A DNA stretch of 64,000 nt. It comes from an uncultured Sporosarcina sp. GTDB taxonomy: Bacteria > Bacillota > Bacilli > Bacillales_A > Planococcaceae. Every line of letters starts with the position of its first letter. Position 1 is the stretch's first letter. The stretch is from assembly GCA_948469885.1 (NCBI GenBank), contig CAOKMT010000009.1:1-64000 (forward strand). Direction: 5' to 3'. The notes beneath the pieces are model-generated. The model saw only the letters and a program-made list of their open reading frames with translations, did not search any database and was not told where the DNA came from. This document shows, in pieces, positions 1 through 64,000 of this stretch. The position numbers and the translations under genes were made by a program.

Positions 1-100
1 CCTCCTTAAGTCCGTGATGTGGTAATTGGGTTGCCCCTCCCACTCAATATGTGTCTGCCGACTTCAGTCGGTAGAATCAGTTTGTCCGTACAAACTGTCG
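1..100 (-). promoter_or_regulatory. Probable 5' leader of rplK, which lies just outside the window
   Basis: On the minus strand, bases 7 to 1 read AAGGAGG, a perfect ribosome binding site at the window edge. In Bacillales the gene after nusG is rplK (ribosomal protein L11), so this is inferred to be its leader. A small hairpin (CCGACT/AGTCGG, about 59-73) and a GGGAGGGG-type segment precede the binding site. Such leaders usually carry L11 autoregulatory structure, but that role is inference because the gene itself is not visible. Confidence 0.5.
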
Positions 101-162
101 ATTGACAGCCTGACCTTTGAAATAATACCATTATTTCACGCCGCATGCAAGTGCCGCATCAT

Positions 163-702
163 TTATATTTTTTGGATTTGATTGAAGTCAAGCTCCATTT
201 TCGTCTCTCGACCGAACATGTCGACAGAAACTTTAACTTTTTCTTTCGCTTCGTCGATCTCTTCAATCTTCCCTTGGAAGTCTGCAAATGGTCCTTCCAA
301 TACTTGAACGACCTCTCCGATCTCGACATCGATTTCAGCTTTTCTATCTTTCACACCCATCTGCTTCAGAATGAAGTCCACTTCTTCTTCAAGCAGTGGC
401 GTCGGCTTTGCGCCTCCACCCGAGGATCCGATGAAACCCGTCACGCCCGGCGTATTCCGGACAACATACCAAGAATCATCCGTCATGATAATTTCGACGA
501 GGACGTATCCAGGAAATGTCTTTTTCATGACCGTACGTTTCTTACCGTCCTTAAAATCGGTCTCTTCTTCCTCTGGGACAATGACACGGAAAATCTTATC
601 TTGCATACCCATCGTTTCCACACGCGCTTCCAAGTTAGCCTTCACTTTGTTTTCATAACCGGAGTACGTATGGACAACATACCAATTTTTCTCCATTTCC
701 AT
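163..702 (-). CDS. nusG: Transcription termination/antitermination factor NusG
   Basis: NusG is the RNA polymerase elongation and pausing factor. The 179-residue protein has the N-terminal NGN domain (WYVVHTYSGYENKV, PGYVLV, VRNTPGVTGFIG) and a C-terminal KOW domain (GPFADFQGKIEEID). Length fits the Bacillus family. The family start corresponds to the second Met (MEKNWYVV, residue 3). The first ATG at 702 is kept because neither ATG has a well-spaced ribosome site; a GGAGGGG lies about 25 bases upstream. Order secE-nusG-(rplK) is the standard one. Confidence 0.95.
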   Translation of the reverse strand: MEMEKNWYVVHTYSGYENKVKANLEARVETMGMQDKIFRVIVPEEEETDFKDGKKRTVMKKTFPGYVLVEIIMTDDSWYVVRNTPGVTGFIGSSGGGAKPTPLLEEEVDFILKQMGVKDRKAEIDVEIGEVVQVLEGPFADFQGKIEEIDEAKEKVKVSVDMFGRETKMELDFNQIQKI

Positions 703-755
703 ATGCTTGAGGACGATGCCTCTGTCCCCTCCTTCCCTTCCTAAATACCTTCAAA

Positions 756-787
756 GAAAAAAACCCGTTCACACGTTCAGACGGGCT
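756..787 (-). terminator. Terminator-like hairpin between secE and nusG
   Basis: Minus strand: CCCGT ... ACGGG stem followed by seven T. The stem is only about five perfect pairs with a bulged extension. It lies between secE and nusG, normally co-transcribed, so it would be a partial terminator or attenuator. Confidence 0.5.
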
Positions 788-857
788 ATTTGAACTACTC
801 CTTGCTCCTGTCGTCACAACGAACATTTCTGAGTCAGGTTAAAGGATTTATTTATTA

Positions 858-1043
858 TTATAACTCAAGGTACCATTCAATTAAACTTGAAATGCCGAGG
901 TCTGTAAGTGCAAAGTAAGCTGCCATAAACATAACCGTCACGAGAACGACGATCGTATAACGTGTTAATTCTTTCCGTTTTGGCCAGCTTACTTTTCTCA
1001 TTTCCGAGACGACATCTTTTAAAAAACTGCTTATCTTACTCAT
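858..1043 (-). CDS. secE: Preprotein translocase subunit SecE
   Basis: SecE is the small essential clamp subunit of the SecYEG protein-conducting channel in the cytoplasmic membrane. The 61-residue protein has the conserved cytoplasmic helix with E-M-RKVSWPKRKEL, followed by one transmembrane helix (TIVVLVTVMFMAAYFAL). The start is set at 1043 (MSKISSFLKDV), preceded by GGAGG 12 bases upstream. The reading frame is open further upstream, but that part overlaps the rpmG end and does not resemble SecE. Confidence 0.93.
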   Translation of the reverse strand: MSKISSFLKDVVSEMRKVSWPKRKELTRYTIVVLVTVMFMAAYFALTDLGISSLIEWYLEL

Positions 1044-1098
1044 TTGTATCGTAAACCTCCGACTAATGATTGTATTGCTCCTACCGACCAGGCACTCA

Positions 1099-1248
1099 TT
1101 AAGTTGTTTGCCTATGTACCGTATGTGCATTGCAATGTTTGCAAAACTTTTTAAGAGTTAGACGTTCTGCCGGCTGATTGCGCCGCGCCGGAACCGAATA
1201 GTTGCGCAATCCGCAGACTTCGCAACCTAAAGGAATCTTATTAGACAT
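1099..1248 (-). CDS. rpmG: 50S ribosomal protein L33 (zinc-binding form)
   Basis: A 49-residue ribosomal protein L33. Two CxxC pairs (CEVC and CKHC) mark it as the zinc-ribbon (C+) type. Start at ATG 1248 with AAGGTG six bases upstream; the longer open frame begins in non-homologous sequence. Position directly before secE is the usual Bacillales arrangement. Confidence 0.92.
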   Translation of the reverse strand: MSNKIPLGCEVCGLRNYSVPARRNQPAERLTLKKFCKHCNAHTVHRQTT

Positions 1249-1328
1249 TCTTTTCACCTTACTAGAGACATTTGTCTTGCTAAAGAGTACCACCCTATGC
1301 CTGTCCTGTCAACAAAATCGGCAACCAG

Positions 1329-1988
1329 TTACCGCACTGCCCCGACTCTCATCGAACGTTCGAGTTTGCGTTTAATTCGCTGCAATGCATTATCGACCGA
1401 CTTTACTTGTCTATTTAACTCAGAAGAAATCTCGTGATAAGATTGTCCATCCAAGTAGAGAGCAAGCACTTGCTTTTCAAGCGGGCTTAACACTTTGTTC
1501 ATCTCATCTTCCATGTAAATAAAATCTTCTTTGTGAATAATCAGATCTTCAGGGTCGTCAAGCACCGGACCCGAAATCATATCGAGCAATGTACGGTCCG
1601 ATTCTTCCGCATAAACCGGCTTGTCCAATGAAATTGATGTGTTGAGCGGAATGTGCTTTTGTCGCGTCGCTGTTTTAATAGCTGTAATGATTTGTCTTGT
1701 GATACATAACTCCGCAAACCCTTTGAACGAACTCAATCGATCTCCCTTGAAGTCACGGATCGCTTTGTATAATCCGATCATACCTTCTTGAGCGATATCT
1801 TCACGGTCTCCCCCGATGATAAAATAAGAACGTCCTTTCAATCGGACGAACGGGCGGTATTTCGTAATAAGAAAATCAAGCGCATCCGTGTTGCCTTCGT
1901 GAATAATTGGAATTATTTCCTCGTCAGACAACGCGGTGAAATCTAAAACTGTGTCTTCAACGTATGTTTTTTCCACCAACTGGATCAC
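1329..1988 (-). CDS. sigH: RNA polymerase sigma factor SigH (Spo0H)
   Basis: Sigma-H directs transition-state and early sporulation genes. The 219-residue protein has region 2 (DALDFLITKYRPFVR, GGDREDIAQEGMIGLYKAIRDF), the near-invariant ITRQIITAIKTATRQKHIPLN stretch, and region 4 with a helix-turn-helix (LSPLEKQVLALYLDG, YHEISSELNRQVKSVDNALQRIKRKL). The start codon is GTG at 1988; TGA codons immediately upstream block extension, and the ribosome site is weak. Presence of SigH supports a sporulating host. Confidence 0.95.
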   Translation of the reverse strand: MIQLVEKTYVEDTVLDFTALSDEEIIPIIHEGNTDALDFLITKYRPFVRLKGRSYFIIGGDREDIAQEGMIGLYKAIRDFKGDRLSSFKGFAELCITRQIITAIKTATRQKHIPLNTSISLDKPVYAEESDRTLLDMISGPVLDDPEDLIIHKEDFIYMEDEMNKVLSPLEKQVLALYLDGQSYHEISSELNRQVKSVDNALQRIKRKLERSMRVGAVR

Positions 1989-2047
1989 CCCGGTTCATCA
2001 TAGCTCTAACCCAAGTATAGCGTATGAAAATTTTTTACGTCAACTGT

Positions 2048-2566
2048 TTATTTGATTCCGCGCCTCCATTTTTCAAATATTGACGCAATTTCGTCGCTTA
2101 ATGGAATCTTGGAAAACGGGCGCTTATCATTGTAATCCTTCACTTTTTCTTTGATCGATTGATTGATTTCATTCATTTCAATTTCAAGTTCACGTGCTGA
2201 CTTTCGGAGCGCGCCTTGAGCGAAAATAACCCATTGTTCCGTTGAATCCGAAGTTGCTACGTGTATTTCCACCCGCCTGCTACTCAATTCAGCAACGAGC
2301 TTCTCGATGCGTTCATCCGCCGTTTCTTTTTCTCTCGTAAAGAGAACTTCAACGTCATGACGACGCTTCTTCTTTTCAATCCCCGGCATCATGTACGCAT
2401 CGAAGACGACGATGACACGCCACCCCATATACGCCTTGTATTCAGCCATCCGTTCTATTAGCAAGTCACGCGCATCCGCCAGACGCTCATTTTTCATCCG
2501 GCTGAGTTCCTCCCACGCACCGATCACGTTATAGCCGTCAACAAGGAGTATATTTTCTTTTTTCAT
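2048..2566 (-). CDS. rae1: NYN-domain endoribonuclease Rae1 (YacP)
   Basis: Rae1 is known in B. subtilis as a ribosome-associated A-site endonuclease that cleaves certain mRNAs during translation. The 172-residue protein starts with the PIN-like NYN signature (NILLVDGYNVIGAW), has an acidic VVFDAY strand and a VATSDSTEQ motif, with a basic C-terminal helix. It overlaps rlmB by four bases (ATGA), implying translational coupling. Confidence 0.9.
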   Translation of the reverse strand: MKKENILLVDGYNVIGAWEELSRMKNERLADARDLLIERMAEYKAYMGWRVIVVFDAYMMPGIEKKKRRHDVEVLFTREKETADERIEKLVAELSSRRVEIHVATSDSTEQWVIFAQGALRKSARELEIEMNEINQSIKEKVKDYNDKRPFSKIPLSDEIASIFEKWRRGIK

Positions 2567-3315
2567 CCTTGAACAGGATGTCGTTTACGCAGCACTTCGT
2601 ACATGAGAAGAGAAGCCGCAACAGAGGCATTTAACGAGGTCACATGTCCCTGCATCGGCAAGTGATAGAGGAAGTCACACTTCTCTTTCAATATTCGCGA
2701 CATTCCTTTCCCTTCGCTACCGATAATGATCGCTAACGGCAGCGTCGCATCCATCCTTCTGTAATCGGCTTTCCCCACCGCATCGGTTCCCGCAATCCAA
2801 ACGCCCCGCTTTTTTAACTCTTCAACCGTCTGGGAAAGATTGTTGACACGGACGACCGGTATATGCTCAATCGCTCCCGTCGAAGCTTTGGCTACGACTG
2901 CTGTTAAACCGACGGAACGTCGTCTCGGAATAATGACGCCGTGGACCCCAGTCGCATCTGCCGTCCTTAAAATAGAACCAAGGTTATGCGGATCTTCGAG
3001 TTCATCTAAAATGAGAAACAACGGGTCTTCCTGCCGCTCGGCTGCGATTTCGAAAAGCTTTTCCAAGTCCGCATAGCGGTAAGCCGCAACAGATGCAATG
3101 ATCCCTTGGTGATTCACTTCGAGCATGCCGTCCAGTCGCTGTTTCGGTACGGATTGAACAACGACTTTCGCTTCACGCGCAAGCGATAGAATCTCTCCGA
3201 TACTTTTCTTGTTTAGCCCTTCCGCAATCCATATTTTATTAAGCTCTCTACCCGAACGAAGCGCTTCAAGGATTGGGTTTTTACCACCGAGCAATTCAGA
3301 TTCAATTTCTGTCAT
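2563..3315 (-). CDS. rlmB: 23S rRNA (guanosine-2'-O-)-methyltransferase RlmB / TrmH family
   Basis: A SpoU/TrmH-class methyltransferase of 250 residues. An N-terminal L30e-like RNA-binding part (GGKNPILEALRSGRELNKIWIAEG) precedes the knotted catalytic domain with LDELEDPHNLGSILRTADATGVHGVI, IIGSEGKGM and LPMQGHVTSLNASVAASLLMYE, the three SPOUT motifs. In E. coli RlmB modifies G2251 of 23S rRNA; the exact target here is inferred. Four-base overlaps with the genes on both sides show a tight operon. Confidence 0.92.
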   Translation of the reverse strand: MTEIESELLGGKNPILEALRSGRELNKIWIAEGLNKKSIGEILSLAREAKVVVQSVPKQRLDGMLEVNHQGIIASVAAYRYADLEKLFEIAAERQEDPLFLILDELEDPHNLGSILRTADATGVHGVIIPRRRSVGLTAVVAKASTGAIEHIPVVRVNNLSQTVEELKKRGVWIAGTDAVGKADYRRMDATLPLAIIIGSEGKGMSRILKEKCDFLYHLPMQGHVTSLNASVAASLLMYEVLRKRHPVQG

Positions 3316-3743
3316 ATCGTTTCTTCCTCCCTCGACTTCTCAATAAGTCGTATCGCTTCATCGATAAACGCCTGGGCTCTTTCCGTCTCACCGAGCAAGT
3401 GTAAAAAGCCGAGCACCGCTTCAAAACCAGAGCTGTTTTTATAGGTCACGACATCGGTGTTCTTCGGGATGGATCCCGACTTCGCATTGCGGCCCCGTCT
3501 CATAACCGCTTGTTCTGTTTCCGTTAAAAAGCCGGATTCCACCATCGCTTTCACGATGGCGGCCTGTGACTTCGCCGAAACATAGCGCGTCGCTTCCCGA
3601 TGTAACACATTCGGTCGTACGCGACCCAAGCGCAAAAGATGTTCGCGTACCGCTTGTTCATAAACCGCATCCCCCATATAGGCGAGCGCAAGGGCGTTCA
3701 TCTGCTTCACGTCCGCTTGCCGTAAAACATACATCCGCTTCAC
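3312..3743 (-). CDS. mrnC: Mini-ribonuclease 3 (MrnC)
   Basis: Mini-III is an RNase III-like enzyme without a double-stranded-RNA-binding domain; in B. subtilis it matures 23S rRNA ends. The 143-residue protein carries the RNase III signature ([20 protein letters not shown]) with the catalytic acidic residues, and a late [11 protein letters not shown] helix. It sits between cysS and rlmB with ATGA overlaps on both sides, as in B. subtilis. Confidence 0.92.
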
Positions 3744-5140
3744 CCTCTTTTCCAGCGCGTGCCTTGCGCTGTGTCTTCCAGGATGATGCCTTCCGCTTTC
3801 AACTCATCTCGAATTTCATCAGCACGGGCAAAGTCTCGGTTCCGACGGGCTTCGAGTCGCTCTTCGATAAGCGCTTCGACATCTTCATCAAGTAGATCGG
3901 CTTCCTCATCGAGCTTCAAACCGAGTACATCAAGCAGTTCCTCGAAAGTGCTCAAAAATAATTTCAAAACATTTGACTCAGTATTTTTCTCTCCTAAATA
4001 TATATTGGCAAGGGTTGTCAATTCAAAAACTGCCGCGATGCCATTTGCCGTGTTAAAGTCATCATCCATCGCTTTGATAAAGTCATTTTTACACGCTTCG
4101 ATTTTATGGTTCCAAATATCTTTTTGATCACCAAGGTCTGTCGAATGGCTCAGTCGGTGCTGCACATTGCGGTAAGCTGTTAAAATACGCTCCAACCCTG
4201 TCGCTGCATGCTCCACAAGCTCTTGTGTAAAATTGAGCGGATGTCTGTAATGAACAGATAAGATGAAAAACCGAAGCACCATCGGATCAATCTGTTTACG
4301 AATGTCGCTGACGAGCACAAAATTTCCGACCGATTTCGACATCTTTTCATTGTCGATATTAATATAGCCATTATGCATCCAATAGCGTGCAAACGGTTTT
4401 CCCGTCATCGCTTCTGATTGCGCAATCTCGTTCTCATGATGAGGGAATGCTAAATCTTGACCGCCCGCGTGGATATCCATCGTATCTCCCAAATGCTCAC
4501 GTGCCATCACCGAGCATTCGATATGCCACCCCGGACGTCCAGCTCCCCACGGACTCTCCCAAGAAATTTCATTTTCCTTTGCCGCTTTCCAAAGAGCAAA
4601 ATCTAATGGATCTTCTTTCCTTTCACCCTCTTCAACACGGGCGCCGACGACTAGTTCATCCGTCGATTGTTTAGATAGCTTTCCATAGCCGTCAAACTTT
4701 TTCGTGCGATAATATACATCGCCTTGAGACTCATAAGCAAAGCCCTTGTCGATCAACACTTGAATGAAAGCCACGATGTCTTCGATATGGTCTGTCACCC
4801 GCGGATGGACGTTCGCCTCCTGACAACCAAGCGCTGACACATCTTCATGGTAAGCCTCGATAAACCGTTCAGTCAGCTCGCTTACTTCTTCCCCGAGCTC
4901 ATTGGCAGCCGCGATGATTTTATCATCAACGTCTGTGAAGTTGGACACAAACTTCACGTCATATCCACGGTATTCAAGATAGCGACGTACCGTATCAAAG
5001 ACGATGACAGGACGTGCATTTCCAATATGAATATAGTTATAAACCGTCGGACCGCACACATACATCGAAACTTTCCCTTCTTCCAACGGGATAAAAGGCT
5101 CTTTTCGTCTCGTTAATGTGTTATATAGTTGAATACCCAT
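3740..5140 (-). CDS. cysS: Cysteinyl-tRNA synthetase
   Basis: Charges tRNA-Cys. The 466-residue class I synthetase has the HIGH-type motif (YIHIGNARP), the zinc-ligand region (CGPTVYNY near residue 29, [20 protein letters not shown]) and the KMSKS loop ([11 protein letters not shown]). Length is normal. It directly follows cysE (no gap) and overlaps mrnC by four bases. Expression should depend on the cysteine T-box upstream of cysE. Confidence 0.96.
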
Positions 5141-5809
5141 TTATAAATTCCCTTCCTTCACTTTGTCATGCTCATTTTGTTCAAGCTGCGCAAGCCGATT
5201 CTGCAATTTTTGGATTTCATTTTCAAGCATGTTACATTTATCCGCCACCGGATCCGGCAAAGCTTGATGGTCAAGTTTTTGTTCCACTTTCACACCGTTC
5301 GAAACGACAACTTTCCCGGGAATCCCGACGACAGTCGAATCTGCTGGCACGTCTTTTAGCACAACCGATCCAGCACCAACCTTACTATTCTCGCCAATTG
5401 TAATGGAACCGAGTACTTTTGCGCCCGTGGCGACGAGTACATTATCGCGAAGTGTCGGATGTCGCTTTCCCTTTTCTTTCCCTGTTCCACCGAGTGTTAC
5501 ACCTTGATAAATGGTAACGTCATTGCCGATTTCACATGTTTCTCCAATGACAATCCCCATGCCGTGGTCAATGAAAAATCGTCGCCCTATCGTCGCACCA
5601 GGGTGAATTTCAATCCCCGTGAAAAAACGACTGATCTGTGAAATGCTTCGTGCCAAGAAAAAAAATCTCCGTTTGAATAATGCATGCGCAACACGATGAG
5701 ACCATAAAGCATGTAAACCGGAGTACGTTAACACAACTTCAAACGTGCTTCGCGCTGCCGGGTCCTGATCGAATATACACTGAATATCTTCTTTCATCCT
5801 GCGAAACAA
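5141..5809 (-). CDS. cysE: Serine O-acetyltransferase
   Basis: Makes O-acetylserine, the carbon precursor of cysteine. The 222-residue protein has the N-terminal helical part ([18 protein letters not shown]) and a left-handed beta-helix of hexapeptide repeats ([42 protein letters not shown]) with catalytic His residues, then a charged tail. The start chosen is TTG 5809, eight bases after GGAGG; the in-frame ATG at 5797 is 20 bases from it, which is too far. First gene after the T-box. Confidence 0.95.
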
Positions 5810-5835
5810 CCGGCTCGCCTCCTTATTTCTCTAAA

Positions 5836-5894
5836 TCAATTACGCCTCGGCGTAATTGCGTCCGGATTTTTTCGAGCGAGTTCGAAAAAATCCC
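5836..5894. repeat. Two adjacent perfect palindromes between T-box and cysE
   Basis: The first palindrome has arms CAATTACGCC and GGCGTAATTG around a TC centre (5836-5857). The second has arms GGATTTTTTCGA and TTCGAAAAAATCC around a short loop (about 5864-5893). They lie downstream of the T-box terminator and just before the cysE ribosome site, and are not part of the T-box core. They look like a dispersed palindromic element; no copy number can be given from this window. Confidence 0.6.
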
Positions 5895-5980
5895 CTTAAA
5901 AACACGTGACATCCGCCGGAAGCCTGGAACAACACGATATTGGTCGTTCTCGGTACAACAAACATTGCTGAATAAAGATA

Positions 5981-6290
5981 AAAAAAATACGCCTCTGTCA
6001 AAGATGACAGAGACGCATTGAATGCGCGGTTCCACTCCGCTTAAAAGGGATCACCCTTTTCGCTTAACGCCTCGTAACGCGGGCAATGCGGCCGGCTTAC
6101 TTCACACTTCAGCACGGCACTCAAAGGGGCATTTCCACAGACAGCGGCCCAGATCATTTCCAGCCAAGATGATCCTCTCTGAAGAGCTTGTCATGCGTAC
6201 TTATCCTTTTCAACGTTTTGGTTTTTAGACCTTTTGGGGCAGCGTGTTGCTTTTTCTTAGCTTAGCAGACAATCCTCGCCCATGATTTAC
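5981..6290 (-). promoter_or_regulatory. T-box leader (cysteine-specific) of cysE-cysS
   Basis: Minus strand shows the T-box antiterminator sequence GGAGTGGAACCGCG (bases 6038 to 6025), followed by a strong terminator: stem GCGTCTCTGTCA/TGACAGAGGC at 5991-6016 with a T run at 5981-5987. Further upstream is an AGAGAG stem I segment near 6175 and GGAAATGCCCC near 6130, where TGC fits a cysteine specifier codon. Uncharged tRNA-Cys should bind and permit readthrough into cysE and cysS. The specifier assignment is inference from spacing and downstream genes. Confidence 0.88.
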
Positions 6291-6294
6291 TCGC

Positions 6295-6323
6295 ATTGTA
6301 CACATTAGTGGACAAAAGCGCAA
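6295..6323 (-). promoter_or_regulatory. Sigma-A promoter of the T-box/cysE operon
   Basis: Minus strand -35 TTGCGC (6318-6323) and -10 TACAAT (6295-6300) with a 17-base spacer, placed just upstream of the T-box leader and downstream of gltX. Confidence 0.7.
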
Positions 6324-6372
6324 GTGAATATGACTGTTACATACTTGAACTGCATCGGTTCGCGGTCAGTTA

Positions 6373-7833
6373 TTATTGCGCTGCATACTTTGCAATCCGA
6401 GCGATCGCATTCTCTTTTCCGATGAGTGCAATGGCAGCTGGCAACTCAGGTCCGCTCGTCTGTCCAGTCGTCACGACCCGAATCGGCATAAACAAATTGC
6501 GGCCTTTTTGTCCAGTTTCTTTTTGAACCTCTTTAATCGCCGCTTTGATAGACTGCGTATCGAATGTTTCGAGTTCTTCAACCTTCGCTTGTAATGAAGC
6601 CATCACTTCTGGCACTTGCTCACCTGCAAGAACTTTCTGTGCTTCCTCATCATATTCAATCTCATCTTTAAAGAACTGGGCAGACAGCTCAACGATTTCC
6701 GCACCATAACTTAACTGGTCATGGTAAAGTGCGATCAAGTCATGCGCCCATTCGCGTTGCTCATTCGACAATTCATACGGTAGCGCACCCGCTTTTTGTA
6801 AATGCGGCAATGCAAGGTCAATCACTTTTTCCAACGGCGCTTGCTTAATGTACTGGTTGTTCATCCATGTCAATTTATCTTTATCGAACACGGCTGGAGA
6901 TTTTGACAAACGATCAGCGTCAAAAATGGAAATAAGCTCTTCCTTCGAAAACAGCTCTTCCTCCCCTTCCGGAGACCAGCCAAGGAGTACGATAAAGTTG
7001 AACAATGCTTCTGGCAAATAACCAAGTTCTTCGTACTGTTCGATAAACTGAATAATCGACTCATCCCGCTTACTTAGTTTTCTACGGCTCTCGTTCACAA
7101 TTAACGTCATATGTCCGAACTTCGGCATATCCCATCCAAATGCTTCGTAAATCATCATTTGTCTTGGGGTATTGGAAATATGATCGTCTCCACGTAAAAC
7201 ATGTGTAATTTCCATATAATGATCATCCACTGCGACAGCAAAGTTATACGTGGGAATGCCATCTTTTTTGACGATGACGAAATCCCCAATACCGTCTGAC
7301 TCAAAGGAAACATTATTTTTCACAATGTCATTGAACGTGTAATTTTTCCCTTTCGGCACTGCAAATCGAACACTCGGTTCTCTGCCTTCCGCTTCGAGTT
7401 CAGCCTGTTCGTTCGCAGTCAAATGACGACATTTCCCGCTATAACGTGGCATTTCATTTCTAGCGGATTGCGCCTCACGCTCTGCTTCAAGTTCTTCAGC
7501 TGTACAGTAACATTTATAAGCCAAGCCTCTTTCAAGCAATTGCTCGTACAGTTCCGTGTACATTTCATTTCTTTCGGATTGGCGGTACGGACCGAAATCT
7601 CCGCCAACGTCGATACTTTCATCCCAATCGATACCTAGCCACTTCAAGTAATTAAGCTGGGATTCCTCCCCGCCTTCTATATTCCGGCTAGCGTCTGTAT
7701 CTTCGATTCGAATAATGAATTTCCCGTCTTTATTGCGGGCATACAAATAGTTAAAAAGTGCTGTTCGTGCATTCCCGATATGTAAGTGTCCCGTTGGACT
7801 TGGCGCGTACCGAACGCGAACTTCCTTCGTCAT
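6373..7833 (-). CDS. gltX: Glutamyl-tRNA synthetase
   Basis: Charges tRNA-Glu (and probably tRNA-Gln, the substrate of GatCAB in Firmicutes). The 486-residue class I enzyme has the HIGH motif in [20 protein letters not shown], a zinc-like cluster region ([10 protein letters not shown] later), the discriminating [11 protein letters not shown] segment and the KMSKS equivalent KLSKRDES. Length is normal. Standing upstream of cysE matches B. subtilis gltX-cysE-cysS. Confidence 0.96.
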
Positions 7834-7889
7834 AGTAAATCCTCCTATTTTTTGAGCGTTTACTTCGTCTTTAGTTTACCATATGTTCC

Positions 7890-8366
7890 TCAGTTTTTTT
7901 GCAATAGAATGACAGCCATAGCAGCCATTCCTTCTTCGCGTCCTGTAAACCCGAGTTTCTCTGTCGTCGTCGCCTTGACATTCACTTGCGAAACATCCGC
8001 TTTCAGCAAACTTGCAACTTTTTCTTGTATCGCGCCAATATGCGGCGCCATTTTCGGTCTTTCCGTCATAATTGTGCAGTCAATATTACCGAGCTTATAT
8101 CCACGCGCCTCCACTATTTTCCATATCTCTTCCAATAGAACGGCAGAATCTGCATCCTTGTAAGCATCGTCCGTATCCGGAAAATGACGACCGATGTCTC
8201 CTTCTCCTATGGCACCAAGCGCTGCGTCGGTGATTGTATGCAAAAGCACGTCTGCATCAGAATGGCCAACGAGTCCTTTATCATGCGGGATTGTCACCCC
8301 TCCAATAATAAGCGGTCGACCTTCTTCAAATTTATGCACATCAAAACCTTGTCCAATCCGAATCAT
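7890..8366 (-). CDS. ispF: 2-C-methyl-D-erythritol 2,4-cyclodiphosphate synthase
   Basis: MEP-pathway cyclase making MEcPP for isoprenoids. The 158-residue protein opens with [11 protein letters not shown] and [19 protein letters not shown], carrying the zinc ligands D-x-H and the second H, followed by [10 protein letters not shown] and the [13 protein letters not shown] motif. It lies three bases after ispD on the same strand. Confidence 0.95.
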
Positions 8367-8369
8367 TAC

Positions 8370-9059
8370 TTATCGTTCCTCCCGTTGTCGTTTGCCAAGC
8401 AAAACCTCTCCAAATGCAAGGTCCTCCGGCGTCGTCATTTTCACGTTGTCATACGTACTTTCAACGATGTGAACCGGATAACCTAGCCGTTCCACAAGCA
8501 TCGCTTCATCTGTTCCAAGGAAGTCTTCTACCTGCGCCTGATGAGCAGCTTCTTTCAATACGTCATATCGAAACGCTTGTGGCGTTTGCACAATCCATAG
8601 CGAATCACGCTCAACCGTCTTCTCAACAATTCCCGAAGACGCCAACTTCATCGTATCTTTGGCCGGCACTCCCGCGATAGCTGCACCAAATCGAGTCGCT
8701 GATTCCACAAGATTTGCAATGACGGAGTGCCGGACAAATGGACGTGCAGCATCATGTACAAGCACGACCCCATTCTTGTTATGCGCCTCAAGGCATGCCG
8801 CCACGCTATGTTGCCGCTCGCTCCCTCCGTCCACCATCTCTTTCACTTTCGTTATATGGTACCGGTCCAGCATAGAAGCAATTTCTTGTCGTTCTTCTGG
8901 CTTCACCGCGAGAATAATGCCCGCACACGCCTGATCTCGTTCAAAAACGTCAAGCGTGTGAATAAAAATCGGCTTGTCACCGAGCATTAAAAAAAGTTTA
9001 TTGTGACCGGCACCCATCCGCTGTCCACTACCAGCTGCCGGTATCATCACTGTATACAT
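8370..9059 (-). CDS. ispD: 2-C-methyl-D-erythritol 4-phosphate cytidylyltransferase
   Basis: Third MEP-pathway enzyme, transferring CMP to MEP. The 229-residue nucleotidyltransferase has the glycine-rich IPAAGSGQRMG loop, GGSERQHSV, VLVHDAARPFV and TDEAMLVERLG. It pairs with ispF in a two-gene unit, the usual Bacillales arrangement. Confidence 0.95.
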   Translation of the reverse strand: MYTVMIPAAGSGQRMGAGHNKLFLMLGDKPIFIHTLDVFERDQACAGIILAVKPEERQEIASMLDRYHITKVKEMVDGGSERQHSVAACLEAHNKNGVVLVHDAARPFVRHSVIANLVESATRFGAAIAGVPAKDTMKLASSGIVEKTVERDSLWIVQTPQAFRYDVLKEAAHQAQVEDFLGTDEAMLVERLGYPVHIVESTYDNVKMTTPEDLAFGEVLLGKRQREER

Positions 9060-9086
9060 GATTTCCCATTGCCTCGTCTTTCCTCG

Positions 9087-10190
9087 TTAATTCGCTTTCG
9101 CGGATTTATCGTTTTTCGGCTTCGCAAAAATCATACGACCTGCCGACGTTTGCAAAACGCTTGTCACAACGACATCCACGGCATTCCCAATATACGATTT
9201 CCCATCCTCGATGACAATCATCGTCCCGTCATCCAAATATGCGACACCTTGGTTATGTTCTTTCCCATCTTTAATGACGACGACATGCATCTCTTCACCC
9301 GGTATGACAACAGGCTTTACCGCATTCGCCAAGTCATTTATATTGAGAACAGAGACGCCGTGAAGGTCAGCAACTTTATTTAAGTTAAAATCATTGGTGA
9401 CGACGAATCCACCCATTTCCTTTGCAAGTCGCACGAGCTTCAAGTCCACTTCCGCGACATTATCGAAATCTTGATCGACGATTAGAACGTTCGGTCCTTC
9501 GTCTGTCTGTAAACGTTTAAGGACGTCAAGACCTCGCCGCCCCTTCGTTCTTTTTAACGTATCCGAAGAATCTGCGATATGCTGAAGCTCCGTTAATACG
9601 AATTGCGGGACAACCAAAACACCTTCCAGAAATCCAGTTGCGGAAATGTCGGCAATCCGACCATCGATAATAACACTCGTATCCAGTAGCTTATAAAGAT
9701 TCCCTTCCACAGCCGCACCTGTGCCTTCAGCTTCTTTCTTCTTCGGTCCTGACAGCCTCGCCATCTGCACTGAACGCACCAACTCTTCACGTTGCTTGAA
9801 CCCAACTTGGAATCCCAGATAACCGAGAATTACGAACAAAACCGTCGGTAATACAGAGGTAATAAAAGGTATTTCGAGACTTCCTAGCCAAAAACTAGCG
9901 AGAAAAGCGAGACTTAACCCAACCATTAGGCCAATTGTTCCAAAAAGTAAATCAAAAACAGGCGCTTTCAACAAGCGGTCTTCCATCCACTTTATAAAGT
10001 TGACGACCGGTGATGTAAGAAAAAGATTGAGCAGATAAAAGATAAGTGCGCCAAGAATCGCTGACACATACGGGTTATTAATGAATGGAGTTGAGGTAAA
10101 AGAAAATAAAGTGAATAATTGCGGTAAAAACAAAACACCGAGTGTGCCCCCGATCAGCAAGAAAGATAGCTGCACTACCCTTGTCAACAT
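9087..10190 (-). CDS. yacL: PIN/TRAM domain membrane protein YacL
   Basis: About 367 residues. The N-terminal third has four transmembrane helices. A PIN-like nuclease domain follows (KLLDTSVIIDGRIADI ... VLVVPQFVLTELQHIADSSDTLKRTKGRRGLDVL ... VTNDFNLNKVADLHGV) with the conserved acidic residues, then a C-terminal TRAM domain (VVIKDGKEHNQGVAYLDDGTMIVIEDG). The start is ATG 10190, eight bases after AGGAGG. It is a membrane-anchored putative RNase; its substrate is unknown. Confidence 0.9.
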   Translation of the reverse strand: MLTRVVQLSFLLIGGTLGVLFLPQLFTLFSFTSTPFINNPYVSAILGALIFYLLNLFLTSPVVNFIKWMEDRLLKAPVFDLLFGTIGLMVGLSLAFLASFWLGSLEIPFITSVLPTVLFVILGYLGFQVGFKQREELVRSVQMARLSGPKKKEAEGTGAAVEGNLYKLLDTSVIIDGRIADISATGFLEGVLVVPQFVLTELQHIADSSDTLKRTKGRRGLDVLKRLQTDEGPNVLIVDQDFDNVAEVDLKLVRLAKEMGGFVVTNDFNLNKVADLHGVSVLNINDLANAVKPVVIPGEEMHVVVIKDGKEHNQGVAYLDDGTMIVIEDGKSYIGNAVDVVVTSVLQTSAGRMIFAKPKNDKSAKAN

Positions 10191-10290
10191 AGAAACCACC
10201 TCCTAATACACAATTATACATATCTTCCCTAAAAACATCCTTTATTAACATAAGTGGAACATTTATTTACCAAATTGTTTCAGATGAAGT

Positions 10291-10346
10291 GAGTACCAGG
10301 TTCCGACACCATTTGTACTCTTTGTATTGTGGCGGAACCGGGTGCT
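10291..10346. repeat. Long imperfect inverted repeat between yacL and radA
   Basis: Arms at 10291-10311 (GAGTACCAGGTTCCGACACC) and 10328-10346 (reverse complement GAGCACCCGGTTCCGCCAC) differ at a few positions and enclose a 16-base loop. There is no clear T run, so it is more like a dispersed palindromic repeat than a simple terminator. The motif resembles the GGTGTC/GACACC intergenic palindromes common in Bacillales (recalled, not checked). Confidence 0.6.
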
Positions 10347-10398
10347 CTAGATGGGAAGCTTGTAAGTTAGGACGAAAACGGGACGTCCTTGGTTCACT

Positions 10399-11772
10399 TT
10401 AACGTGAAAATGCTACTTTCAATGCATCGCTCACCGTTTCGACACCGATCACTTGAATCTCCTTCGGGTAATCCCATCCTCCAAGGTTGGACGATGGCAC
10501 GATCGCACGTTCAAAACCAAGTTTCGCGGCTTCCGAAACACGTTGCTCAATTCGCGCAACACGTCGTACTTCCCCTGTCAAACCGACTTCGCCGATGAAA
10601 CAGTCCGATAGACCTGCCGCCGCATCCCGATAACTGGAAACGATGCTCACAAGGACAGCTAAGTCGATTGCCGGCTCATCCAACTTTACACCGCCAGCCA
10701 CTTTTATATATGCATCCTGTGCTTGTAACAGCATCCCCATCCGCTTTTCAAGAACGGCCATCAGTAGGGACACGCGGTTTTGATCGATTCCTGTTGCCAT
10801 CCGCTTCGGATAGTTGAAACTAGAAGGCGTGACGAGCGCTTGAATTTCCACCAAGATCGGGCGTGTACCTTCCATGGATGCCACAACTGTCGAACCGGCG
10901 CCTCCTTGTGACCGCTCCCGAAGAAACAATTCGGAAGGGTTCAATACTTCTTTCAACCCCGATTGTAGCATCTCAAAAATAGCCATTTCATTCGTCGAGC
11001 CGAACCTGTTCTTCACACTGCGCAAAATCCGGTACGTATGATGGCGCTCCCCTTCAAAGTAAAGGACAGTATCCACCATATGTTCAAGGATACGAGGACC
11101 TGCAAGTTGACCATCTTTCGTTACATGACCGACGAGGAAGATGGCAATATTTTTCGTTTTTGCAATGCGCATCAGTTCGGCGGTGCTTTCACGGACTTGC
11201 GTGACGCTTCCCGGCGCCGACTTCACTTCGGGGTGATGGACCGTCTGAATGGAGTCGACAATGACAAATTTCGGTTTCACTTCTTCGACGGAATGATGAA
11301 TTTGTTCAAGGTCCGTTTCTGCGTATATATAAAGTTCATCCGATTTGACACCGAGGCGCTCCGCACGCAGTTTTGTCTGCCGGATTGATTCTTCCCCCGA
11401 TACATACAAAACCCGCTCTCCTCCATTTGCCAACAAGGATGAAACTTGTAACAAAAGTGTTGATTTCCCAATCCCGGGATCTCCTCCGATTAAGACGAGT
11501 GAGCCGGGCACAATTCCCCCGCCGAGGACGCGGTTCAATTCCCCGAGATCCGTTGTAATCCGCGGTTCCTTCCCCGCCTTGATGGAACTAATCGGCATCG
11601 CTTTTTCATGCGCACCTACCGTATGTTGAAATGCGCTTCGCGGTCCTTTCCGAACCACTTCGACTTCCTCATCCATCGTGTTCCATTCGCCACAACCTGG
11701 ACAGCGCCCCATCCATTTCGGCGATTCATAACCACATGAACGACACATGAATTTCGATTTTCTCTTTGACAT
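10399..11772 (-). CDS. radA: DNA repair protein RadA
   Basis: RadA (Sms) is a RecA-like ATPase that aids branch migration in recombination. The 457-residue protein has a CxxC...CxxC zinc finger ([18 protein letters not shown]), Walker A ([14 protein letters not shown]), Walker B (FVIVDSIQ), the RadA-specific KNRFG motif and a Lon-protease-like C-terminal domain. The start is ATG 11772 (MSKRKSKF), five bases after GGAGG. It follows clpC, as in B. subtilis. Confidence 0.95.
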
Positions 11773-11851
11773 ATAAGCCTCCATAGACGAACAGGATAGT
11801 CCCGTCCCGCTCGCATTGAATGCCGTTGGGATAGACTATCCTGTACACTCT

Positions 11852-14305
11852 TTATTCCTTTGCGACAGCCTCTTTCGCCGCTTCTTCTCTTCGAATGACA
11901 AACTCGCTGTCTTTAACGTCCACAATCACTTTTCCACCCGTTAACGCTGTACCGCTCAACAACTCTTCAGATAACCGATCTTCCACATGTTTCTGAATCG
12001 CGCGGCGTAGCGGGCGCGCACCATAATCCGGGTCATAGCCAATTTCACTAATTTTGTGTTTCGCCTCGTCGGTCAACTCCAACTCAATATCTTGCTCTTG
12101 AAGGCGTGTTGCCAATTCATCCGCCATAAGCGAAACGATTTTCCGGAGATGTTCTTTTTCGAGCGAGTGGAAGACAATCATTTCATCTACTCGGTTCAAG
12201 AACTCTGGACGGAATGTCTTCTTCAATGAATCAAGCATTTGAGATTTCATTTCTTCATAGTTGCGGTCGTCCCCTTGCAAGTTGAAACCGACATAACGGT
12301 TCTTTTTCAACGTTTCCGCACCGACGTTAGATGTCATGATGACGACAGTGTTACGGAAATCGACGGTACGTCCTTTAGAATCCGTTAATCTCCCGTCTTC
12401 CAACACTTGCAGTAGAATATTGAAAACGTCCGGATGCGCTTTCTCAATTTCGTCCAACAAAATGACTGAGTATGGTTTACGACGTACAAGCTCTGTCAAT
12501 TGGCCACCTTCATCATGCCCGACATACCCCGGAGGAGACCCAACGAGACGTGATGTCGAATGTTTTTCCATATACTCGGACATATCTACGCGAATCATCG
12601 CATCTTCGTCTCCAAACATCACTTCGGCAAGTGCCCGGGCCAACTCTGTTTTACCGACACCTGTTGGTCCAAGGAAAATAAACGAACCAATCGGGCGTTT
12701 CGGGTCTTTCAAACCTGCCCGCGCACGGCGTATTGCCCGGGAAATTGCGGTCACCGCTTCTGATTGGCCAATGACACGTTCATGTAATATTTCTTCCATA
12801 TTCAACAAGCGGTTCGATTCTGTTTCAGCAATTTTAGAAACCGGGATTCCTGTCCACATCGCGACAACTTCAGCGATGTCATTGACAGTGACTTTCGATT
12901 CCGTTTTTCCTTGCTTCTCTTTCCATGCCGCTTTTGTCGTATCCAGTTCTTCTTTCATTTTCTGTTCTTTATCACGGAAGGAGGCCGCTTTTTCAAATTC
13001 CTGACTTTGCACTGCCGCGTTTTTCTCCGAACGGATCGCTTCCAATTTCACTTCAAGCTCCTTCAAGTTCGGCGGCGTCGTATAAGAACGAAGACGGACT
13101 TTCGATCCTGCTTCATCAATTAGGTCGATCGCTTTGTCTGGAAGGAATCTATCGGAAATATAGCGATCTGACATTTTCGCTGCTCCTTCAATTGCTTCAT
13201 CCGTAATTTTTACACGGTGATGCGCCTCGTAACGGTCTCTTAATCCATTTAAGATTTGAATAGATTCTTCGACCGTCGGCTCATCCACTTGGATCGGTTG
13301 GAAACGTCGTTCAAGGGCAGCATCTTTTTCAATATATTTACGGTACTCATCAAGTGTTGTCGCACCAATACATTGGAGTTCACCACGTGCAAGGGAAGGT
13401 TTTAAAATATTAGATGCATCGATCGCACCTTCAGCACCGCCTGCACCGATGAGCGTATGCAATTCATCGATGAACAAGATGACATTGCCCGCTTGGCGAA
13501 TTTCCTCCATCACTTTTTTCATCCGATCTTCAAATTCACCGCGATATTTCGTACCTGCAACGACTGTTCCCATATCGAGTGTCATCACACGTTTGTCGCG
13601 AAGAATTTCGGGCACTTCGTTGTTCACGACTTGCTGCGCAAGCCCTTCTGCAATGGCCGTCTTCCCGACACCGGGCTCCCCGATCAAAACAGGATTGTTT
13701 TTCGTTCGGCGTGCCAATACTTCAATCACGCGCGTTATTTCTTTACTTCGTCCGATGACCGGATCCAACTGTCCTTCACGAGCCACTTCCGTCAAATCAC
13801 GAGCCAACCCATCGAGCGTCGGCGTAGCGGCTGACGTTGTCGTGTTTGAGCTTCCAGCTGAGCTGTCGTTGCTTCCTAATAACTGGAGCACTTGCTGACG
13901 CGCTTTGTTCAAACTAACACCTGCATTGCTTAAAACGCGGGCCGCCACACCTTCTCCTTCTCGGATTAGGGCGAGCAAGATATGCTCCGTGCCAATATAT
14001 GAATGACCTAGCTTCCGCGATTCATCTACGGATAGTTCAATGACTTTTTTTGCGCGCGGTGTGTAATGAACGATCGGACCGACGTCTTTCGTACCGGAAC
14101 CGACAAGCTTTTCGACGCCTTCTTCGATTGTTGTGAAATCCACTTCAATCGCCTCAAGCGCTTTTGCAGCAATACCGCCGCCTTCGCGAATAAGGCCGAG
14201 CAAGATATGCTCCGTACCGATCGATTCATGTTTCATACGAATTGCTTCTTCTTGAGCAAGTTGTAACACTTTTTGTGCACGTTGTGTGAATCGGTTAAAC
14301 ATCAT
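11852..14305 (-). CDS. clpC: ATP-dependent Clp protease ATPase subunit ClpC
   Basis: Hsp100 unfoldase that feeds ClpP and acts with the McsB arginine kinase. The 817-residue protein has a double Clp N-domain ([32 protein letters not shown]), AAA1 Walker A ([13 protein letters not shown]), a UVR-like middle domain ([19 protein letters not shown]), AAA2 Walker A ([14 protein letters not shown]) and the D2 small domain. The start is the first of two ATG codons (MMFNRF), after GGAGAGG. A 151-base gap with its own CtsR-type promoter separates it from mcsB. Confidence 0.96.
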
Positions 14306-14428
14306 AATCCAATCCTCTCCTTCGTCTATCTTCAATACTATAATCTATTGCCTTAAATCGAATAATTGAACCCTTTCGCACTTAATAACAACTGAATATA
14401 ATAAATGAGCGAACCTTTCTTTGCATTA

Positions 14429-14476
14429 TTGACCATTTTTGACCTTACTATACTTATAAAATAAGGATTCTTGCAA
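14429..14476 (-). promoter_or_regulatory. Second CtsR-controlled promoter, upstream of clpC
   Basis: Minus strand: -35 TTGCAA (14471-14476), 18-base spacer, -10 TATAGT (14447-14452). Immediately downstream is GGTCAAAAATGGTCAA (14444 to 14429), a match to the CtsR heptad pair GGTCAAA-NNN-GGTCAAA. It gives clpC stress-inducible transcription independent of the ctsR promoter. Confidence 0.85.
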
Positions 14477-14486
14477 AGATAGTCAT

Positions 14487-15578
14487 TTACTCATCTGTGC
14501 GCTTTTCAGAAGTGGGTGCTATACCATCTATATGAAGTCTTTCTCGAAATAACTTCGCTCTGAAGATATCCCGTTCTTCTTGTGTTAGTTCTGTACCCGC
14601 ATATTGCTGCAGAAAACCAGGTTGCATGAAAATCATGAGCTCATTCAAAATAGAAACGTCCACATTTTGAATGATGTCCAAATCGATACCAAGCCTTACA
14701 TCCGACAGGCAACGTGCCGCTTCGCCTGTTTGGAGAAGACGTGCGTAGACAAGTGTTCCAAGAGAACGAAACAGCCTGTTTTCAAGCGCGAGGCGGGATT
14801 TCTCCAACAGGACCTCTCTCGCCTTTCTCTCATGAACGATTAACCGTGCCGTAATATTTCCGAGATCTTCCAAAATTTCACTTTCCGTTTTTCCTAGTGT
14901 CACTTGATTGGATACTTGGTAAACGTTGCCGAGTGCTTTGCTGCCTTCTCCATAAATGCCTCTCACAACCATACCGAGCCTTGAAATCGCCGGAATGATC
15001 CGGTCAATTTGTTTTGTGATTGTCAGTGCAGGCAAATGCATCATGACCGAAGCACGCATCCCGGTCCCTGTGTTGGAAGGACAACTCGTTAAATAGCCGA
15101 ATTGCTCATCGAATGCATAGGGCAGTTCTTTTTCAAGAAGATCATCCACTTCGTCCGCTTTTTTATATGCTTCTTCAATTTGTAAACCGGGATATATACA
15201 TTGAATCCGAATGTGATCTTCTTCATTCACCATGACGCTCACCGTTTCATCTTCCGATAACATAACCGCACCATGTCTTTTAGGATCTGCTAATTGAGGA
15301 CTGATCAAATGCTTCTCGATGAGCACTTCCCGTTCCAACGATGGTAGACTCGACATTTTCATATAAGAATAGGATGGCTTCTCCCCCTCTTCCACTAATG
15401 CGTTTGCGACCATTTTGTCGACGGCTAATGCCTGTTCTTCCGTAGAGGCGATCGGAAAGCAATAATCAGTCAAGTTGCGGGCGAGGCGGATACGGGTTGT
15501 CATGACGATATCAGAATGCTCGCCGTGGGTAGCCATCCAGCCCGCAACGGAATTTCGAATGAATTTTTCAATAGACAT
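14487..15578 (-). CDS. mcsB: Protein-arginine kinase McsB
   Basis: Phosphorylates arginines on proteins to mark them for ClpCP and inactivates CtsR. About 363 residues, related to phosphagen kinases: SDIVMTTRIRLARNL, the nucleotide-binding CPSNTGTGMRASVMMHLPAL with the conserved Cys, and RGIYGEGSKALGNVYQVSNQVTLGKTE. The start is ATG 15578 (MSIEKFIRNSVAGW), matching the family N-terminus; it overlaps the end of mcsA by 11 bases. The longer upstream frame lies inside mcsA. Confidence 0.95.
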   Translation of the reverse strand: MSIEKFIRNSVAGWMATHGEHSDIVMTTRIRLARNLTDYCFPIASTEEQALAVDKMVANALVEEGEKPSYSYMKMSSLPSLEREVLIEKHLISPQLADPKRHGAVMLSEDETVSVMVNEEDHIRIQCIYPGLQIEEAYKKADEVDDLLEKELPYAFDEQFGYLTSCPSNTGTGMRASVMMHLPALTITKQIDRIIPAISRLGMVVRGIYGEGSKALGNVYQVSNQVTLGKTESEILEDLGNITARLIVHERKAREVLLEKSRLALENRLFRSLGTLVYARLLQTGEAARCLSDVRLGIDLDIIQNVDVSILNELMIFMQPGFLQQYAGTELTQEERDIFRAKLFRERLHIDGIAPTSEKRTDE

Positions 15579-16122
15579 CGTCTGCTTCACCCCCATGAGC
15601 AAGCTGGTGTTGAAGTTTATTCGCTTCATCGCGTAAAGCGGCCGCTTCTTCAAAACGCTCTTCGGCTACCGCTTCCTGCATTTTCGTTCGAACTTCTTCA
15701 ATTTTCCTCTTTATAGCATATGATTCATTAAAGGAGACGGGTATCTTTCCTGTATGGGCTGTATGCCCGCTATGCAATTTTCCGAACACATAGGGAAGTC
15801 GGGCGCGGAATGTATCGTAACAAGTCGCACAACCAAACTTTCCAATGTCTAAAAATTTCTCGAATGTCAATTTACATCGCGGACACTCCAAGCGGGAAGA
15901 CGTCGCGGTACGTGATTGTTGGTGAGATTGAAATGGCTCTGTGCCCCCGAACCAATGCGCTAAAAACTGTTGGATCGACAGCGGTTCTTGGTCCGGGTTG
16001 AAATGTATTGTTTCAGATTGGAATGCGCATTTCTCACACAAGTGACGTTCCACGGATTCGCCCATATAGCCTTTCGTTATAATGACGGAAGCGGGTCGTT
16101 CTTTGCAGTTCTCACAAATCAT
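15568..16122 (-). CDS. mcsA: McsA, activator of McsB arginine kinase
   Basis: The 184-residue zinc-finger protein is needed for McsB activity and metal-stress sensing. Paired CxxC motifs are visible (CENCKERP, CEKCAF, CPRCKLTF, CATCYDTF) and a C-terminal UVR domain (IEEVRTKMQEAVAEERFEEAAALRDEANKL shortened here to its core). The order ctsR-mcsA-mcsB-clpC is that of B. subtilis. Confidence 0.95.
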   Translation of the reverse strand: MICENCKERPASVIITKGYMGESVERHLCEKCAFQSETIHFNPDQEPLSIQQFLAHWFGGTEPFQSHQQSRTATSSRLECPRCKLTFEKFLDIGKFGCATCYDTFRARLPYVFGKLHSGHTAHTGKIPVSFNESYAIKRKIEEVRTKMQEAVAEERFEEAAALRDEANKLQHQLAHGGEADDVY

Positions 16123-16160
16123 CGTTTGTCACCTCATCGTAATTAGGTTCGTTTTGCACT

Positions 16161-16631
16161 TCATTCCAATTGTTCATAAATAAGTGTCAAAAGCATTGCT
16201 TCCAAAATGCGGGCTCGGATCTTGTCTCGCTCGGGAAGAGGTAGACGGAGTGTCGACCGATCGATCGCCGCGAGAATAAGTTTCGCTTCCCGATCCGATA
16301 GCACCTCTTCTTCATATAACCGAAAGACGACATCGCTAGCCATTGTATGCGAGGCACCTTGTTGTAAACCTGTCAAGACGTTTTCGATCAATTCTTTCCG
16401 GGAGTTCGCTTGCACACGAAAAATTCGGATATAGCCGCCACCGCCTCTCTTCGATTCAACCGCATAGCCACGCTCTGCTGTGAAGCGTGTATTAATGACA
16501 TAATTAATTTGCGACGGCACACATTGGAACTTCTCTGCGATCTCACTTCGTTTAATTTCAATCGTACCGTTTTGTCCCTCTTCGATAATGCCCTTTAAAT
16601 ACCCTTCAATGATGTCAGAAATACTTCGCAT
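16161..16631 (-). CDS. ctsR: Transcriptional repressor CtsR
   Basis: Heat-labile repressor of clp genes. The 156-residue protein starts MRSISDIIEGYLKGI at 16631, with AGAGGTG upstream. It has a winged-helix DNA-binding part (EIKRSEIAEKFQCVPSQINYVI) and the glycine-rich wing (SKRGGGGYIRI) that senses heat, then a C-terminal dimer domain bound by McsB. The long open frame upstream of 16631 overlaps the promoter and operator and is not coding. Confidence 0.95.
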   Translation of the reverse strand: MRSISDIIEGYLKGIIEEGQNGTIEIKRSEIAEKFQCVPSQINYVINTRFTAERGYAVESKRGGGGYIRIFRVQANSRKELIENVLTGLQQGASHTMASDVVFRLYEEEVLSDREAKLILAAIDRSTLRLPLPERDKIRARILEAMLLTLIYEQLE

Positions 16632-16665
16632 CTTCTCACCTCTTTCATTTTCGGGTGACCCGCCA

Positions 16666-16718
16666 TTGACCTTGACTATCTTTGACTTTATTGTACAGAC
16701 GCGAATGAAGATTCGCAA
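16666..16718 (-). promoter_or_regulatory. ctsR operon promoter with CtsR operator
   Basis: Minus strand: -35 TTGCGA (16713-16718), 17-base spacer, -10 TACAAT (16690-16695). Directly after the -10 is AGTCAAAGATAGTCAAG (16687 to 16671), two CtsR heptads three bases apart, with a third GTCAA just beyond (16670-16666). This fits autorepression by CtsR. Confidence 0.88.
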
Positions 16719-16820
16719 TTGAAATGCATGCGTATCAAGTAAAAGTATCCCCATTCCCCTTACCTATTTAGTCAAAATTCTAAGAAATGAACAAGGCAAG
16801 ACTTACCTTCCAAATGATTA

Positions 16821-16861
16821 AAAATGGAGTGTAAGAAGACTTGCTTCTCACACTCCATTTT
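16821..16861. terminator. Bidirectional terminator-like hairpin
   Basis: Arms AAAATGGAGTGT and ACACTCCATTTT flank an inner AGAAG/CTTCT stem. Lies 42 bases past the stop of the 16903-18609 gene, so it serves that gene. Confidence 0.75.
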
Positions 16862-16902
16862 CTCTCCTTTAACAAAAGTCAACCGTGCCTTCAACAAAAC
16901 CT

Positions 16903-18609
16903 TTACTTCACTTCCATTGTCATATTTGTCAATTCTTTGACCGGTAAAAATAATTCTCCCGTTTCCAAATAAGTCACTGCAAGCTGATCGCCTTCTTGGA
17001 TATAAACGGAAAGGGGCGCAACTTCAGATGAAACGAGGAAATTACGGCCATCTTCCGCCAAAATTGAAACGAGCGTGAAATCATTGACCCGCTCCTTGAA
17101 AACACGAACAACGGTGACTGCCGCAGTTGCTTCTTCAGCGTTCGAACTTCCGTCAACGGTGCTTCCTCCTCGTTGGAGTGCCGTTTTGTACAATTTCAAG
17201 GCTTCATTTGGCGAGTTACCGTAAACTGAGATTCCGGGATTTGCAGCGGAAACGATGAAATAGTTTTGTAGAAAACCATTCGAATCAAGTACGGGCGTCA
17301 GCCAACTTGCTTCTCCGTAAAAATTATATAATACAGGCATTTCACCAAACCATTTCTTTTCGATGAATTTCTTTTCAATGATTTGAAGTGTCCCTTGCGA
17401 ATCCATATAGGATTTTTCAAGATCACCTGTATAATACGTTGCTTCACCCGTCCGCCCGTCCGTCAATGCATAGCCGAGCATGGAATCGACCTCTTCTTTC
17501 GGACTTGTGAAATCAGTGAAATAATACATATGGCCGGTTTCGTCGAAAATAGGACTGACATTCGCTTCCGTTCCTTCATCAGACGGCAGTTTGACATCTT
17601 TCTTCCCGAAAACTGAATTCCAAAAGCCGTGAATATATTTTCCAAAATAGCTATTTTGTAAACTGACCGCTTCAGGGGACACCGCGCCGTCCACGAAATC
17701 CGGGACTTCTGACAATGTGTACTTTTTCAATTCTCCCGTTGTCGGGTCAGCCATCACGATTCCTTGTACATCAAAACCGTTTCGGGCGCTAATATAATTA
17801 CCGTAAGACCTAATATAATGCGGTTTGCCCTCATCATCGATTTCGAGTTGGACATCCCCGTAAAAGATAAGCTCAGGAAAATGCATTCGGATATGGCGTG
17901 TCACTTCCTTATCAAAATACGAAGACGGCGTATAAGACATCTCCATTTTCACAAACTTTGGATTATCCGCCGAGTCTGTCGCGCTCATTGTGAAATAACC
18001 GGGCGTCGTTTTTCCATTCCACCATTTAAACAAGCCAGAAAATTCAACAGGGGCAATATAAACAAATTGACCATTCACTTTCTGAATTTGTAAATGTCCA
18101 AGTTCATAGTAGCTTGTATTCGGCACTTGTCCGAAAGCTTTTTTCATCTTGTTACGCGCAAATTTAGGCGGAACGCTTGCAGGCGTTTTTTTGTCATCAA
18201 ACGCTTCGATTTCGACTTCTTGCGTCATCTCAACTGCTTGAAACTTCTTTCCAGCGTTGAATAAAGGCGCACTTAATATATATGCCGAGAAAGCGAGGGA
18301 GGCAAGGAATAGAGCAATTTTCACTTTCCGATCTTTGCTGCCCGCGACGAGAACCCCTAAAAGAGTAACGATGAGGAAGAGCACCCATAAAGAAGTCCAA
18401 TTCCTATCTATACTTGTAACGTAATACACGATAAACGTTACAACTGCCACAAGGAGAGCCGTGCTTGCCAATGCCGCCCATCGATTGAATACGATTGGCT
18501 CTTTCTTTTCCCCTTCTTTAGCTTTGCGTTCCAAGGAAAATGGGACAATGATGACGCTTGATAGGACACCAACGACCATTGAAAACAAAAGTAAATTTAT
18601 CATATACAC
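16903..18609 (-). CDS. Large membrane protein of unknown function
   Basis: I do not recognise this 568-residue protein. The N-terminus has one helix (residues about 3-23), then three more between about 45 and 125 (ALASTALLVAVVTFIVYYV, LWVLFLIVTLLGVLVAG, IALFLASLAFSAYIL). A roughly 430-residue domain follows, probably extracytoplasmic, with repeated motifs such as GYFTMSATDSADNPKFV, YIRSYGNYISARNG and GHMYYFTDFTSPKEEVDSMLGY, giving it a beta-rich look. It has no lipobox or protease motif. It stands alone with its own terminator, downstream of ctsR and reading the same way. Confidence 0.85.
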   Translation of the reverse strand: MYMINLLLFSMVVGVLSSVIIVPFSLERKAKEGEKKEPIVFNRWAALASTALLVAVVTFIVYYVTSIDRNWTSLWVLFLIVTLLGVLVAGSKDRKVKIALFLASLAFSAYILSAPLFNAGKKFQAVEMTQEVEIEAFDDKKTPASVPPKFARNKMKKAFGQVPNTSYYELGHLQIQKVNGQFVYIAPVEFSGLFKWWNGKTTPGYFTMSATDSADNPKFVKMEMSYTPSSYFDKEVTRHIRMHFPELIFYGDVQLEIDDEGKPHYIRSYGNYISARNGFDVQGIVMADPTTGELKKYTLSEVPDFVDGAVSPEAVSLQNSYFGKYIHGFWNSVFGKKDVKLPSDEGTEANVSPIFDETGHMYYFTDFTSPKEEVDSMLGYALTDGRTGEATYYTGDLEKSYMDSQGTLQIIEKKFIEKKWFGEMPVLYNFYGEASWLTPVLDSNGFLQNYFIVSAANPGISVYGNSPNEALKLYKTALQRGGSTVDGSSNAEEATAAVTVVRVFKERVNDFTLVSILAEDGRNFLVSSEVAPLSVYIQEGDQLAVTYLETGELFLPVKELTNMTMEVK

Positions 18610-18740
18610 ACTCTCTTTTCCGTTTTGAAGATGATTGTTCTATCTTCCTTATACGGATAGCCGCTTAAATCGTTTCAAAAACTTCTGGAAAATACGTGAT
18701 CCGTCGTGCAACTACAATTTACTATATGCTTGGCTTTCAT

Positions 18741-18778
18741 AAAAAAAGACTTCCTAAAGTTTCAGGAAGCCTCTTCTT
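18741..18778 (-). terminator. bioYB operon terminator
   Basis: Minus strand: CTTCCT...AGGAAG stem (within 18749-18772) followed by a run of seven T, directly after the bioB stop. Confidence 0.8.
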
Positions 18779-18781
18779 CAT

Positions 18782-19786
18782 TCAGAGAAATACTTTTTCT
18801 TTTGCCAACGGTTCAAGATCAATTTCAAATCCTAAATCCTCAAGCATTTGACGATCTCGATCACTTTCCTGCCCTTCCGTCGTTAAATAATTACCGATGA
18901 AAACCGAATTCGCTGGATATAAGCCGAATGGCTGAAGACTGCGCAAGTTCACTTCCCGACCGCCAGAAATCCGGATTTCTTTTGTCGGATTCATGAATCT
19001 GAACAGGCATAAAACCTTCAAACAGTACCGCGGGGTCAATTCATCAGTTCCTTCGAGCGGTGTTCCGTCAACCGCATGCAAAAAGTTCACAGGAATCGAA
19101 TCCGCGTCCATCGCATGTAAACTGCGCGCCATCGAAATGACGTCCTCCTTCGATTCACGCATGCCGACGATCACACCCGAACACGGAGAAATACCCGACT
19201 GCTTCGCCAATTCAACAGTATTCACCCGGTCATTGTACGTATGAGAAGTTGTAATATTGTCATGATGTGCGGCCGATGTATTGATATTATGATTATACCG
19301 ATCTACTCCCGCCTCTTTTAAACGTACCGCTTGCTCTGGCTTCAGAAGACCGAGACAAGCACAAACGGTCATATGCTGATGTTTAGTCTTGATTTCTTTC
19401 ACAGCTTCAATCACAATATCCAGTTCTCTGGCTGCTGGTCCACGCCCACTTGCGACAATACAATATGTGCCGGCATCTTGCTCGGCTGCTCGATCCGCGC
19501 CTGCCACAATCTCTTCCCGCTTCATCATAGAATACTTTTCAATCGGAGCTTTTGAAACAATAGATTGCGCGCAATATCCGCAGTTTTCAGGACATAATCC
19601 TGATTTCGTATTCATAATCATATTCAGTTTCACTTTATTTCCGTAATAATGCCTACGCACTCTGTACGCCGCATTCAAAAGGCGTAACAAATCTTCGTCT
19701 ACACAGTTCAAGACCGAAAGCGCTTCTTCATCCGTCAAACGATGACCTGCAAGGACTTGATCTGCCAGCTTCTCATAAACTCCCAT
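18782..19786 (-). CDS. bioB: Biotin synthase
   Basis: Radical-SAM enzyme inserting sulfur into dethiobiotin. The 334-residue protein has the CxxxCxxC cluster motif (SGLCPENCGYCAQS), YNHNINTSAAHHDNITT, the CSGVIVGMRES segment and the FIGNYLTTEGQ end motif. No other biotin-synthesis genes are seen nearby, so the cell may convert imported dethiobiotin or make it elsewhere. The gene overlaps the end of bioY by 14 bases, pointing to coupled expression. Confidence 0.95.
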   Translation of the reverse strand: MGVYEKLADQVLAGHRLTDEEALSVLNCVDEDLLRLLNAAYRVRRHYYGNKVKLNMIMNTKSGLCPENCGYCAQSIVSKAPIEKYSMMKREEIVAGADRAAEQDAGTYCIVASGRGPAARELDIVIEAVKEIKTKHQHMTVCACLGLLKPEQAVRLKEAGVDRYNHNINTSAAHHDNITTSHTYNDRVNTVELAKQSGISPCSGVIVGMRESKEDVISMARSLHAMDADSIPVNFLHAVDGTPLEGTDELTPRYCLKVLCLFRFMNPTKEIRISGGREVNLRSLQPFGLYPANSVFIGNYLTTEGQESDRDRQMLEDLGFEIDLEPLAKEKVFL

Positions 19787-20378
19787 GTCCCCGCCTCACT
19801 TTCAAGATTTTATGCATTCTATGCCCGAACATCCCGGCTAACACAGCAAGCACAATATCTTTTGGGAGAGGCACCATCATCCACATCCATGCGACTTTAT
19901 ACGTAAATGCTTCTGGCGCCGCCGCCCAAAACTTGTAAGCAAAATACATCCAGTTCGTTCCGAACAGATAGCTGATGGCCATCCCGACAAGTGCCGCCAC
20001 GATATAACCGGATAACTTACTATTCTTGTCAATGATTTTACCAACAACATAAGCCGTCAAAATAAAAGAAATAATGAATCCGAAATTCGGACTGACCAGC
20101 GATCCAAAACCACCGCTGAATCTCGCGAATACTGGCGCACCCGCAAGCCCAACAAACATGTAAACCGTCATGGAAATGGTTCCCAACCGACTGCCAAGCA
20201 AAGCACCGGCAAGGATGGCGAAAAATGTCTGAAGCGTGATTGGCACCCCTCCAATGACTAGAAAAGGAGCAAACGCCGTAATATTGGCTCCAATCATCAT
20301 CAACGCTGCAAACATTCCGCTGTACACAAGTGTTAACGCATTCGTTCCTCTTTTTGATTTCTCTGTTACGGTTGTCAT
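19773..20378 (-). CDS. bioY: Biotin transporter substrate-binding protein BioY
   Basis: S-component of an ECF-type biotin transporter, a 201-residue integral membrane protein with about six helices. Family motifs are visible: GGVPITLQTFFAILAGALLGSRLG, FVGLAGAPVFARFSGGFGSL and PNFGFIISFI. First gene of bioY-bioB under a BirA-type operator, so repressed when biotin is plentiful. Ribosome site AAGGTGA precedes ATG 20378. Confidence 0.95.
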   Translation of the reverse strand: MTTVTEKSKRGTNALTLVYSGMFAALMMIGANITAFAPFLVIGGVPITLQTFFAILAGALLGSRLGTISMTVYMFVGLAGAPVFARFSGGFGSLVSPNFGFIISFILTAYVVGKIIDKNSKLSGYIVAALVGMAISYLFGTNWMYFAYKFWAAAPEAFTYKVAWMWMMVPLPKDIVLAVLAGMFGHRMHKILKVRRGHGSL

Positions 20379-20407
20379 AAGTCACCTTCTTCGTCTTTAT
20401 TATTTTC

Positions 20408-20460
20408 ATAATACAGAAAGCAGACACATTGAGTCAACCTATTTTTATTTTAAGTTAACA
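20408..20460 (-). promoter_or_regulatory. bioY promoter with BirA-type operator
   Basis: Minus strand: TGTTAAC (20460-20454), 15-base spacer, GTTGAC (20438-20433), the split inverted repeat of BirA operators. The right half overlaps -35 TTGACT (20437-20432); -10 TATTAT is at 20413-20408, spacer 18. Operator assignment rests on the motif and the downstream biotin genes. Confidence 0.78.
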
Positions 20461-20489
20461 CTTTATCGTTTTAAATATTAACAACAAAG

Positions 20490-20523
20490 AAAAAACCGGT
20501 AGCTACTGACACGCTACCGGTCT
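20490..20523 (-). terminator. Terminator downstream of the small membrane protein gene
   Basis: Perfect nine-pair stem ACCGGTAGC/GCTACCGGT (20495-20521) with six T on the minus strand. It lies five bases after the stop at 20528. Confidence 0.85.
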
Positions 20524-20527
20524 TCCG

Positions 20528-20713
20528 TTATTGATTTCCGCCTTCATTTTTCGGGAATAGAAAGTGCGATATGACCCCGCTTACGATGATCGCGCCAATC
20601 GTGATGAGGAGACGCGATGCTTCCGGGACTTCCGTATGGTTACGCTCCAGCATGATCCAGCTGACCGAACCAACTATGAGCATGATCGGAATGACGAATT
20701 TGAAAGCTCTCAA
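20528..20713 (-). CDS. Small two-helix membrane protein
   Basis: A 61-residue protein, unrecognised. Two hydrophobic segments (FVIPIMLIVGSVSWIML and LLITIGAIIVSGVISHFLF) are joined by a charged loop (ERNHTEVPEASR), with a polar tail. Start TTG 20713 has AAGGGTG upstream at normal spacing. A strong terminator follows. Coding is supported by the codon pattern, ribosome site and terminator. Confidence 0.7.
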   Translation of the reverse strand: MRAFKFVIPIMLIVGSVSWIMLERNHTEVPEASRLLITIGAIIVSGVISHFLFPKNEGGNQ

Positions 20714-20763
20714 CTAGTTCACCCTTATCGATTATAGTAACCTCAGTTTACCATAATCTCGTT

Positions 20764-21069
20764 TTACATCCACGGTCCACGGCCTCGACCCCAGCCTCGG
20801 CCTCTGCCTCTACCGCCAAACTGTGGACCATAGCCACCTCCGAACTGCGGTCCGTATCCGCCGCCTGGAGAAATCGGTGCTCCCATCACATTTTCCGTCG
20901 TTTCTGTATAATAGTGCCGTGGGATATCGACGTAGTGCTGCCGATTCACATTGACAATTGGATGAATATAAGGGACCTCCCGAGGTATAAATTCATCGTG
21001 ACATCTATACTGTGGTGGGCACACAATCGGCTGTACTTGGTTTCCAGGGCAGCAATCATGATTCATCAT
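20764..21069 (-). CDS. cotD: CotD-family spore coat protein
   Basis: A 101-residue, His/Tyr/Pro-rich protein. The N-terminal half has Cys and His clusters (NHDCCPGNQVQPIVCPPQ, VNVNRQHYVDIPRHYY) typical of the inner-coat protein CotD; the tail is Gly/Arg-rich with repeated GGGYGPQFGG and GRGRGWGRG. A strong GGAGGTGAGGAG ribosome site precedes ATG 21069. It is probably expressed late in the mother cell (sigma-K/GerE in B. subtilis), which is inferred from the family. Confidence 0.8.
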   Translation of the reverse strand: MMNHDCCPGNQVQPIVCPPQYRCHDEFIPREVPYIHPIVNVNRQHYVDIPRHYYTETTENVMGAPISPGGGYGPQFGGGYGPQFGGRGRGRGWGRGRGPWM

Positions 21070-21289
21070 AACTCCTCACCTCCTCCCTTCTAATAGATGC
21101 CAACGACGCCAAAATGAACGGGCGGGCGACTAGATTTCGAGAGAAAGTGTGAAAGGCTACCATGGTACAGATCAACCACTCTTGGATAAGTGAAGTGAGC
21201 TAATCGAGAAAAATACGTCCCCGTACGACAATAAAACGCCTTGCCGTGGGAAGACTTTTCTACCAACAGCACGCATTCCCACTAACCTT

Positions 21290-21523
21290 TCACTCCAAAA
21301 AGAGGATAACAAGCACAACAACAAACCCAAATGCAGAGGCGAACATCAAATTAAGTCCGGTCCCTCTTTGATCCTCTTTAAATTTTGATATCCCCATGAC
21401 TAACGTAAAACCGCTCATTGCTACAAGCATCCATGGTGCAAATTGAAAGTTTTTCGTCAGCAACCCATACCCCGCTAACAGAACGGTAATAACACCAAAG
21501 ATATACTTCAGTATTTTCAGCAA
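21290..21523 (-). CDS. YczI-like small membrane protein
   Basis: A 77-residue protein with three hydrophobic segments (YIFGVITVLLAGYGLL, WMLVAMSGFTLVMGI, LMFASAFGFVVVLVILFLE). The motif MLVAMSGFTLVMGISKFKEDQ recalls the YczI/DUF3953 family; that is from memory. The start appears to be TTG 21523 after GAGGAGAG. The 220 bases between this gene and the coat gene hold no convincing ORF. Confidence 0.75.
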   Translation of the reverse strand: MLKILKYIFGVITVLLAGYGLLTKNFQFAPWMLVAMSGFTLVMGISKFKEDQRGTGLNLMFASAFGFVVVLVILFLE

Positions 21524-21561
21524 TCCAACTCTCTCCTCTTATGCCCACTCATGAAGCGTAC

Positions 21562-22677
21562 TCAACTTTCCCGCATCCGCATCGTGTAACGGATCGTACG
21601 AATTGATTGATAAACTTGAATAAATACCGCTACAATAAGCCCCCCGACAAGAAAGCGCTGATAAGGCGTCCAACTAAATGCTAAGGCATTACTGAAAGAA
21701 ATCCAGAGCCCCAAAAAGATCATTGCAAATCCAAAAAGATTTGAACACCAATGCGCCAACACCACTTTTCGGAATTGCGCTCTCCTTTCATCCATATCGT
21801 ACGTCAGCTGAGGTTTTGGCTCCCCTGACCCGTATACTTTCGCCCAAATCGAATATTTTAGGAACGAATAAGAAGATGTATATTTCAACTGCCAGCCCGC
21901 ACTTTTATGAATCTCCGTATAACTCGGCGTCGGCCGCCATTGGTAATCGCAAATGTAAGATACATGTTTCGGCGTCCCTTTCTCAAAAGTGAAGCGTATG
22001 CCCTGCATTCGAACGAGATGATTCCCTCTCAAAGCCATGTCCGTTAACCAAGCTTCCAATAAGTCAGGCGCTGTCATCCAATTCGGTTTCCATTTTGTAA
22101 ATGTTTTGCCGACTGGCAGTTTTTCATCTAGGCCTGTGTGATAATACTTTCGCTCAAACGTCCGCAATTTCCGCGTCATCTGAATGGTTAGAATGATAAC
22201 GCCAATCACTTGTAAGAAGTAAAGGATGGTAAGAGACCAAAACGGACTCGGTATAATATTGACCTCTCCAGAACTAGATAAAATCAAAAAAATAAACATA
22301 AGCGGCATGATTAACTGGACCGCATAATAGATTGAAATGCATGTAAGCACGAGGGAATGAAGCCGATTCCGCTTCAAAAGGCTGTCCCGCGCTGGATAGG
22401 CACGGACTTCCGCTTCCCCGTTTCTCATAAATCGCCAATTCCCTTCCACTACCGCAGTTTTCCATCCGGCATCTTCAAGTGTCCGCGGCCATTCACGTTG
22501 TGATTTGTCGTAAACGATTTGGTATTCAACTTCTTCTTGAGCCCCCTCCACGAATGAAAACATTCGCATCATGCGATGAACGCCTGCCAACTGTTTTCCT
22601 TCCGTAGCCATTTCCGAGAGCCACTGTTCTGTCTTTTCCACGTCATAACTCCAAAACGGCCTCCATTTTTTCATCAT
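21562..22677 (-). CDS. DUF2812 domain membrane protein (two copies of the domain)
   Basis: A 371-residue protein with two DUF2812-like units. Each has a soluble part (WSYDVEKTEQWLSEMATEGKQL; WMTAPDLLEAWLTDMALRGNHL) with an F-ExG-pkxvxYqixYd pattern and an AGWK/AGWQ motif, followed by two transmembrane helices (about 112-165 and 310-365). Members are typically co-transcribed with a PadR regulator, as here: the PadR gene overlaps it by four bases (ATGA). Function is unknown. Confidence 0.85.
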   Translation of the reverse strand: MMKKWRPFWSYDVEKTEQWLSEMATEGKQLAGVHRMMRMFSFVEGAQEEVEYQIVYDKSQREWPRTLEDAGWKTAVVEGNWRFMRNGEAEVRAYPARDSLLKRNRLHSLVLTCISIYYAVQLIMPLMFIFLILSSSGEVNIIPSPFWSLTILYFLQVIGVIILTIQMTRKLRTFERKYYHTGLDEKLPVGKTFTKWKPNWMTAPDLLEAWLTDMALRGNHLVRMQGIRFTFEKGTPKHVSYICDYQWRPTPSYTEIHKSAGWQLKYTSSYSFLKYSIWAKVYGSGEPKPQLTYDMDERRAQFRKVVLAHWCSNLFGFAMIFLGLWISFSNALAFSWTPYQRFLVGGLIVAVFIQVYQSIRTIRYTMRMRES

Positions 22678-22997
22678 TCGAATTCCTCCCCGTACTTCAT
22701 CGCATTCGCATGCAACTCTTTCAATCTCTTAACTTCATATCGCATAAGCGACTTCCCTACATCCGTCACTTCATAAATTTTCTTTCTTTTTTCATCGGCA
22801 TATACAGTAATAATGCCATCCCGTTGCATCTTCGTCAGTGTGCCATAAATCGTGCCGGAGCCGAGGACGAGGCGCCCTTCCGTCAATTCTTCGACATGTT
22901 TAATAATGCCGTAACCGTGTCTAGGCACTTTTAAAGACAATAAAATATAAAATGCCGTTTCTGTCATCGGCATGTACGCTTTGAGCACTTTCTCCAT
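22674..22997 (-). CDS. PadR-family transcriptional regulator
   Basis: A 107-residue winged-helix regulator: TAFYILLSLKVPRHGYGIIKHVEELTEGRLVLGSGTIYGTL (core motifs HGYGI and GTIYG), then a basic wing and a C-terminal dimer helix. ATG 22997 is preceded by AGAGG at seven bases. Translationally coupled to the DUF2812 gene. It probably represses its own operon through palindromes in the promoter upstream; the inducer is unknown. Confidence 0.88.
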   Translation of the reverse strand: MEKVLKAYMPMTETAFYILLSLKVPRHGYGIIKHVEELTEGRLVLGSGTIYGTLTKMQRDGIITVYADEKRKKIYEVTDVGKSLMRYEVKRLKELHANAMKYGEEFE

Positions 22998-23031
22998 ATT
23001 CAATCCTCTTTCACATCCCTTCTCGCTTGAC

Positions 23032-23091
23032 TATGTCACGCTGCGACTATGTCGTGCCAATACTATATCGCGTCGTGACATACAAAGTCAA
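23032..23091 (-). promoter_or_regulatory. PadR-DUF2812 operon promoter with operator-like repeats
   Basis: Minus strand -35 TTGACT (23091-23086), 18-base spacer, -10 TATAGT (23067-23062). On the plus strand ATGTC (from 23049) and GACAT (to 23081) form a spaced inverted repeat across this promoter, and GACTATGTC occurs twice (near 23030 and 23045). ATGT/ACAT palindromes are typical PadR sites, so autoregulation is likely. Confidence 0.6.
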
Positions 23092-23143
23092 TAACTACAC
23101 AAGGTGAGTTCAAGTATGAAAAAGAACTTTAGGCGCTGTGAGT

Positions 23144-23350
23144 AGCGCTTTAGGCGTTGAAAAGAAGTTTTAGGCGCGGAGAGCCACTCTTTGGGCGCTA
23201 AAAAGATGGTTTAGGCGCGGAGGGCCACTCTTTAGGCGCTAAAAAGAAGGTTTGGGCGCGAAAGGCCACTCTTTGGGCGCTAAAAAGTTGTTTTAGGCGT
23301 GGAAGAACACTCTTTGGGCGCTAAAAAGAAGGTTTGGGCGCGGAGAACGG
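23144..23350. repeat. 41-bp tandem repeat array, about 4.5 copies
   Basis: CACTCT recurs at 23185, 23226, 23267 and 23308, exactly 41 bases apart. Each unit consists of two related half-units of about 20 and 21 bases: TTTGGGCGCTAAAAAGANGG and TTTAGGCGCGGAGRGCCACT. Partial copies extend to about 23144 and 23350. No ORF crosses it and there are no spacers. See findings. Confidence 0.85.
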
Positions 23351-23391
23351 CACTTTCAGTGGTAAAAGATCCTCAGCGGATTTTTTCAACA

Positions 23392-23425
23392 AAAAAAGAG
23401 CTTTCCATAGTGGATTGCTCTTTTT
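23392..23425. terminator. Terminator of the 71-codon gene region
   Basis: AAAAAGAGC/GCTCTTTTT stem with T runs in both directions, seven bases beyond the stop at 23432 (minus). Confidence 0.8.
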
Positions 23426-23431
23426 GTTAAT

Positions 23432-23641
23432 TTATTGATATGTTTCAGGAAGGTCTTCTTCACTGTCTTTCGCTTCATGTTCGGCTTTTGCCTCAATCTC
23501 CTCTTCAATACTTCTACCAAAACGATATTTATCGAACGGATCAAAGTCGGGGCCGCCTTCTGCAATCATTTTCATCGAGGCGATTAAATCTTCATCACCT
23601 CTTCGTGCCATCTCTTCCGGGTCAATTGGGTAACGGGTCAT
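23432..23641 (-). CDS. Small acidic protein of unknown function
   Basis: A 69-residue, highly charged protein (MTRYPIDPEEMARRGDEDL ... DPFDKYRFGRSIEEEIEAKAEHEAKDSEEDLPETY), soluble and probably helical at the C-terminus. ATG 23641 follows AAGGAGG at ten bases; a TTG four codons... two codons earlier is less well placed. A clear terminator follows. I do not recognise the family. Confidence 0.75.
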   Translation of the reverse strand: MTRYPIDPEEMARRGDEDLIASMKMIAEGGPDFDPFDKYRFGRSIEEEIEAKAEHEAKDSEEDLPETYQ

Positions 23642-23828
23642 ATACAATCAACCTCCTTATACAATATAACCGTGGCTGGATGATCATGCTAAAAATGAAC
23701 ATCTTGCAAATAGAATCCATTTTTCTAATTCTATTATACAGAATATTTAGTTATTCGTAAACTTCCAATCTCTATCGTTAGAAATTTCCCAATCGGGTTA
23801 TACTAAGAACAAGAGGAGGAGGACACAG

Positions 23829-24221
23829 ATGAAGCGAATTGTGTTGTTTGATGGGGATTGTAATTTTTGTGATACCAATGTGCAATTTATTATCAAACGA
23901 GATCCGGTCGGTCATTTCTATTTCACGTCTTTGCAAAGCGAAAAAGGGCAAGCACTGATTAAGAAGTATGCCATTCCAAAAGAGGTCGATAGCTTAATAC
24001 TCATCGAAAACGGCAAAGCGTATGCAAAATCAACCGCAGCGCTGCGTATCGCTAAAAAGCTGGACGGCCTATGGCATTTGCTTTTTATTTTGACATTAAT
24101 TCCTAGAAGATTACGCGATCGTGTCTATGATTATGTCGCCCAAAATCGCTATAAATGGTTCGGCAAAAAAGAAGATAGCTGTGCATTGCCTTCTCCGGAA
24201 ATTCGGAAGCGATTTCTATAA
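23829..24221 (+). CDS. yuxK: DCC-family thiol-disulfide oxidoreductase-like protein (DUF393, YuxK-like)
   Basis: A 130-residue protein with the defining DGDCNFCDxxVQF motif near residue 9 (DxxCxxC, thioredoxin-like redox centre), SLQSEKGQ and the TAALRIAKKLDGLW segment typical of DUF393. B. subtilis YuxK is about the same length. Its role is unclear. GAGGAGG precedes ATG. It stands alone between a promoter region and a strong terminator. Confidence 0.85.
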   Translation: MKRIVLFDGDCNFCDTNVQFIIKRDPVGHFYFTSLQSEKGQALIKKYAIPKEVDSLILIENGKAYAKSTAALRIAKKLDGLWHLLFILTLIPRRLRDRVYDYVAQNRYKWFGKKEDSCALPSPEIRKRFL

Positions 24222-24231
24222 TCAATCAAAA

Positions 24232-24262
24232 CAGCCTTCTGGACATCCCAGAAGGCTTATTT
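24232..24262 (+). terminator. yuxK terminator
   Basis: GCCTTCTGG/CCAGAAGGC stem with a TTATTTTCC tail on the plus strand. It sits between convergent genes and may serve both. Confidence 0.75.
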
Positions 24263-24266
24263 TCCT

Positions 24267-24626
24267 TTAACCTAATTGCATTTTTAAGTTTTCCTCATCC
24301 GTGAAAGGTCGTGACCTCGTCAAAAATCGCTTACCTTCCACACCTTCCAACGAAAACATGCCGCCCCTACCTTCAACCACATCAACGATGAGCTGGGTAT
24401 GCTTCCAATACTCAAACTGGTTTTTATGCATATAGAACGGCGCTTCGCCAATATATCCCAAGCGTACATCTTGATCACCGACAATCAATTCTCCTGCCGG
24501 ATAACACATCGGCGAAGAACCATCACAACAGCCACCTGACTGATGGAACATGAGTGGACCGTGTTGTGCTTTCAACGATTCAATCAATTCAAGCGCAGCA
24601 TCCGTTGCCAATACGCGGTGTATCAC
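24267..24626 (-). CDS. DUF779 domain protein
   Basis: A 119-residue protein with the DUF779 pattern: MFHQSGGCCDGSSPMCYP, with a CC pair and a further Cys likely to bind metal, and KHTQLIVDVVEGRGGMFSLEGVEGKRFL. The family is regularly found beside aldehyde dehydrogenases, as here, five bases after the dehydrogenase stop. The start is uncertain: GTG 24626 has little room for a ribosome site; a TTG five codons later is the alternative. Function unknown. Confidence 0.82.
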   Translation of the reverse strand: MIHRVLATDAALELIESLKAQHGPLMFHQSGGCCDGSSPMCYPAGELIVGDQDVRLGYIGEAPFYMHKNQFEYWKHTQLIVDVVEGRGGMFSLEGVEGKRFLTRSRPFTDEENLKMQLG

Positions 24627-24631
24627 CTCGC

Positions 24632-26173
24632 TTAGAAAAACCCTTGTTTTTCTTCACTATAACTGACGAGTAAGTTTTTCGTCTGCTGATAATGACTTAG
24701 CATCATTTTATGATTTTCCCGCCCGACGCCAGATGCTTTATACCCACCAAATGCGGCATGGGCAGGATATTGGTGATAGCAATTCGTCCATACACGTCCG
24801 GCTTCAATGCTGCGTCCCAATCGATACGCTGTATTTGTGTCACGCGTCCAAACCCCCGCGCCTAAGCCGTACAACGTATCATTCGCAATGGCTAGCGCTT
24901 CTTCTTTCGTCTTGAACGTTGTCACTGAAAGAACAGGTCCAAAGATTTCTTCTTGGAAAATGCGCATTTTATTATGTCCTTTGAAAACGGTCGGTTGTAC
25001 ATAATACCCATCTTTCAATGCACCTTTAAGCTTGTTCTGCTTTCCACCCGCAAGTACTTTCGCCCCTTCTTGCTTCCCAATATCCAAGTAGGATAAGATT
25101 TTCTCCAACTGTTCCGAAGAAGCTTGAGCACCTATCATCACTGTCGGGTCGAGCGGATTTCCTGTCTTAATCGCTTTTACCCGCGCGATGGCCCGCTCGA
25201 TAAACTTGTCATAAATCGATTCTTGGATCAATGCGCGAGATGGGCATGTACAGACTTCCCCTTGGTTTAACGCAAACATCACAAACCCTTCAATTGCCTT
25301 ATCTAATAATGCATCGTCTTTATCCATAATATCTTCAAAGAAAATATTCGGTGATTTCCCCCCGAGTTCAAGCGTCACAGGAATTGTATTTTGAGACGCG
25401 TATTGCATAATGAGTCTCCCCGTTGTCGTTTCGCCCGTAAACGCAATCTTGCCGATACGTGGGCTGGACGCGAGCGGCTTGCCAGCTTCCAAACCGTAGC
25501 CATTGACAATATTGACGACACCCGCTGGAATTAAATCTTCGATCAACTCCATCAAGACAAGAATCGATGCAGGTGTCTGCTCTGCCGGCTTCAACACAAC
25601 ACAATTTCCAGCTGCAAGCGCAGGCGCCAATTTCCAAATCGCCATTAATATCGGGAAGTTCCATGGGATGATTTGACCAACGACACCGATCGGCTCATGG
25701 AAATGGTACGCAACCGTATCGTTATCGATTTGACTGACGCCACCTTCTTGTGCCCGAATGGCACCGGCGAAGTAGCGAAGATGGTCAATTGCCAATGGGA
25801 AGTCAGCATTCAATGTTTCCCGGATCGGCTTACCATTTTCCCATGTTTCCGCAACGGCCAACTTCTCTAAATTTTCTTCTATCCGATCTGCGATTTTCAA
25901 CAGAATGTTCGAGCGTTCGGTAACAGACGTTTTCCCCCACGCCTCTTTTGCTTTATGTGCAGCGTCAAGTGCAAGTTCAATATCTGCTTCTGTTGAACGG
26001 GCAACTTTTGTAAACACTTTTCCTGTTACCGGAGTCGGGTTGTCAAAGTATTGTCCTTTTACCGGCTTCGTCCATTGCCCACCGATATAATTATCGTACC
26101 GCTCCTTGAAGTTTACTTTTGCCCCTTTTGTATTTGGAAATGCATACACCTGATTTTCCACTGCTTGGACCAT
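24632..26173 (-). CDS. NAD-dependent aldehyde dehydrogenase
   Basis: A 513-residue aldehyde dehydrogenase of the AldA/AcoD/ExaC type. Seen are [20 protein letters not shown], the GFTG-like [12 protein letters not shown], the catalytic Glu in [10 protein letters not shown], and the catalytic Cys in [11 protein letters not shown]. The start at 26173 ([14 protein letters not shown]) has GGGAGGA seven bases upstream; the longer frame lacks homology. Substrate (acetaldehyde or similar) is inferred; pairing with DUF779 is typical. Confidence 0.92.
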
Positions 26174-26365
26174 TTCTACATTCCTCCCAATTCTGTCGAG
26201 GGTTTCCCGACTTTGCCTATTGCGATGAAATTTTTCACGCACTACCACTCTATGGACCAACTTCAAAAGATATGATCACTTTTATAATTATTAATATCTC
26301 TGTAATAGTTTGTTCATATTTACCAAGTAGGATAAAGACAAGCGAATAAAACAGGAGGAATTACA

Positions 26366-27532
26366 ATGGAAACAGAAAGAAAAAAAGGAACAGCTAAACG
26401 ATTTTTATCCACGATTGGCGCAGGCGTTATCGGTTCCATGATGACACTTGGCGTCGTTGCAAATACAGATTTGCTTTCGGACACTTCCCCTGATCGGGTC
26501 GTGCCCACAGCAAACGAAGCGAACTACAATGTAGAACAGACATCAGCAAAAACAGACCTATCGCTTTCAGATATGGTCGAGAATGCTTCCAGCGCCATTG
26601 TCGGTATCGTCAATTACCAAAATAGAGGCAACCGCTTTGCGCAAGAAGTCCAAAGTATTGAAAGCGGCTCGGGTTCCGGGGTCATCTATGAAGTCGATAA
26701 ACATTATGCGTATATCGTGACGAATAATCATGTTATCGAAGGCGCTGAAAAAATTGAAGTTTCACTCGAAAGCGGAGACACGACGACTGCCCAACTCGTC
26801 GGCCAAGATGCACTCACCGATTTGGCAGTTTTAAAAATTGATGCAAAATATGCAAAAACCGTGCTGGAGTTCGGTGATTCAGATGCAGTGCGTGCCGGCG
26901 ACCAAGTTGTTGCGATCGGCAACCCACTTGGTCTCGACTTTTCCGGGACTGTGACAAAAGGCATCATTAGTGCAGTCAATCGCTCCATTCCTGTCCAAAC
27001 ATCCGCAGGTGAATGGGCATTGAACGTCATTCAAACAGACGCGGCGATCAACCCCGGGAACTCAGGGGGTGCCTTGCTGAACGCAGCAGGTGAAGTGATC
27101 GGCATTAACAGCTTGAAAATTGCACAAAACGGTGTAGAAGGGCTTGGCTTCGCAATTCCAAGTAACGAAGTCGTCCCCCTTATTGAAGAAATGACGACCA
27201 ATGGGAAAATTGAACGCCCTTACATCGGGATTGGCATGGCGGACCTTGGACGTGTGCCACAACAATACGTACAATATCTTCCTGAATCCGTTGAAGGAGG
27301 CGTGCTCGTGATGAGCATTGACCCAGCGTCAGCAGCAGGTGAAGCAGGCATTCAAGAAGAAGATATCATTACAGCCATTAATGGAAAAGAATTAAAAAGC
27401 GTCAGTGAGTTCCGTAAGTACCTGTATTCGGAACTACATGTCGGCGACAAAGCCTCTTTCACTGTTTACCGTGGGAAAGAAAAGAAAACGATTGATTTAA
27501 CGTTGACAAGCAATGCAGAAGTGGCAAACTGA
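26366..27532 (+). CDS. HtrA/DegP-type membrane-anchored serine protease
   Basis: Surface quality-control protease, 388 residues. A short cytoplasmic head is followed by one anchor helix (about 17-35). The trypsin-like domain has His in VTNNHVIEGA, Asp in LTDLAVLKID and Ser in NPGNSGGALL; a single C-terminal PDZ domain covers about 285-380. The ribosome site is GGAGG. A response regulator and histidine kinase follow on the same strand, recalling B. subtilis htrB-cssRS, though there the genes are divergent. Confidence 0.92.
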   Translation: METERKKGTAKRFLSTIGAGVIGSMMTLGVVANTDLLSDTSPDRVVPTANEANYNVEQTSAKTDLSLSDMVENASSAIVGIVNYQNRGNRFAQEVQSIESGSGSGVIYEVDKHYAYIVTNNHVIEGAEKIEVSLESGDTTTAQLVGQDALTDLAVLKIDAKYAKTVLEFGDSDAVRAGDQVVAIGNPLGLDFSGTVTKGIISAVNRSIPVQTSAGEWALNVIQTDAAINPGNSGGALLNAAGEVIGINSLKIAQNGVEGLGFAIPSNEVVPLIEEMTTNGKIERPYIGIGMADLGRVPQQYVQYLPESVEGGVLVMSIDPASAAGEAGIQEEDIITAINGKELKSVSEFRKYLYSELHVGDKASFTVYRGKEKKTIDLTLTSNAEVAN

Positions 27533-27545
27533 TCCGTTCAATCCT

Positions 27546-27573
27546 CCCTCTTTCAACCTTCCTTGAAAGAGGG
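27546..27573 (+). terminator. htrA terminator
   Basis: CCCTCTTTCAA/TTGAAAGAGGG perfect stem followed by GTTTG. It separates htrA from the two-component genes. Confidence 0.7.
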
Positions 27574-27643
27574 GTTTGTATTTGCATATTTCCGAATTTC
27601 CCTTTACGTTTAAGAAAAGGTTCTTACAGGGAGATGCGTACGA

Positions 27644-28345
27644 TTGAAAATATTGGTGATCGAAGACAATGAAAGTGTATCCTCGATGATCGAGTTATTT
27701 TTTTCAAAAGAAGGGATCGAAGGAGAATTCATCAAAGACGGGCTTGAAGGGTTTCACCGCGCGCAGGAAAGCAAATGGGATTGCCTGATCATCGACTGGA
27801 TGTTACCGAGTATGGATGGCATCTCCATCTGCCGTGAACTTCGGAAAGAGAACTATACCGGTCCCATCATCATGCTTACCGCCAAAGATAGCGAATCTGA
27901 CCAAGTCCTCGGATTGGAAATGGGCGCGGATGATTATGTGACCAAACCGTTCAGTCCTCTTACACTCATGGCTCGGATTAAAGCGGTCACACGGCGCTAC
28001 ACCGTAGCATCCGAGGATCCCGAAGAAGTAGGCATACTGAAAACCCATCATTTCCTCATTAACGAAAATACACGCGAAGTATTTCTCGACGGAAAACCCG
28101 TGCAAAACTTAACGCCAAAAGAATTCGATTTGCTTTATCACTTCGCTCAACACCCGAAACAAGTATTTTCACGCGACCAACTGCTGGACCGTGTGTGGGG
28201 ATACGACTTTTACGGCGATGACCGTACTGTCGATGTCCATATCAAACGGCTCCGGACCAAAATTTCTACCGACGAACGGCCTTTTTTCCATACCGTTTGG
28301 GGGATCGGTTACCGTTTCGACGAAACACCAGGTGACATTAGATGA
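27644..28345 (+). CDS. OmpR-family response regulator
   Basis: A 233-residue regulator. The receiver domain has the acidic pocket (IEDNES), phospho-accepting Asp in LIIDWMLPSMDG, and Lys in TKPFSP; the C-terminal winged helix has LTPKEFDLLYHFAQHPKQVFSRDQLLDRVWG (core only) and DVHIKRLRTKI. The start is TTG 27644 with GGGAG upstream. Its stop overlaps the kinase start (ATGA). By its place next to an HtrA protease it might be CssR-like; not proven. Confidence 0.92.
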   Translation: MKILVIEDNESVSSMIELFFSKEGIEGEFIKDGLEGFHRAQESKWDCLIIDWMLPSMDGISICRELRKENYTGPIIMLTAKDSESDQVLGLEMGADDYVTKPFSPLTLMARIKAVTRRYTVASEDPEEVGILKTHHFLINENTREVFLDGKPVQNLTPKEFDLLYHFAQHPKQVFSRDQLLDRVWGYDFYGDDRTVDVHIKRLRTKISTDERPFFHTVWGIGYRFDETPGDIR

Positions 28346-29760
28346 AAATCAAATATTTATACCAACAAATCGCAAGCCATTTCAGCGTCATCCTAATTGC
28401 ATTCCTTATTTTAAGCTTATTATTTTCCCATTACATGGAGAAATTCGTCTACGACAATAAAACCGAAGAGCTCGTTACATACGGCCAACGTATTTTATAC
28501 GATATCGAATACGACCAACATTACTCAAGACAAACGCTACAACAATACGGCCATGTTCTCGACGCGCGGGACATTCAATATAGTCTATTCGATGAAAGCT
28601 CCGCGATCATTTATTCGACAGGCTTGAAAACCCCGCTGATCGAATTGCGGGATGAGGAATGGCAAAGCATTAAAAATGGAAATGTCATTACGGTCAAACA
28701 AGAATTGAAACGATTTGAAGAAGACGTAACCTTTGTATTACTCCCATACATGCATCGCAACCAGTTTGTCGGGGGGATTTTATTAACCTCCCCCATTAAA
28801 GGATCCCGTCAAGTCATCTCTCAGATGAATCACTATTTGCTTTACACAACAGCGATCGCACTTGTTATCTCTTTGCTACTAAGCTGGCTGCTATCGACAT
28901 TCCACGTAAGACGGATTCGACGATTGCGAAATGCAACTTCTCTCGTTGCCGGAGGAGATTATGCAGTTCGTCTCCCTTCCTCCAACTTTGACGAAATTAG
29001 CGAACTCGCAGGTGACTTCAATAGTATGGTCAAGCAATTGAACAGTTCAATGGAAGAAATTGAAAGCTTGGAAAACCGACGCCGTCAATTTATGGCCGAT
29101 GTGTCGCATGAGTTGCGAACACCCCTCACGACAATCCGGGGCATTATTGAAGGGTTGAACAATGACATGATCCCGGAAGCTGAAAAAGAAAAAGGACTCG
29201 CCCTGGCGAGCAATGAAACGAAGCGGCTCATCCGACTTGTCAACGAAAACTTGGATTATGAAAAAATCCGTTCCAACCAGATTGACCTACAAAAACAAAA
29301 CATCCACGTCAGTGAATTGCTCGAAATCATTAAAGACCAACTTGAAAGCGTCGCACGCGAGCGAAACAATGAAATTATGATTGCGGCGGATTCCGATACG
29401 ATTGTTTTTGCGGATTACGATCGGCTTACTCAAATTTTAATTAACATTACAAAAAACAGCATTCAGTTCACAGAAAATGGGAAAATCTATTTACGGAGCT
29501 ATACAACTGAAAAAGATATCGTCATCGAAATCGAAGATACGGGCGTTGGTATCGACCCAGCAGACATCGAAAAAATATGGAGTCGCTTTTATAAAGCCAT
29601 TTTGTCGCGAACGACGAACAGTTTCGGTGAATTCGGACTCGGGCTTTCTATCGTAAAGCAACTTGTCACCATGCATAAAGGCACGATAGACGTAACGAGC
29701 GAAAAAGGGCAAGGGACAAAGTTCACAATGCACTTTCCAAGACAAATGAATACGAAGTAA
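28342..29760 (+). CDS. Sensor histidine kinase
   Basis: A 472-residue membrane kinase: helix 1 at about 12-30, an extracytoplasmic sensor of about 135 residues, helix 2 at about 165-187, HAMP (LVAGGDYAVRLPSSNFDEISEL), the H-box FMADVSHELRTPLTT, N-box LINITKNSIQF, and G-boxes DTGVGIDP and FGLGLSIV. Coupled to the upstream regulator by a four-base overlap. The signal is unknown; secretion stress is a guess from the HtrA neighbour. Confidence 0.92.
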   Translation: MKIKYLYQQIASHFSVILIAFLILSLLFSHYMEKFVYDNKTEELVTYGQRILYDIEYDQHYSRQTLQQYGHVLDARDIQYSLFDESSAIIYSTGLKTPLIELRDEEWQSIKNGNVITVKQELKRFEEDVTFVLLPYMHRNQFVGGILLTSPIKGSRQVISQMNHYLLYTTAIALVISLLLSWLLSTFHVRRIRRLRNATSLVAGGDYAVRLPSSNFDEISELAGDFNSMVKQLNSSMEEIESLENRRRQFMADVSHELRTPLTTIRGIIEGLNNDMIPEAEKEKGLALASNETKRLIRLVNENLDYEKIRSNQIDLQKQNIHVSELLEIIKDQLESVARERNNEIMIAADSDTIVFADYDRLTQILINITKNSIQFTENGKIYLRSYTTEKDIVIEIEDTGVGIDPADIEKIWSRFYKAILSRTTNSFGEFGLGLSIVKQLVTMHKGTIDVTSEKGQGTKFTMHFPRQMNTK

Positions 29761-29769
29761 TCTCTTTCA

Positions 29770-29807
29770 AAAACACTTTCCGTCATCTTGCGTAAAGTGT
29801 TTTTTTG
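29770..29807 (+). terminator. Terminator of the two-component operon
   Basis: ACACTTTCCG/CGTAAAGTGT near-perfect stem followed by seven T. The remaining 270 bases up to the next gene hold no ORF; they are AT-rich and presumably carry the nhaC promoter. Confidence 0.85.
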
Positions 29808-30077
29808 TTGATAAAATACCAATTTGCAGAAAAGGGTGAAAACAACTAAAAATACTTTTTTTCGAGATCATCTAACATTTCGTTAACAAACGAAATCAAA
29901 TTCTTTAATCTTCCGACTAATTAGATAAAAAAGAAGGATTCTTTCTATCATTTGACGAATGTCATTCTAGCAAAGAAGGGGGGCTAACATTACACTGCAA
30001 AATCCGTTATTTTGACGAACCTAATTTTCGATATTTCCGTACTAAAACAAATACTTTATAATTTTGGAGGTTTATAA

Positions 30078-31529
30078 ATGAACTCATCACTTTCATTTGC
30101 GAAAGCGCTTACATTACTCGTCGTTTCTTTCATCATCATTCTTGGGGGTATTTTATGGCTCAGCGCACCTACTGTTATCGTACTCATTAGTGCGGGAACT
30201 GCCGTCATTATTCTATCCACGCTTTGGGGCATCACTTGGGAGAACATTGAAAAAGATTTGATGGAAACATTAAGAGCGATGTTGCTGCCTATTTTAATTT
30301 TACTGGCAGTCGGCATGCTGATTGGCGCTTGGATGCTATCGGGGACAATCCCACTCATTGTGTATTACGGATTATTAAGTATCAATCCCGCCTATTTCCT
30401 CCTATTCGCCGCCCTCCTCTGTTCGGTTATGTCCATCATGGCAGGGACATCTTGGGGAACGATAGGGACGGTCGGTGTTGCACTTATGGGCGTTTCCATG
30501 GGACTTGGCATTCCCCTCCATTACACAGCCGGGGCCATTGTCGTCGGCGCCATTTTTGGAGACAAGTTATCGCCTCTTTCAGATACGACTATTATGAGCT
30601 CCGCCATGGCTAATGTTAAACTCGTCGATCATATTAAACATTTATTATGGACAACGATTCCAGGTTACGTCATTTCACTCATTCTCTTTTTAGTTTTAGG
30701 GATGCAGTTTGGTGGAAAGATCAAAAACCAAGAAAACATTGATTTGATTGTAGGTACTTTACAAGAGCAATTTAACTTAAATCCGATGCTCATTTTACCG
30801 CCCTTTATTGTATTGCTTCTTATTTTCTTAAAAAAGCCGACATTACCTGTTTTCGGGATTGGTATTTTAGCCGGCTGCTTATTGGCAATTTTCTTTCAAG
30901 GTAATACATTATTAGAAGTGACGACTGCCTTAAATAGCGGTTTTCAAGAGACGACAAACGTCGCCCTCGTAGATGAAATTTTACAACGAGGCGGATTAAC
31001 AAGCATGTTAGGCACCGTAGCCCTTTTGATTGGTGCCGCTATCTTTGGCGCACCCCTACAATCAGCTGGGGTCATCCAACTGCTCTTGGAAAAAATTGTC
31101 CAGCTCGCGAAAAACGCGAAAACGATGATGGCGTCAAGCTTGTTCTTACACGGACTATTTTTTACAACGACAGGAAGTTACTACGTGACCTACGCTGTGC
31201 TTGGTCCGATGATCGGCCCGTTGTACGATAAATACGGTCTCCAACGAAAAAACTGGACGAGAACGATGGAAGATACAGGGACCGCGCTTGCTCCTATGGT
31301 TCCTTGGGGCGTTACAGGGGCATTTATTGCCGATACATTAGGCGTACCCGTAAAAGACTTTATTTTATTCGCACCGATGTGTTATCTTGGGATCGTCTTC
31401 GCGCTCATCTATATTTTCACAGGTTATGGGATCGCGAAATCTTCCGGCATTCAACACTCCGAAGGCAATCAGTTCGCGGACGGCAAGACCACAGCGGAAG
31501 CGCAGATGGCTGCCACCTCTGAAAAATGA
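30078..31529 (+). CDS. nhaC: NhaC-family Na+/H+ antiporter
   Basis: A 483-residue transporter with 11-12 hydrophobic segments. Family signatures are seen: MAGTSWGTIGTVGVALMGVS, GAIFGDKLSPLSDTTIMSSAM and LAPMVPWGVTGAFIADTLGV. It exchanges sodium for protons, or possibly malate-Na+/lactate as in MleN; the family does not settle the substrate. GGAGG lies before the ATG. Confidence 0.9.
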   Translation: MNSSLSFAKALTLLVVSFIIILGGILWLSAPTVIVLISAGTAVIILSTLWGITWENIEKDLMETLRAMLLPILILLAVGMLIGAWMLSGTIPLIVYYGLLSINPAYFLLFAALLCSVMSIMAGTSWGTIGTVGVALMGVSMGLGIPLHYTAGAIVVGAIFGDKLSPLSDTTIMSSAMANVKLVDHIKHLLWTTIPGYVISLILFLVLGMQFGGKIKNQENIDLIVGTLQEQFNLNPMLILPPFIVLLLIFLKKPTLPVFGIGILAGCLLAIFFQGNTLLEVTTALNSGFQETTNVALVDEILQRGGLTSMLGTVALLIGAAIFGAPLQSAGVIQLLLEKIVQLAKNAKTMMASSLFLHGLFFTTTGSYYVTYAVLGPMIGPLYDKYGLQRKNWTRTMEDTGTALAPMVPWGVTGAFIADTLGVPVKDFILFAPMCYLGIVFALIYIFTGYGIAKSSGIQHSEGNQFADGKTTAEAQMAATSEK

Positions 31530-31534
31530 ATTAA

Positions 31535-31574
31535 AAAATCCGACCTGTCTTTGCTACATAACAGGTCGGATTTT
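31535..31574. terminator. Bidirectional terminator between nhaC and wrbA
   Basis: AAAATCCGACCTGT/ACAGGTCGGATTTT, a perfect 14-pair stem, with T-rich ends in both directions; serves the convergent genes. Confidence 0.88.
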
Positions 31575-31585
31575 AGTATTGTCTT

Positions 31586-32197
31586 TCACTTTAATGTTTT
31601 TAATGCATCGGCAACTTGGATCGTCCGTTTCGCTTGATACTGGACAGCCGCTTTGATCGCATCTTCATCCTCAACAATTTTACCGTCTTGACCGACAGTT
31701 ACACTCGTGCCGTATGGATTACCGCCAGCGCCGAACGTGACAGCATCTGTGTATCCCGGTGCTGCCACAATTGCACCCCAATGATACATCGTTGTGTAAA
31801 GCGATAGAATCGTCGCTTCTTGCCCACCATGTGGGTTTTGTGCAGACGACATGGCACTCACTGCCTTGTTTGCAAGCTTGCCTTGTGCCCATAAGCCACC
31901 TGTCGTATCGATGAAGCTTTGCACTTGGCTGGCAATATTCCCAAAACGCGTCGGCACGCTGAAAATGATCGCATCGGCCCACTCCAGATCGGTCGGCGTC
32001 ACTTCCGGTACATCTTTCGTCGCTTCCACATGCGCCTTCCATCCTTCGTTCGAATCGATCGCTGCTTGTGGTGCAGTTTCCGGTACTTTCAATAACTTCA
32101 CTTCGCCGCCTGTTTCTTTCGCTGCTTGTTCCGCCCACTGTGCAAGCTGGTAATTCGTGCCACCTGAACTGTAATAAACAATCGCTGTTTTTGTCAT
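31586..32197 (-). CDS. wrbA: NAD(P)H:quinone oxidoreductase, WrbA type
   Basis: A 203-residue flavodoxin-like two-electron quinone reductase. FMN-binding motifs: IVYYSSGGTNYQLAQWAE (phosphate loop), FSVPTRFGNIASQVQSFIDTTGGLW and SAQNPHGGQEATILSLYTTMYHWG. ATG 32197 is nine bases after AAGGAG; the ATG at 32206 abuts the ribosome site and is unlikely. It is second in an operon with a hydrolase and, through the palindrome upstream, fits quinone-stress response. Confidence 0.92.
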   Translation of the reverse strand: MTKTAIVYYSSGGTNYQLAQWAEQAAKETGGEVKLLKVPETAPQAAIDSNEGWKAHVEATKDVPEVTPTDLEWADAIIFSVPTRFGNIASQVQSFIDTTGGLWAQGKLANKAVSAMSSAQNPHGGQEATILSLYTTMYHWGAIVAAPGYTDAVTFGAGGNPYGTSVTVGQDGKIVEDEDAIKAAVQYQAKRTIQVADALKTLK

Positions 32198-32278
32198 ATT
32201 ATTCATCTCCTTATTTCCTGATCTCGCAAACAATCGATATAATTCACTCATTGCTTAAACCACCAATTCCCATCATTT

Positions 32279-32884
32279 TCAAAATGCCTTTTGATACCAA
32301 ACTGCCGCTGCCTCTACTTCCGAACGCGTTAACGAATGACCATTTGTTTCCCAATGGAGCTCTGTTTTCGCGCCAGCTGTTGCCAGCGTTCTTTCCAATT
32401 CTTTCGACTCTTCAGCAGGACAGATCGGGTCATTCTCTCCCGCAGCGATAAATACCGACACGTCCGACAGATCAGGCAACGTCACGCCTCGCCTTGGCAC
32501 CATCGGATGATGCAAACTGGCGCCTTTCAAACTTCCTACATAATGGTACAATAAGCTTGCCGCAATATTGGCACCGTTCGAATACCCAAAAGCAACGATA
32601 TTGGTACGATCAAAATCATACTCTTTTGCCGCCTTGTCAAGAAACTGATGGAGCTCTTGCGTGCGGAAAATCAAATCTTCTTCGTCGAAGACCCCTTCCG
32701 CAACCCGTCGGAAAAACCTCGGCATCCCGTTCTCAAGCACATTGCCTCGAACGCTTAAAACTGCCGCCTCGGGATCGATCATATTAGCGAGCGGAACTAA
32801 ATCATGTTCATCCCCGCCCGTCCCGTGTAATAACAACAATACCGGTTTTTCCGAATGGGTACCCGGTTTGAAAATATGTTTCAC
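32279..32884 (-). CDS. mhqD: Alpha/beta hydrolase (phospholipase/carboxylesterase family, MhqD-like)
   Basis: A 201-residue serine hydrolase. It has the oxyanion-side LLLLHGTGGDEHDL, the nucleophile elbow GYSNGANIA (serine as the catalytic residue, G-x-S-x-G variant), Asp in GENDPICPAEES and His in NGHSLTRSE. GTG 32884 is preceded by GGGAG at eight bases, giving the N-terminus VKHIFKPGTHSEKP. B. subtilis MhqD is a member of the quinone-responsive MhqR regulon, which fits the operator and wrbA partner here. Confidence 0.85.
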   Translation of the reverse strand: MKHIFKPGTHSEKPVLLLLHGTGGDEHDLVPLANMIDPEAAVLSVRGNVLENGMPRFFRRVAEGVFDEEDLIFRTQELHQFLDKAAKEYDFDRTNIVAFGYSNGANIAASLLYHYVGSLKGASLHHPMVPRRGVTLPDLSDVSVFIAAGENDPICPAEESKELERTLATAGAKTELHWETNGHSLTRSEVEAAAVWYQKAF

Positions 32885-32980
32885 TCGACACACTCCCATC
32901 AGCCCGCCGTACAGAAATGAATAGCGCTCCTGCATCGGGCTTCCAATTTTTCTATTCCCTCAAAATCAATCATCTAAACA

Positions 32981-33026
32981 ATCTCGAATTCGAGATAATG
33001 ATAGCAAATGCATTTTCAATTGTCAA
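32981..33026 (-). promoter_or_regulatory. Promoter with MhqR-like palindrome
   Basis: Minus strand: -35 TTGACA (33026-33021), 17-base spacer, -10 TATCAT (33003-32998). Immediately downstream lies the perfect 16-base palindrome ATCTCGAATTCGAGAT (32981-32996). This matches the inverted repeat I recall for MhqR (ATCT-cga-tcg-AGAT type). Position at the transcription start fits repression. Confidence 0.82.
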
Positions 33027-33160
33027 AATGAGTGCTTTTACGTAGTGTTTTATAGGCCCTCGTTGAAGAATCGATCCATCTCTTTCCGCCGTCCATTATG
33101 ACCGTTCGATGGTTTATGCTTACCGGGAACAGTTATTGCTATGCCTTGCAAAACGACAGT

Positions 33161-34363
33161 CTATCCGAAATTTGAAAACCGCCAATATTGCCAGGCGACG
33201 ATCGGTGATAACCACGCAAGGCCTTTGCTTTCCGCTAAGTGAAGTGGAAACCATTCCCCGTTTTCACCGCGTTGGAGATAAATTTCATGATGGGGCGCTT
33301 GATCATGATAACCCGTCAAATCGTATGTGCCGTCTTTTCGCAATACAGCACGAACTTCATAATCGATTGCCGGTGCTGAAACGATTGGATTCCCGACAGA
33401 ATGAACGAGCAGAAAACCAGCTTCGCCTTTTTGATGATCCGATCGTTCCAATTGGATTCCTTCTCCTGACGCCACGCCGACTTTACGAACCCTTTTCAAT
33501 CGGTTATAAGCCGTTGTTTTTCCCACTGCTTTCGTGAACGTCAGCGGCATGCCGGGTTCGTCGTAGGCAAGTGCAAGATCGACCCGCGTTCTATACGTCC
33601 TTCCATCCAAGTCGAATTTTCGTCCATCTCCTTGAAAGTAAGAGTACTTCGACAAAATGTTCGGGTTTTGAATGAATGCTTCCTCTAAAAAAGTCGAATA
33701 GCGGAATTTCCAACTATCAACACTTCGGCTCTTTTCCCGATCCAGCACGGGCGTCAATAACTTCTTTGGCTTCGCAATCGATTTCGTCACAGAAAACTGT
33801 TCAACTGCCGGCTCTCCCGTGGCATTCCGCTTTCCCAACTTCCCAAAAATCATCGACATGACAGATTTACTGCCACTCAACCTTTCTTTCGACTTCCCGA
33901 GCGGGCGTTTGGAATGGATTTTATATGTATACGATTCGTTCAATGAGAAGTTACGGTCAATGTATTGTGTCTCCCTCACAGTTTGAACATAAACGCCATT
34001 ACGGTAAATATCATACGCTTCGACGTCTTCAATCCCTTCCCATGATAAGGCAATTTGTGTCTTTGCAACAATTGTCGTCAACACTAGAAATTGGAGAGGA
34101 TTTTCGACATTCTGCTGCTCCGCGAAAGCTGAAGTTTGTAATGCGATCACATCGACGACTTCCTCATTCACAACTCTTTCAATAGAATAACTATACATTT
34201 TTGCATGCTTAAAACTGCCATCACCAAACTCGGGGACGGTTCCTTCGTATAGAAGCTGACCATTTCGATATACCTTATAGGTTCCGCCAAGATCTTTCCA
34301 CGTGAAAAATATTAAATCCGGCCGGTGCGTCACCGTTTCCACTTCAAAATTTTCTTCAACCAT
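33161..34363 (-). CDS. FnIII-like two-domain protein with C-terminal DUF3238-like domain
   Basis: A 400-residue protein with no signal peptide. Two fibronectin-III-like repeats are visible: LIFFTWKDLGGTYKVYRNGQLLYEG and IALSWEGIEDVEAYDIYRNGVYVQT, each with a YkvYRNG strand motif. The C-terminal 200 residues (FRYSTFLEEAFIQNP; RTRVDLALAYDEPG; HQKGEAGFLLVHSVGNP; YHDQAPHHEIYLQ) resemble DUF3238 proteins of Bacillus from memory. The start at ATG 34363 has GGGAG 12 bases before; that region lies in the thiE terminator hairpin. Function unknown. Confidence 0.82.
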   Translation of the reverse strand: MVEENFEVETVTHRPDLIFFTWKDLGGTYKVYRNGQLLYEGTVPEFGDGSFKHAKMYSYSIERVVNEEVVDVIALQTSAFAEQQNVENPLQFLVLTTIVAKTQIALSWEGIEDVEAYDIYRNGVYVQTVRETQYIDRNFSLNESYTYKIHSKRPLGKSKERLSGSKSVMSMIFGKLGKRNATGEPAVEQFSVTKSIAKPKKLLTPVLDREKSRSVDSWKFRYSTFLEEAFIQNPNILSKYSYFQGDGRKFDLDGRTYRTRVDLALAYDEPGMPLTFTKAVGKTTAYNRLKRVRKVGVASGEGIQLERSDHQKGEAGFLLVHSVGNPIVSAPAIDYEVRAVLRKDGTYDLTGYHDQAPHHEIYLQRGENGEWFPLHLAESKGLAWLSPIVAWQYWRFSNFG

Positions 34364-34367
34364 ACAA

Positions 34368-34403
34368 AACGCCACACTCCCTCTTTTAAGGAAGTGTGGC
34401 GTT
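34368..34403 (-). terminator. Hairpin after thiE overlapping the next gene's leader
   Basis: AACGCCACACT..CCT/AGG.AGTGTGGCGTT stem with a short TTTTG tail on the minus strand. Its 3' arm contains the GGGAG used by the 33161-34363 gene. Confidence 0.65.
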
Positions 34404-34430
34404 GTTTAAAGCCAGCTATACATTAGGTCT

Positions 34431-35099
34431 TTACATTTCTACGCCTGTCAATGCCAGAAGGACTTGACCTTTTATAGAACGCGTAGCTTCTTCCGTTTTG
34501 TCTTCTCCTGCAATTGCCGAAACAACCGCAATGCCTGACGCACCCGCTCCGATCACAGCGCTTGCTTTCCGCTCTGAAATCCCACCGATACCGACAATCG
34601 GCAATCCTGGCAATTGAGCTTTGATCTCTTTTACGAGTTCTGGCCCGACGACAGGCTTCGCGTCTTTCTTCGTTTTTGATTCGTATAAAGGTCCCACACC
34701 GATATAGTTTGCGCCTGCATCTGAAGCTGCCAACGCATCATTGACCGTATGTGTCGAAACACCAAGAATTTTATCGGAACCGATCTTTTCACGAATGTCC
34801 GCAATAACGCCATCTTGCTGACCGATATGCACACCGTCTGCGCCGATCTCAAGTGCTAGCTCAACGTCATCATTGATAATGAACGGTACATTGTGTTGCG
34901 CACAAAGTGCTTTACATTTTTCCGCAAACTCTTTCAACTCTGCTCCTACGAGGGCATTTTCCCCTTTTTCACGCAATTGAAATGCAGTGATGCCACCTTT
35001 CAATGCACCTTCGAGCACTGCAAGAGGATCTTTATCTCCTACGTTTGTTGTTCCCATAATAAAGTATAATTGTAATTTGCTTTTATCCAATAGTCGCAA
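34431..35099 (-). CDS. thiE: Thiamine-phosphate synthase
   Basis: Joins HMP-diphosphate and the thiazole phosphate. The 222-residue TIM barrel has the family signatures GITAFQLREKGENA, FIINDDVELALEIGADGVHIGQQD, GVSTHTVNDA, YIGVGPLYESKTKKDA and GIGGISERKASAVIGAGASGIAVVSAI. The only intact gene of the riboswitch-controlled unit here, since the gene between it and the riboswitch is broken. Confidence 0.95.
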   Translation of the reverse strand: MRLLDKSKLQLYFIMGTTNVGDKDPLAVLEGALKGGITAFQLREKGENALVGAELKEFAEKCKALCAQHNVPFIINDDVELALEIGADGVHIGQQDGVIADIREKIGSDKILGVSTHTVNDALAASDAGANYIGVGPLYESKTKKDAKPVVGPELVKEIKAQLPGLPIVGIGGISERKASAVIGAGASGIAVVSAIAGEDKTEEATRSIKGQVLLALTGVEM

Positions 35100-35142
35100 C
35101 CCCTTCTATTTGTTTTTCGTTTTCAATTCTCCGTCCATAGGC

Positions 35143-35700
35143 TTAATGATTCTTTGGCCCATGCCCCTCCAATTCAGAGATCTTCTCCACTTGCCGCATG
35201 AATGCAACATTCCGCGTCAATGACAGCCCTTCAAGCGGATTCCCAGCGGCATACGTGCATCCTGTGCCATGCGTACATCCCCGCAGTCCGAATCTACGGC
35301 GCTCGCAAAAAGAAATGATCGCCGCGCTTGCTTGTCGATAAGAACGGGTCTTCCGCAGATGGCGTCTCTTGTCGGTACACGCCTTTAATGACGACCGGAC
35401 TTGCGCCCAAAGCCAGTATATGCTTCGCTGCGTCAATTATGTCTTTATCCGTGCAATTCGCCAAAACAGTAAGCGCTTCCGTATATCCAGAAAACAGCGC
35501 ACCTAGTTTCTTGCCTGAATATGGGCTATCAGGAGATCGATTGAAATTGGTTGTCCTGCTGTCACATCATGCGGATTTTAATGCATAACCGTCATTGTTG
35601 TGCAAACCCGCTTGGATGCCAGCCCCCCATCACCATCAAGTCCTAGCATTGTCAATGCCACTTCCGCCAATTCATATACACGCACTTTTAATTTACAATC
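35143..35700 (-). pseudogene. thiD: Degenerate thiD (hydroxymethylpyrimidine phosphate kinase)
   Basis: Pieces of ThiD are spread over different minus-strand frames. The N-terminus reads ALTMLGLDGDGG near 35660-35625, then after a one-base shift GAGIQAGLHNNDGYALKS (family ALTIAGxDxxGGAGIQAD). A middle piece, EALTVLANCTDKDIIDAAK then HILALGASPVVIKGVY, lies near 35500-35380, and the C-terminal CTHGTGCTYAAGN near 35280. Stops and frame changes separate them, and about a third of the usual 270 codons is missing. It stands between the TPP riboswitch and thiE. Confidence 0.85.
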
Positions 35701-35796
35701 CATTATGCCTCAGCATATTTCATCAAAGGGATCCCCTTCTCCAACCTTACAGTCACGTTGCATGATTGGAATTGGAGACTCATATTGGATTAAGTG

Positions 35797-35828
35797 AAAG
35801 CCGCTCCTAATAAACTAGGTAGCGGCTT
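35797..35828 (-). terminator. Terminator of the TPP riboswitch expression platform
   Basis: AAGCCGCTCCTAA / CTAGGTAGCGGCTT arms form a strong stem on the minus strand, 25-30 bases after the TPP aptamer, tail TTTCACTT. It would be the ligand-dependent terminator. Confidence 0.78.
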
Positions 35829-35852
35829 CCTGCTTTTATAAATTAAAAAGCG

Positions 35853-35942
35853 CGCCACTTCCCTACGCCGGTGCAAACCGGATCAGGTTCCAAGAGTCCG
35901 CGAATTCACGCATCTCAGCCTATGAAAAGCTCCTCTAGTGGT
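35853..35942 (-). promoter_or_regulatory. TPP (thiamine pyrophosphate) riboswitch aptamer
   Basis: Minus strand carries the THI-element landmarks in order: a P1 arm with CCACTAGAGGAGC, GGCTGAGATG (35918-35909), GAACCTGATCCGGTTTGC (35891-35874), ACCGGCGTAGGGAAGTGG (35873-35856). CTGAGA and ACCTGAT-GGTTNNNACCGGCGTAGGGAAG are diagnostic of the TPP aptamer. It is followed by a terminator and the thiD remnant/thiE. Confidence 0.95.
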
Positions 35943-36045
35943 TATTGAAATATTCAGCTTACTATACACTATAACACATAAAAAGGAAATTCGGGAAAAA
36001 TAAGCATGCATATTACAACTTTTCCAAAAATTGTTACCATTTTGT

Positions 36046-36612
36046 TCACTTATTCATTTGCGCCAAAAAATCACCAAGAGGATCCGCTTCTTCCTCTTCT
36101 TCAACCGTCGAAGGAGAAGTTTCTTTTATTGCAGTCCAATCAAAATGATCGAGATCATCATCCGTGCTTACCTCAAACGTTGTTTCTTTGCCACTTCCCT
36201 CTTCAAGCGAAGCAGTCATCTCATATTCTTCAAGGCTACCTGCTTCTTTTTGATAAAAAGCCTCCTCCGCTTCAACCGTGTCACCATTCAATGATGCAAA
36301 TAGAGAGGCTGTGCGAATCGGGTCGGCCATAAGCTGATACACAATACTTCCTAAAAGTGCTTCGGATTGCTCGTGCTTCAACCAATCCCGCTGCGCTTTA
36401 TTTAATCCTTTCGGAAGCGGAATTGTGATGACTTCATTATGACTCAAGAAGGAATCATTCACGCCGTCCATGACAAACTTGGCAATTTTACTTGAGAAAT
36501 TTCTTCTTTCAACATCTTTCAGCTTTTGTAATTGCCTCAGTGTATGATCAGTTGTATCCGACGGGATGCGGAATGTAATAGGTTGTCCTCTTTTCAAACC
36601 AGTTTCTTGCAT
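36046..36612 (-). CDS. ParR-like ribbon-helix-helix DNA-binding partner of the actin-like ATPase
   Basis: A 188-residue protein. Residues 8-50 look like a ribbon-helix-helix: strand RGQPITFRIP, then helices TDHTLRQLQKLKDVE and FSSKIAKFVMDGV. A second conserved-looking helical part (IPLPKGLNKAQRDWLKHEQSEALLG, shown as a core) follows, and the last 80 residues are acidic and probably disordered, ending LGDFLAQMNK. Its place 11 bases after the ParM-like gene matches plasmid parM-parR cassettes, in which ParR binds centromere repeats and the filament tip. No family name is certain. Confidence 0.8.
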   Translation of the reverse strand: MQETGLKRGQPITFRIPSDTTDHTLRQLQKLKDVERRNFSSKIAKFVMDGVNDSFLSHNEVITIPLPKGLNKAQRDWLKHEQSEALLGSIVYQLMADPIRTASLFASLNGDTVEAEEAFYQKEAGSLEEYEMTASLEEGSGKETTFEVSTDDDLDHFDWTAIKETSPSTVEEEEEADPLGDFLAQMNK

Positions 36613-36623
36613 GAATGCTCACC

Positions 36624-37808
36624 CTATTTGGTTGCCACCGTTTTTTCCTTTTCAGGCTGCTTAACTTCCCGATTTTTGTTCACAAAATCTGTGATTAATT
36701 TATAATACGCGTTCGCCATCATCCAAACGCTTTCTTTTTCGTCCTCAAAAAAGTCAATGTTATAGCCGTCCAAATTATTGTTCAACGCTTTCAAATAATC
36801 TTTCAGAACGATGGACCCTCCACCGATGAAATAACATATTTCTGTTTGCGAGTTTCTCGCCCAAATATTTCGCAGATGACGGTATTGCTTTTTCGCCAAT
36901 TCCAAAAGAATGCGATCGACGATTTCATGAACACTTGTCCGGCTTCCTTTCACCATAATATGGTTCCGGTCATTTTTCTTCGTGATAATTTCTACAACGT
37001 CCGCACGACTATCCAACTCCACCCCATACTTGGAGAAGATTTCTTCTCGAATGGCATCAAGGGATTCCGAAACGCCCAAATTAAAGCCTTGCGCTTTATC
37101 ATCGTCTACCCTGCGGTTCTGAATCACCGCGACATCTGTCGACAAGCCACCGATATCTTGAATTAAAATCCGCTTATCAATTAACTCCTTGTTCACGACA
37201 TTCAAATTATTATCCATCACAAGATTGATAAATGCCGCAAACCCTTCCGGATACACTTTCACTTCGTCAAATTTAATATTTACTTTCAAACCTTGATACT
37301 TCGGCGTCACCAAAAACTCCACTTGGTGGACAGATCCAAGCAATTGGGAACGATACCCGACATCTTTCCCTTCCTTCACTTCTCTAAGCGGGAGGCCTGT
37401 GCCTAATGTATACGTAGCCTCGATGACATTGTTGGAACGTTTAAAAATCGCCTTATTTTCTTCGCGAGCTGCATCTAATGCCAATGCGGCCAACAACATG
37501 ACAATCGTTTGGTCTTCCTCCGATTTATTGCTTCCCGGATCCAACTCCGTTGCATTCCCACTTTTCGTAGCCAACTGACCGACACGGTAAATCGCGTTGT
37601 TCTCTTGTAAGATTGGTGAATGTAAGCGGATATGAATCCCCTCGGTCGCTTCTTGTTCATCTAAATCTTCGACGCCGATAATAGGACGATCCGCGGTATC
37701 TTGCGCAATCACATTCGGAATATGCAAATCCGCTTCCAACTTCCCGAAAATCGCTTTTAATGAATCATTTCCTACATCTATGGCTGCAATACGTGGCTCT
37801 TTCAACAT
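36624..37808 (-). CDS. ParM/AlfA-like actin-family ATPase
   Basis: A 394-residue actin-fold ATPase. Phosphate-1 is AAIDVGNDSLKAIFG (residues 9-23), phosphate-2 is IQDIGGLSTDVAVI (216-229), and the adenosine motif is FIGGGSIVLKDYL (327-339), the pattern of ParM/StbA and Alp proteins and not of MreB or FtsA. Such proteins polymerise to separate plasmid copies. The start is ATG 37808, preceded by GGGGGAGG and a good promoter; the frame continues upstream without homology. It is followed by a RHH gene and preceded by a repeat array. Confidence 0.85.
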   Translation of the reverse strand: MLKEPRIAAIDVGNDSLKAIFGKLEADLHIPNVIAQDTADRPIIGVEDLDEQEATEGIHIRLHSPILQENNAIYRVGQLATKSGNATELDPGSNKSEEDQTIVMLLAALALDAAREENKAIFKRSNNVIEATYTLGTGLPLREVKEGKDVGYRSQLLGSVHQVEFLVTPKYQGLKVNIKFDEVKVYPEGFAAFINLVMDNNLNVVNKELIDKRILIQDIGGLSTDVAVIQNRRVDDDKAQGFNLGVSESLDAIREEIFSKYGVELDSRADVVEIITKKNDRNHIMVKGSRTSVHEIVDRILLELAKKQYRHLRNIWARNSQTEICYFIGGGSIVLKDYLKALNNNLDGYNIDFFEDEKESVWMMANAYYKLITDFVNKNREVKQPEKEKTVATK

Positions 37809-37844
37809 TTCATCCTCCCCCAACAATTTGTCTTTATATTCAAA

Positions 37845-37873
37845 ATAGTACAGGAAACTAGCGAGTCGGTCAA
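37845..37873 (-). promoter_or_regulatory. Promoter of the parM-parR-like operon
   Basis: Minus strand -35 TTGACC (37873-37868), 17-base spacer, -10 TACTAT (37850-37845), 37 bases before the ATG. The repeat array begins 35 bases upstream of the -35. Confidence 0.75.
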
Positions 37874-37907
37874 TCTTGTGTAGGGAACTGTTAGACAAAT
37901 GTCATGA

Positions 37908-38061
37908 TGTTTACATTTTTGTAAACTTAGAATTATCGAAACAAAGTCGATTGCCGTCGAATGTGTACGTGTTTGTAAACATGTATACAAATTTGTATAC
38001 AATCACACTATTAATGTGTACATGTTTACAATTTTGTTTACATGTTTATATTTTTGTATAC
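37908..38061. repeat. Phased TGTNTAC repeat array, candidate centromere/operator
   Basis: Eleven TGTNTAC-like heptamers start at 37908, 37920, 37962, 37974, 37982, 37994, 38015, 38023, 38035, 38043 and 38055 (TGTAAAC at 37920 and 37974, TGTTTAT at 38043, otherwise exact). Start-to-start distances are 12 and 8, giving 20-base periods, broken only between 37920-37962 and 37994-38015. The 12-base steps have an A-N-TTT filler, and the 8-base steps form an ACATGT junction. It lies directly upstream of the ParM-like promoter. Confidence 0.88.
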
Positions 38062-38113
38062 AGTGGAAAAAACAATCCGTTTTCTATTTGTAATAATTCA
38101 TTTTTTTCCTACA

Positions 38114-38151
38114 AATAAAAAGCACCCTACTCTTTTCAGGGAGCGGGCGCT
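38114..38151 (-). terminator. Possible terminator of the lysR gene
   Basis: Minus strand AGCGCCCGCT...AGTAGGGTGC stem (one bulge, one wobble) followed by TTTTTATTTG. It lies 110 bases after the lysR stop and before the repeat array. Confidence 0.55.
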
Positions 38152-38261
38152 ACAACGTTTCCATATTTATCGTACAAATTCACAATTTCTCGCGTACTTT
38201 TACAAAGTTCACCAAATTTCGCAGTCCTCATATTGCCTAACAGGAGCTAGAGAAACCTTCC

Positions 38262-39140
38262 TTATACAGAGAGCGGATATACCGTTTCATCGCTGCTCCT
38301 TTCTATCGTTTCGATAAACTTTTCAAGTGTTGAGGTTAAATAGGCGTCTTTTCGTCGAATGAAAATCGTGTTGATTTTACTATACTTCTTAGGTAGGTAA
38401 TGACAGTGCACAAGTCCTTTTTCTTCCAAATGGGAAACGGCGGATTTCGGCACAAAAGTAATGCCAAGTCCCATGGCCACGCTTCCTAAAATAGTTTCCA
38501 ACGTGCCAAATTCCATCACTTTTTGTGGTTTCACATTTTGATCTTCGTACCACATTTCCAGTCTTGCGCGGTAGCCGCATCCTTTGCTGAAACAGAGGAA
38601 TGGTTCGCTTTTTAATTGTTCAATCGTTTTTGATGTTGTATCGGAAATTAAAACAAGTTCTTCCTCATATACATCATGGGCGATCAAATCCGGATGTTTC
38701 CCTGTTTCCGTTACAAATGCACCGTCCAACCGATGATTCAACACTTCTTTTTGTAACTGCTCGGTCACGCCTGTTAACAGCGATAAATCCACTTTTTTAT
38801 ATTTTTTATTATAGGAAGATAAAATGACCGGCAATTTAATGACCGTTTCGACCGACCCAATTTCCAGTTTGCCAGCAGGCTCTTCTTTACTTTGAACGAC
38901 TTTCTTCATTTCATTTTTCAACAGTAAGATCTTCTCACAATACACCAATAACTTTTTACCTTCCGGCGTCAATGTCATCCCACGATGATGCCGATTGAAT
39001 AAAGGTGTGTTGAGTTCAGCTTCGAGCTTCTGGATTCTTGAGGTTAGATTTGATTGAACATAATTCAATTCCTTTGCTGCCTCTGTAATGGTTCCTTTTT
39101 GAGCAACCTTCTGAAAAATTTCTAGATCTTTAAATTCCAT
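38262..39140 (-). CDS. LysR-family transcriptional regulator
   Basis: A 292-residue regulator. The N-terminal helix-turn-helix (MEFKDLEIFQKVAQKGTITEAAKELNYVQSNLTSRIQKLE, core TITEAAKELNYVQSNLTSRI) is followed by the periplasmic-binding-like effector domain. The start is Met 39140; an ATG seven codons upstream is possible, but the family begins here. It is divergent from an EamA transporter, which it probably regulates, as is common for LysR genes. The close relative in B. subtilis is of the YofA/CzcR type, from memory. Confidence 0.9.
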   Translation of the reverse strand: MEFKDLEIFQKVAQKGTITEAAKELNYVQSNLTSRIQKLEAELNTPLFNRHHRGMTLTPEGKKLLVYCEKILLLKNEMKKVVQSKEEPAGKLEIGSVETVIKLPVILSSYNKKYKKVDLSLLTGVTEQLQKEVLNHRLDGAFVTETGKHPDLIAHDVYEEELVLISDTTSKTIEQLKSEPFLCFSKGCGYRARLEMWYEDQNVKPQKVMEFGTLETILGSVAMGLGITFVPKSAVSHLEEKGLVHCHYLPKKYSKINTIFIRRKDAYLTSTLEKFIETIERSSDETVYPLSV

Positions 39141-39278
39141 TTTCTTTCCCTCTTTCCTCATACGCTCCCTCTATGGTATCACTAAAAATGATGACAATCA
39201 TCATTTTCATTCATTTTACATGATGTCTATCTGTGGTGTTTAATATAGGTAGCGAAAGAGTGAAGGAGAATCGTATTC

Positions 39279-40256
39279 GTGAAAAATAATGTTTTGATCG
39301 CAGCCTTATTATGTTTGATTTCTGCTATTTCTTGGGGCGCGATGTTTCCAGTAGCAAATCATGCATTTCATTATATTGATCCGTTTTATTTTACAATTTT
39401 CCGGTATGTCTCTGTAACGGTCATTTTAATCGTCTGGTTGTTATGGAAGGAAGGCAGACAAGCTTTTCGGATGGAAGGCAAAGGAATGATGCTTTGGTTT
39501 TTCGGCACGATGGCATTCGCAGTCTATAACTTGTTGATCTTCTGGGGGCAAGACCTGCTAGGGAACCCTGGAACGATGGTCGCCTCGATTAATGAGTCGT
39601 TAATGCCGATGATTTCGATTGTCATCGTTTGGATGCTCGTTCGACAGCGTCCTCCAGCCTTTACTTTGTTTTGCGTCTTCATCGCTTTCGTCGGTGCACT
39701 ACTCGTCATTACGAAAGGGAATCTAGGCGCATTCATGTCGGCGACGAATGATATTATCCCTTCTTTACTTATTTTCATTGCGGTAGTTGGGTGGGTCGTC
39801 TATACGATGGGTGGCAGTCAGTTCAGTAAGGAAGGCTGGTCTGCACTCCGCTATTCCACACTCAGTTGTTTGCTCGGAACGGCGACAGCAACAATTGTCG
39901 TGCTCGTCGTCACGATGACAGGATATGTTCAAGTACCAACGCTTGAAACCATCGTCATCACAAGCCCGCATATCGCTTTCATGTTCATTTTCCCAGGCGT
40001 TATCGCGCTCGTCGGATGGAATTATGGCGTCAGTATTATCAAACCTTTGAATGGTTTACTTTTTCTCAATTTTGTCCCGGTGACAACACTCGTCATTCAA
40101 ATTTTCCAAGGGGCGGAGGTAACGGTGTATGATTATATCGGCACGCTTTTCATCGTCGTTTCATTAATCTCCAATAATATTTTCACAAGAATGCAACAAA
40201 GACAAACGACATCCAAAACGCAGTTCAGTGGAAAATTACAAGGTACTGCTTCTTAA
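39279..40256 (+). CDS. EamA/DMT-family transporter
   Basis: A 325-residue protein with ten predicted helices in two EamA repeats (AALLCLISAISWGAMFPVANHAF ... ; IIPSLLIFIAVVGWVVYTMGGSQF ...). The second half has WNYGVSIIKPLNGLLFLNFVPVTTLV. These export metabolites such as amino acids; the substrate cannot be told. It is divergent from a LysR gene, 138 bases apart, so it may be its target. Confidence 0.9.
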   Translation: MKNNVLIAALLCLISAISWGAMFPVANHAFHYIDPFYFTIFRYVSVTVILIVWLLWKEGRQAFRMEGKGMMLWFFGTMAFAVYNLLIFWGQDLLGNPGTMVASINESLMPMISIVIVWMLVRQRPPAFTLFCVFIAFVGALLVITKGNLGAFMSATNDIIPSLLIFIAVVGWVVYTMGGSQFSKEGWSALRYSTLSCLLGTATATIVVLVVTMTGYVQVPTLETIVITSPHIAFMFIFPGVIALVGWNYGVSIIKPLNGLLFLNFVPVTTLVIQIFQGAEVTVYDYIGTLFIVVSLISNNIFTRMQQRQTTSKTQFSGKLQGTAS

Positions 40257-40262
40257 CAAAAC

Positions 40263-40302
40263 ATGGCTTCTTTTCCAACGAAATGTTAGAAAAGAAGCCA
40301 TT
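40263..40302. terminator. Bidirectional terminator
   Basis: ATGGCTTCTTTTC/GAAAAGAAGCCAT perfect stem with T runs, between the convergent transporter and YndM genes. Confidence 0.85.
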
Positions 40303-40304
40303 TG

Positions 40305-40820
40305 TTATTTATTGTAAAAGTCATCTTTTTCCCGTGTCAACTCACTTTTTTCATCATCGTGGTCTCGATTTTCTTTTTTTCCCCGTCTTCTGTCATCGCT
40401 CTTTTTAAAGTCCGGTTCGTCCCCGAATTCCGTTTGCATCTGGCGAAGGTCCGTCTCCATTTCAAACGTCGCCATATCATCCCAAACGGCTCTTTCCATG
40501 TAGCGATGGAAAAGTGCTTCACCAATTGCAATGACGACTGCTGTGATGAAAGAAACGTAACCTAATCGCACTGGATAGCCAAACAAATAGGCACCAAGCA
40601 ACCAGATCATGCCAAAAGTGAGGATGAAATCGGTGATTGTGGCGGCGGCGTTTCCATACCGCGGTAAAATGAAAAGATCACCGACGATAAATGAAACACC
40701 TGTCAATAAGACAGCCGCGGTAACGATATTGCCGAAGGAAAATCCAAAAAGTCCCAAAACAATCCATAAGACAACGGCAACCATGACGAATTTGACAATC
40801 AATGCTTTAAAGGATTGCAT
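40305..40820 (-). CDS. yndM: YndM-family (DUF2512) membrane protein
   Basis: A 171-residue protein. Four hydrophobic segments (ALIVKFVMVAVVLWIVLGLFG, AAVLLTGVSFIVGDLFILP, ITDFILTFGMIWLLGAYLF, YVSFITAVVIAIGEALFHRYM) are followed by a strongly charged tail. GDLFILPRYGN is a typical family stretch. The start is set at 40820 (MQSFKALI), ten bases after TGGAG. Its role is unknown; members are often in spore-formers. Confidence 0.82.
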   Translation of the reverse strand: MQSFKALIVKFVMVAVVLWIVLGLFGFSFGNIVTAAVLLTGVSFIVGDLFILPRYGNAAATITDFILTFGMIWLLGAYLFGYPVRLGYVSFITAVVIAIGEALFHRYMERAVWDDMATFEMETDLRQMQTEFGDEPDFKKSDDRRRGKKENRDHDDEKSELTREKDDFYNK

Positions 40821-40862
40821 CTGTACCATTCTCCAATCGTAAATAAATTTCAAAGGCAATGA

Positions 40863-40899
40863 AACCTGTATCGCAACATTCTACGTTGCGATACAGGTT
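40863..40899. terminator. Perfect 15-bp inverted repeat, probable terminator
   Basis: AACCTGTATCGCAAC/GTTGCGATACAGGTT with a seven-base loop. It lies between yndM and a small upstream gene. The T tail is poor (GTTTCATT), so processing or a weak stop is possible. Confidence 0.6.
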
Positions 40900-40904
40900 C
40901 TCCA

Positions 40905-41060
40905 TTATGGATTGCGTTTGTTGTTTTTGCGGGAGTCGTTCTGGTTTTTATTCTCTTGAGGAACTGCATTGAAATCCTCTGCAAACTCGACATTACCTGG
41001 ATTTTCATTTCGGTTTTGACGCCCTTGTCGTTCTTGACGATTTTGATTTTTATTAGCCAT
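40905..41060 (-). CDS. Small Asn/Gln/Arg-rich hydrophilic protein, possibly spore-associated
   Basis: A 51-residue ORF (MANKNQNRQERQGRQNRNEN ... NVEFAEDFNAVPQENKNQ...). ATG 41060 is nine bases after AAAGGAG, and an inverted repeat follows the stop. The composition and the EFA-x-x-x-N motif are reminiscent of gamma-type small acid-soluble spore proteins, but the usual long repeats are absent, so that name is only a suggestion. Confidence 0.72.
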   Translation of the reverse strand: MANKNQNRQERQGRQNRNENPGNVEFAEDFNAVPQENKNQNDSRKNNKRNP

Positions 41061-41170
41061 CCGTCTTCACTCCTTTCAATTGTTAGCAGTCTTTCAACTA
41101 CTCACAATGCATAACTTGTCCCGATTTGAATGAACGATACTTTCCTTTTACTTCCACAGCATTTTAATTT

Positions 41171-41202
41171 CAAAAAAAGATCTCACAATTTTAGTGAGAT
41201 CT
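41171..41202 (-). terminator. Terminator after the dsdA remnant
   Basis: AGATCTCAC/GTGAGATCT perfect nine-pair stem with seven T on the minus strand. It lies ten bases beyond the remnant's stop, so the old gene's terminator is still intact. Confidence 0.85.
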
Positions 41203-41211
41203 CATGACTTA

Positions 41212-41644
41212 TCATTTCCGGGGAAATATATTTATTATTTCTGTGCCATTTCGTTTTTTCATTTCCTGTTCTGGTACCATTCCGCCGCCTGTCGCCCAAT
41301 CGACAGGTGTCTCTTTTTCGGCATGTGCCTGTTGAAACCTTTCCCACGCAAGATGGACAGGACTCGTCATACCCACAAGTGCAGACGGTTCTAGTGTGAT
41401 GCCTCATAGTAGGCATCTCAACAAATAATTCGAACATGCCGTTGAATTCTTTCTTTTAGGAAAAATGTGCAATATCAGGTGCAAACCGTCGAAGTCGATT
41501 TGCCGTATCTTGGACATCCGCCGGGGTGATTGCCGTTTGCGAACTGTCGCGTCTAGTGAAGGATTAAGCATAACACTTCTTTTTGTGTGGCCATCTGTCA
41601 ATCAACGGAAGCTTGTCCCGCCATTTTGTCACATTATTATTCAT
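41212..41644 (-). pseudogene. dsdA: Remnant of D-serine dehydratase (dsdA)
   Basis: The C-terminal end is a clear DsdA piece: LEPSALVGMTSPVHLAW, then DWATGGGMVPEQEM (E. coli: LEPSALAGM ... VWATGGGMVPEEEM), ending with a TGA at 41212. Near 41560-41462 another frame gives ITPADVQDTANRLRRFAPDI, matching the N-terminal DVQDAHARLSRFAPY stretch. A start-like MNNNVTKWRDKLPLIDRW at 41644 begins in a third frame. The catalytic centre is deleted (433 of about 1300 bases remain), with at least two frame changes. Confidence 0.82.
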
Positions 41645-41700
41645 TCTATGCACGATTCATTGAGTCGGGCATTGTCAATAAGAAGGAAAGCGGAATTGCA

Positions 41701-42582
41701 CTAAAAAGTAAATCGGTCAATGAGCGCTTCCGTTAATTCAAACCGCGGATTTTCCCGATCACTATCCACGACTTCCACCCCGAGGACAACTGAAACAATT
41801 CGCCGCCCATTGAATGTCCCTGTGCCGACGAAACACGGACCGGCCTCGACTGTGTAGCCTGTCTTCAAACCATCCATCCCACGCTTCTCATACGGCATTC
41901 CTTTTAACATCAAATTCGTATTGAGCCACACGTCCCCCGACTCCAGCTGGAAAGCGCGCATATTGGCATAATGTAGCATGGCAGGATGCTCCAGCAGTAG
42001 CTTTCTTGCGAGCAAGGCGACATCCCTCGCCGAAGATAAATTCACTTGTTCGCTTGGGTCGTCATTCCCTTCGAACCCGCTCGCATTGAAGTACTCTGTT
42101 TCTTTTAAACCGAGCATTGCCGCTTGGTCATTCATCAATTTGACGAAATCGTTTTCCTTACGCGCCACCATCTCAGCGAGTGCAACCGCTGCATCATTGG
42201 CGGAAGCGATGGACATCGCTTTGAATAGCTCCTCCACCGTATAGATTTCTCCACTTTTCATCTTCAAGTTAGTCGTTGACGTTTTTTTCGATTGGGAAAG
42301 TATAGAGGGACTTGGTATATACGTATGATCCCAATCAAGTTTGAAACCGTCTATCCTGTTCAACACGATATATTGCGTCATCATTTGAGTTAGACCGGCA
42401 ATCGGGAGTGGTTGTTTACTATTTTTTTCATAGAGCACTTCACCCGTTTCAAAATCGACGAGCAGCATCGCTTGTGCCTTTATATGTGTAGGAAGGACAT
42501 CCGCTTCCGGACGCTTCTTCGTAAGTATGGTCACAATACTGATAAGCATAAGGAAAGAGAGAAGAAGTATGCATTTCTTCAT
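41701..42582 (-). CDS. S11-family D-Ala-D-Ala carboxypeptidase homologue lacking its SxxK motif
   Basis: A 293-residue PBP5/DacF-type protein with an N-terminal signal/anchor (about 3-21). Family landmarks are present: AMLLVDFETGEVLYEKN, SAN (127-129) in SIASANDAAVALAE, and KTG (240-242) in DGLKTGYT. In contrast, the catalytic ASMTK is PIAGLTQMM (residues 60-68): nucleophile Ser is Gly 63 and general-base Lys is Gln 66. The DNA reads GCC GGT CTA ACT CAA. It is therefore predicted to be inactive as a carboxypeptidase. It has no beta-propeller or C-terminal anchor. Confidence 0.88.
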   Translation of the reverse strand: MKKCILLLSFLMLISIVTILTKKRPEADVLPTHIKAQAMLLVDFETGEVLYEKNSKQPLPIAGLTQMMTQYIVLNRIDGFKLDWDHTYIPSPSILSQSKKTSTTNLKMKSGEIYTVEELFKAMSIASANDAAVALAEMVARKENDFVKLMNDQAAMLGLKETEYFNASGFEGNDDPSEQVNLSSARDVALLARKLLLEHPAMLHYANMRAFQLESGDVWLNTNLMLKGMPYEKRGMDGLKTGYTVEAGPCFVGTGTFNGRRIVSVVLGVEVVDSDRENPRFELTEALIDRFTF

Positions 42583-42705
42583 TATTCATCCCGCCTTTTC
42601 AACACCTTACTCCTACTCTATGCATCGTTTATAAATACATGCGCGTGCAGGATAGGATGTTAACGACAAGCCACATAATCCTTATTTTATAATTTCCGCC
42701 ACGAA

Positions 42706-42746
42706 AAATAAGCCGATGATGAATGATCTTCATCTCACCGGCTATC
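42706..42746 (-). terminator. desKR terminator
   Basis: AGCCGGTGAGATG / CATCATCGGCT stem with one bulge, then TTATTTTTC on the minus strand, downstream of desR. Confidence 0.7.
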
Positions 42747-42770
42747 TTTTTTCAACTATTGAAAAGGTCG

Positions 42771-43382
42771 TCATTTAAACCAACCTTTTTCTTTAAAACG
42801 AGAAATCGCCTCAATCCGATTCCCTACACCTAATTTATCAAGAATGGTGGAAATATAGTTTCGGACCGTGCCTGGCGTTAAATATAACGATTCTGCAATT
42901 TCTTTCGTCGTCTTCCCCTCAGAGACGAGACGAAGCACTTGGTTTTCACGTTCTGTCAACGGGTTTTTCATTTCATGCCGATCTTCAAAGGCGATATCGA
43001 CGAGTTCAGGAGCATAAATCCGCCTGCCATCCATAATCGCCCGGATGGAATGGACAAGTTCCTCAATCGGACTATCTTTCAATAAATAGCCGCGCACGCC
43101 CGCTTGACGGGCACGTTCAAAATAGCCGGTTCTTGCGAATGTCGTCAAAATGATGATTTTGGACGCTTCTTCTTTCAATTCTTCCGCTGCATCCAGTCCC
43201 GTTTTCAAAGGCATCTCGATATCCATGATACAGACATCCGGCTTGTGCTCCTTCACTAACTGGACAGCCTCTTCTCCGTTTTTTGCCTTCCCGACAACTT
43301 CCATATCTTCTTCCAAACTCAACAAAGAACCAAGTGCACCTAACATCATTCCTTGGTCTTCAGCCAATACGATTCGTATCAT
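42771..43382 (-). CDS. desR: DesR, response regulator of membrane fluidity
   Basis: A 203-residue NarL/FixJ-type regulator. The receiver has AEDQGM, phospho-Asp in DVCIMDIEMPLKTG, and Lys in LLKDSPIEE; the LuxR helix-turn-helix is LTERENQVLRLVSEGKTTKEIAESLYLTPGTVRNYIS (core). It overlaps desK by four bases. In B. subtilis DesR-P activates the desaturase gene des when membranes stiffen; des is the third gene here. Confidence 0.93.
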   Translation of the reverse strand: MIRIVLAEDQGMMLGALGSLLSLEEDMEVVGKAKNGEEAVQLVKEHKPDVCIMDIEMPLKTGLDAAEELKEEASKIIILTTFARTGYFERARQAGVRGYLLKDSPIEELVHSIRAIMDGRRIYAPELVDIAFEDRHEMKNPLTERENQVLRLVSEGKTTKEIAESLYLTPGTVRNYISTILDKLGVGNRIEAISRFKEKGWFK

Positions 43383-44521
43383 CGCTCAACCTCCTCATGT
43401 GATTTAATGATGATTGGAACGTGGATACTTAATGTCGTTCCCTTCCCTGTTTCAATCGCCAAGCTGCCATTGACAAACTCGAGACGCTCCCGAATCCCTC
43501 TCAACCCGTTTCCCGGCCTGTCTTCTTCGCCTATGCGGATGCCGATTCCGTCATCCTCCACTTGAATCAGGAGTTCGTCCGGTAATTGTTGGAAGGTCAA
43601 ATGACATGTAGTAGCAGCACTGTGCTTCACAACGTTGGTAACCGCTTCTTTCAAACACATACTTAAGACATTTTCAACGAGCGGTGGCACATTTTGAAAT
43701 TCTGGATTGCCGTCAATCGACAACGCTATATCGGCAGCCATTAAAATTTGACGGATACGGATCAATTCTTCCGCAAGCGTCGTTGCCCGCATATCCGAAA
43801 CGAGTTCGCGCACTTCTTTTAATGCCGTGCTCGCCGTTTGTCGTATATCTTGAATTTCCCTTTCTGCCGCTTCTGAATCGCGGGATATCAATTTTCCTGC
43901 AAGGTCACTTTTTAAACCGATGAGCGACAGTTTCTGTCCAAGTGTGTCATGCAAATCCCGCGCAATCCGTTGACGCTCCTCAAAAATGATCAACTCCGAA
44001 ATCCGTTCTCTGGCGACTTCCAATTGCCCCTCCAAATTTTCACGCTTATTCCGGTAGTACAAATTGAACGGCAGAAGCACGGTTCCAATGACACTGATCA
44101 GTAAAAAATGCAACTGTGGCAAAAACAAGTCCAGCTCGATGAAAAAGCCGAAGATAATAGCGCCGAGTGTCGTTGCGATATGCAAGCCATACATGATGAA
44201 AAAACCCGCAGGATGCCGAATATTACCGATAAAAAACGCGGTGAACAAGGAGAAATAAACAAATCCAAATAACAAAGTCATCACAACATTAATGACCATT
44301 TCAAAACTGAGCCACATATAGACAAGCCCGCTCTTTGATTTAAATGAAAAACGATACGATAAGAAGAATAAAAGCAGTAAGGTAAGCCCGACAATAATCT
44401 CTAGTCGGGAGGATGCTCTGAAAATAAAAAAGAACGGCAATAAGCAAAATATCACCCATACATAAATGCTCAGCCACGGGTTTTTCGGAAAAATACTGAA
44501 CCAACTTTGCATACTATCCAT
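43379..44521 (-). CDS. desK: DesK, thermosensor histidine kinase
   Basis: A 380-residue HisKA_3-type kinase. Five or so transmembrane helices in the first 155 residues form the membrane-thickness sensor, followed by the phosphorylation helix with RQRIARDLHDTLGQKLSLIG, the same as the B. subtilis DesK motif I recall, and an ATPase domain (CLKEAVTNVVKHSAAT, VEDDGIGI, GNGLRGIRERL). It is a kinase when membranes are rigid and a phosphatase when fluid. Own promoter upstream. Confidence 0.94.
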   Translation of the reverse strand: MDSMQSWFSIFPKNPWLSIYVWVIFCLLPFFFIFRASSRLEIIVGLTLLLLFFLSYRFSFKSKSGLVYMWLSFEMVINVVMTLLFGFVYFSLFTAFFIGNIRHPAGFFIMYGLHIATTLGAIIFGFFIELDLFLPQLHFLLISVIGTVLLPFNLYYRNKRENLEGQLEVARERISELIIFEERQRIARDLHDTLGQKLSLIGLKSDLAGKLISRDSEAAEREIQDIRQTASTALKEVRELVSDMRATTLAEELIRIRQILMAADIALSIDGNPEFQNVPPLVENVLSMCLKEAVTNVVKHSAATTCHLTFQQLPDELLIQVEDDGIGIRIGEEDRPGNGLRGIRERLEFVNGSLAIETGKGTTLSIHVPIIIKSHEEVER

Positions 44522-44544
44522 TCACCGCCCTCATTAATGTACTC

Positions 44545-44575
44545 ATTATACCAAAATTTTCATGAAACAAAACAA
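44545..44575 (-). promoter_or_regulatory. desKR promoter
   Basis: Minus strand TTGGTATAATG: -10 TATAAT at 44550-44545 with an extended TGN motif, 24 bases before desK. A TTGTTT lies 19 bases upstream as a weak -35. It lets desKR be made independently of des. Confidence 0.65.
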
Positions 44576-44600
44576 CCATCCCTTTGCAGAGATGGTCGTT
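44564..44600 (-). terminator. des terminator
   Basis: AACGACCATC/GATGGTTGTT stem (44571-44600) followed by TTGTTTC on the minus strand, between des and desK. Confidence 0.7.
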
Positions 44601-44629
44601 TAGCTAGTGTCAATACTTCGCATCCCGAG

Positions 44630-45685
44630 TCATTTTCCCTCGAAACTCGTACGCTTCGGTTTCAAATCAATGGAAGGCCGTGCTGTTTTTTGGAGCAGCG
44701 GCTTAACATCCTTAAAAGTGATGAATGTCTTTTCCTCAGGATTGTATAAGCGATACTTAAGAGATTCCACACTGGTTTTAATGGTGATCGTCGTTGCATT
44801 ATGAAGTGGCGGTGTTGATTCGTGAGCCGCTTCCAGATTGTAGTTCGGCACACGTGGCGCCAAATGATGGACGTGATGGTAACCGATATTACCCGTAGCC
44901 CATTGTAGAATTCGTGGCAATTTATAATAAGAACTGCCATCCACAGCGGCTTTCACGTAGTCCCATTCAGACTCCTCTTCAAAATATGAGTCTTCAAATG
45001 TATGTTGGATATAAAACAGCCAAATACCAAGCGCACCGGCGACAAACATAATCGTCCCTTGGATGAGAAGAAACGCTTGCCAACCGACAAGGAGAATCAT
45101 CGCTGTATATAAGAGCACAATGATCACGTTTGTCAAATACGTATTGTTCCGCTCTTTCTGTCTAGCATCTTTCCGATTGAATCGACTGGAAATGAGGACG
45201 AGATACAACGGACCGAGCCCGAACATAACGAGCGGATTTCGGTAGAGTCGATAGGCAAACCGTTGCCATTTTGAAGCCTCTACATATTCGTCGACGGTCA
45301 TGACCCAAATATCGCCGACACCGCGCTTATCGAGATTTGAACTCGATGCATGGTGGATCGCATGCTCTCGTTTCCATTTTGCGTAGGCGAACAATGTAAG
45401 CACACCTGTGATTGTCCCGACAATATCATTTGCTTTTCGGCTTTTGAAAAAAGAGCCATGTGTACAGTCATGAAAGATGATAAATGTCCGAACCACAAAG
45501 GCTGCAGCAACAATCGCAAACGGGAACATCAACCAAATTGACAGTGACAAACTTTGATAAGCTAAAAACCATAATATAAAGAAAGGGGGTATCGTATTAA
45601 TTAATTGAATAACACTTTTTCGTTGATCCGACTTGGCAAAAGAGGCGACATCCTTATGCAATTTTATCGTTTTTTCTTTACTCAT
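44630..45685 (-). CDS. des: Acyl-lipid delta-5 fatty acid desaturase Des
   Basis: A membrane-bound di-iron desaturase, 351 residues, B. subtilis Des size. Three His boxes are visible: HDCTHG (H-x3-H type), EHAIHHASSSN (H-x2-HH) and YHHVHHLAPRVPNYN (H-x2-HH). Six hydrophobic segments. Ribosome site AAGGAGG. It introduces double bonds into membrane phospholipid acyl chains after cold shock; regulated by the adjacent DesK-DesR pair. Confidence 0.94.
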   Translation of the reverse strand: MSKEKTIKLHKDVASFAKSDQRKSVIQLINTIPPFFILWFLAYQSLSLSIWLMFPFAIVAAAFVVRTFIIFHDCTHGSFFKSRKANDIVGTITGVLTLFAYAKWKREHAIHHASSSNLDKRGVGDIWVMTVDEYVEASKWQRFAYRLYRNPLVMFGLGPLYLVLISSRFNRKDARQKERNNTYLTNVIIVLLYTAMILLVGWQAFLLIQGTIMFVAGALGIWLFYIQHTFEDSYFEEESEWDYVKAAVDGSSYYKLPRILQWATGNIGYHHVHHLAPRVPNYNLEAAHESTPPLHNATTITIKTSVESLKYRLYNPEEKTFITFKDVKPLLQKTARPSIDLKPKRTSFEGK

Positions 45686-45734
45686 TTGGGATCCTCCTTA
45701 CAATAATAACTTCACCTGATCTGTTTCGTACATT

Positions 45735-45801
45735 TATAATAACCCGCGGAAAACGTTTACAGTAGGCATAGATGTCATAAGTGTAAGATGACAAATGTCA
45801 T
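45735..45801 (-). promoter_or_regulatory. des promoter with palindromic DesR-type site
   Basis: ATGACA-AA-TGTCAT at 45788-45801 is a 14-base inverted repeat, with another TGTCAT half at 45773-45778. Downstream on the minus strand is a promoter-like pair, TGTAAA and TATAAA (17-base spacer) at about 45735-45763. An activator site upstream of the -35 fits DesR. The exact DesR consensus was not checked. Confidence 0.6.
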
Positions 45802-45911
45802 ATGTTGTGAGGTGCTTCACAAATGAGCCGACATGAAGGGATAATAATTAGGGAAGTCCGAACGAATTTCAGTGTCCCGGTGCTTGTCATTCCCATCACA
45901 ATCCTGAAAAT

Positions 45912-45951
45912 GGAAAAGCCCCGTAATCCAATGATGGACGACGAGGCTCTT
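45912..45951 (-). terminator. Adhesin gene terminator
   Basis: AGCCTCGT...ACGGGGCT stem (GC-rich, one mismatch) with a TTTTCC tail on the minus strand, 33 bases beyond the adhesin stop. Confidence 0.7.
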
Positions 45952-45983
45952 CTTAGTTTTCACAAATTCATTTAAGCAAATGC

Positions 45984-48900
45984 TTATACTTTTCTTCTTT
46001 GACGGAATAAGATCACGCCACCTGCTGTTAGGAATAAAAGGCCTAAAGCAATCATGTACATGAATTGTTCCTCACCCGTCTGTGGAAGTTTGTTGGAAGA
46101 ATCGACATTTTGATCCGGCTGATCTGGATCGATACTTCCGCCAGTACCTGGTGCATTCGGATCTTCTGTTCCATCACCTGGTTGACCCGGTTGGTTCGGA
46201 CCCTTCACCCCATCGTCTGGCTCACCCGGCTCGTTCGGATCTTCTCCGTCATCTGGTTTGCCCGGTTGGTTTGGATCTTCCGGATCAACTGGCTCTTCCG
46301 GCTCCTCAGGTACTTCTGGGTTGATTGTGGCTGTACAAGAATCGGTTACTGTAAGGGAACCCATATTTTTACCTTGTACATAAACCTCATAGTTCCCTTC
46401 CAAAATCGGCTTGTCGAAAACGACTTTGCCTTTCGCATCCGTCTTGCCTGTTGCTACTGTGTTGCCGTTCTTGTCTTTTAACACTACATCGGCATTCGGT
46501 GTATCTGTCACTGTCAATGTAAACGTTTCACATGCTTTCGGATTCAAATCGATCTCCGCTGCACACTTACCTTCCGTATACGTGACCGTAATTGTTCCCA
46601 CTTCTTCGCCGTTTTTATCGTACGCTGTGTACGTGCCTTCTGGTAAATCTTCTTTGTCAAAGACAATCTTCCCATTGGCATCTGTTTTGCCGACAACTTC
46701 CGTCGTACCTGACTTCAACGTCAATTCAACGTTCGAACCGAGCGTTTTCCCTTGTTCCTTCACTGTCACCGTAAACACTTCACATGCTTTCGGTACGATT
46801 GGGTTCAAGTCAACTTCCGCCCGACAGTCATTGTAATCATACGTCACTGTGACTGTTCCAACGTTCGTGCCGTTTTTATCGTACGCTGTGTACGTACCTG
46901 CGGGTAAGTTCTCTTTGTCGAAAACAATTTTACCATTCGCATCCGTTTTGCTGAAAATATCCGTCGTTGCCGATTTCAACTTCAACTCCACGTTCGAACC
47001 GACTGTCTTACCTTGTTCTTTCACAGTTACCGTGAAGACCTCACATACTTTCGGATTCATGTCGATTTCCGCTTGACAGTCGGCCTCTGTGTATTTCACA
47101 GTAACCGATCCGACTCGGTCATTGTCTCCGTCGTATACCGAGTATGTGCCCTCTGGTAAATCAGCTTTGTCGAAGACGATCTTACCGTTCGCATCCGTTT
47201 TACCGGAAACTTCTTTCGTCTCCGATCTCAATGTGAATTCAGCATCCGCATCCAACGCCTCGCCGTCTTCCTTCACAGTAAGTGTAAACACATCACATGT
47301 TTTGGGTGGTGTAGGTGGTGTTCCCCCGCCGCCCCCGCCGCCAGATGAGCGCTGTCTCACTTCTGCATAACACTCGTCTGTGACAGTAAATGAGTTGACG
47401 AGGCGAGTCCCTTCATACACGCGGTATGTGCCTGGTCCAATGACAGCGTTTAGCTCAACTTGGCCATTGTCGTCTGTCACAGCTTTCTCTATCGTGTTTC
47501 CATTTAAATCTTGAACAGTTATTTCGACGCCAGCTTCACGTGGATTATTGCCTCTGTCTTTAACAGTTAACGTGAATGTTGGACAACTTGGCGCATATGT
47601 GACTTGCGCTTGACAATCATCTTTGTAACTCACATTGATTTCACCAAGCAAGAAGTTCCCTTCGTATACATCATACGTTCCTGCAGGTAGGTCTGATGAA
47701 GGAATTTGGATCTTACCATCAGAATCCGTTTTTGATGTTGCAATGTCATTTCCTTCTTTATCCTTCAGTGTTACCTCAACATTAGGGCGTCCTTCGCCGT
47801 CTGGAACATTTTCGGTAACTGTAATTGTAAAGACGTCACACGATGGTGCTGGTTGGACCTCATCTAAACAGTCGTCATAATTGACAGCGATGTCATCAAT
47901 TTTAGTTTCTTCCAGTCCATTAATTTCAAAAACTTCATATGGACCATTCGGTAATTCTTCGCGGTCTATCATCACTTTACCTGTTCCAGTTGTAGCAACT
48001 GCCAACGTTTTTCCTGTATTTTTGTTTACCAACTTCAATTGAACTACTTCTTCACGGAGCTCGCCGTCTACATCTTTCACAAGTAATGTAAAGTTAGGAC
48101 AAGTTGGCCCTTCATACCCCTCTTCGTAGTTTGCAATCTCGACAACTTGCTTGCCAGCAAACGGTCCGCTTTCTTCTCGTTCATCGTAATCAAGCATAAA
48201 TTGAATTGGACTTGGGTTTGTATAACCCTCAACATCCCCTTCAACGAGTGTGTACACTCCTTCAGCCATTTCATAACCAAAGTCAAGGACGCCATTTGCA
48301 TCCGTCTTACTTGTGAGCAATTCTTTGCCATTTTTGTTCAACAGAGTAAACTCGACATCCTTCATCAAGCTTCCAGTCGCCCCGTCTGTTTTAACAATGA
48401 TAAATTTTGCCGCACGTGTACCTGCATCACTTCCATAGTTGAAGGATACTTCGGAAACTGCGTCACTACCCGTTTCTTCAACCTCCGTGAAATACTTCAC
48501 TTCCACTTCGTTTGAAATTGTTGAACCCTTGACACCTATGAACGTGGACTCGTATTCGATAAAGTACGCCCTATCTGTATCACCTAACGTTAAGATAAAC
48601 GCATGATCAGGATCATCGAACTTTACGTCATACGCTCCTTTATCCAAAAGGACTCGATTGTTAATCGACGAACTCGTTCCATTAAAATTTACTTCATAAA
48701 CCTTAAATGAGTCTTGGTCGATTATTTGATTCGGTGCGCCATTATCTAAACCAAATGTGTCTGTGATGACGACATCTTTCAATGCTGATTGGGCATTATT
48801 AAATTGGAAATTCCATTTGATGCTCATTGTATTGCCAATTTGTAATCCAGTCTTATTTTCAAGCACTTTTTCGGTATGCTGAACTGTGACTGTTTTTTCC

Positions 48901-51320
48901 CATGTCCCTTTGGACACACCATCCACAGTTAGCTCCGCTTCGTTGGTCACAGAAAAGTTACCAACCGTTTCTGGGAAAATACCATCTTTCTTTTCAGATG
49001 TATATGTCACCTTATAAGGACCAGCAATCTCCCCCAATTTCAGGATAATTTCATATCCACCTATGGCGTCTTGTTCACCTACACCCGTTACTTCTGTTGC
49101 GTTGGCTTGATCAAATGTACCGTCCGGATTCAAATCACCTTTCCATACTTTGATGCCTGTAATCACTTGGGTATCGGGCAATTTATCTGTGAAGATGGCA
49201 TTATCCGCTTTATTATAATTAAAGTTGAACAACACTTCCCAATGGAATTCTTTGTCTTCGTAATTGTACCAACCGTCTTTTTGACCGTTTGCTTCCTGTT
49301 CGTCCCTAATTTCGTAAGAAACCTCAGAATCTGGATTTCCCGGTAAACCAGACTCTTTTAATTGGACATAGTTCGGATAAGAAAAATCATTTTTACCATG
49401 TTCCTTGATATCGTAGTCTGTTGTGTAGGTAATCTTCACGGGATTCGATGTTTCATGATCTAAAGTAATTGTGAAGCCTTCCGTGCCATTATTGTGTAGC
49501 ACATATCCTTTATCCGACGTACTTTCATCGCGCTCTGTCCCATCGATCGTGACACGCAATGAGCCTTCGATTAAAGTCATATTTTCGTTCACAAATATAT
49601 CTTCAAATACTGTATCCGCCTTTAATAAATAACCTGCTTGGTTCGCCTCAATAATCCAGTCCATCGTTTTGTCATGATAGTTCGGAATTGCTGCTCCCCG
49701 CTTTTTTACTAATGTGAGTGCCGTTTGGCTGTATGTTACGGAAGCATCGTCGCTTTTGTTAATGTCCGTACGTGTAACTGTGTTTTTCACTGTGAAATCT
49801 TTTGTTGCAACGAAGTGGACAGGTGTTGTCTCGTACGTAATGATAAGTGGTTCTGTCACGTCATTTATAAAGCGTAGCGTGAAACCACTGCCCCCTTCAG
49901 TATAATCTAGAGTATAGTCCGTTCCTTCACTGTAATCAGTACCACTGTCTGTTACCACTTTAAAGTTCGCCAGCTTCTGATAACCTATTTCACCATTCTC
50001 AACATCACCGCCGTTTGTCGTCCACGTATCGGATAATTCTGCGTCTGCGGCTAGGATTGTTTGATTGTTAAAGTTATAGCGAATCTCCCATTTTGCAATT
50101 AAGTCTGTGCCGGGATTCGTTGCGATTTTCTCTATCGCTTTTCCATATTCAACCCTAGCTTGTTTTTCACTAGACGGAGTGCCGGCATAATTGGCTTTGT
50201 TTTTGTAAACAATATACTCATTCGCCAATGGGTTATCGGGTACCGTACTATACTTAATTTTGTACGCTTTGTTCTTATCTAACTGAATTTCCATCTTTGT
50301 ATTATCTTCCGAGAAGACAGCAGGCACATTTGTGGGAGAACCTTCCGACAATGTTCCATCCGGTAAAACTGTAATCTCGGTCAACATAACGGAATCTGTC
50401 TTGAATTTGTGTCCAACCGTCGAATTTTCATCTTCCCCAGTTGCCGTTAACTCATCTGTAAAAACAGGATTGTCATCTATATTCGCCAAATTTGTGTTGA
50501 CGATGACTTCCCAGTCGATTTGGTCACTATCTTTACCGTTTTTATTCGGTACCCCATTCTTTTTGTCAATCGTTACACCGGAACCTTCTTTTGGCTGAAA
50601 GTTCAATTCAATTGTTTTTCCGCCGGGTATCGTGATCGTCTTTTCCCAGTCCGTATTGCTAGTTGAAAACATAGCTGAGATATTAAATTCACCTTCAGTA
50701 AGTGTTTTGGGGTCACCGCTAATTGGGTCAATTATTCCTTCCTCAAGCGTAATAACAATATGCCCGTCTTCTATTGTTAAATCACCAACATCTCCATACA
50801 TAGGATCAATATCAATATTTTGAAATACATCTTCAAAGCCCTCTGGTAATTTATATTTTAGTTTCGTTCCTATGCCATAGTTATAGTCGGTATTTCTCAT
50901 TTGCTTGATAATAATCTTAAATTCAGCGTTATCACCATTGTAGACATTAGCTTTATTACTATTAACCTCTTGCCCATTTATAGTGAATGTGACATCTCCG
51001 AGCATATCATTAGTCAGAATGATTTCTTTATCGGGTTCGTCACCCAGTTGCTCCCCGTTTGGATCGTCACCCGGTTGCTCTCCGTTTGGTTCGTCACCCG
51101 GTTGCTCTCCGTTTGGTTCGTCACCCGGTTGCTCTCCGTTTAGATCGTCACCCGGTTGCTCTCCGTTTGGTTCGTCACCTGGTTGCTCTCCGTTCCCTTC
51201 AGCCGCAACCGCCGCATCGGCTAATCCATCAATCCCACTCGCACTCGCCGTGCCAATCGGTCCTAATATGGACTGGCCGATAATGAGTAGTGCGATTAGA
51301 AAAATATTCAGTTTCTTCAT
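45984..51320 (-). CDS. Very large LPXTG cell-wall-anchored adhesin with SdrG/Cna-like and cysteine-bracketed repeat domains
   Basis: A 1778-residue surface protein, from ATG 51320 (MKKLNIFLIALLIIGQS), six bases after GGAGG. Signal peptide about 1-28. About six copies of a 9-residue NGEQPGDEP unit follow. A long region of repeated Collagen_bind/SdrG-like domains reaches about residue 1000 (motif tDxx, e.g. NPVFTDELTAT; DAELSDTWTTNGG). One SpaA/Cna_B-like domain begins AAKFIIVKTDGATGSLM. Seven approximately 75-residue domains follow, each opening C-x-x-F-T and closing with Cys, plus a GGGGGGG linker. A Pro/Glu/Asp/Gly spacer leads to LPQTG (about 1745), a hydrophobic helix and RQRRKV, the sortase signal. 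Probably attaches to host or biofilm matrix ligands. No sortase gene in the window. Confidence 0.93.
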   Translation of the reverse strand: MKKLNIFLIALLIIGQSILGPIGTASASGIDGLADAAVAAEGNGEQPGDEPNGEQPGDDLNGEQPGDEPNGEQPGDEPNGEQPGDDPNGEQLGDEPDKEIILTNDMLGDVTFTINGQEVNSNKANVYNGDNAEFKIIIKQMRNTDYNYGIGTKLKYKLPEGFEDVFQNIDIDPMYGDVGDLTIEDGHIVITLEEGIIDPISGDPKTLTEGEFNISAMFSTSNTDWEKTITIPGGKTIELNFQPKEGSGVTIDKKNGVPNKNGKDSDQIDWEVIVNTNLANIDDNPVFTDELTATGEDENSTVGHKFKTDSVMLTEITVLPDGTLSEGSPTNVPAVFSEDNTKMEIQLDKNKAYKIKYSTVPDNPLANEYIVYKNKANYAGTPSSEKQARVEYGKAIEKIATNPGTDLIAKWEIRYNFNNQTILAADAELSDTWTTNGGDVENGEIGYQKLANFKVVTDSGTDYSEGTDYTLDYTEGGSGFTLRFINDVTEPLIITYETTPVHFVATKDFTVKNTVTRTDINKSDDASVTYSQTALTLVKKRGAAIPNYHDKTMDWIIEANQAGYLLKADTVFEDIFVNENMTLIEGSLRVTIDGTERDESTSDKGYVLHNNGTEGFTITLDHETSNPVKITYTTDYDIKEHGKNDFSYPNYVQLKESGLPGNPDSEVSYEIRDEQEANGQKDGWYNYEDKEFHWEVLFNFNYNKADNAIFTDKLPDTQVITGIKVWKGDLNPDGTFDQANATEVTGVGEQDAIGGYEIILKLGEIAGPYKVTYTSEKKDGIFPETVGNFSVTNEAELTVDGVSKGTWEKTVTVQHTEKVLENKTGLQIGNTMSIKWNFQFNNAQSALKDVVITDTFGLDNGAPNQIIDQDSFKVYEVNFNGTSSSINNRVLLDKGAYDVKFDDPDHAFILTLGDTDRAYFIEYESTFIGVKGSTISNEVEVKYFTEVEETGSDAVSEVSFNYGSDAGTRAAKFIIVKTDGATGSLMKDVEFTLLNKNGKELLTSKTDANGVLDFGYEMAEGVYTLVEGDVEGYTNPSPIQFMLDYDEREESGPFAGKQVVEIANYEEGYEGPTCPNFTLLVKDVDGELREEVVQLKLVNKNTGKTLAVATTGTGKVMIDREELPNGPYEVFEINGLEETKIDDIAVNYDDCLDEVQPAPSCDVFTITVTENVPDGEGRPNVEVTLKDKEGNDIATSKTDSDGKIQIPSSDLPAGTYDVYEGNFLLGEINVSYKDDCQAQVTYAPSCPTFTLTVKDRGNNPREAGVEITVQDLNGNTIEKAVTDDNGQVELNAVIGPGTYRVYEGTRLVNSFTVTDECYAEVRQRSSGGGGGGGTPPTPPKTCDVFTLTVKEDGEALDADAEFTLRSETKEVSGKTDANGKIVFDKADLPEGTYSVYDGDNDRVGSVTVKYTEADCQAEIDMNPKVCEVFTVTVKEQGKTVGSNVELKLKSATTDIFSKTDANGKIVFDKENLPAGTYTAYDKNGTNVGTVTVTYDYNDCRAEVDLNPIVPKACEVFTVTVKEQGKTLGSNVELTLKSGTTEVVGKTDANGKIVFDKEDLPEGTYTAYDKNGEEVGTITVTYTEGKCAAEIDLNPKACETFTLTVTDTPNADVVLKDKNGNTVATGKTDAKGKVVFDKPILEGNYEVYVQGKNMGSLTVTDSCTATINPEVPEEPEEPVDPEDPNQPGKPDDGEDPNEPGEPDDGVKGPNQPGQPGDGTEDPNAPGTGGSIDPDQPDQNVDSSNKLPQTGEEQFMYMIALGLLFLTAGGVILFRQRRKV

Positions 51321-51741
51321 GCAAACCCTCCATTTCCCGTTTACTCCATATCCTCGCAACAAACAAAAACAATTTTCCTCATAAGTAGCTTCCGCGTACT
51401 CCCCCTTTTCGGAAAAAAGATTTGAATTTATATAAAAATATAAATACCAAAAATAAAATTAAAACCATTCCAAATACACCCATTATTGATAGATGGGTGT
51501 AGAAGCATACACATAATGATAAATTACGAAACTATACAAAATCTGTGCATTTCGAACCCGACAAACGCCTGAGAAAATACGCTACTTTTGTTTGATAAAT
51601 AGGAGGCAAGGTAGCCGCACCCCGCCAAGGTACCTTCAATGAAGGTGACCTTAACTCACCACGTCTGTGACAACAGTCGCATAATTAATATCCTTCTCAT
51701 CTTCCACGTGCCTTCTTTAAGGATCTTGGGCATTTCTTACT
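51321..51741. other. Adhesin upstream region with unexplained palindromes
   Basis: A 420-base gap without a convincing gene. On the minus strand it should hold the adhesin promoter and leader: a hairpin ACACCCAT/ATGGGTGT at about 51476-51500, and TATAGT near 51530. At 51601-51660 are CAAGGTA repeated 21 bases apart (51607, 51626) and a near-palindrome AAGGTACCTTCA/TGAAGGTGACCTT. I compared it mentally with c-di-GMP, c-di-AMP and T-box leaders and found no match. Confidence 0.4.
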
Positions 51742-51783
51742 AAAAAAAAGCGTAGCCAAAGGCAAAAACCTTTGGCTACACGC
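51742..51783 (-). terminator. fabG-like gene terminator
   Basis: GCGT-AGCCAAAGG / CCTTTGGCT-ACACGC stem (51750-51783) followed by eight T on the minus strand. Confidence 0.88.
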
Positions 51784-51824
51784 TGTATCCTTGTTCGCTG
51801 GTCCTATTATTCAATTCAGCACAC

Positions 51825-52565
51825 TTATTTCAGCATCCCGCCATCCACTTCCAGCACCGTTCCATTGACAAAGCCCGCTTCATCGGAAGCTAAAAACAAG
51901 TAAGCGTTTGCAATATCTTCTGGCTGGCCTAGTTTTTGTACGGAAATCATGGATACAATCCGCTCTAACACATGATCTGGCACTGTTTTGATCATCTCTG
52001 TTGCAATAAATCCTGGTGCTACGGCGTTGACCGTGACGCCTTTACGGCCGAATTCTTTTGCCCACGTTTTGGTCATGCCGATAATCCCGGCTTTTGAAGC
52101 TGCATAATTTGCTTGCCCGACATTGCCGCCCGTTCCGGAAATCGAAGAGGTATTGATAATCCGCCCTTTCCCTTGTGCCACCATCGAAGGTAGAAAAGCT
52201 TGTGTACAATTAAAAACACCTGTCAAATTTACATCGATCACTTGCTGAAAGTCTTCCGGCTTCATTTTCAAAGTCATCGCATCTTTTGTAATCCCTGCAT
52301 TATTGAGCAAGACATCCACTTTTCCAAATTTGGCGAGCACTTGGCTGGCCATTTCTTTCACATCATCATTTTTCGAGACATCCACTTTGAAAAAAGCAGC
52401 ATTGACATCTGCCGCTTGTAACGCTTGCACTTTTGCTTCCCCGGCTTTCTCGTCAAAGTCGGCAATCGCTATATTTGCCCCGTGTTGCCCAAAAATCGTA
52501 GCAGTCACTGCACCGATCCCATTCGCACCACCTGTAATGACAACTGTCTTTTGTTGCAATCGCAT
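51825..52565 (-). CDS. Short-chain dehydrogenase, FabG/acetoacetyl-CoA reductase type
   Basis: A 246-residue SDR oxidoreductase. Cofactor loop TGGANGIG (residues 10-17), NNAG motif (LLNNAGITKDAM), catalytic Ser in NTSSISGTGG, YxxxK as YAASKAG, and an N-terminal VVITG. Start ATG 52565 has GGAAGGGG upstream. Resembles beta-ketoacyl reductases, but stands alone without fab genes, so its substrate may be another 3-oxoacyl thioester. Its terminator follows. Confidence 0.88.
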   Translation of the reverse strand: MRLQQKTVVITGGANGIGAVTATIFGQHGANIAIADFDEKAGEAKVQALQAADVNAAFFKVDVSKNDDVKEMASQVLAKFGKVDVLLNNAGITKDAMTLKMKPEDFQQVIDVNLTGVFNCTQAFLPSMVAQGKGRIINTSSISGTGGNVGQANYAASKAGIIGMTKTWAKEFGRKGVTVNAVAPGFIATEMIKTVPDHVLERIVSMISVQKLGQPEDIANAYLFLASDEAGFVNGTVLEVDGGMLK

Positions 52566-52672
52566 AGAGAATTCCCCTTCCTTTCTACTCGCAACATTCC
52601 CGTGTCCCATTCAATTTCCTTCCATAACTATCTTACGCAAGTTTTCATCTAAAAATCCCTTAAATTATGTAA

Positions 52673-52742
52673 GAAAAACAGGGTGCCAAGTACCCCCATA
52701 ATCCGCGGAAAAATGCGAACGATGACGATCCCTAACACCCTG
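52673..52742 (-). terminator. Long stem-loop after brxC
   Basis: CAGGGTG (52742-52736 on the minus strand) pairs with CACCCTG (52685-52679), enclosing a second GGGATC.../...GGGG region, followed by TTTTTCTTAC. It resembles a dispersed palindromic element acting as a terminator. Confidence 0.6.
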
Positions 52743-52746
52743 GTTG

Positions 52747-53079
52747 TTAACTTAAATCATTTTCCGCCATGCCTCTTTTAATTTCATTTTCAGTAATGAC
52801 TGTATGGGATGCATTCCATACCGCCTCCCCTTCATTTAAAAGAAACAACTGTGGCGATTGGTGAACGACGCCTAAGTCGCTTTCGATTTCATTGGAAACG
52901 GGACGACTCTCGCGTACTTTCAACCAATATTTAGGGTAGTCCGTCTCAAAAGCTTCCACGCGATTATAAGCGCTCGTACTAATCGGACAAGTCGTGCTAT
53001 GCTTCAATAGAAAAATCGGGCCTTCTTTCGACTTTTCCAAAACTTCTTTCCATTCATTGATCTCTAGTAATTCTTTCAA
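52747..53079 (-). CDS. brxC: Monothiol bacilliredoxin BrxC (YtxJ)
   Basis: A 110-residue thioredoxin-fold protein with HSTTCPIS at residues 27-34; TCPIS has a single catalytic Cys, the BrxC/YtxJ signature. It removes bacillithiol from protein mixed disulfides. VVHQSPQLFLL gives the cis-Pro loop. Presence implies the cell makes bacillithiol (inference). Single gene, divergent from pap2. Confidence 0.9.
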   Translation of the reverse strand: MKELLEINEWKEVLEKSKEGPIFLLKHSTTCPISTSAYNRVEAFETDYPKYWLKVRESRPVSNEIESDLGVVHQSPQLFLLNEGEAVWNASHTVITENEIKRGMAENDLS

Positions 53080-53234
53080 AACGATCAGCTCCTTTTTATT
53101 ATTTCTCTTCTATAATCTACCATACACAGATTATCCTGCTCCATGAATCAGTCTTGGCAACAGCGTCTCTTCCCGTAGCTTGCTGTTTTTCGCAACAGTA
53201 TTATACAATTAATGACATTGGGAGGGGTAAACGT

Positions 53235-53876
53235 ATGAACAATTTAGTATCCATAATCGTTTGTATTTGTTTGGGCCTTGTATTTATTACACTCGCAACA
53301 ACGATTGACACTCGAGCGATCGAACAATTCGATACAACTGTTATTCACGTTGTACAAGGACTTGAAACACCATTACTCACAACGATCCTAAAAGGATTTA
53401 CATGGATCGGCAAAGGAACGAGTGTCGCATTCATTGCGGTCATCGTTTTCCTCGTCTTATTTTTTATCTATCATAACCGCCGGGAAGCCCTTCTCTTCGG
53501 TATAACGATCGGTGGCACGGGCTTGCTGAATCTCCTATTGAAATTATACTTCCAACGAGAACGCCCTGACATTTATCGCATTATGGATGCCAATGGATTT
53601 AGCTTTCCAAGCGGCCACGCGATGGCGGCATTCAGCTTATATACGATTGGCGCCTATCTTCTTTGGCCTCATATGAAAACGATGACCAGTCGCCTCATTC
53701 TTGTTCTATTGGCTACTTTTATGATTCTCGTCATCGCAGTTAGTCGTATTTACCTAGGCGTCCACTATCCGAGTGATATCCTTGGCGGGTTTGTGGCGAG
53801 CGCATTTTGGCTAACACTCACTATCCTCATTTTCAACTTTTTTGATGAAAGACAAAAAGCCCATTCACATCGTTAA
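53235..53876 (+). CDS. PAP2-family membrane phosphatase
   Basis: A 213-residue protein with six transmembrane helices and the three phosphatase motifs: KLYFQRERPD (K-x6-RP), PSGHA (PSGH) and SRIYLGVHYPSD (SR-x5-H-x3-D). It acts on phosphatidate or undecaprenyl pyrophosphate type lipids; which one is not clear. Start ATG 53235 with GGGAGGGG upstream; the earlier in-frame Met has no ribosome site. Confidence 0.9.
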   Translation: MNNLVSIIVCICLGLVFITLATTIDTRAIEQFDTTVIHVVQGLETPLLTTILKGFTWIGKGTSVAFIAVIVFLVLFFIYHNRREALLFGITIGGTGLLNLLLKLYFQRERPDIYRIMDANGFSFPSGHAMAAFSLYTIGAYLLWPHMKTMTSRLILVLLATFMILVIAVSRIYLGVHYPSDILGGFVASAFWLTLTILIFNFFDERQKAHSHR

Positions 53877-53912
53877 ATGACGCGAATCGGTCTATATAAT
53901 CCCAATCTTATT

Positions 53913-53952
53913 GGATGCCAGCAATGTGCCTGAGGAGGATATCCTGGCATCC
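53913..53952. terminator. Inverted repeat between pap2 and VOC genes
   Basis: GGATGCCAG/CTGGCATCC, a nine-pair stem with a 22-base loop between convergent genes. No T tail, so termination is weak evidence only. Confidence 0.4.
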
Positions 53953-53956
53953 CCAG

Positions 53957-54355
53957 TCATTCGGACGTTGTTTCAAGATTTAACTGCCACGAGACCCCGT
54001 ACTTATCTTCCACCCATGCAAACTTCACACTGAATGGTGTAGCCGCCAAATCCATCAATATCTTTCCTTCTTCCGATAATTTGTTGAAGATATGGTCAAT
54101 CTCCCTCTCCGTTTCACACGTCACAAATAGCGACATGGCAGCGGTGAAAGGAATATGTTCACCGTTACTATTATCGATGGCCATGAAAGTTTGTCTGTTC
54201 AAAGTAAACGTAGCGTGCATGACCGTTCCGTCTTCCTGATGAAAAATACTTTCAATTTGCGCTTCATCAAAAAGGGATATATAGAAGTTCATCGCCTCTT
54301 CAGCATTGCCGTTGAACATGAGAAAAGGGGTGATTCTTTGATCCGCTAACGTCAT
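53957..54355 (-). CDS. VOC-family (PhnB-like) protein
   Basis: A 132-residue vicinal-oxygen-chelate/glyoxalase-fold protein: ITPFLMFNGNAEEAMNFYISLF, MHATFTLNRQTFMAID and GVSWQLN. This is the 3-demethylubiquinone-9 methyltransferase-like subset (PhnB) with no known reaction. The start is ATG 54355, nine bases after AAGGAG; the TTG just after that ribosome site is too close. A possible short upstream ORF in another frame (MEKMTMPEWIALLFSKG) and a piece like LFVKDDYLESLKEV near 54440-54500 may be remnants; low confidence. Confidence 0.85.
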   Translation of the reverse strand: MTLADQRITPFLMFNGNAEEAMNFYISLFDEAQIESIFHQEDGTVMHATFTLNRQTFMAIDNSNGEHIPFTAAMSLFVTCETEREIDHIFNKLSEEGKILMDLAATPFSVKFAWVEDKYGVSWQLNLETTSE

Positions 54356-54670
54356 TTTCTTCAACTCCTTTTGAAAATAATAAAGCTATCCATTCTGGCA
54401 TCGTCATTTTCTCCATCTCCTAGTATTTACAAAAGCTGCTCTTTTGAAACTTCTTTCAGACTTTCCAAGTAGTCATCCTTCACAAAAAGCGCCCCTTTTT
54501 CAAGTATGCATACGGTCAAAATATACAAACAGCCACTTCACCACCTACTTTTTCAAACCCTCAAACATCGTGTCATATCAAGCATATACACTGATTTTTC
54601 TACATTATTACCCCAATTATTTCACGTTCCGAAACTGTTTGATTTGAATAGTTTAAATTATTAAAATATA

Positions 54671-54699
54671 TTGACAATGGTGCAGGTTGATACTATTAT
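54671..54699 (+). promoter_or_regulatory. Sigma-A promoter of the potABCD-like operon
   Basis: TTGACA (54671-54676), 17-base spacer, TATTAT (54694-54699), a near-consensus promoter 185 bases before the ATPase gene. The leader that follows holds a short ORF and a hairpin. Confidence 0.85.
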
Positions 54700-54752
54700 A
54701 AGAACCGTATCAAAAATTTTCCGTCCGTTACTTTTATTACAATTAGGAGAGG

Positions 54753-54797
54753 ATGAAAACACAGAACAGACCTAAAAGAAAATCTCATTTCCCATGA
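54753..54797 (+). CDS. Candidate leader peptide in the pot operon 5' region
   Basis: ATG at 54753 with AGGAGAGG just before, 14 codons (MKTQNRPKRKSHFP) and a TGA. It lies after the promoter; downstream at 54828-54861 an ACATGT-type hairpin (GACATGT/ACATGTC) precedes the GGGAGGG site of the ATPase gene. The basic peptide could be part of attenuation, or chance. The ribosome site spacing (three bases) is short. Confidence 0.3.
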   Translation: MKTQNRPKRKSHFP

Positions 54798-54883
54798 ATG
54801 ATGTTATAGGAAATTAAATCGTAAAAAGACATGTTGGACAACCATCGCATTACATGTCGTACTTTTAAGGGAGGGTATGCTAT

Positions 54884-55981
54884 ATGGCTCTAGGTGATAG
54901 TTTAGCGGTCGCCAATGCAACGAAGTATTACAAGAAGTTTAAAGCTGTAGATAACATTAGTTTAACAGTGAATAAAGGAGAATTTCTGACGATTTTAGGT
55001 CCGAGTGGATCAGGTAAAACGTCCCTTCTCAAACTGATTGCCGGTTTTGAAGAATTGAGTGATGGCTCGATTCTATTGAACAATTTAGATATTACGAAGA
55101 AGAAACCATTTGAACGAGAGATTGGCATGTTGTTCCAAAACTATGCACTTTTCCCTCATATGACTGTCTCAGATAACGTTGCATATCCGCTTCGCCTTCG
55201 GAAACTCTCGAAGGAAGATATCAAGCAAAAAGTGCGGGATATTTTAAAACTTGTTCACTTGGAAGACTATGCAGATCGATTTCCGGAACAGTTGAGCGGA
55301 GGGCAACAACAACGCGTTGCCTTAGCAAGAGCCATCGTGTTCAATCCCCCGCTTCTCTTGTTGGACGAACCTCTGGGCGCGTTGGATAAAAACCTACGAA
55401 AACAAATGCAATTGGAAATTATGAAAATCCAAGAAAAGGTCGGCATTACTACCATCAGCGTCACACACGACCAAGAAGAAGCTTTAAGTATGTCCGATCG
55501 GATCTGTGTGATGAACAACGGGAAAATCGAGCAAGTCGATAGTCCGGAAAACTTGTACAAACACCCCAAAAACAGATTTGTTGCCGAATTTATCGGAGAG
55601 ATCAATTTGATTCAAGGAGACGTTGTCGACGTCGTCGATCAATCGGCCAAAGTGAAAGTGAAAGATGACCTCATCATAGAAGTTGAAACGGAAAAGAGCC
55701 ATTCAACTATGAAAAATCGACCTATGTTGATTGCGATTCGCCCTGAAAATATTCAAATCGCGCAAGATGCTTCTCAGTTCCATAACACGTTGCGTGCCGA
55801 AGTGCAGAATACAATTTATGTCGGGGAATCCGTCGTCTTAAATACGAAAGCGCTTACAGGTGAAGAAATTACAGTTAAAATCCCGACATACATGTCTGAT
55901 TCAATCTCAAATGGTCAAGAAGTTCTGTTAGGTTGGAATCGTAAAGATGCAACTTTAATTTTAGATGAAACACCGGCTTAA
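54884..55981 (+). CDS. potA: Spermidine/putrescine-type ABC transporter ATPase (PotA-like)
   Basis: A 365-residue ABC ATPase. Walker A GPSGSGKTS, Q-loop LFQNYALFPHMTV, signature LSGGQQQRVALARAI, Walker B LLLLDEPLGALD, H-loop VTHDQEE, then a C-terminal TOBE-type domain (residues about 235-360). Followed by the binding protein and two permeases in one operon. Specificity (polyamine, or another small substrate such as thiamine precursors) is inferred from subunit families. Confidence 0.93.
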   Translation: MALGDSLAVANATKYYKKFKAVDNISLTVNKGEFLTILGPSGSGKTSLLKLIAGFEELSDGSILLNNLDITKKKPFEREIGMLFQNYALFPHMTVSDNVAYPLRLRKLSKEDIKQKVRDILKLVHLEDYADRFPEQLSGGQQQRVALARAIVFNPPLLLLDEPLGALDKNLRKQMQLEIMKIQEKVGITTISVTHDQEEALSMSDRICVMNNGKIEQVDSPENLYKHPKNRFVAEFIGEINLIQGDVVDVVDQSAKVKVKDDLIIEVETEKSHSTMKNRPMLIAIRPENIQIAQDASQFHNTLRAEVQNTIYVGESVVLNTKALTGEEITVKIPTYMSDSISNGQEVLLGWNRKDATLILDETPA

Positions 55982-56015
55982 CATAAAAGCGACAAGATCA
56001 TTAGGGGGGAAAAAG

Positions 56016-57074
56016 ATGAACGTTAAAAATGGTGGATTAAGTTTCCTTTTTTTGTTATTGGTGTTTGCACTGGTCGGTTGCAGTTCCGGGAATGCTGAAG
56101 GTTCTGGCAAAAACAACAAAGAACTAATTATCGCGGATTGGGGCGGTCCTTACTCGGAAGCGAAAGTAAAAGCGGCGGTCGTGCCATTTGAAGAAAAACA
56201 CGACATTAAAGTAACTGTTATCACGCCACCCGATTACGGAAAACTGAAAGCGATGGTGGAAAACGGACATGTTGAGTGGGATGTAGTGAGTGTTGACAAT
56301 GATTATGCCATTCGGGCAGGCAGTCTAGGCCTTCTTGAAAAAATGGACTTTGACGTGATTAAAAAAGAAGGACTTTATGAAGAGCTTGTGCATGATTACG
56401 GCGTACCAAACGATATCTATTCAACCTTGATCGCCTACAATACGGATACTTTTCCAACAGGCGATCATCCGAAAAGTTGGGCAGATTTTTGGGATACCGA
56501 AAAGTTCCCGGGCCCCCGTGCATTGTATAAAGAACCCAAATGGACGATGGAAGCAGCACTACTGGCGGATGGGGTAGAACCCGAAAACTTATACCCGTTG
56601 GATGTAGATCGTGCTTTCGCAAAGCTGGATGAAATAAAAGACGATATAAAAGTTTGGTGGACAGCCGGTGCTCAACCGCCCGATCTACTTGCCACGGATG
56701 AAATACCAATATCCGTCGCGTGGAGTGGACGAATTACAGAGGCCCGTGAAGACGGTGCCCCAGTTGACTTGGAGTTCAACCAAGGCATCATCGCGACGAA
56801 TACGTGGGTCGTACCAAAAGGATCACCGAACAAGGAATTGGCCATGGAATTTATCGCATTTGCACTTGAAGCTGAACAGCAAGCCGCTTTTTCATCCAAT
56901 TATGATAATGCACCTGCAAATACAGATGCCTTGTCCCTTCTGGATGAAGAAACCATCAGTCGCTTAGGACAGTCCGAAGAAAAACAAGGCCAACAAGTAT
57001 TCACAGACGACAATTGGTGGGTTGAAAATTTTGACGAAGTGAACGAACGCTTCCAACAATGGTTACTTGAATAA
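56016..57074 (+). CDS. potD: ABC transporter substrate-binding lipoprotein (PotD-like)
   Basis: A 352-residue lipoprotein. The start ATG 56016 has AGGGGGG before it; the signal FLFLLLVFALVGC ends in a lipobox Cys. The mature part has IADWGGPYSEAKVKAAVVPFEE, VEWDVVSVDNDYAIRAGSLGLLEK and FNQGIIATNTWVVPKGSPN, a periplasmic-binding fold of the PotD/PotF group. It overlaps no gene, 34 bases after potA. A fragment of a second copy lies at 60243-60302. Confidence 0.9.
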   Translation: MNVKNGGLSFLFLLLVFALVGCSSGNAEGSGKNNKELIIADWGGPYSEAKVKAAVVPFEEKHDIKVTVITPPDYGKLKAMVENGHVEWDVVSVDNDYAIRAGSLGLLEKMDFDVIKKEGLYEELVHDYGVPNDIYSTLIAYNTDTFPTGDHPKSWADFWDTEKFPGPRALYKEPKWTMEAALLADGVEPENLYPLDVDRAFAKLDEIKDDIKVWWTAGAQPPDLLATDEIPISVAWSGRITEAREDGAPVDLEFNQGIIATNTWVVPKGSPNKELAMEFIAFALEAEQQAAFSSNYDNAPANTDALSLLDEETISRLGQSEEKQGQQVFTDDNWWVENFDEVNERFQQWLLE

Positions 57075-57092
57075 CAAAGGGAGATGACCAGA

Positions 57093-57995
57093 ATGATAGA
57101 AGCGAAAAAAGAATTACGGATACCCGCCGAACGGGTATCCTTCTCCCAACGGTTGTCCCGAATGAATGGATTGAAATGGCTTCTTTTATTTGTTCCGTTG
57201 GGATACATTATGATTCTCATGTTTTTCTCGATGTTCGACTTTTTTAAAATGAGTATTTTCAATGACGACGGCTTTACATTGGAATACTTGGCCCATATAT
57301 TCACAACCGATATTTATTTGAAAGTGCTGTGGCTCACACTTAAAATCGCTTTCCTCGTCACTTTATTTTCATTGCTCTTCGCTTATCCGGTCGCCTATAT
57401 GCTCGTCCGAACTGAATCTGGATTATGGAAAAAAATTATCCTGGCAGCTGTCTTAATCCCTTTCTGGATCAGCTTGCTCGTTCGAACATATGCATGGACC
57501 ATTTTGTTGCAAAAAAATGGCGCCATCAATAAATTATTGATGGAACTTGGCATCATCGCCGAACCGTTGAATCTCCTTTACAATTCGACGGGTGTCATCA
57601 TTGGGATGACTCATATTTTGCTTCCTTACATGGTATTAAGCCTATATTCCGTCATGGAAGGCATTGATCAACGGCTCCTCCAAGCTGCAGAAGGGATGGG
57701 TGCGAGGCCGTGGAAAGCATTCATGCAAATCTTCTTTCCGCTGTCGCTTCCGGGCGTACTCGCCGGCTCCTTATTGGTCTTCGTGATGGGGCTCGGTTAT
57801 TACATCACACCTGCCTTATTGGGAGGTGCGGATACGCCAATGATCGCCATGCTGATCGAGAGCAATATCAATACGACATTGAATTGGCATTTGGCATCCG
57901 CGCTCGCTTTGGTTCTTTTTGTAGCAACATTGCTTCTCCTGTTCCTTGCATTTTTAGTTTCACGTGGAAACCCGGTATTGAAGGAGTTGGATTAA
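57093..57995 (+). CDS. potB: ABC transporter permease (PotB-like)
   Basis: A 300-residue inner-membrane permease with six helices and the EAA loop (EGMGARPWKAFMQIFFPLSLPG). Start ATG 57093; a second ATG nine bases before abuts AGGGAG and is less likely. It ends one base before potC. Together with PotC it forms the channel of the importer. Confidence 0.9.
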   Translation: MIEAKKELRIPAERVSFSQRLSRMNGLKWLLLFVPLGYIMILMFFSMFDFFKMSIFNDDGFTLEYLAHIFTTDIYLKVLWLTLKIAFLVTLFSLLFAYPVAYMLVRTESGLWKKIILAAVLIPFWISLLVRTYAWTILLQKNGAINKLLMELGIIAEPLNLLYNSTGVIIGMTHILLPYMVLSLYSVMEGIDQRLLQAAEGMGARPWKAFMQIFFPLSLPGVLAGSLLVFVMGLGYYITPALLGGADTPMIAMLIESNINTTLNWHLASALALVLFVATLLLLFLAFLVSRGNPVLKELD

Positions 57996-57996
57996 T

Positions 57997-58785
57997 ATGT
58001 GGCTCAGAATTCTAGTAGGAATCATTCTTATTGCTTTAATTGCGCCCATCCTTGTCATCATCCCAATGTCTTTCACTTCCGTCAGCTATTTTGAATTCCC
58101 ACCGCCGGGGTACTCGACGAAATGGTATGAAAGCTTCTTTTCAAACAGTGAATGGGTAGAAGCGACTTTCCGCAGTCTGACAATTGCTGTTTGTACCGCT
58201 TTTGTTGCTGTAACAATTGGAATCATGGCGGCACTCGCAGTCACACGGCTCAACTTTTGGGGCAAGCAACTGTTCATGTCATTGATGGTCGCGCCGATGA
58301 TCATCCCGTTAATCATCATCGGCGTGGCGCTCTACCATTCTTTTAGTCCACTGGGGTTGTCTAACAGCATGTTGGGACTAGTCTTGGCACACACGATTGT
58401 CGCCCTTCCAATTGTGTTTGTAACGGTGACAGCAAGGTTGAAAGGACTTGATCGTAACCTGGAGTTGGCTGCAATGGGATTAGGTTCAACGCCAATCCAA
58501 GCCTTTTTTCAAATAACACTACCGCTCATCCGGCCCGCTGTCTTATCAGGTGCGTTATTTGCGTTTATCATTTCATTCGACGAAGTGGTCGTCACCATCT
58601 TCTTGGCGGGTCCGAAAACAAAGACATTGCCGATTGCCTTATGGGAAAACTTGCGGAACCAAGTCGATCCGACAATGGCCGCGGTCTCGACGATTCTTAT
58701 CGGTCTCACGGTCACAGCATTTGTTGCGCAGTCCATCGTCTCCTCTCGTAAATCGGCGCGACTGAAAAGGGAAGCGCTGGAATAA
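57997..58785 (+). CDS. potC: ABC transporter permease (PotC-like)
   Basis: A 262-residue permease with six helices; N-terminal ILVGIILIALIAPILVIIPM, EAA loop AAMGLGSTPIQAFFQITLPLIRP, and a C-terminal basic tail. The start ATG is one base after the TAA of potB, with AGGAG inside the potB end. Ends the four-gene operon, followed by a terminator. Confidence 0.9.
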   Translation: MWLRILVGIILIALIAPILVIIPMSFTSVSYFEFPPPGYSTKWYESFFSNSEWVEATFRSLTIAVCTAFVAVTIGIMAALAVTRLNFWGKQLFMSLMVAPMIIPLIIIGVALYHSFSPLGLSNSMLGLVLAHTIVALPIVFVTVTARLKGLDRNLELAAMGLGSTPIQAFFQITLPLIRPAVLSGALFAFIISFDEVVVTIFLAGPKTKTLPIALWENLRNQVDPTMAAVSTILIGLTVTAFVAQSIVSSRKSARLKREALE

Positions 58786-58817
58786 GGAAATTGAATACCG
58801 GCTCTCGGATCTAGACA

Positions 58818-58864
58818 AAAAAGTTGCTAGCCGTTTTCCTGTAAACAGCTAGCAACCTTTTATT
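58818..58864. terminator. Bidirectional terminator of the pot operon and aminotransferase
   Basis: GTTGCTAGC/GCTAGCAAC nine-pair stem, 16-base loop, with A- and T-rich flanks on both sides, between convergent genes. Confidence 0.88.
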
Positions 58865-58870
58865 TTTCAT

Positions 58871-60040
58871 TTAAATTAAGCTCAAATCTTTTAAAAATCT
58901 TTCAATTCCATCCAGTCCCGCTTCCAATTCTTTCATCGACTGCGCATACGAAATCCGGATGTAGCCTTCCCCGGCCTCTCCGAACGCGCTGCCCGGAATG
59001 ACGGCGACACGGTATTCTTCTAACAACCTTTCGGAAAACGCCTCGGAAGTAAGACCCGTTTTTTTAATAGACGGGAAAATATAAAACGCGCCTTGCGGTT
59101 CCACGACTTCCAACTCCAACTTCTTCAAACGATTATAGACATAATCTTTTCTTTCTCTGTACGCCTCTTTCATCGCGACCACTTCTTCTCGGCGCGCCCC
59201 TTGTTCCAATGCTTCCAAAGCGGCATACTGACTCATCGTGCTTGCGCAAGTAACGTTGTAAGAGTGGACTTTATACATTTGTTCTGCCAAATAAGCCGGT
59301 GCAAAAACGAGCCCGATTCTCCAACCAGTCATCGCATGGGATTTTGAAAGCCCGTTGAGCACAATCGTCTTATCTCTCACCTCTGGCATGGTGCCAATCG
59401 AGAAATGTTCACCTTCGTAAACGAGCTCGCTATAAATCTCATCCGCAATAATGAAGATTTTTTTATCCGCCAAAAACTTCCCGATTTCTTGTAATTCCTC
59501 TTTCGTCATCACTGTCCCAATCGGGTTACTCGGATAAGTAAGGACAATAGCCCGTGTTTTTTCGGTGATCACTTCTTCTAGCGCTGATACGGTCAGTTTG
59601 AAGTCCGTTTTCGATGTATCAACGAAAACAGGGACCGCATTAGCCATTCTAATAAGCGGTTCATACCCGACATAAACCGGTGCGGGCAAAATCACTTCGG
59701 AACCTTCTTCCAGAATTGTACGGAAAGCGATATCAATCCCTTGGCTCGCCCCAATTGTCACGATGACTTCCGTTTCAGGATCGTACTTTAACCCATACAA
59801 TTCATCCACATAACGGCTAGCTGCCTCCCTCAACTCGAGGATCCCTGCAGTTTCCGTGTAAGCCGTTTCGTCTTCACGAATCGCTTTGATTCCCGCTTCT
59901 TTCACATACTCGGGTGTCGGGAAATCAGGTTGTCCAAACGTCAAATTGGCGGCATCCGGATACTGATCCATGACGTTCGCCAGTTTACGAATCCCTGACA
60001 TTTCGATGCCTCTGACACTTTTATTCACTAATTCAATCAT
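58871..60040 (-). CDS. Class I/II aminotransferase (PatA-like)
   Basis: A 389-residue PLP enzyme: LTFGQPDFPTPEYVKEAG, AYTETAGILELREA, VTIGASQGIDIAFRTI, TYPSNPIGTV, FIIADEIYSELVYEG, and the PLP Lys in NGLSKSHAMTGWRIG. Resembles B. subtilis PatA (N-acetyl-L,L-diaminopimelate aminotransferase); other aromatic-type substrates are possible. Start ATG 60040 follows GAAGGCG; the six-codon upstream extension is unlikely. Confidence 0.9.
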   Translation of the reverse strand: MIELVNKSVRGIEMSGIRKLANVMDQYPDAANLTFGQPDFPTPEYVKEAGIKAIREDETAYTETAGILELREAASRYVDELYGLKYDPETEVIVTIGASQGIDIAFRTILEEGSEVILPAPVYVGYEPLIRMANAVPVFVDTSKTDFKLTVSALEEVITEKTRAIVLTYPSNPIGTVMTKEELQEIGKFLADKKIFIIADEIYSELVYEGEHFSIGTMPEVRDKTIVLNGLSKSHAMTGWRIGLVFAPAYLAEQMYKVHSYNVTCASTMSQYAALEALEQGARREEVVAMKEAYRERKDYVYNRLKKLELEVVEPQGAFYIFPSIKKTGLTSEAFSERLLEEYRVAVIPGSAFGEAGEGYIRISYAQSMKELEAGLDGIERFLKDLSLI

Positions 60041-60242
60041 TTCTTCGCCTTCTCTCACAAGTAATTAACTATTTTACTGTAAACATTCTACTCAAAACCA
60101 TACAAGTACATAGATCTAACTACCTAAATTCATTGATAATTAACTCTATTAAGAATAACATATTCAGGAGTTATTGTTAAATGAAATTTAATTCCGACAA
60201 ACGGAAATACATAGTTTTTTCAATAGCGAATAGAGGTTCAAG

Positions 60243-60302
60243 AACTTCAAGAAAGTGAATGAACGTTTCCAACAATGGCTTTTTAAACAGATGGTAAAGT
60301 AG
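60243..60302 (+). pseudogene. 3' fragment of a second PotD-like binding protein gene
   Basis: Plus strand reads NFKKVNERFQQWLFKQMVK then TAG. The end of the intact binding protein at 57074 is NFDEVNERFQQWLLE. The 13-residue match (NF..VNERFQQWL) outside any intact gene marks the end of a lost paralogue. Neither the rest of the gene nor a start is visible; the surrounding 60041-60423 region holds no ORF. Confidence 0.7.
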
Positions 60303-60423
60303 AATCATGTACAACCATCCTGCCGAGTGCTCTTTAATCATGTATCAAAAACTGCTTTTCGCTGTCGCAATCGTTTCATCTCTATTACTATAGGATTGGA
60401 ACCGTAAGCTTGGAGGGATCGCT

Positions 60424-60735
60424 TTGCAACCTTTTACAAAGAACGTCATAGACATTGTTGGCACCATTCCACCCGGTCGCGTCATGTCATACGGCCAAGT
60501 AGCTACAGCTGCCGGCAACGGGCGTGCCGCCAGACAAGTTGTTCGGGTGCTTCATACGATAAGTCAGAAGTACAAGCTCCCTTGGCATCGAGTGATCAAT
60601 GCAAAAGGGGAAATTTCCTTCACGGCAAAAGACCAACGTGTTTTGTTGGAAGCAGAAGGTGTCGAATTCAATTTGAACGGAAAAGTCGATTTTGCAACCT
60701 ATCGATGGTTTCCACCGGATGCTGAAGAAAATTAG
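60424..60735 (+). CDS. Alkyltransferase-like protein (Atl)
   Basis: A 103-residue member of the O6-alkylguanine-DNA alkyltransferase family. It has the DNA-binding part (IPPGRVMSYGQVATAAGNGRAARQV, with the arginine finger) but PWHRV (residues 58-62) where active enzymes have PCHRV, so the acceptor Cys is Trp. Atl proteins flag O6-alkylguanines for repair instead of repairing them. The start is TTG 60424 with GGAGGG five bases upstream. Confidence 0.9.
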   Translation: MQPFTKNVIDIVGTIPPGRVMSYGQVATAAGNGRAARQVVRVLHTISQKYKLPWHRVINAKGEISFTAKDQRVLLEAEGVEFNLNGKVDFATYRWFPPDAEEN

Positions 60736-60843
60736 GTGTCCGTCTAAAAAAGTTTTATATGCAAATCAGTTTATGGTACAAATAAACGAGGATCATCTTT
60801 TGGCTTTATCGCCATAAATATACGAAGAACGGGGAAGAAATTT

Positions 60844-61236
60844 ATGTGGAAAGATTTTAAGGAATTTGCATTCCAAGGCAATGTTTTTGATCTGGCTGTG
60901 GCCGTCGTCATCGGCGCCGCTTTCAGCAAGATCGTTTCATCGCTTGTTGAAAATATTATTACACCGATCATTGTGGCTATTTCAGGTAAAGTCGATGTTT
61001 CTGATTTGCATCAACAAATCGGAAGTGCGAACATTACATACGGGATTTTCTTACAATCCATCATTGACTTTTTAATCGTTGCCTTCGTCATTTTCTTAGT
61101 CGTTCGGTTATTCTCGAAGTTCAAAAAGAAGGATGAAACAGCCGAAGAAGAAGTTGAAGAAAAAATGGATCCACAAGAAGCGCTTCTGACAGAAATCCGC
61201 GACTTGCTGAAAGAACAGCAGAGACACTCCTCGTAA
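60844..61236 (+). CDS. mscL: Large-conductance mechanosensitive channel MscL
   Basis: A 130-residue channel with the N-terminal FKEFAFQGNVFDLAVAVVIGAAFSKIVSSLVENII helix (core shown) and the second helix IIDFLIVAFVIFLVVRLFSKF, then a charged coiled tail. Pentamer that relieves osmotic pressure. The stop lies within the following terminator hairpin. Confidence 0.95.
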   Translation: MWKDFKEFAFQGNVFDLAVAVVIGAAFSKIVSSLVENIITPIIVAISGKVDVSDLHQQIGSANITYGIFLQSIIDFLIVAFVIFLVVRLFSKFKKKDETAEEEVEEKMDPQEALLTEIRDLLKEQQRHSS

Positions 61237-61255
61237 CGGAGAGTGTCTCTTTTCA
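61220..61255 (+). terminator. mscL terminator
   Basis: AGAGACACTC/GAGTGTCTCT stem with TTTTCATTTT tail; the left arm overlaps the mscL stop codon. Confidence 0.88.
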
Positions 61256-61278
61256 TTTTGTCACATTATCGTGCACGC

Positions 61279-61382
61279 CGAGCAAGTTATGCAGCAAGTT
61301 TACAAAGTTATGCAGCACTTACGTGGAGTTATGTGGCACTTTTACAAAGTTATTCGCATTTCAAGACGAATGACCTACTCGC
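61279..61382. repeat. Direct repeat copy A (21-bp units) by the NERD gene
   Basis: About 104 bases made of 21-base units AAGTTATGCAGCAAGTTTACA, AAGTTATGCAGCACTTACGTG, GAGTTATGTGGCACTTTTACA and a final AAGTTATTCGCATTTCAAGA. It is almost identical to copy B at 62460-62563 (about five mismatches by eye). The last 22 bases overlap the NERD 3' end. Confidence 0.88.
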
Positions 61383-62356
61383 CCATCTATCCATAACCGC
61401 TCTATTTCTTCTAAGCCGGCACAATATTTTCTCCCGCGTCTTTCTCCGGAAAAGGGAATGCTCATTGAAGTGAGCAACCGCCTCACTTTATCATAACTTT
61501 CCACGTGTAGAAATCGCCTAACATCTTTATTTTTCATACAAGGAGCAACTAGCATAAAATAATCCAACAATGCTTGTCGGTGCGCTTCGCGGTCAATCGC
61601 GCCGCAACGCTTACATCCCCATCCTTTATGGATAGGAATCATACCGTATGAGTCGCAGTTTTCGCAATAAACACCCGTTTGCAACGCATTCGGATGGATT
61701 TTGTAAGTGTGACAAAGTGGGAAAGGATTGTATTCGCGATGCGCTGATGACAGTTCATGGACGACTGTCTGCAAAGCGATTGCGTCAAGAGATGGGGGAT
61801 TCTCTTCAATTTTCCGCAAATAAACAGGGATTTCAAGAGGAAAGAGGATCTTCAGATTGTTACGTGTGTTTTCGAAAATTTGCTGTGGTCTGGGGAAAAC
61901 GACAGCACCATATACCGGTATTGACAAGTTCCGTTCGTGAAACCAATCTTCCAGCAACATTTTATTGCGCTCCAATTGAACAGACGGGCACTCAAACATG
62001 TCGACTTGGCCATTGTCCAGAGTACGAACGAGTTGGTTCCGTTCTTCGGGAAAATAGATATCACCTGCTATGTTTTTCATTTCCAACAAGACGGCGCCTC
62101 GGGTCGACACGAACAATGCATCTATTTGAAACAAGCCAGAAGACTGTAAATTCAAGTCGTGAAAGATGTAATGTTCACCGTGAAAATGATATTTTTCAAA
62201 AACGGATGATAAAAGCTTTTCACCTCGCACACCGGCACGCGTAATACGTACGTTTTTTTCCATCTCGGTGTACCTTGGATGACTTTTCAACAACCGTCGC
62301 ACAAGTGCTTCCAAACCAATCAATTTAAAAGGAATCGCTTTCGTTTTTACGATCAA
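61361..62356 (-). CDS. NERD-domain protein with C-terminal zinc ribbon
   Basis: A 331-residue protein. NERD (nuclease-related) domain at about 40-160: GVRGEKLLSSVFEKY, IFHDLNLQSSGLFQIDALF, GAVLLEMKNIAGDIYF. Two CxxC pairs (YCENCDSYG and CKRCGAID, about 230-255) make a zinc ribbon, and a HTH-like C-terminal part (KVRRLLTSMSIPFSGERRGRKYCAG) ends in direct repeat A. Function unknown; probably nucleic-acid processing. Bracketed by direct repeats. Confidence 0.85.
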   Translation of the reverse strand: MIVKTKAIPFKLIGLEALVRRLLKSHPRYTEMEKNVRITRAGVRGEKLLSSVFEKYHFHGEHYIFHDLNLQSSGLFQIDALFVSTRGAVLLEMKNIAGDIYFPEERNQLVRTLDNGQVDMFECPSVQLERNKMLLEDWFHERNLSIPVYGAVVFPRPQQIFENTRNNLKILFPLEIPVYLRKIEENPPSLDAIALQTVVHELSSAHREYNPFPLCHTYKIHPNALQTGVYCENCDSYGMIPIHKGWGCKRCGAIDREAHRQALLDYFMLVAPCMKNKDVRRFLHVESYDKVRRLLTSMSIPFSGERRGRKYCAGLEEIERLWIDGRVGHSS

Positions 62357-62459
62357 TAAACAACACCTCCATTATAAGCATAGCATGTTCTCTTATAATC
62401 GACCATACGTTATCAGAATATTTATTAAACATTTGGTTTCAATGGCCTTTCAGACATCA

Positions 62460-62563
62460 ATAGCAAGTTATATGGCAAGTTTACAAAGTTATGCAGCACT
62501 TTCGTGGAGTTATGTGGCACTTTTACAAAGTTATTCGCATTTCAAGACGAATGACCTATTCAA
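62460..62563. repeat. Direct repeat copy B (21-bp units) upstream of the NERD gene
   Basis: Near-identical to copy A (61279-61382), 1181 bases apart, in the same orientation. It reads AGCAAGTTATATGGCAAG ... GCACTTTTACAAAGTTATTC then GCATTTCAAGACGAATGACC. Copies thus flank the NERD gene. Confidence 0.88.
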
Positions 62564-62664
62564 ACTCAATTCCGTCACAACCAGCCCCGCGACGTTGTTG
62601 CTTGTCACACCAGCCGATGGTACAATGAATGTAGGATATATTGTGAAAAAGGAGTGAAGTGCCC

Positions 62665-62757
62665 ATGTGGTTCCTATACATCATGTTCACACTATTTGCA
62701 TTCGTCGGTATCGGTACGATTGCTGGTCTCGTTAGAACTTTCGCTAGCAATAATTAA
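62665..62757 (+). CDS. Tiny single-helix membrane protein
   Basis: A 30-codon ORF: MWFLYIMFTLFAFVGIGTIA then GLVRTFASNN. ATG 62665 is ten bases after GGAG of AAAAAGGAG, and a strong terminator follows ten bases after the stop. One transmembrane helix, no known family. The tight gene-like context (ribosome site and terminator) is the evidence. Confidence 0.7.
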   Translation: MWFLYIMFTLFAFVGIGTIAGLVRTFASNN

Positions 62758-62766
62758 TTCTTATTC

Positions 62767-62799
62767 AAAAACCCTCCGGAAATTTTTCGGAGGGTTTTT
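62767..62799. terminator. Strong bidirectional terminator
   Basis: AAAACCCTCCG/CGGAGGGTTTT perfect stem, T runs both ways, between the tiny ORF and the lipoprotein gene. Confidence 0.9.
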
Positions 62800-62804
62800 C
62801 ATAT

Positions 62805-63291
62805 TTATTTGACTGTGAAGGGAGCGGCTAAAACGATATCTTCTCCCCCTGGTTTGTCGCTTTCAGGATAGAAGGCTTTTACAACACGATATTCGCCAGG
62901 CGCTAATGGACTTTCGAGCCGAGCTAATGAAACTACATCAGACCACTTGCCTGGACGGATAAACAATCCAATGTCTTCGAATATCTTATCTACGAATGGA
63001 ACTTCCACCCATACGCCGTCCACGAATTGCTCTATCTCAAAATACTTTCCCGTTGACACCGCCGTGTCGGTATTATTTTCGAGGATCATTTCAATTTCTT
63101 CCACGCCAACTTCGTATTCATTCTCACTCAAAGTCAATAGCAAGCCATCTTTCTCACTTGAGATTTCTTGTGTGACAGTTGGATTTACATTCCCAGACGG
63201 CTCCTCTTTTAGTATGTCGGAACCTTTCCTTTGGTCCACTTCTTCATTCGCACAAGCCGCCAATAGAACGATGGAAAGCAAAACACTTCAT
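62805..63291 (-). pseudogene. Ig-like-domain lipoprotein with probable frameshift in its signal peptide
   Basis: The long frame begins with a TTG at 63281 (LLSIVLLAACANEEVDQ) and has no proper start or ribosome site, since TGA lies just upstream. A well-placed ATG at 63291 with GGAAGG before it is one base out of frame. Removing one T from TTTT at about 63280-63283 gives MKCLLSIVLLAACANEE, a perfect lipoprotein signal. The rest is one open frame of an Ig-like domain (GLLLTLSENEYEVGVEEIEM; VDGVWVEVPFVD; LAPGEYRVVKAF). It is either a recent frameshift or a sequencing error. Confidence 0.65.
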
Positions 63292-63378
63292 CCTAACCTT
63301 CCGCCTTTCCGAAGTATTCAATGACACGATCTACTGAATTGGACGGAGGGGTTGTAAAAGAGTTACAAATAAACTTGC

Positions 63379-63558
63379 TCAATAAAGTGAGGGATTCTTC
63401 TCCAAGTAAACTGCGAGAACAACATAGATTAATAAAGAACCCGGCGTGAAAATAAACAATGCCCTTACGATCCAAGGCGAAATCCCGAAAAACTCAGCGA
63501 TGCCCGCACATACACCCGCAATCATCCCATCTGTTGAAGATCTCATCAATTTCCTCAT
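63379..63558 (-). CDS. PspC-domain protein
   Basis: A 59-residue PspC-like protein: RSSTDGMIAGVCAGIAEFFGISPWIVRALFIF and one following helix (GSLLIYVVLAVYL). The start is ATG 63558, seven bases after GGAGG; the extra frame upstream is not conserved. It is a small membrane protein linked to envelope stress; here probably downstream of the ABC permease. Confidence 0.88.
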   Translation of the reverse strand: MRKLMRSSTDGMIAGVCAGIAEFFGISPWIVRALFIFTPGSLLIYVVLAVYLEKNPSLY

Positions 63559-63580
63559 CGTAATTCCTCCTCTACACCAT

Positions 63581-64000
63581 TCAAGCGGCAACATCGCGCT
63601 TCGTAAACGACCAGAAACTAAAACCAAGGAATATGGCGACGTAGACGACTAACATCACGATTGAAAACGGCATCGTCATGCCGGATAACAACGGACTGTC
63701 TGTCACATAATTTGTTAAGTTTGTGTTGGCAAAGAGCACATACTTCCCGATACCGTACTTTTCGAGAAACATAACAACCAATAGGCCTGTAAAGTAGAGA
63801 AATAGAGATATGCCGATTGCAAGTGATGTAGACCTGAAAATCGTACCGATTGCGAAGGCAAGCGTCGCAACAACTGCCGAATTAATAAATGCTAAAAACA
63901 TTAAGTAAAGCGCCATGCCCCAAAAACTCGTCGTCGTCAGCTCTATATGATAGAACATAAACGTACTTTCAGTGGATCCCGGGAAAAAGAGGAACGCACC
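63581..64000 (-). CDS. ABC-2 type permease, partial (N-terminus beyond the window)
   Basis: The last 139 codons of a membrane permease. Four hydrophobic segments: YLMFLAFINSAVVATLAFAIG, ISLFLYFTGLLVVMFL, and the last MVVYVAIFLGFSFWSFTKRDV region. The frame is open past base 64000 (GAFLFFPGSTE ...). It resembles ABC-2 transporter permeases of unknown substrate; 22 bases separate it from pspC. Confidence 0.8.
   Translation of the reverse strand, partial: GAFLFFPGSTESTFMFYHIELTTTSFWGMALYLMFLAFINSAVVATLAFAIGTIFRSTSLAIGISLFLYFTGLLVVMFLEKYGIGKYVLFANTNLTNYVTDSPLLSGMTMPFSIVMLVVYVAIFLGFSFWSFTKRDVAA

Follow-up and report, generated by a model that had tools for sequence, protein, structure and literature searches.

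A phased palindromic array beside a chromosomal, origin-proximal parM-parR cassette of Bacillales is a candidate ParR-type centromere and operator

We analysed a 64,000-nucleotide stretch of DNA (hereafter the window) from an uncultured Sporosarcina sp. and found that an array of short palindromes within it belongs to a widespread family of parM-parR cassettes that is chromosomal and lies close to the replication origin. The original prediction, made from the window alone, had proposed a ParR-type centromere placed beside the operon promoter. That is still the best reading, given a neighbouring ParM/Alp7A-type homologue, a parR-like gene adjoining parM in all 81 loci compared and an array conserved along with both; the prediction had missed the wider setting, a widespread chromosomal family near the origin rather than a plasmid system. 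What computation shows is the array itself, how it is conserved and linked to parM and parR, where it lies relative to the origin and how old it is, as well as, from a weak model, the fold of ParM. As an overall explanation we favour, with moderate confidence, that the array is the cis-acting site of a cassette that positions DNA, chromosomal and of type II (actin, ParMRC-like), and linked to the origin.

The array (37908..38062) consists of eleven 8-bp boxes with the consensus TGTATACA and the core GTNNAC, and is proposed to serve as parC and operator. When the letters were rechecked, each of the eleven box starts given originally (37908 to 38055) was correct, and so were the spacings of 12, 42, 12, 8, 12, 21, 8, 12, 8 and 12. 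Closest to the promoter is a two-box pair (37908..37927; starts 37908 and 37920, 12 apart). A four-box block with 12-8-12 spacing (37961..38003; starts 37962, 37974, 37982 and 37994) is the top match to our family array model (46.3 bits, E 2.2e-13, minus strand), and a five-box block with 8-12-8-12 spacing (38015..38062; starts 38015, 38023, 38035, 38043 and 38055) forms the parM-distal end. The motifs first used to describe the array fared less evenly. The heptamer TGTNTAC strictly fits eight of the eleven boxes, but 37920 and 37974 read TGTAAAC and 38043 reads TGTTTAT; ACATGT occurs at all three 8-base steps, but the A-N-TTT filler at only three of the five 12-base steps. The 8-bp palindrome TGTATACA describes the boxes better, with the core GTNNAC in 10/11 and no more than two mismatches in 11/11. 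Ten such cores fall within the 171-bp array stretch, against a mean of 1.4 and a maximum of 6 in 2000 dinucleotide-preserving shuffles of that stretch, and the densest 171-bp span elsewhere in the window holds four. The array is real and far above chance expectation. TGTNTAC is also locally enriched at ~45.4-48.3 kb of the window, inside a repetitive gene (45400-48400) that looks surface-protein-like by eye; broader use of the heptamer in the window was rejected once the local excess had been traced to this gene.

The gene order is array, promoter, parM and parR-like gene, with the operon on the minus strand, which places the array 5' of the ParM-like gene, as had been predicted. Between array and parM lies a promoter-like, sigma-A-like sequence, TTGACC-17-TACTAT (37845..37873, minus strand), whose -35 element is 34 bp from the last box. 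On Pfam and homology evidence, parM (36624..37808, minus strand) encodes a 394-aa actin-like protein in which ALP_N and Alp7A_like_C both score above cut-off. Homology and the ribosome site led us to place its start at the ATG at 37808, although the longest frame opens further upstream, with a TTG at 37898. TTG rather than ATG is apparently the parM start codon in 11 of the 17 loci from the same genus, window included in the 17 (e.g. L002:1501). An AF2 model of the protein, of low confidence (mean pLDDT 52.3), ranked ParM structures first in a fold search of the PDB, led by B. thuringiensis ParM (E 2.3e-15) and including Dh-cParM1 (E 9.8e-12), at TM 0.4-0.5; pCBH ParM, Alp7A, pSK41 ParM and R1 ParM were the other leading matches. 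By its domains, and by a fold that this weak model suggests, we class the window protein as a ParM/Alp7A-type actin homologue and predicted ParM-type NTPase.

The parR-like gene (36046..36612, minus strand) encodes 188 aa. It has a conserved N-terminal strand-helix-helix segment and an acidic, variable linker, and ends in a conserved tail, for which the family consensus is DLLGDFLAQMNK and the window version DPLGDFLAQMNK. This conservation pattern was drawn from 81 homologues, and a second comparison covered 41 of these. The AF2 model (mean pLDDT 57.8) places helices at residues 22-34 and 39-50 after an extended segment, and a C-terminal helix at 178-187; the N-terminal arrangement is the one that a ribbon-helix-helix (RHH) protein would have, and makes an RHH fold plausible. 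The model returned no significant match in the fold search, and the protein matched no Pfam family at a trustworthy score and no PDB profile significantly, the best RHH-type profile being Arc (E 0.083). A TPP riboswitch (RF00059, 77.7 bits; 35843-35946, minus strand) adjoins the downstream end of parR and apparently serves thiamine genes further on.

Relatives of the cassette were collected in two overlapping sets that have eight loci in common. Within the genus, 17/68 genomes carry a window-type parM at >=84% identity (window's genome counted), and the same 17 carry parR; any parM match at all was found in 24/68, the remaining seven being only 21-30% identical. A scan of named genomes gave 230 parM relatives, of which we retained the best 80, at >=76% identity. 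The array stands upstream of parM in all 17 same-genus genomes and in 80/80 retained loci (the best 80 of 230), where the 520 bp upstream of parM hold 8-21 boxes, against ~1.3 in shuffles. Across 81 loci, 919 core-bearing boxes gave the consensus T-G-T-A-T-A-C-A, four positions of which were fixed beforehand by the GT..AC core used to pick the boxes. Box-to-box spacings of 12 (261 cases) and 8 (180) dominate, followed by 13 (56) and 10 (46), and the box distances follow a 10.5-10.75-bp period. A sigma-A-like promoter could be recognised in 64/81 loci, and in these the last box mostly lies near 15, 24, 34, 44 or 54 bp from the -35 element, that is, in ~10-bp steps, with outlying gaps of 0 bp once and 73 bp twice; through shared ancestry, the loci behind this gap and behind the box period are not independent draws. 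Box clusters in 1.68 Mb of parM flanks occur only upstream of parM, adjoining it in 80/81 loci and lying 0.75-2.75 kb further upstream in ten, one of them by chance: a cluster at -2743 in locus L033 was set aside as looking like a chance match. One or two extra arrays stand ~0.75-1.5 kb upstream, away from the promoter, in 9/80 loci; most have the same phasing (L071 is irregular), and some sit in extended regions that lack any large open reading frame.

All 35 plasmid records that match parM do so at below 60% identity (best 44%), those on pBM69, pSJ52 and the P. polymyxa and B. subtilis plasmids at ~39-43%. In 7/7 of the plasmid loci examined, out of 35, parM is followed by a parR-like gene, which matches the chromosomal ParR profile with E-values, calculated for the set of seven, between 8.5e-5 and 3.7e-32. 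Their promoters carry few boxes, TGTATACA-like in two plasmids, TGCATACA- or TGCAAACA-like in four and unclear in one. The original prediction had suggested a scan of related plasmids for the same 12/8 array; we found none within 600 bp upstream of parM (554 bp in one) in these seven of 35. These Bacillales plasmid cassettes resemble the chromosomal ones in their downstream parR-like gene and in having related boxes near the promoter (6/7), but differ in the small number of boxes, the lack of a long 12/8 array and another ParR C-terminal tail. As far as examined, the long array is therefore a trait of the chromosomal family.

The plasmid promoters bear on an operator-only account, according to which ParR uses the array to repress its own promoter and ParM filaments serve something other than DNA cargo, such as cell shape, sporulation or another scaffold. 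Few such boxes around a promoter, as in the plasmid relatives, together with an array that abuts a sigma-A-like promoter at a helically phased distance from the -35 element, are what this account leads one to expect. The 8-21 boxes of the chromosomal loci, however, exceed what an operator needs; the plasmid relatives examined manage with few near the promoter; nine of 80 have further arrays ~0.75-1.5 kb away; and operator function needs no place near oriC. We consider the account unlikely.

The array proved to be tied to parM. A sequence-only array model built on the 12-8-12 block, with 150 candidates scored per genome, so that weak sites may be missed, matched at parM in 25/25 parM-bearing genomes. 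Arrays in other regions without a parM gene, which the original prediction had named as evidence against itself, were rare: in the same 25 genomes the model matched away from parM in three places only, one on a plasmid-like contig (E 4.8e-6) and two weaker ones on chromosomes, with E 4.8e-4 and 0.0084, and 10/11 parM-less relatives had no match, the eleventh having a single weak one (E 0.004). An operator of an unrelated regulator was rejected on these grounds, as the array tracks parM-parR and is absent from ten of the eleven parM-less relatives. One chromosomal case is a second phased array with 20-12-10-12-8 spacing (E 0.0084), in a genome labelled Sporosarcina globispora (G072:C18, ~450.2 kb; L174:5151-5220); it lies ~171 kb to the right of dnaA, with parM 107 kb to the left, and is a single case.

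The match on the plasmid-like contig (G663:C12, 22 kb) is a three-box 12-8 mini-array (L172:8430-8457), and the host also has the cassette on its chromosome; no parM was found among the frames listed within ~5.5 kb of the mini-array, and the contig is possibly hitch-hiking on the host ParMR. Phage records gave two partial, weak parM matches, and viral contigs gave three parM relatives, one at 34% identity and two, identical to each other over 7.1 kb, at 74%. The latter two (L182:2992-4134 and L183; IMG/VR, 86 and 116 kb) have three TGTATACA boxes just upstream of parM and no parR right after it, the next frame being a 616-aa ORF. An incompatibility or defence role, in which chromosomal ParR and array titrate or destabilise box-bearing plasmids, or plasmids hitch-hike on host ParMR, can draw on this mini-array, on the two IMG/VR contigs and on the TGTATACA boxes of two of the seven plasmid relatives. 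The cases are few, however, and such a role leaves both the origin proximity and the high prevalence in one family unexplained; we think it quite improbable.

In a sample of the class, parM matches at E 1e-60 or better came from 32/398 genomes; 24 of these, among them the window's genome, are at 74-100% identity, and the other eight at 38-44%. In the order, 38/254 match, 37 at >=77% and one at 35%. In the GTDB family of genome G491, 152/186 genomes match at E 1e-150 or better, each of them once, and at least six among the matches listed hold one in-frame TAG inside the matched stretch. The cassette is dispensable, since it is missing from 51/68 same-genus and 374/398 class-sample genomes. Where present it appears to be old. 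At fourfold-degenerate sites the window parM is 23-36% identical to 13 relatives, chance identity being 23-26% (worked out for four of the 13 pairs), and the proteins are 77-87% identical. Near-saturated fourfold sites and a conserved protein together imply long divergence under strong constraint, and recent horizontal spread is not favoured, with all 13 pairs near saturation. The ParM tree groups the window with seven Sporosarcina and one Filibacter (100/99), which makes Sporosarcina or a close neighbour its probable genus. Genus labels on the tree require 35 changes, the least possible being 20 and the shuffled mean 51.9; they cluster well beyond shuffles, imperfectly. Two loci labelled Pseudomonas sp. 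ISL-84 (L051) and Bacillus subtilis DE0224 (L104) carry window-type parM and group in the tree with Cytobacillus and Neobacillus respectively; their labels look doubtful.

These data nearly refute the idea that an integrated plasmid or phage left the cassette behind, as a remnant or a passenger, and that its partition genes have persisted on the chromosome. It would fit the fact that the closest non-chromosomal relatives are mostly Bacillales plasmid parMR cassettes (35 records, at most 44% identity), the 74% parM on two IMG/VR contigs and the in-frame TAG in at least six among the matches listed. It does not fit near-saturated fourfold sites with strong protein conservation, single matches in 152 of the 186 genomes of one GTDB family, the clustering of genus labels, the place near the origin, or the finding that the cassette is not accompanied by any gene family typical of plasmids or phages.

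In neighbourhoods of up to 10 kb per side (shorter at contig ends), parM and parR are present in 81/81 and the next family in 37/81, so the neighbouring genes are not conserved. Yet parM stays near the origin. In all 21 mapped contigs of >3 Mb, a count that leaves out single-contig genomes seen only in the 186-genome GTDB family search, parM lies 35-417 kb (0.6-9.5% of genome length) from dnaA and reads away from the origin; it is on the left arm in 19 and on the right arm in two, both from one genus. In two more genomes parM and dnaA share a shorter contig, 32 and 68 kb apart, and in genome G199 they are on different contigs. Among 49 draft genomes, dnaA is on parM's contig in 33, against 3.6 expected at random placement; in these 33 parM is always on the left, 39-263 kb from dnaA (median 82 kb), and in the other 16 dnaA is not on parM's contig. 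One of these 16 drafts (G650, locus L078) has dnaA near one end of a 3.05-Mb contig that includes the left arm, and parM on a 114-kb contig, and therefore counts against a strict left-arm rule. Six actin-like genes served as controls. Measured from dnaA, three distant ParMs (38-44% identity) lie ~10%, 35% and 47% of the genome away, and three actin-like genes in complete same-genus genomes ~7%, 21% and 41%, so that 2/6 of the controls, too, are within ~10%. The genome of the window, a draft, is outside the mapped set, and its ParB genes are on another contig. The origin proximity could reflect an inherited place rather than function.

Gene order, phased palindromes, the conserved ParR tail and the predicted ParM fold point to a ParMRC-type machine. 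Binding of the array by ParR is, in our judgement, very probable. That the array acts as an operator, with ParR regulating its own expression, is likely, a view favoured by its helical phasing against the promoter. We also think it probable, with somewhat less assurance, that the array acts as a centromere-like site; such a role is favoured over operator function alone because of the array length, the second arrays and the origin linkage. The chances are even that the site serves the origin of the chromosome and not a different cargo. In the proposed mechanism, one ParR dimer would occupy each 8-bp palindrome, and the 12/8 phasing would set the boxes near one helix face (20- and 42-bp periods), allowing successive ParR dimers to build a continuous scaffold. 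This scaffold would silence the adjacent promoter and capture ParM filament ends through the conserved ParR C-terminal tails. As the cassette lies near oriC, growing filaments would move the origin region or keep it in place, and the cassette would work alongside the ParB-type system of the same cells.

A broader proposal, which we advance tentatively and rate a little below an even chance, is that many Bacillales have a second, actin-driven system for chromosome segregation or origin positioning: an origin-linked ParMRC with a conserved palindromic centromere, beside the ParB system, in most genomes of at least one family. It may have been overlooked perhaps because the model B. subtilis, to our knowledge, seems to lack the cassette. 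A single-copy, conserved, origin-linked cassette with a conserved centromere-like array, in cultivable, mostly spore-forming bacteria, lends itself to direct tests by deletion and imaging. Such a cassette is also a clean case in which to ask how palindromes in helical phase could be read by a ParR adaptor, and by what route a segregation module of plasmid type could have joined a chromosome.

ParMRC of the actin type is seen as a machine of plasmids. Alp7A of pLS20, likewise a plasmid system, resembles the window ParM in its Alp7A_like_C domain, which scores above the Pfam cut-off here, and is among the fold matches, but is only 15% identical in the fold alignment. Two ParMRC features, an actin-fold ParM-type protein (as predicted) and an iterated site beside the operon promoter, are present in our cassette; residence on a low-copy plasmid is not, as dnaA is on parM's contig in 21 contigs of >3 Mb. 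Because dnaA shares the contig and the plasmid relatives are below 60% identity, we file the cassette as a chromosomal variant rather than as a plasmid ParMRC. The plasmid systems of R1, pSK41 and C. perfringens pCW3, as described in the available passages of PMC9426499 and PMC5016525, share with it the order array, promoter, actin-like gene, small DNA-binding gene (here predicted), the repeats upstream of parM and the ParM fold; unlike them, the present cassette is chromosomal and near oriC, and its boxes are 8-bp palindromes in 12/8 phase. All ParRs characterised up to 2022 bind direct repeats, according to the accessible text of PMC9426499; the later Cb-cParC has three palindromic repeats (PMC12270681, in part).

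Chromosomal ParMs as such are already published. The passages of PMC12270681 at hand characterise Dh-cParM1 and Cb-cParM, report ParR binding to a cparC of three palindromes in C. botulinum, state in a legend that a conserved cparC was not identified across the Clostridium strains, and describe Bt-cParM (Bt-cParM1/2 of B. tropicus) as conserved on several Bacillus chromosomes; we found no discussion of place relative to oriC in those passages. Dh-cParM1 and Cb-cParM resemble our cassette in being chromosome-encoded ParMs with a ParR, the Cb system also in its palindromic cparC (here a candidate) (PMC12270681, same passages), and Dh-cParM1 differs in its 17% identity to the window ParM in the fold alignment. 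What appears to be new, set against those passages, is an origin-linked, array-bearing Bacillales family, and the open-access literature, without supplements, yielded no description of one.

ParABS (Spo0J-parS) is the origin-proximal chromosomal centromere system of Bacilli. Our cassette differs from it in having an actin-like motor instead of ParA and no ParB, and in its clustered array, parS sites being dispersed in the sources available to us. It consists of parM and a parR-like gene only, with ParB genes elsewhere. Replacement of RacA was considered too, but the RacA model does not discriminate here: its matches, weak and in 3/25 genomes, are all below cut-off, and so is that of the B. subtilis control. 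ParB-family genes are present in 25/25 genomes examined, with or without parM, which rules out replacement of ParABS; the cassette would therefore be an additional system.
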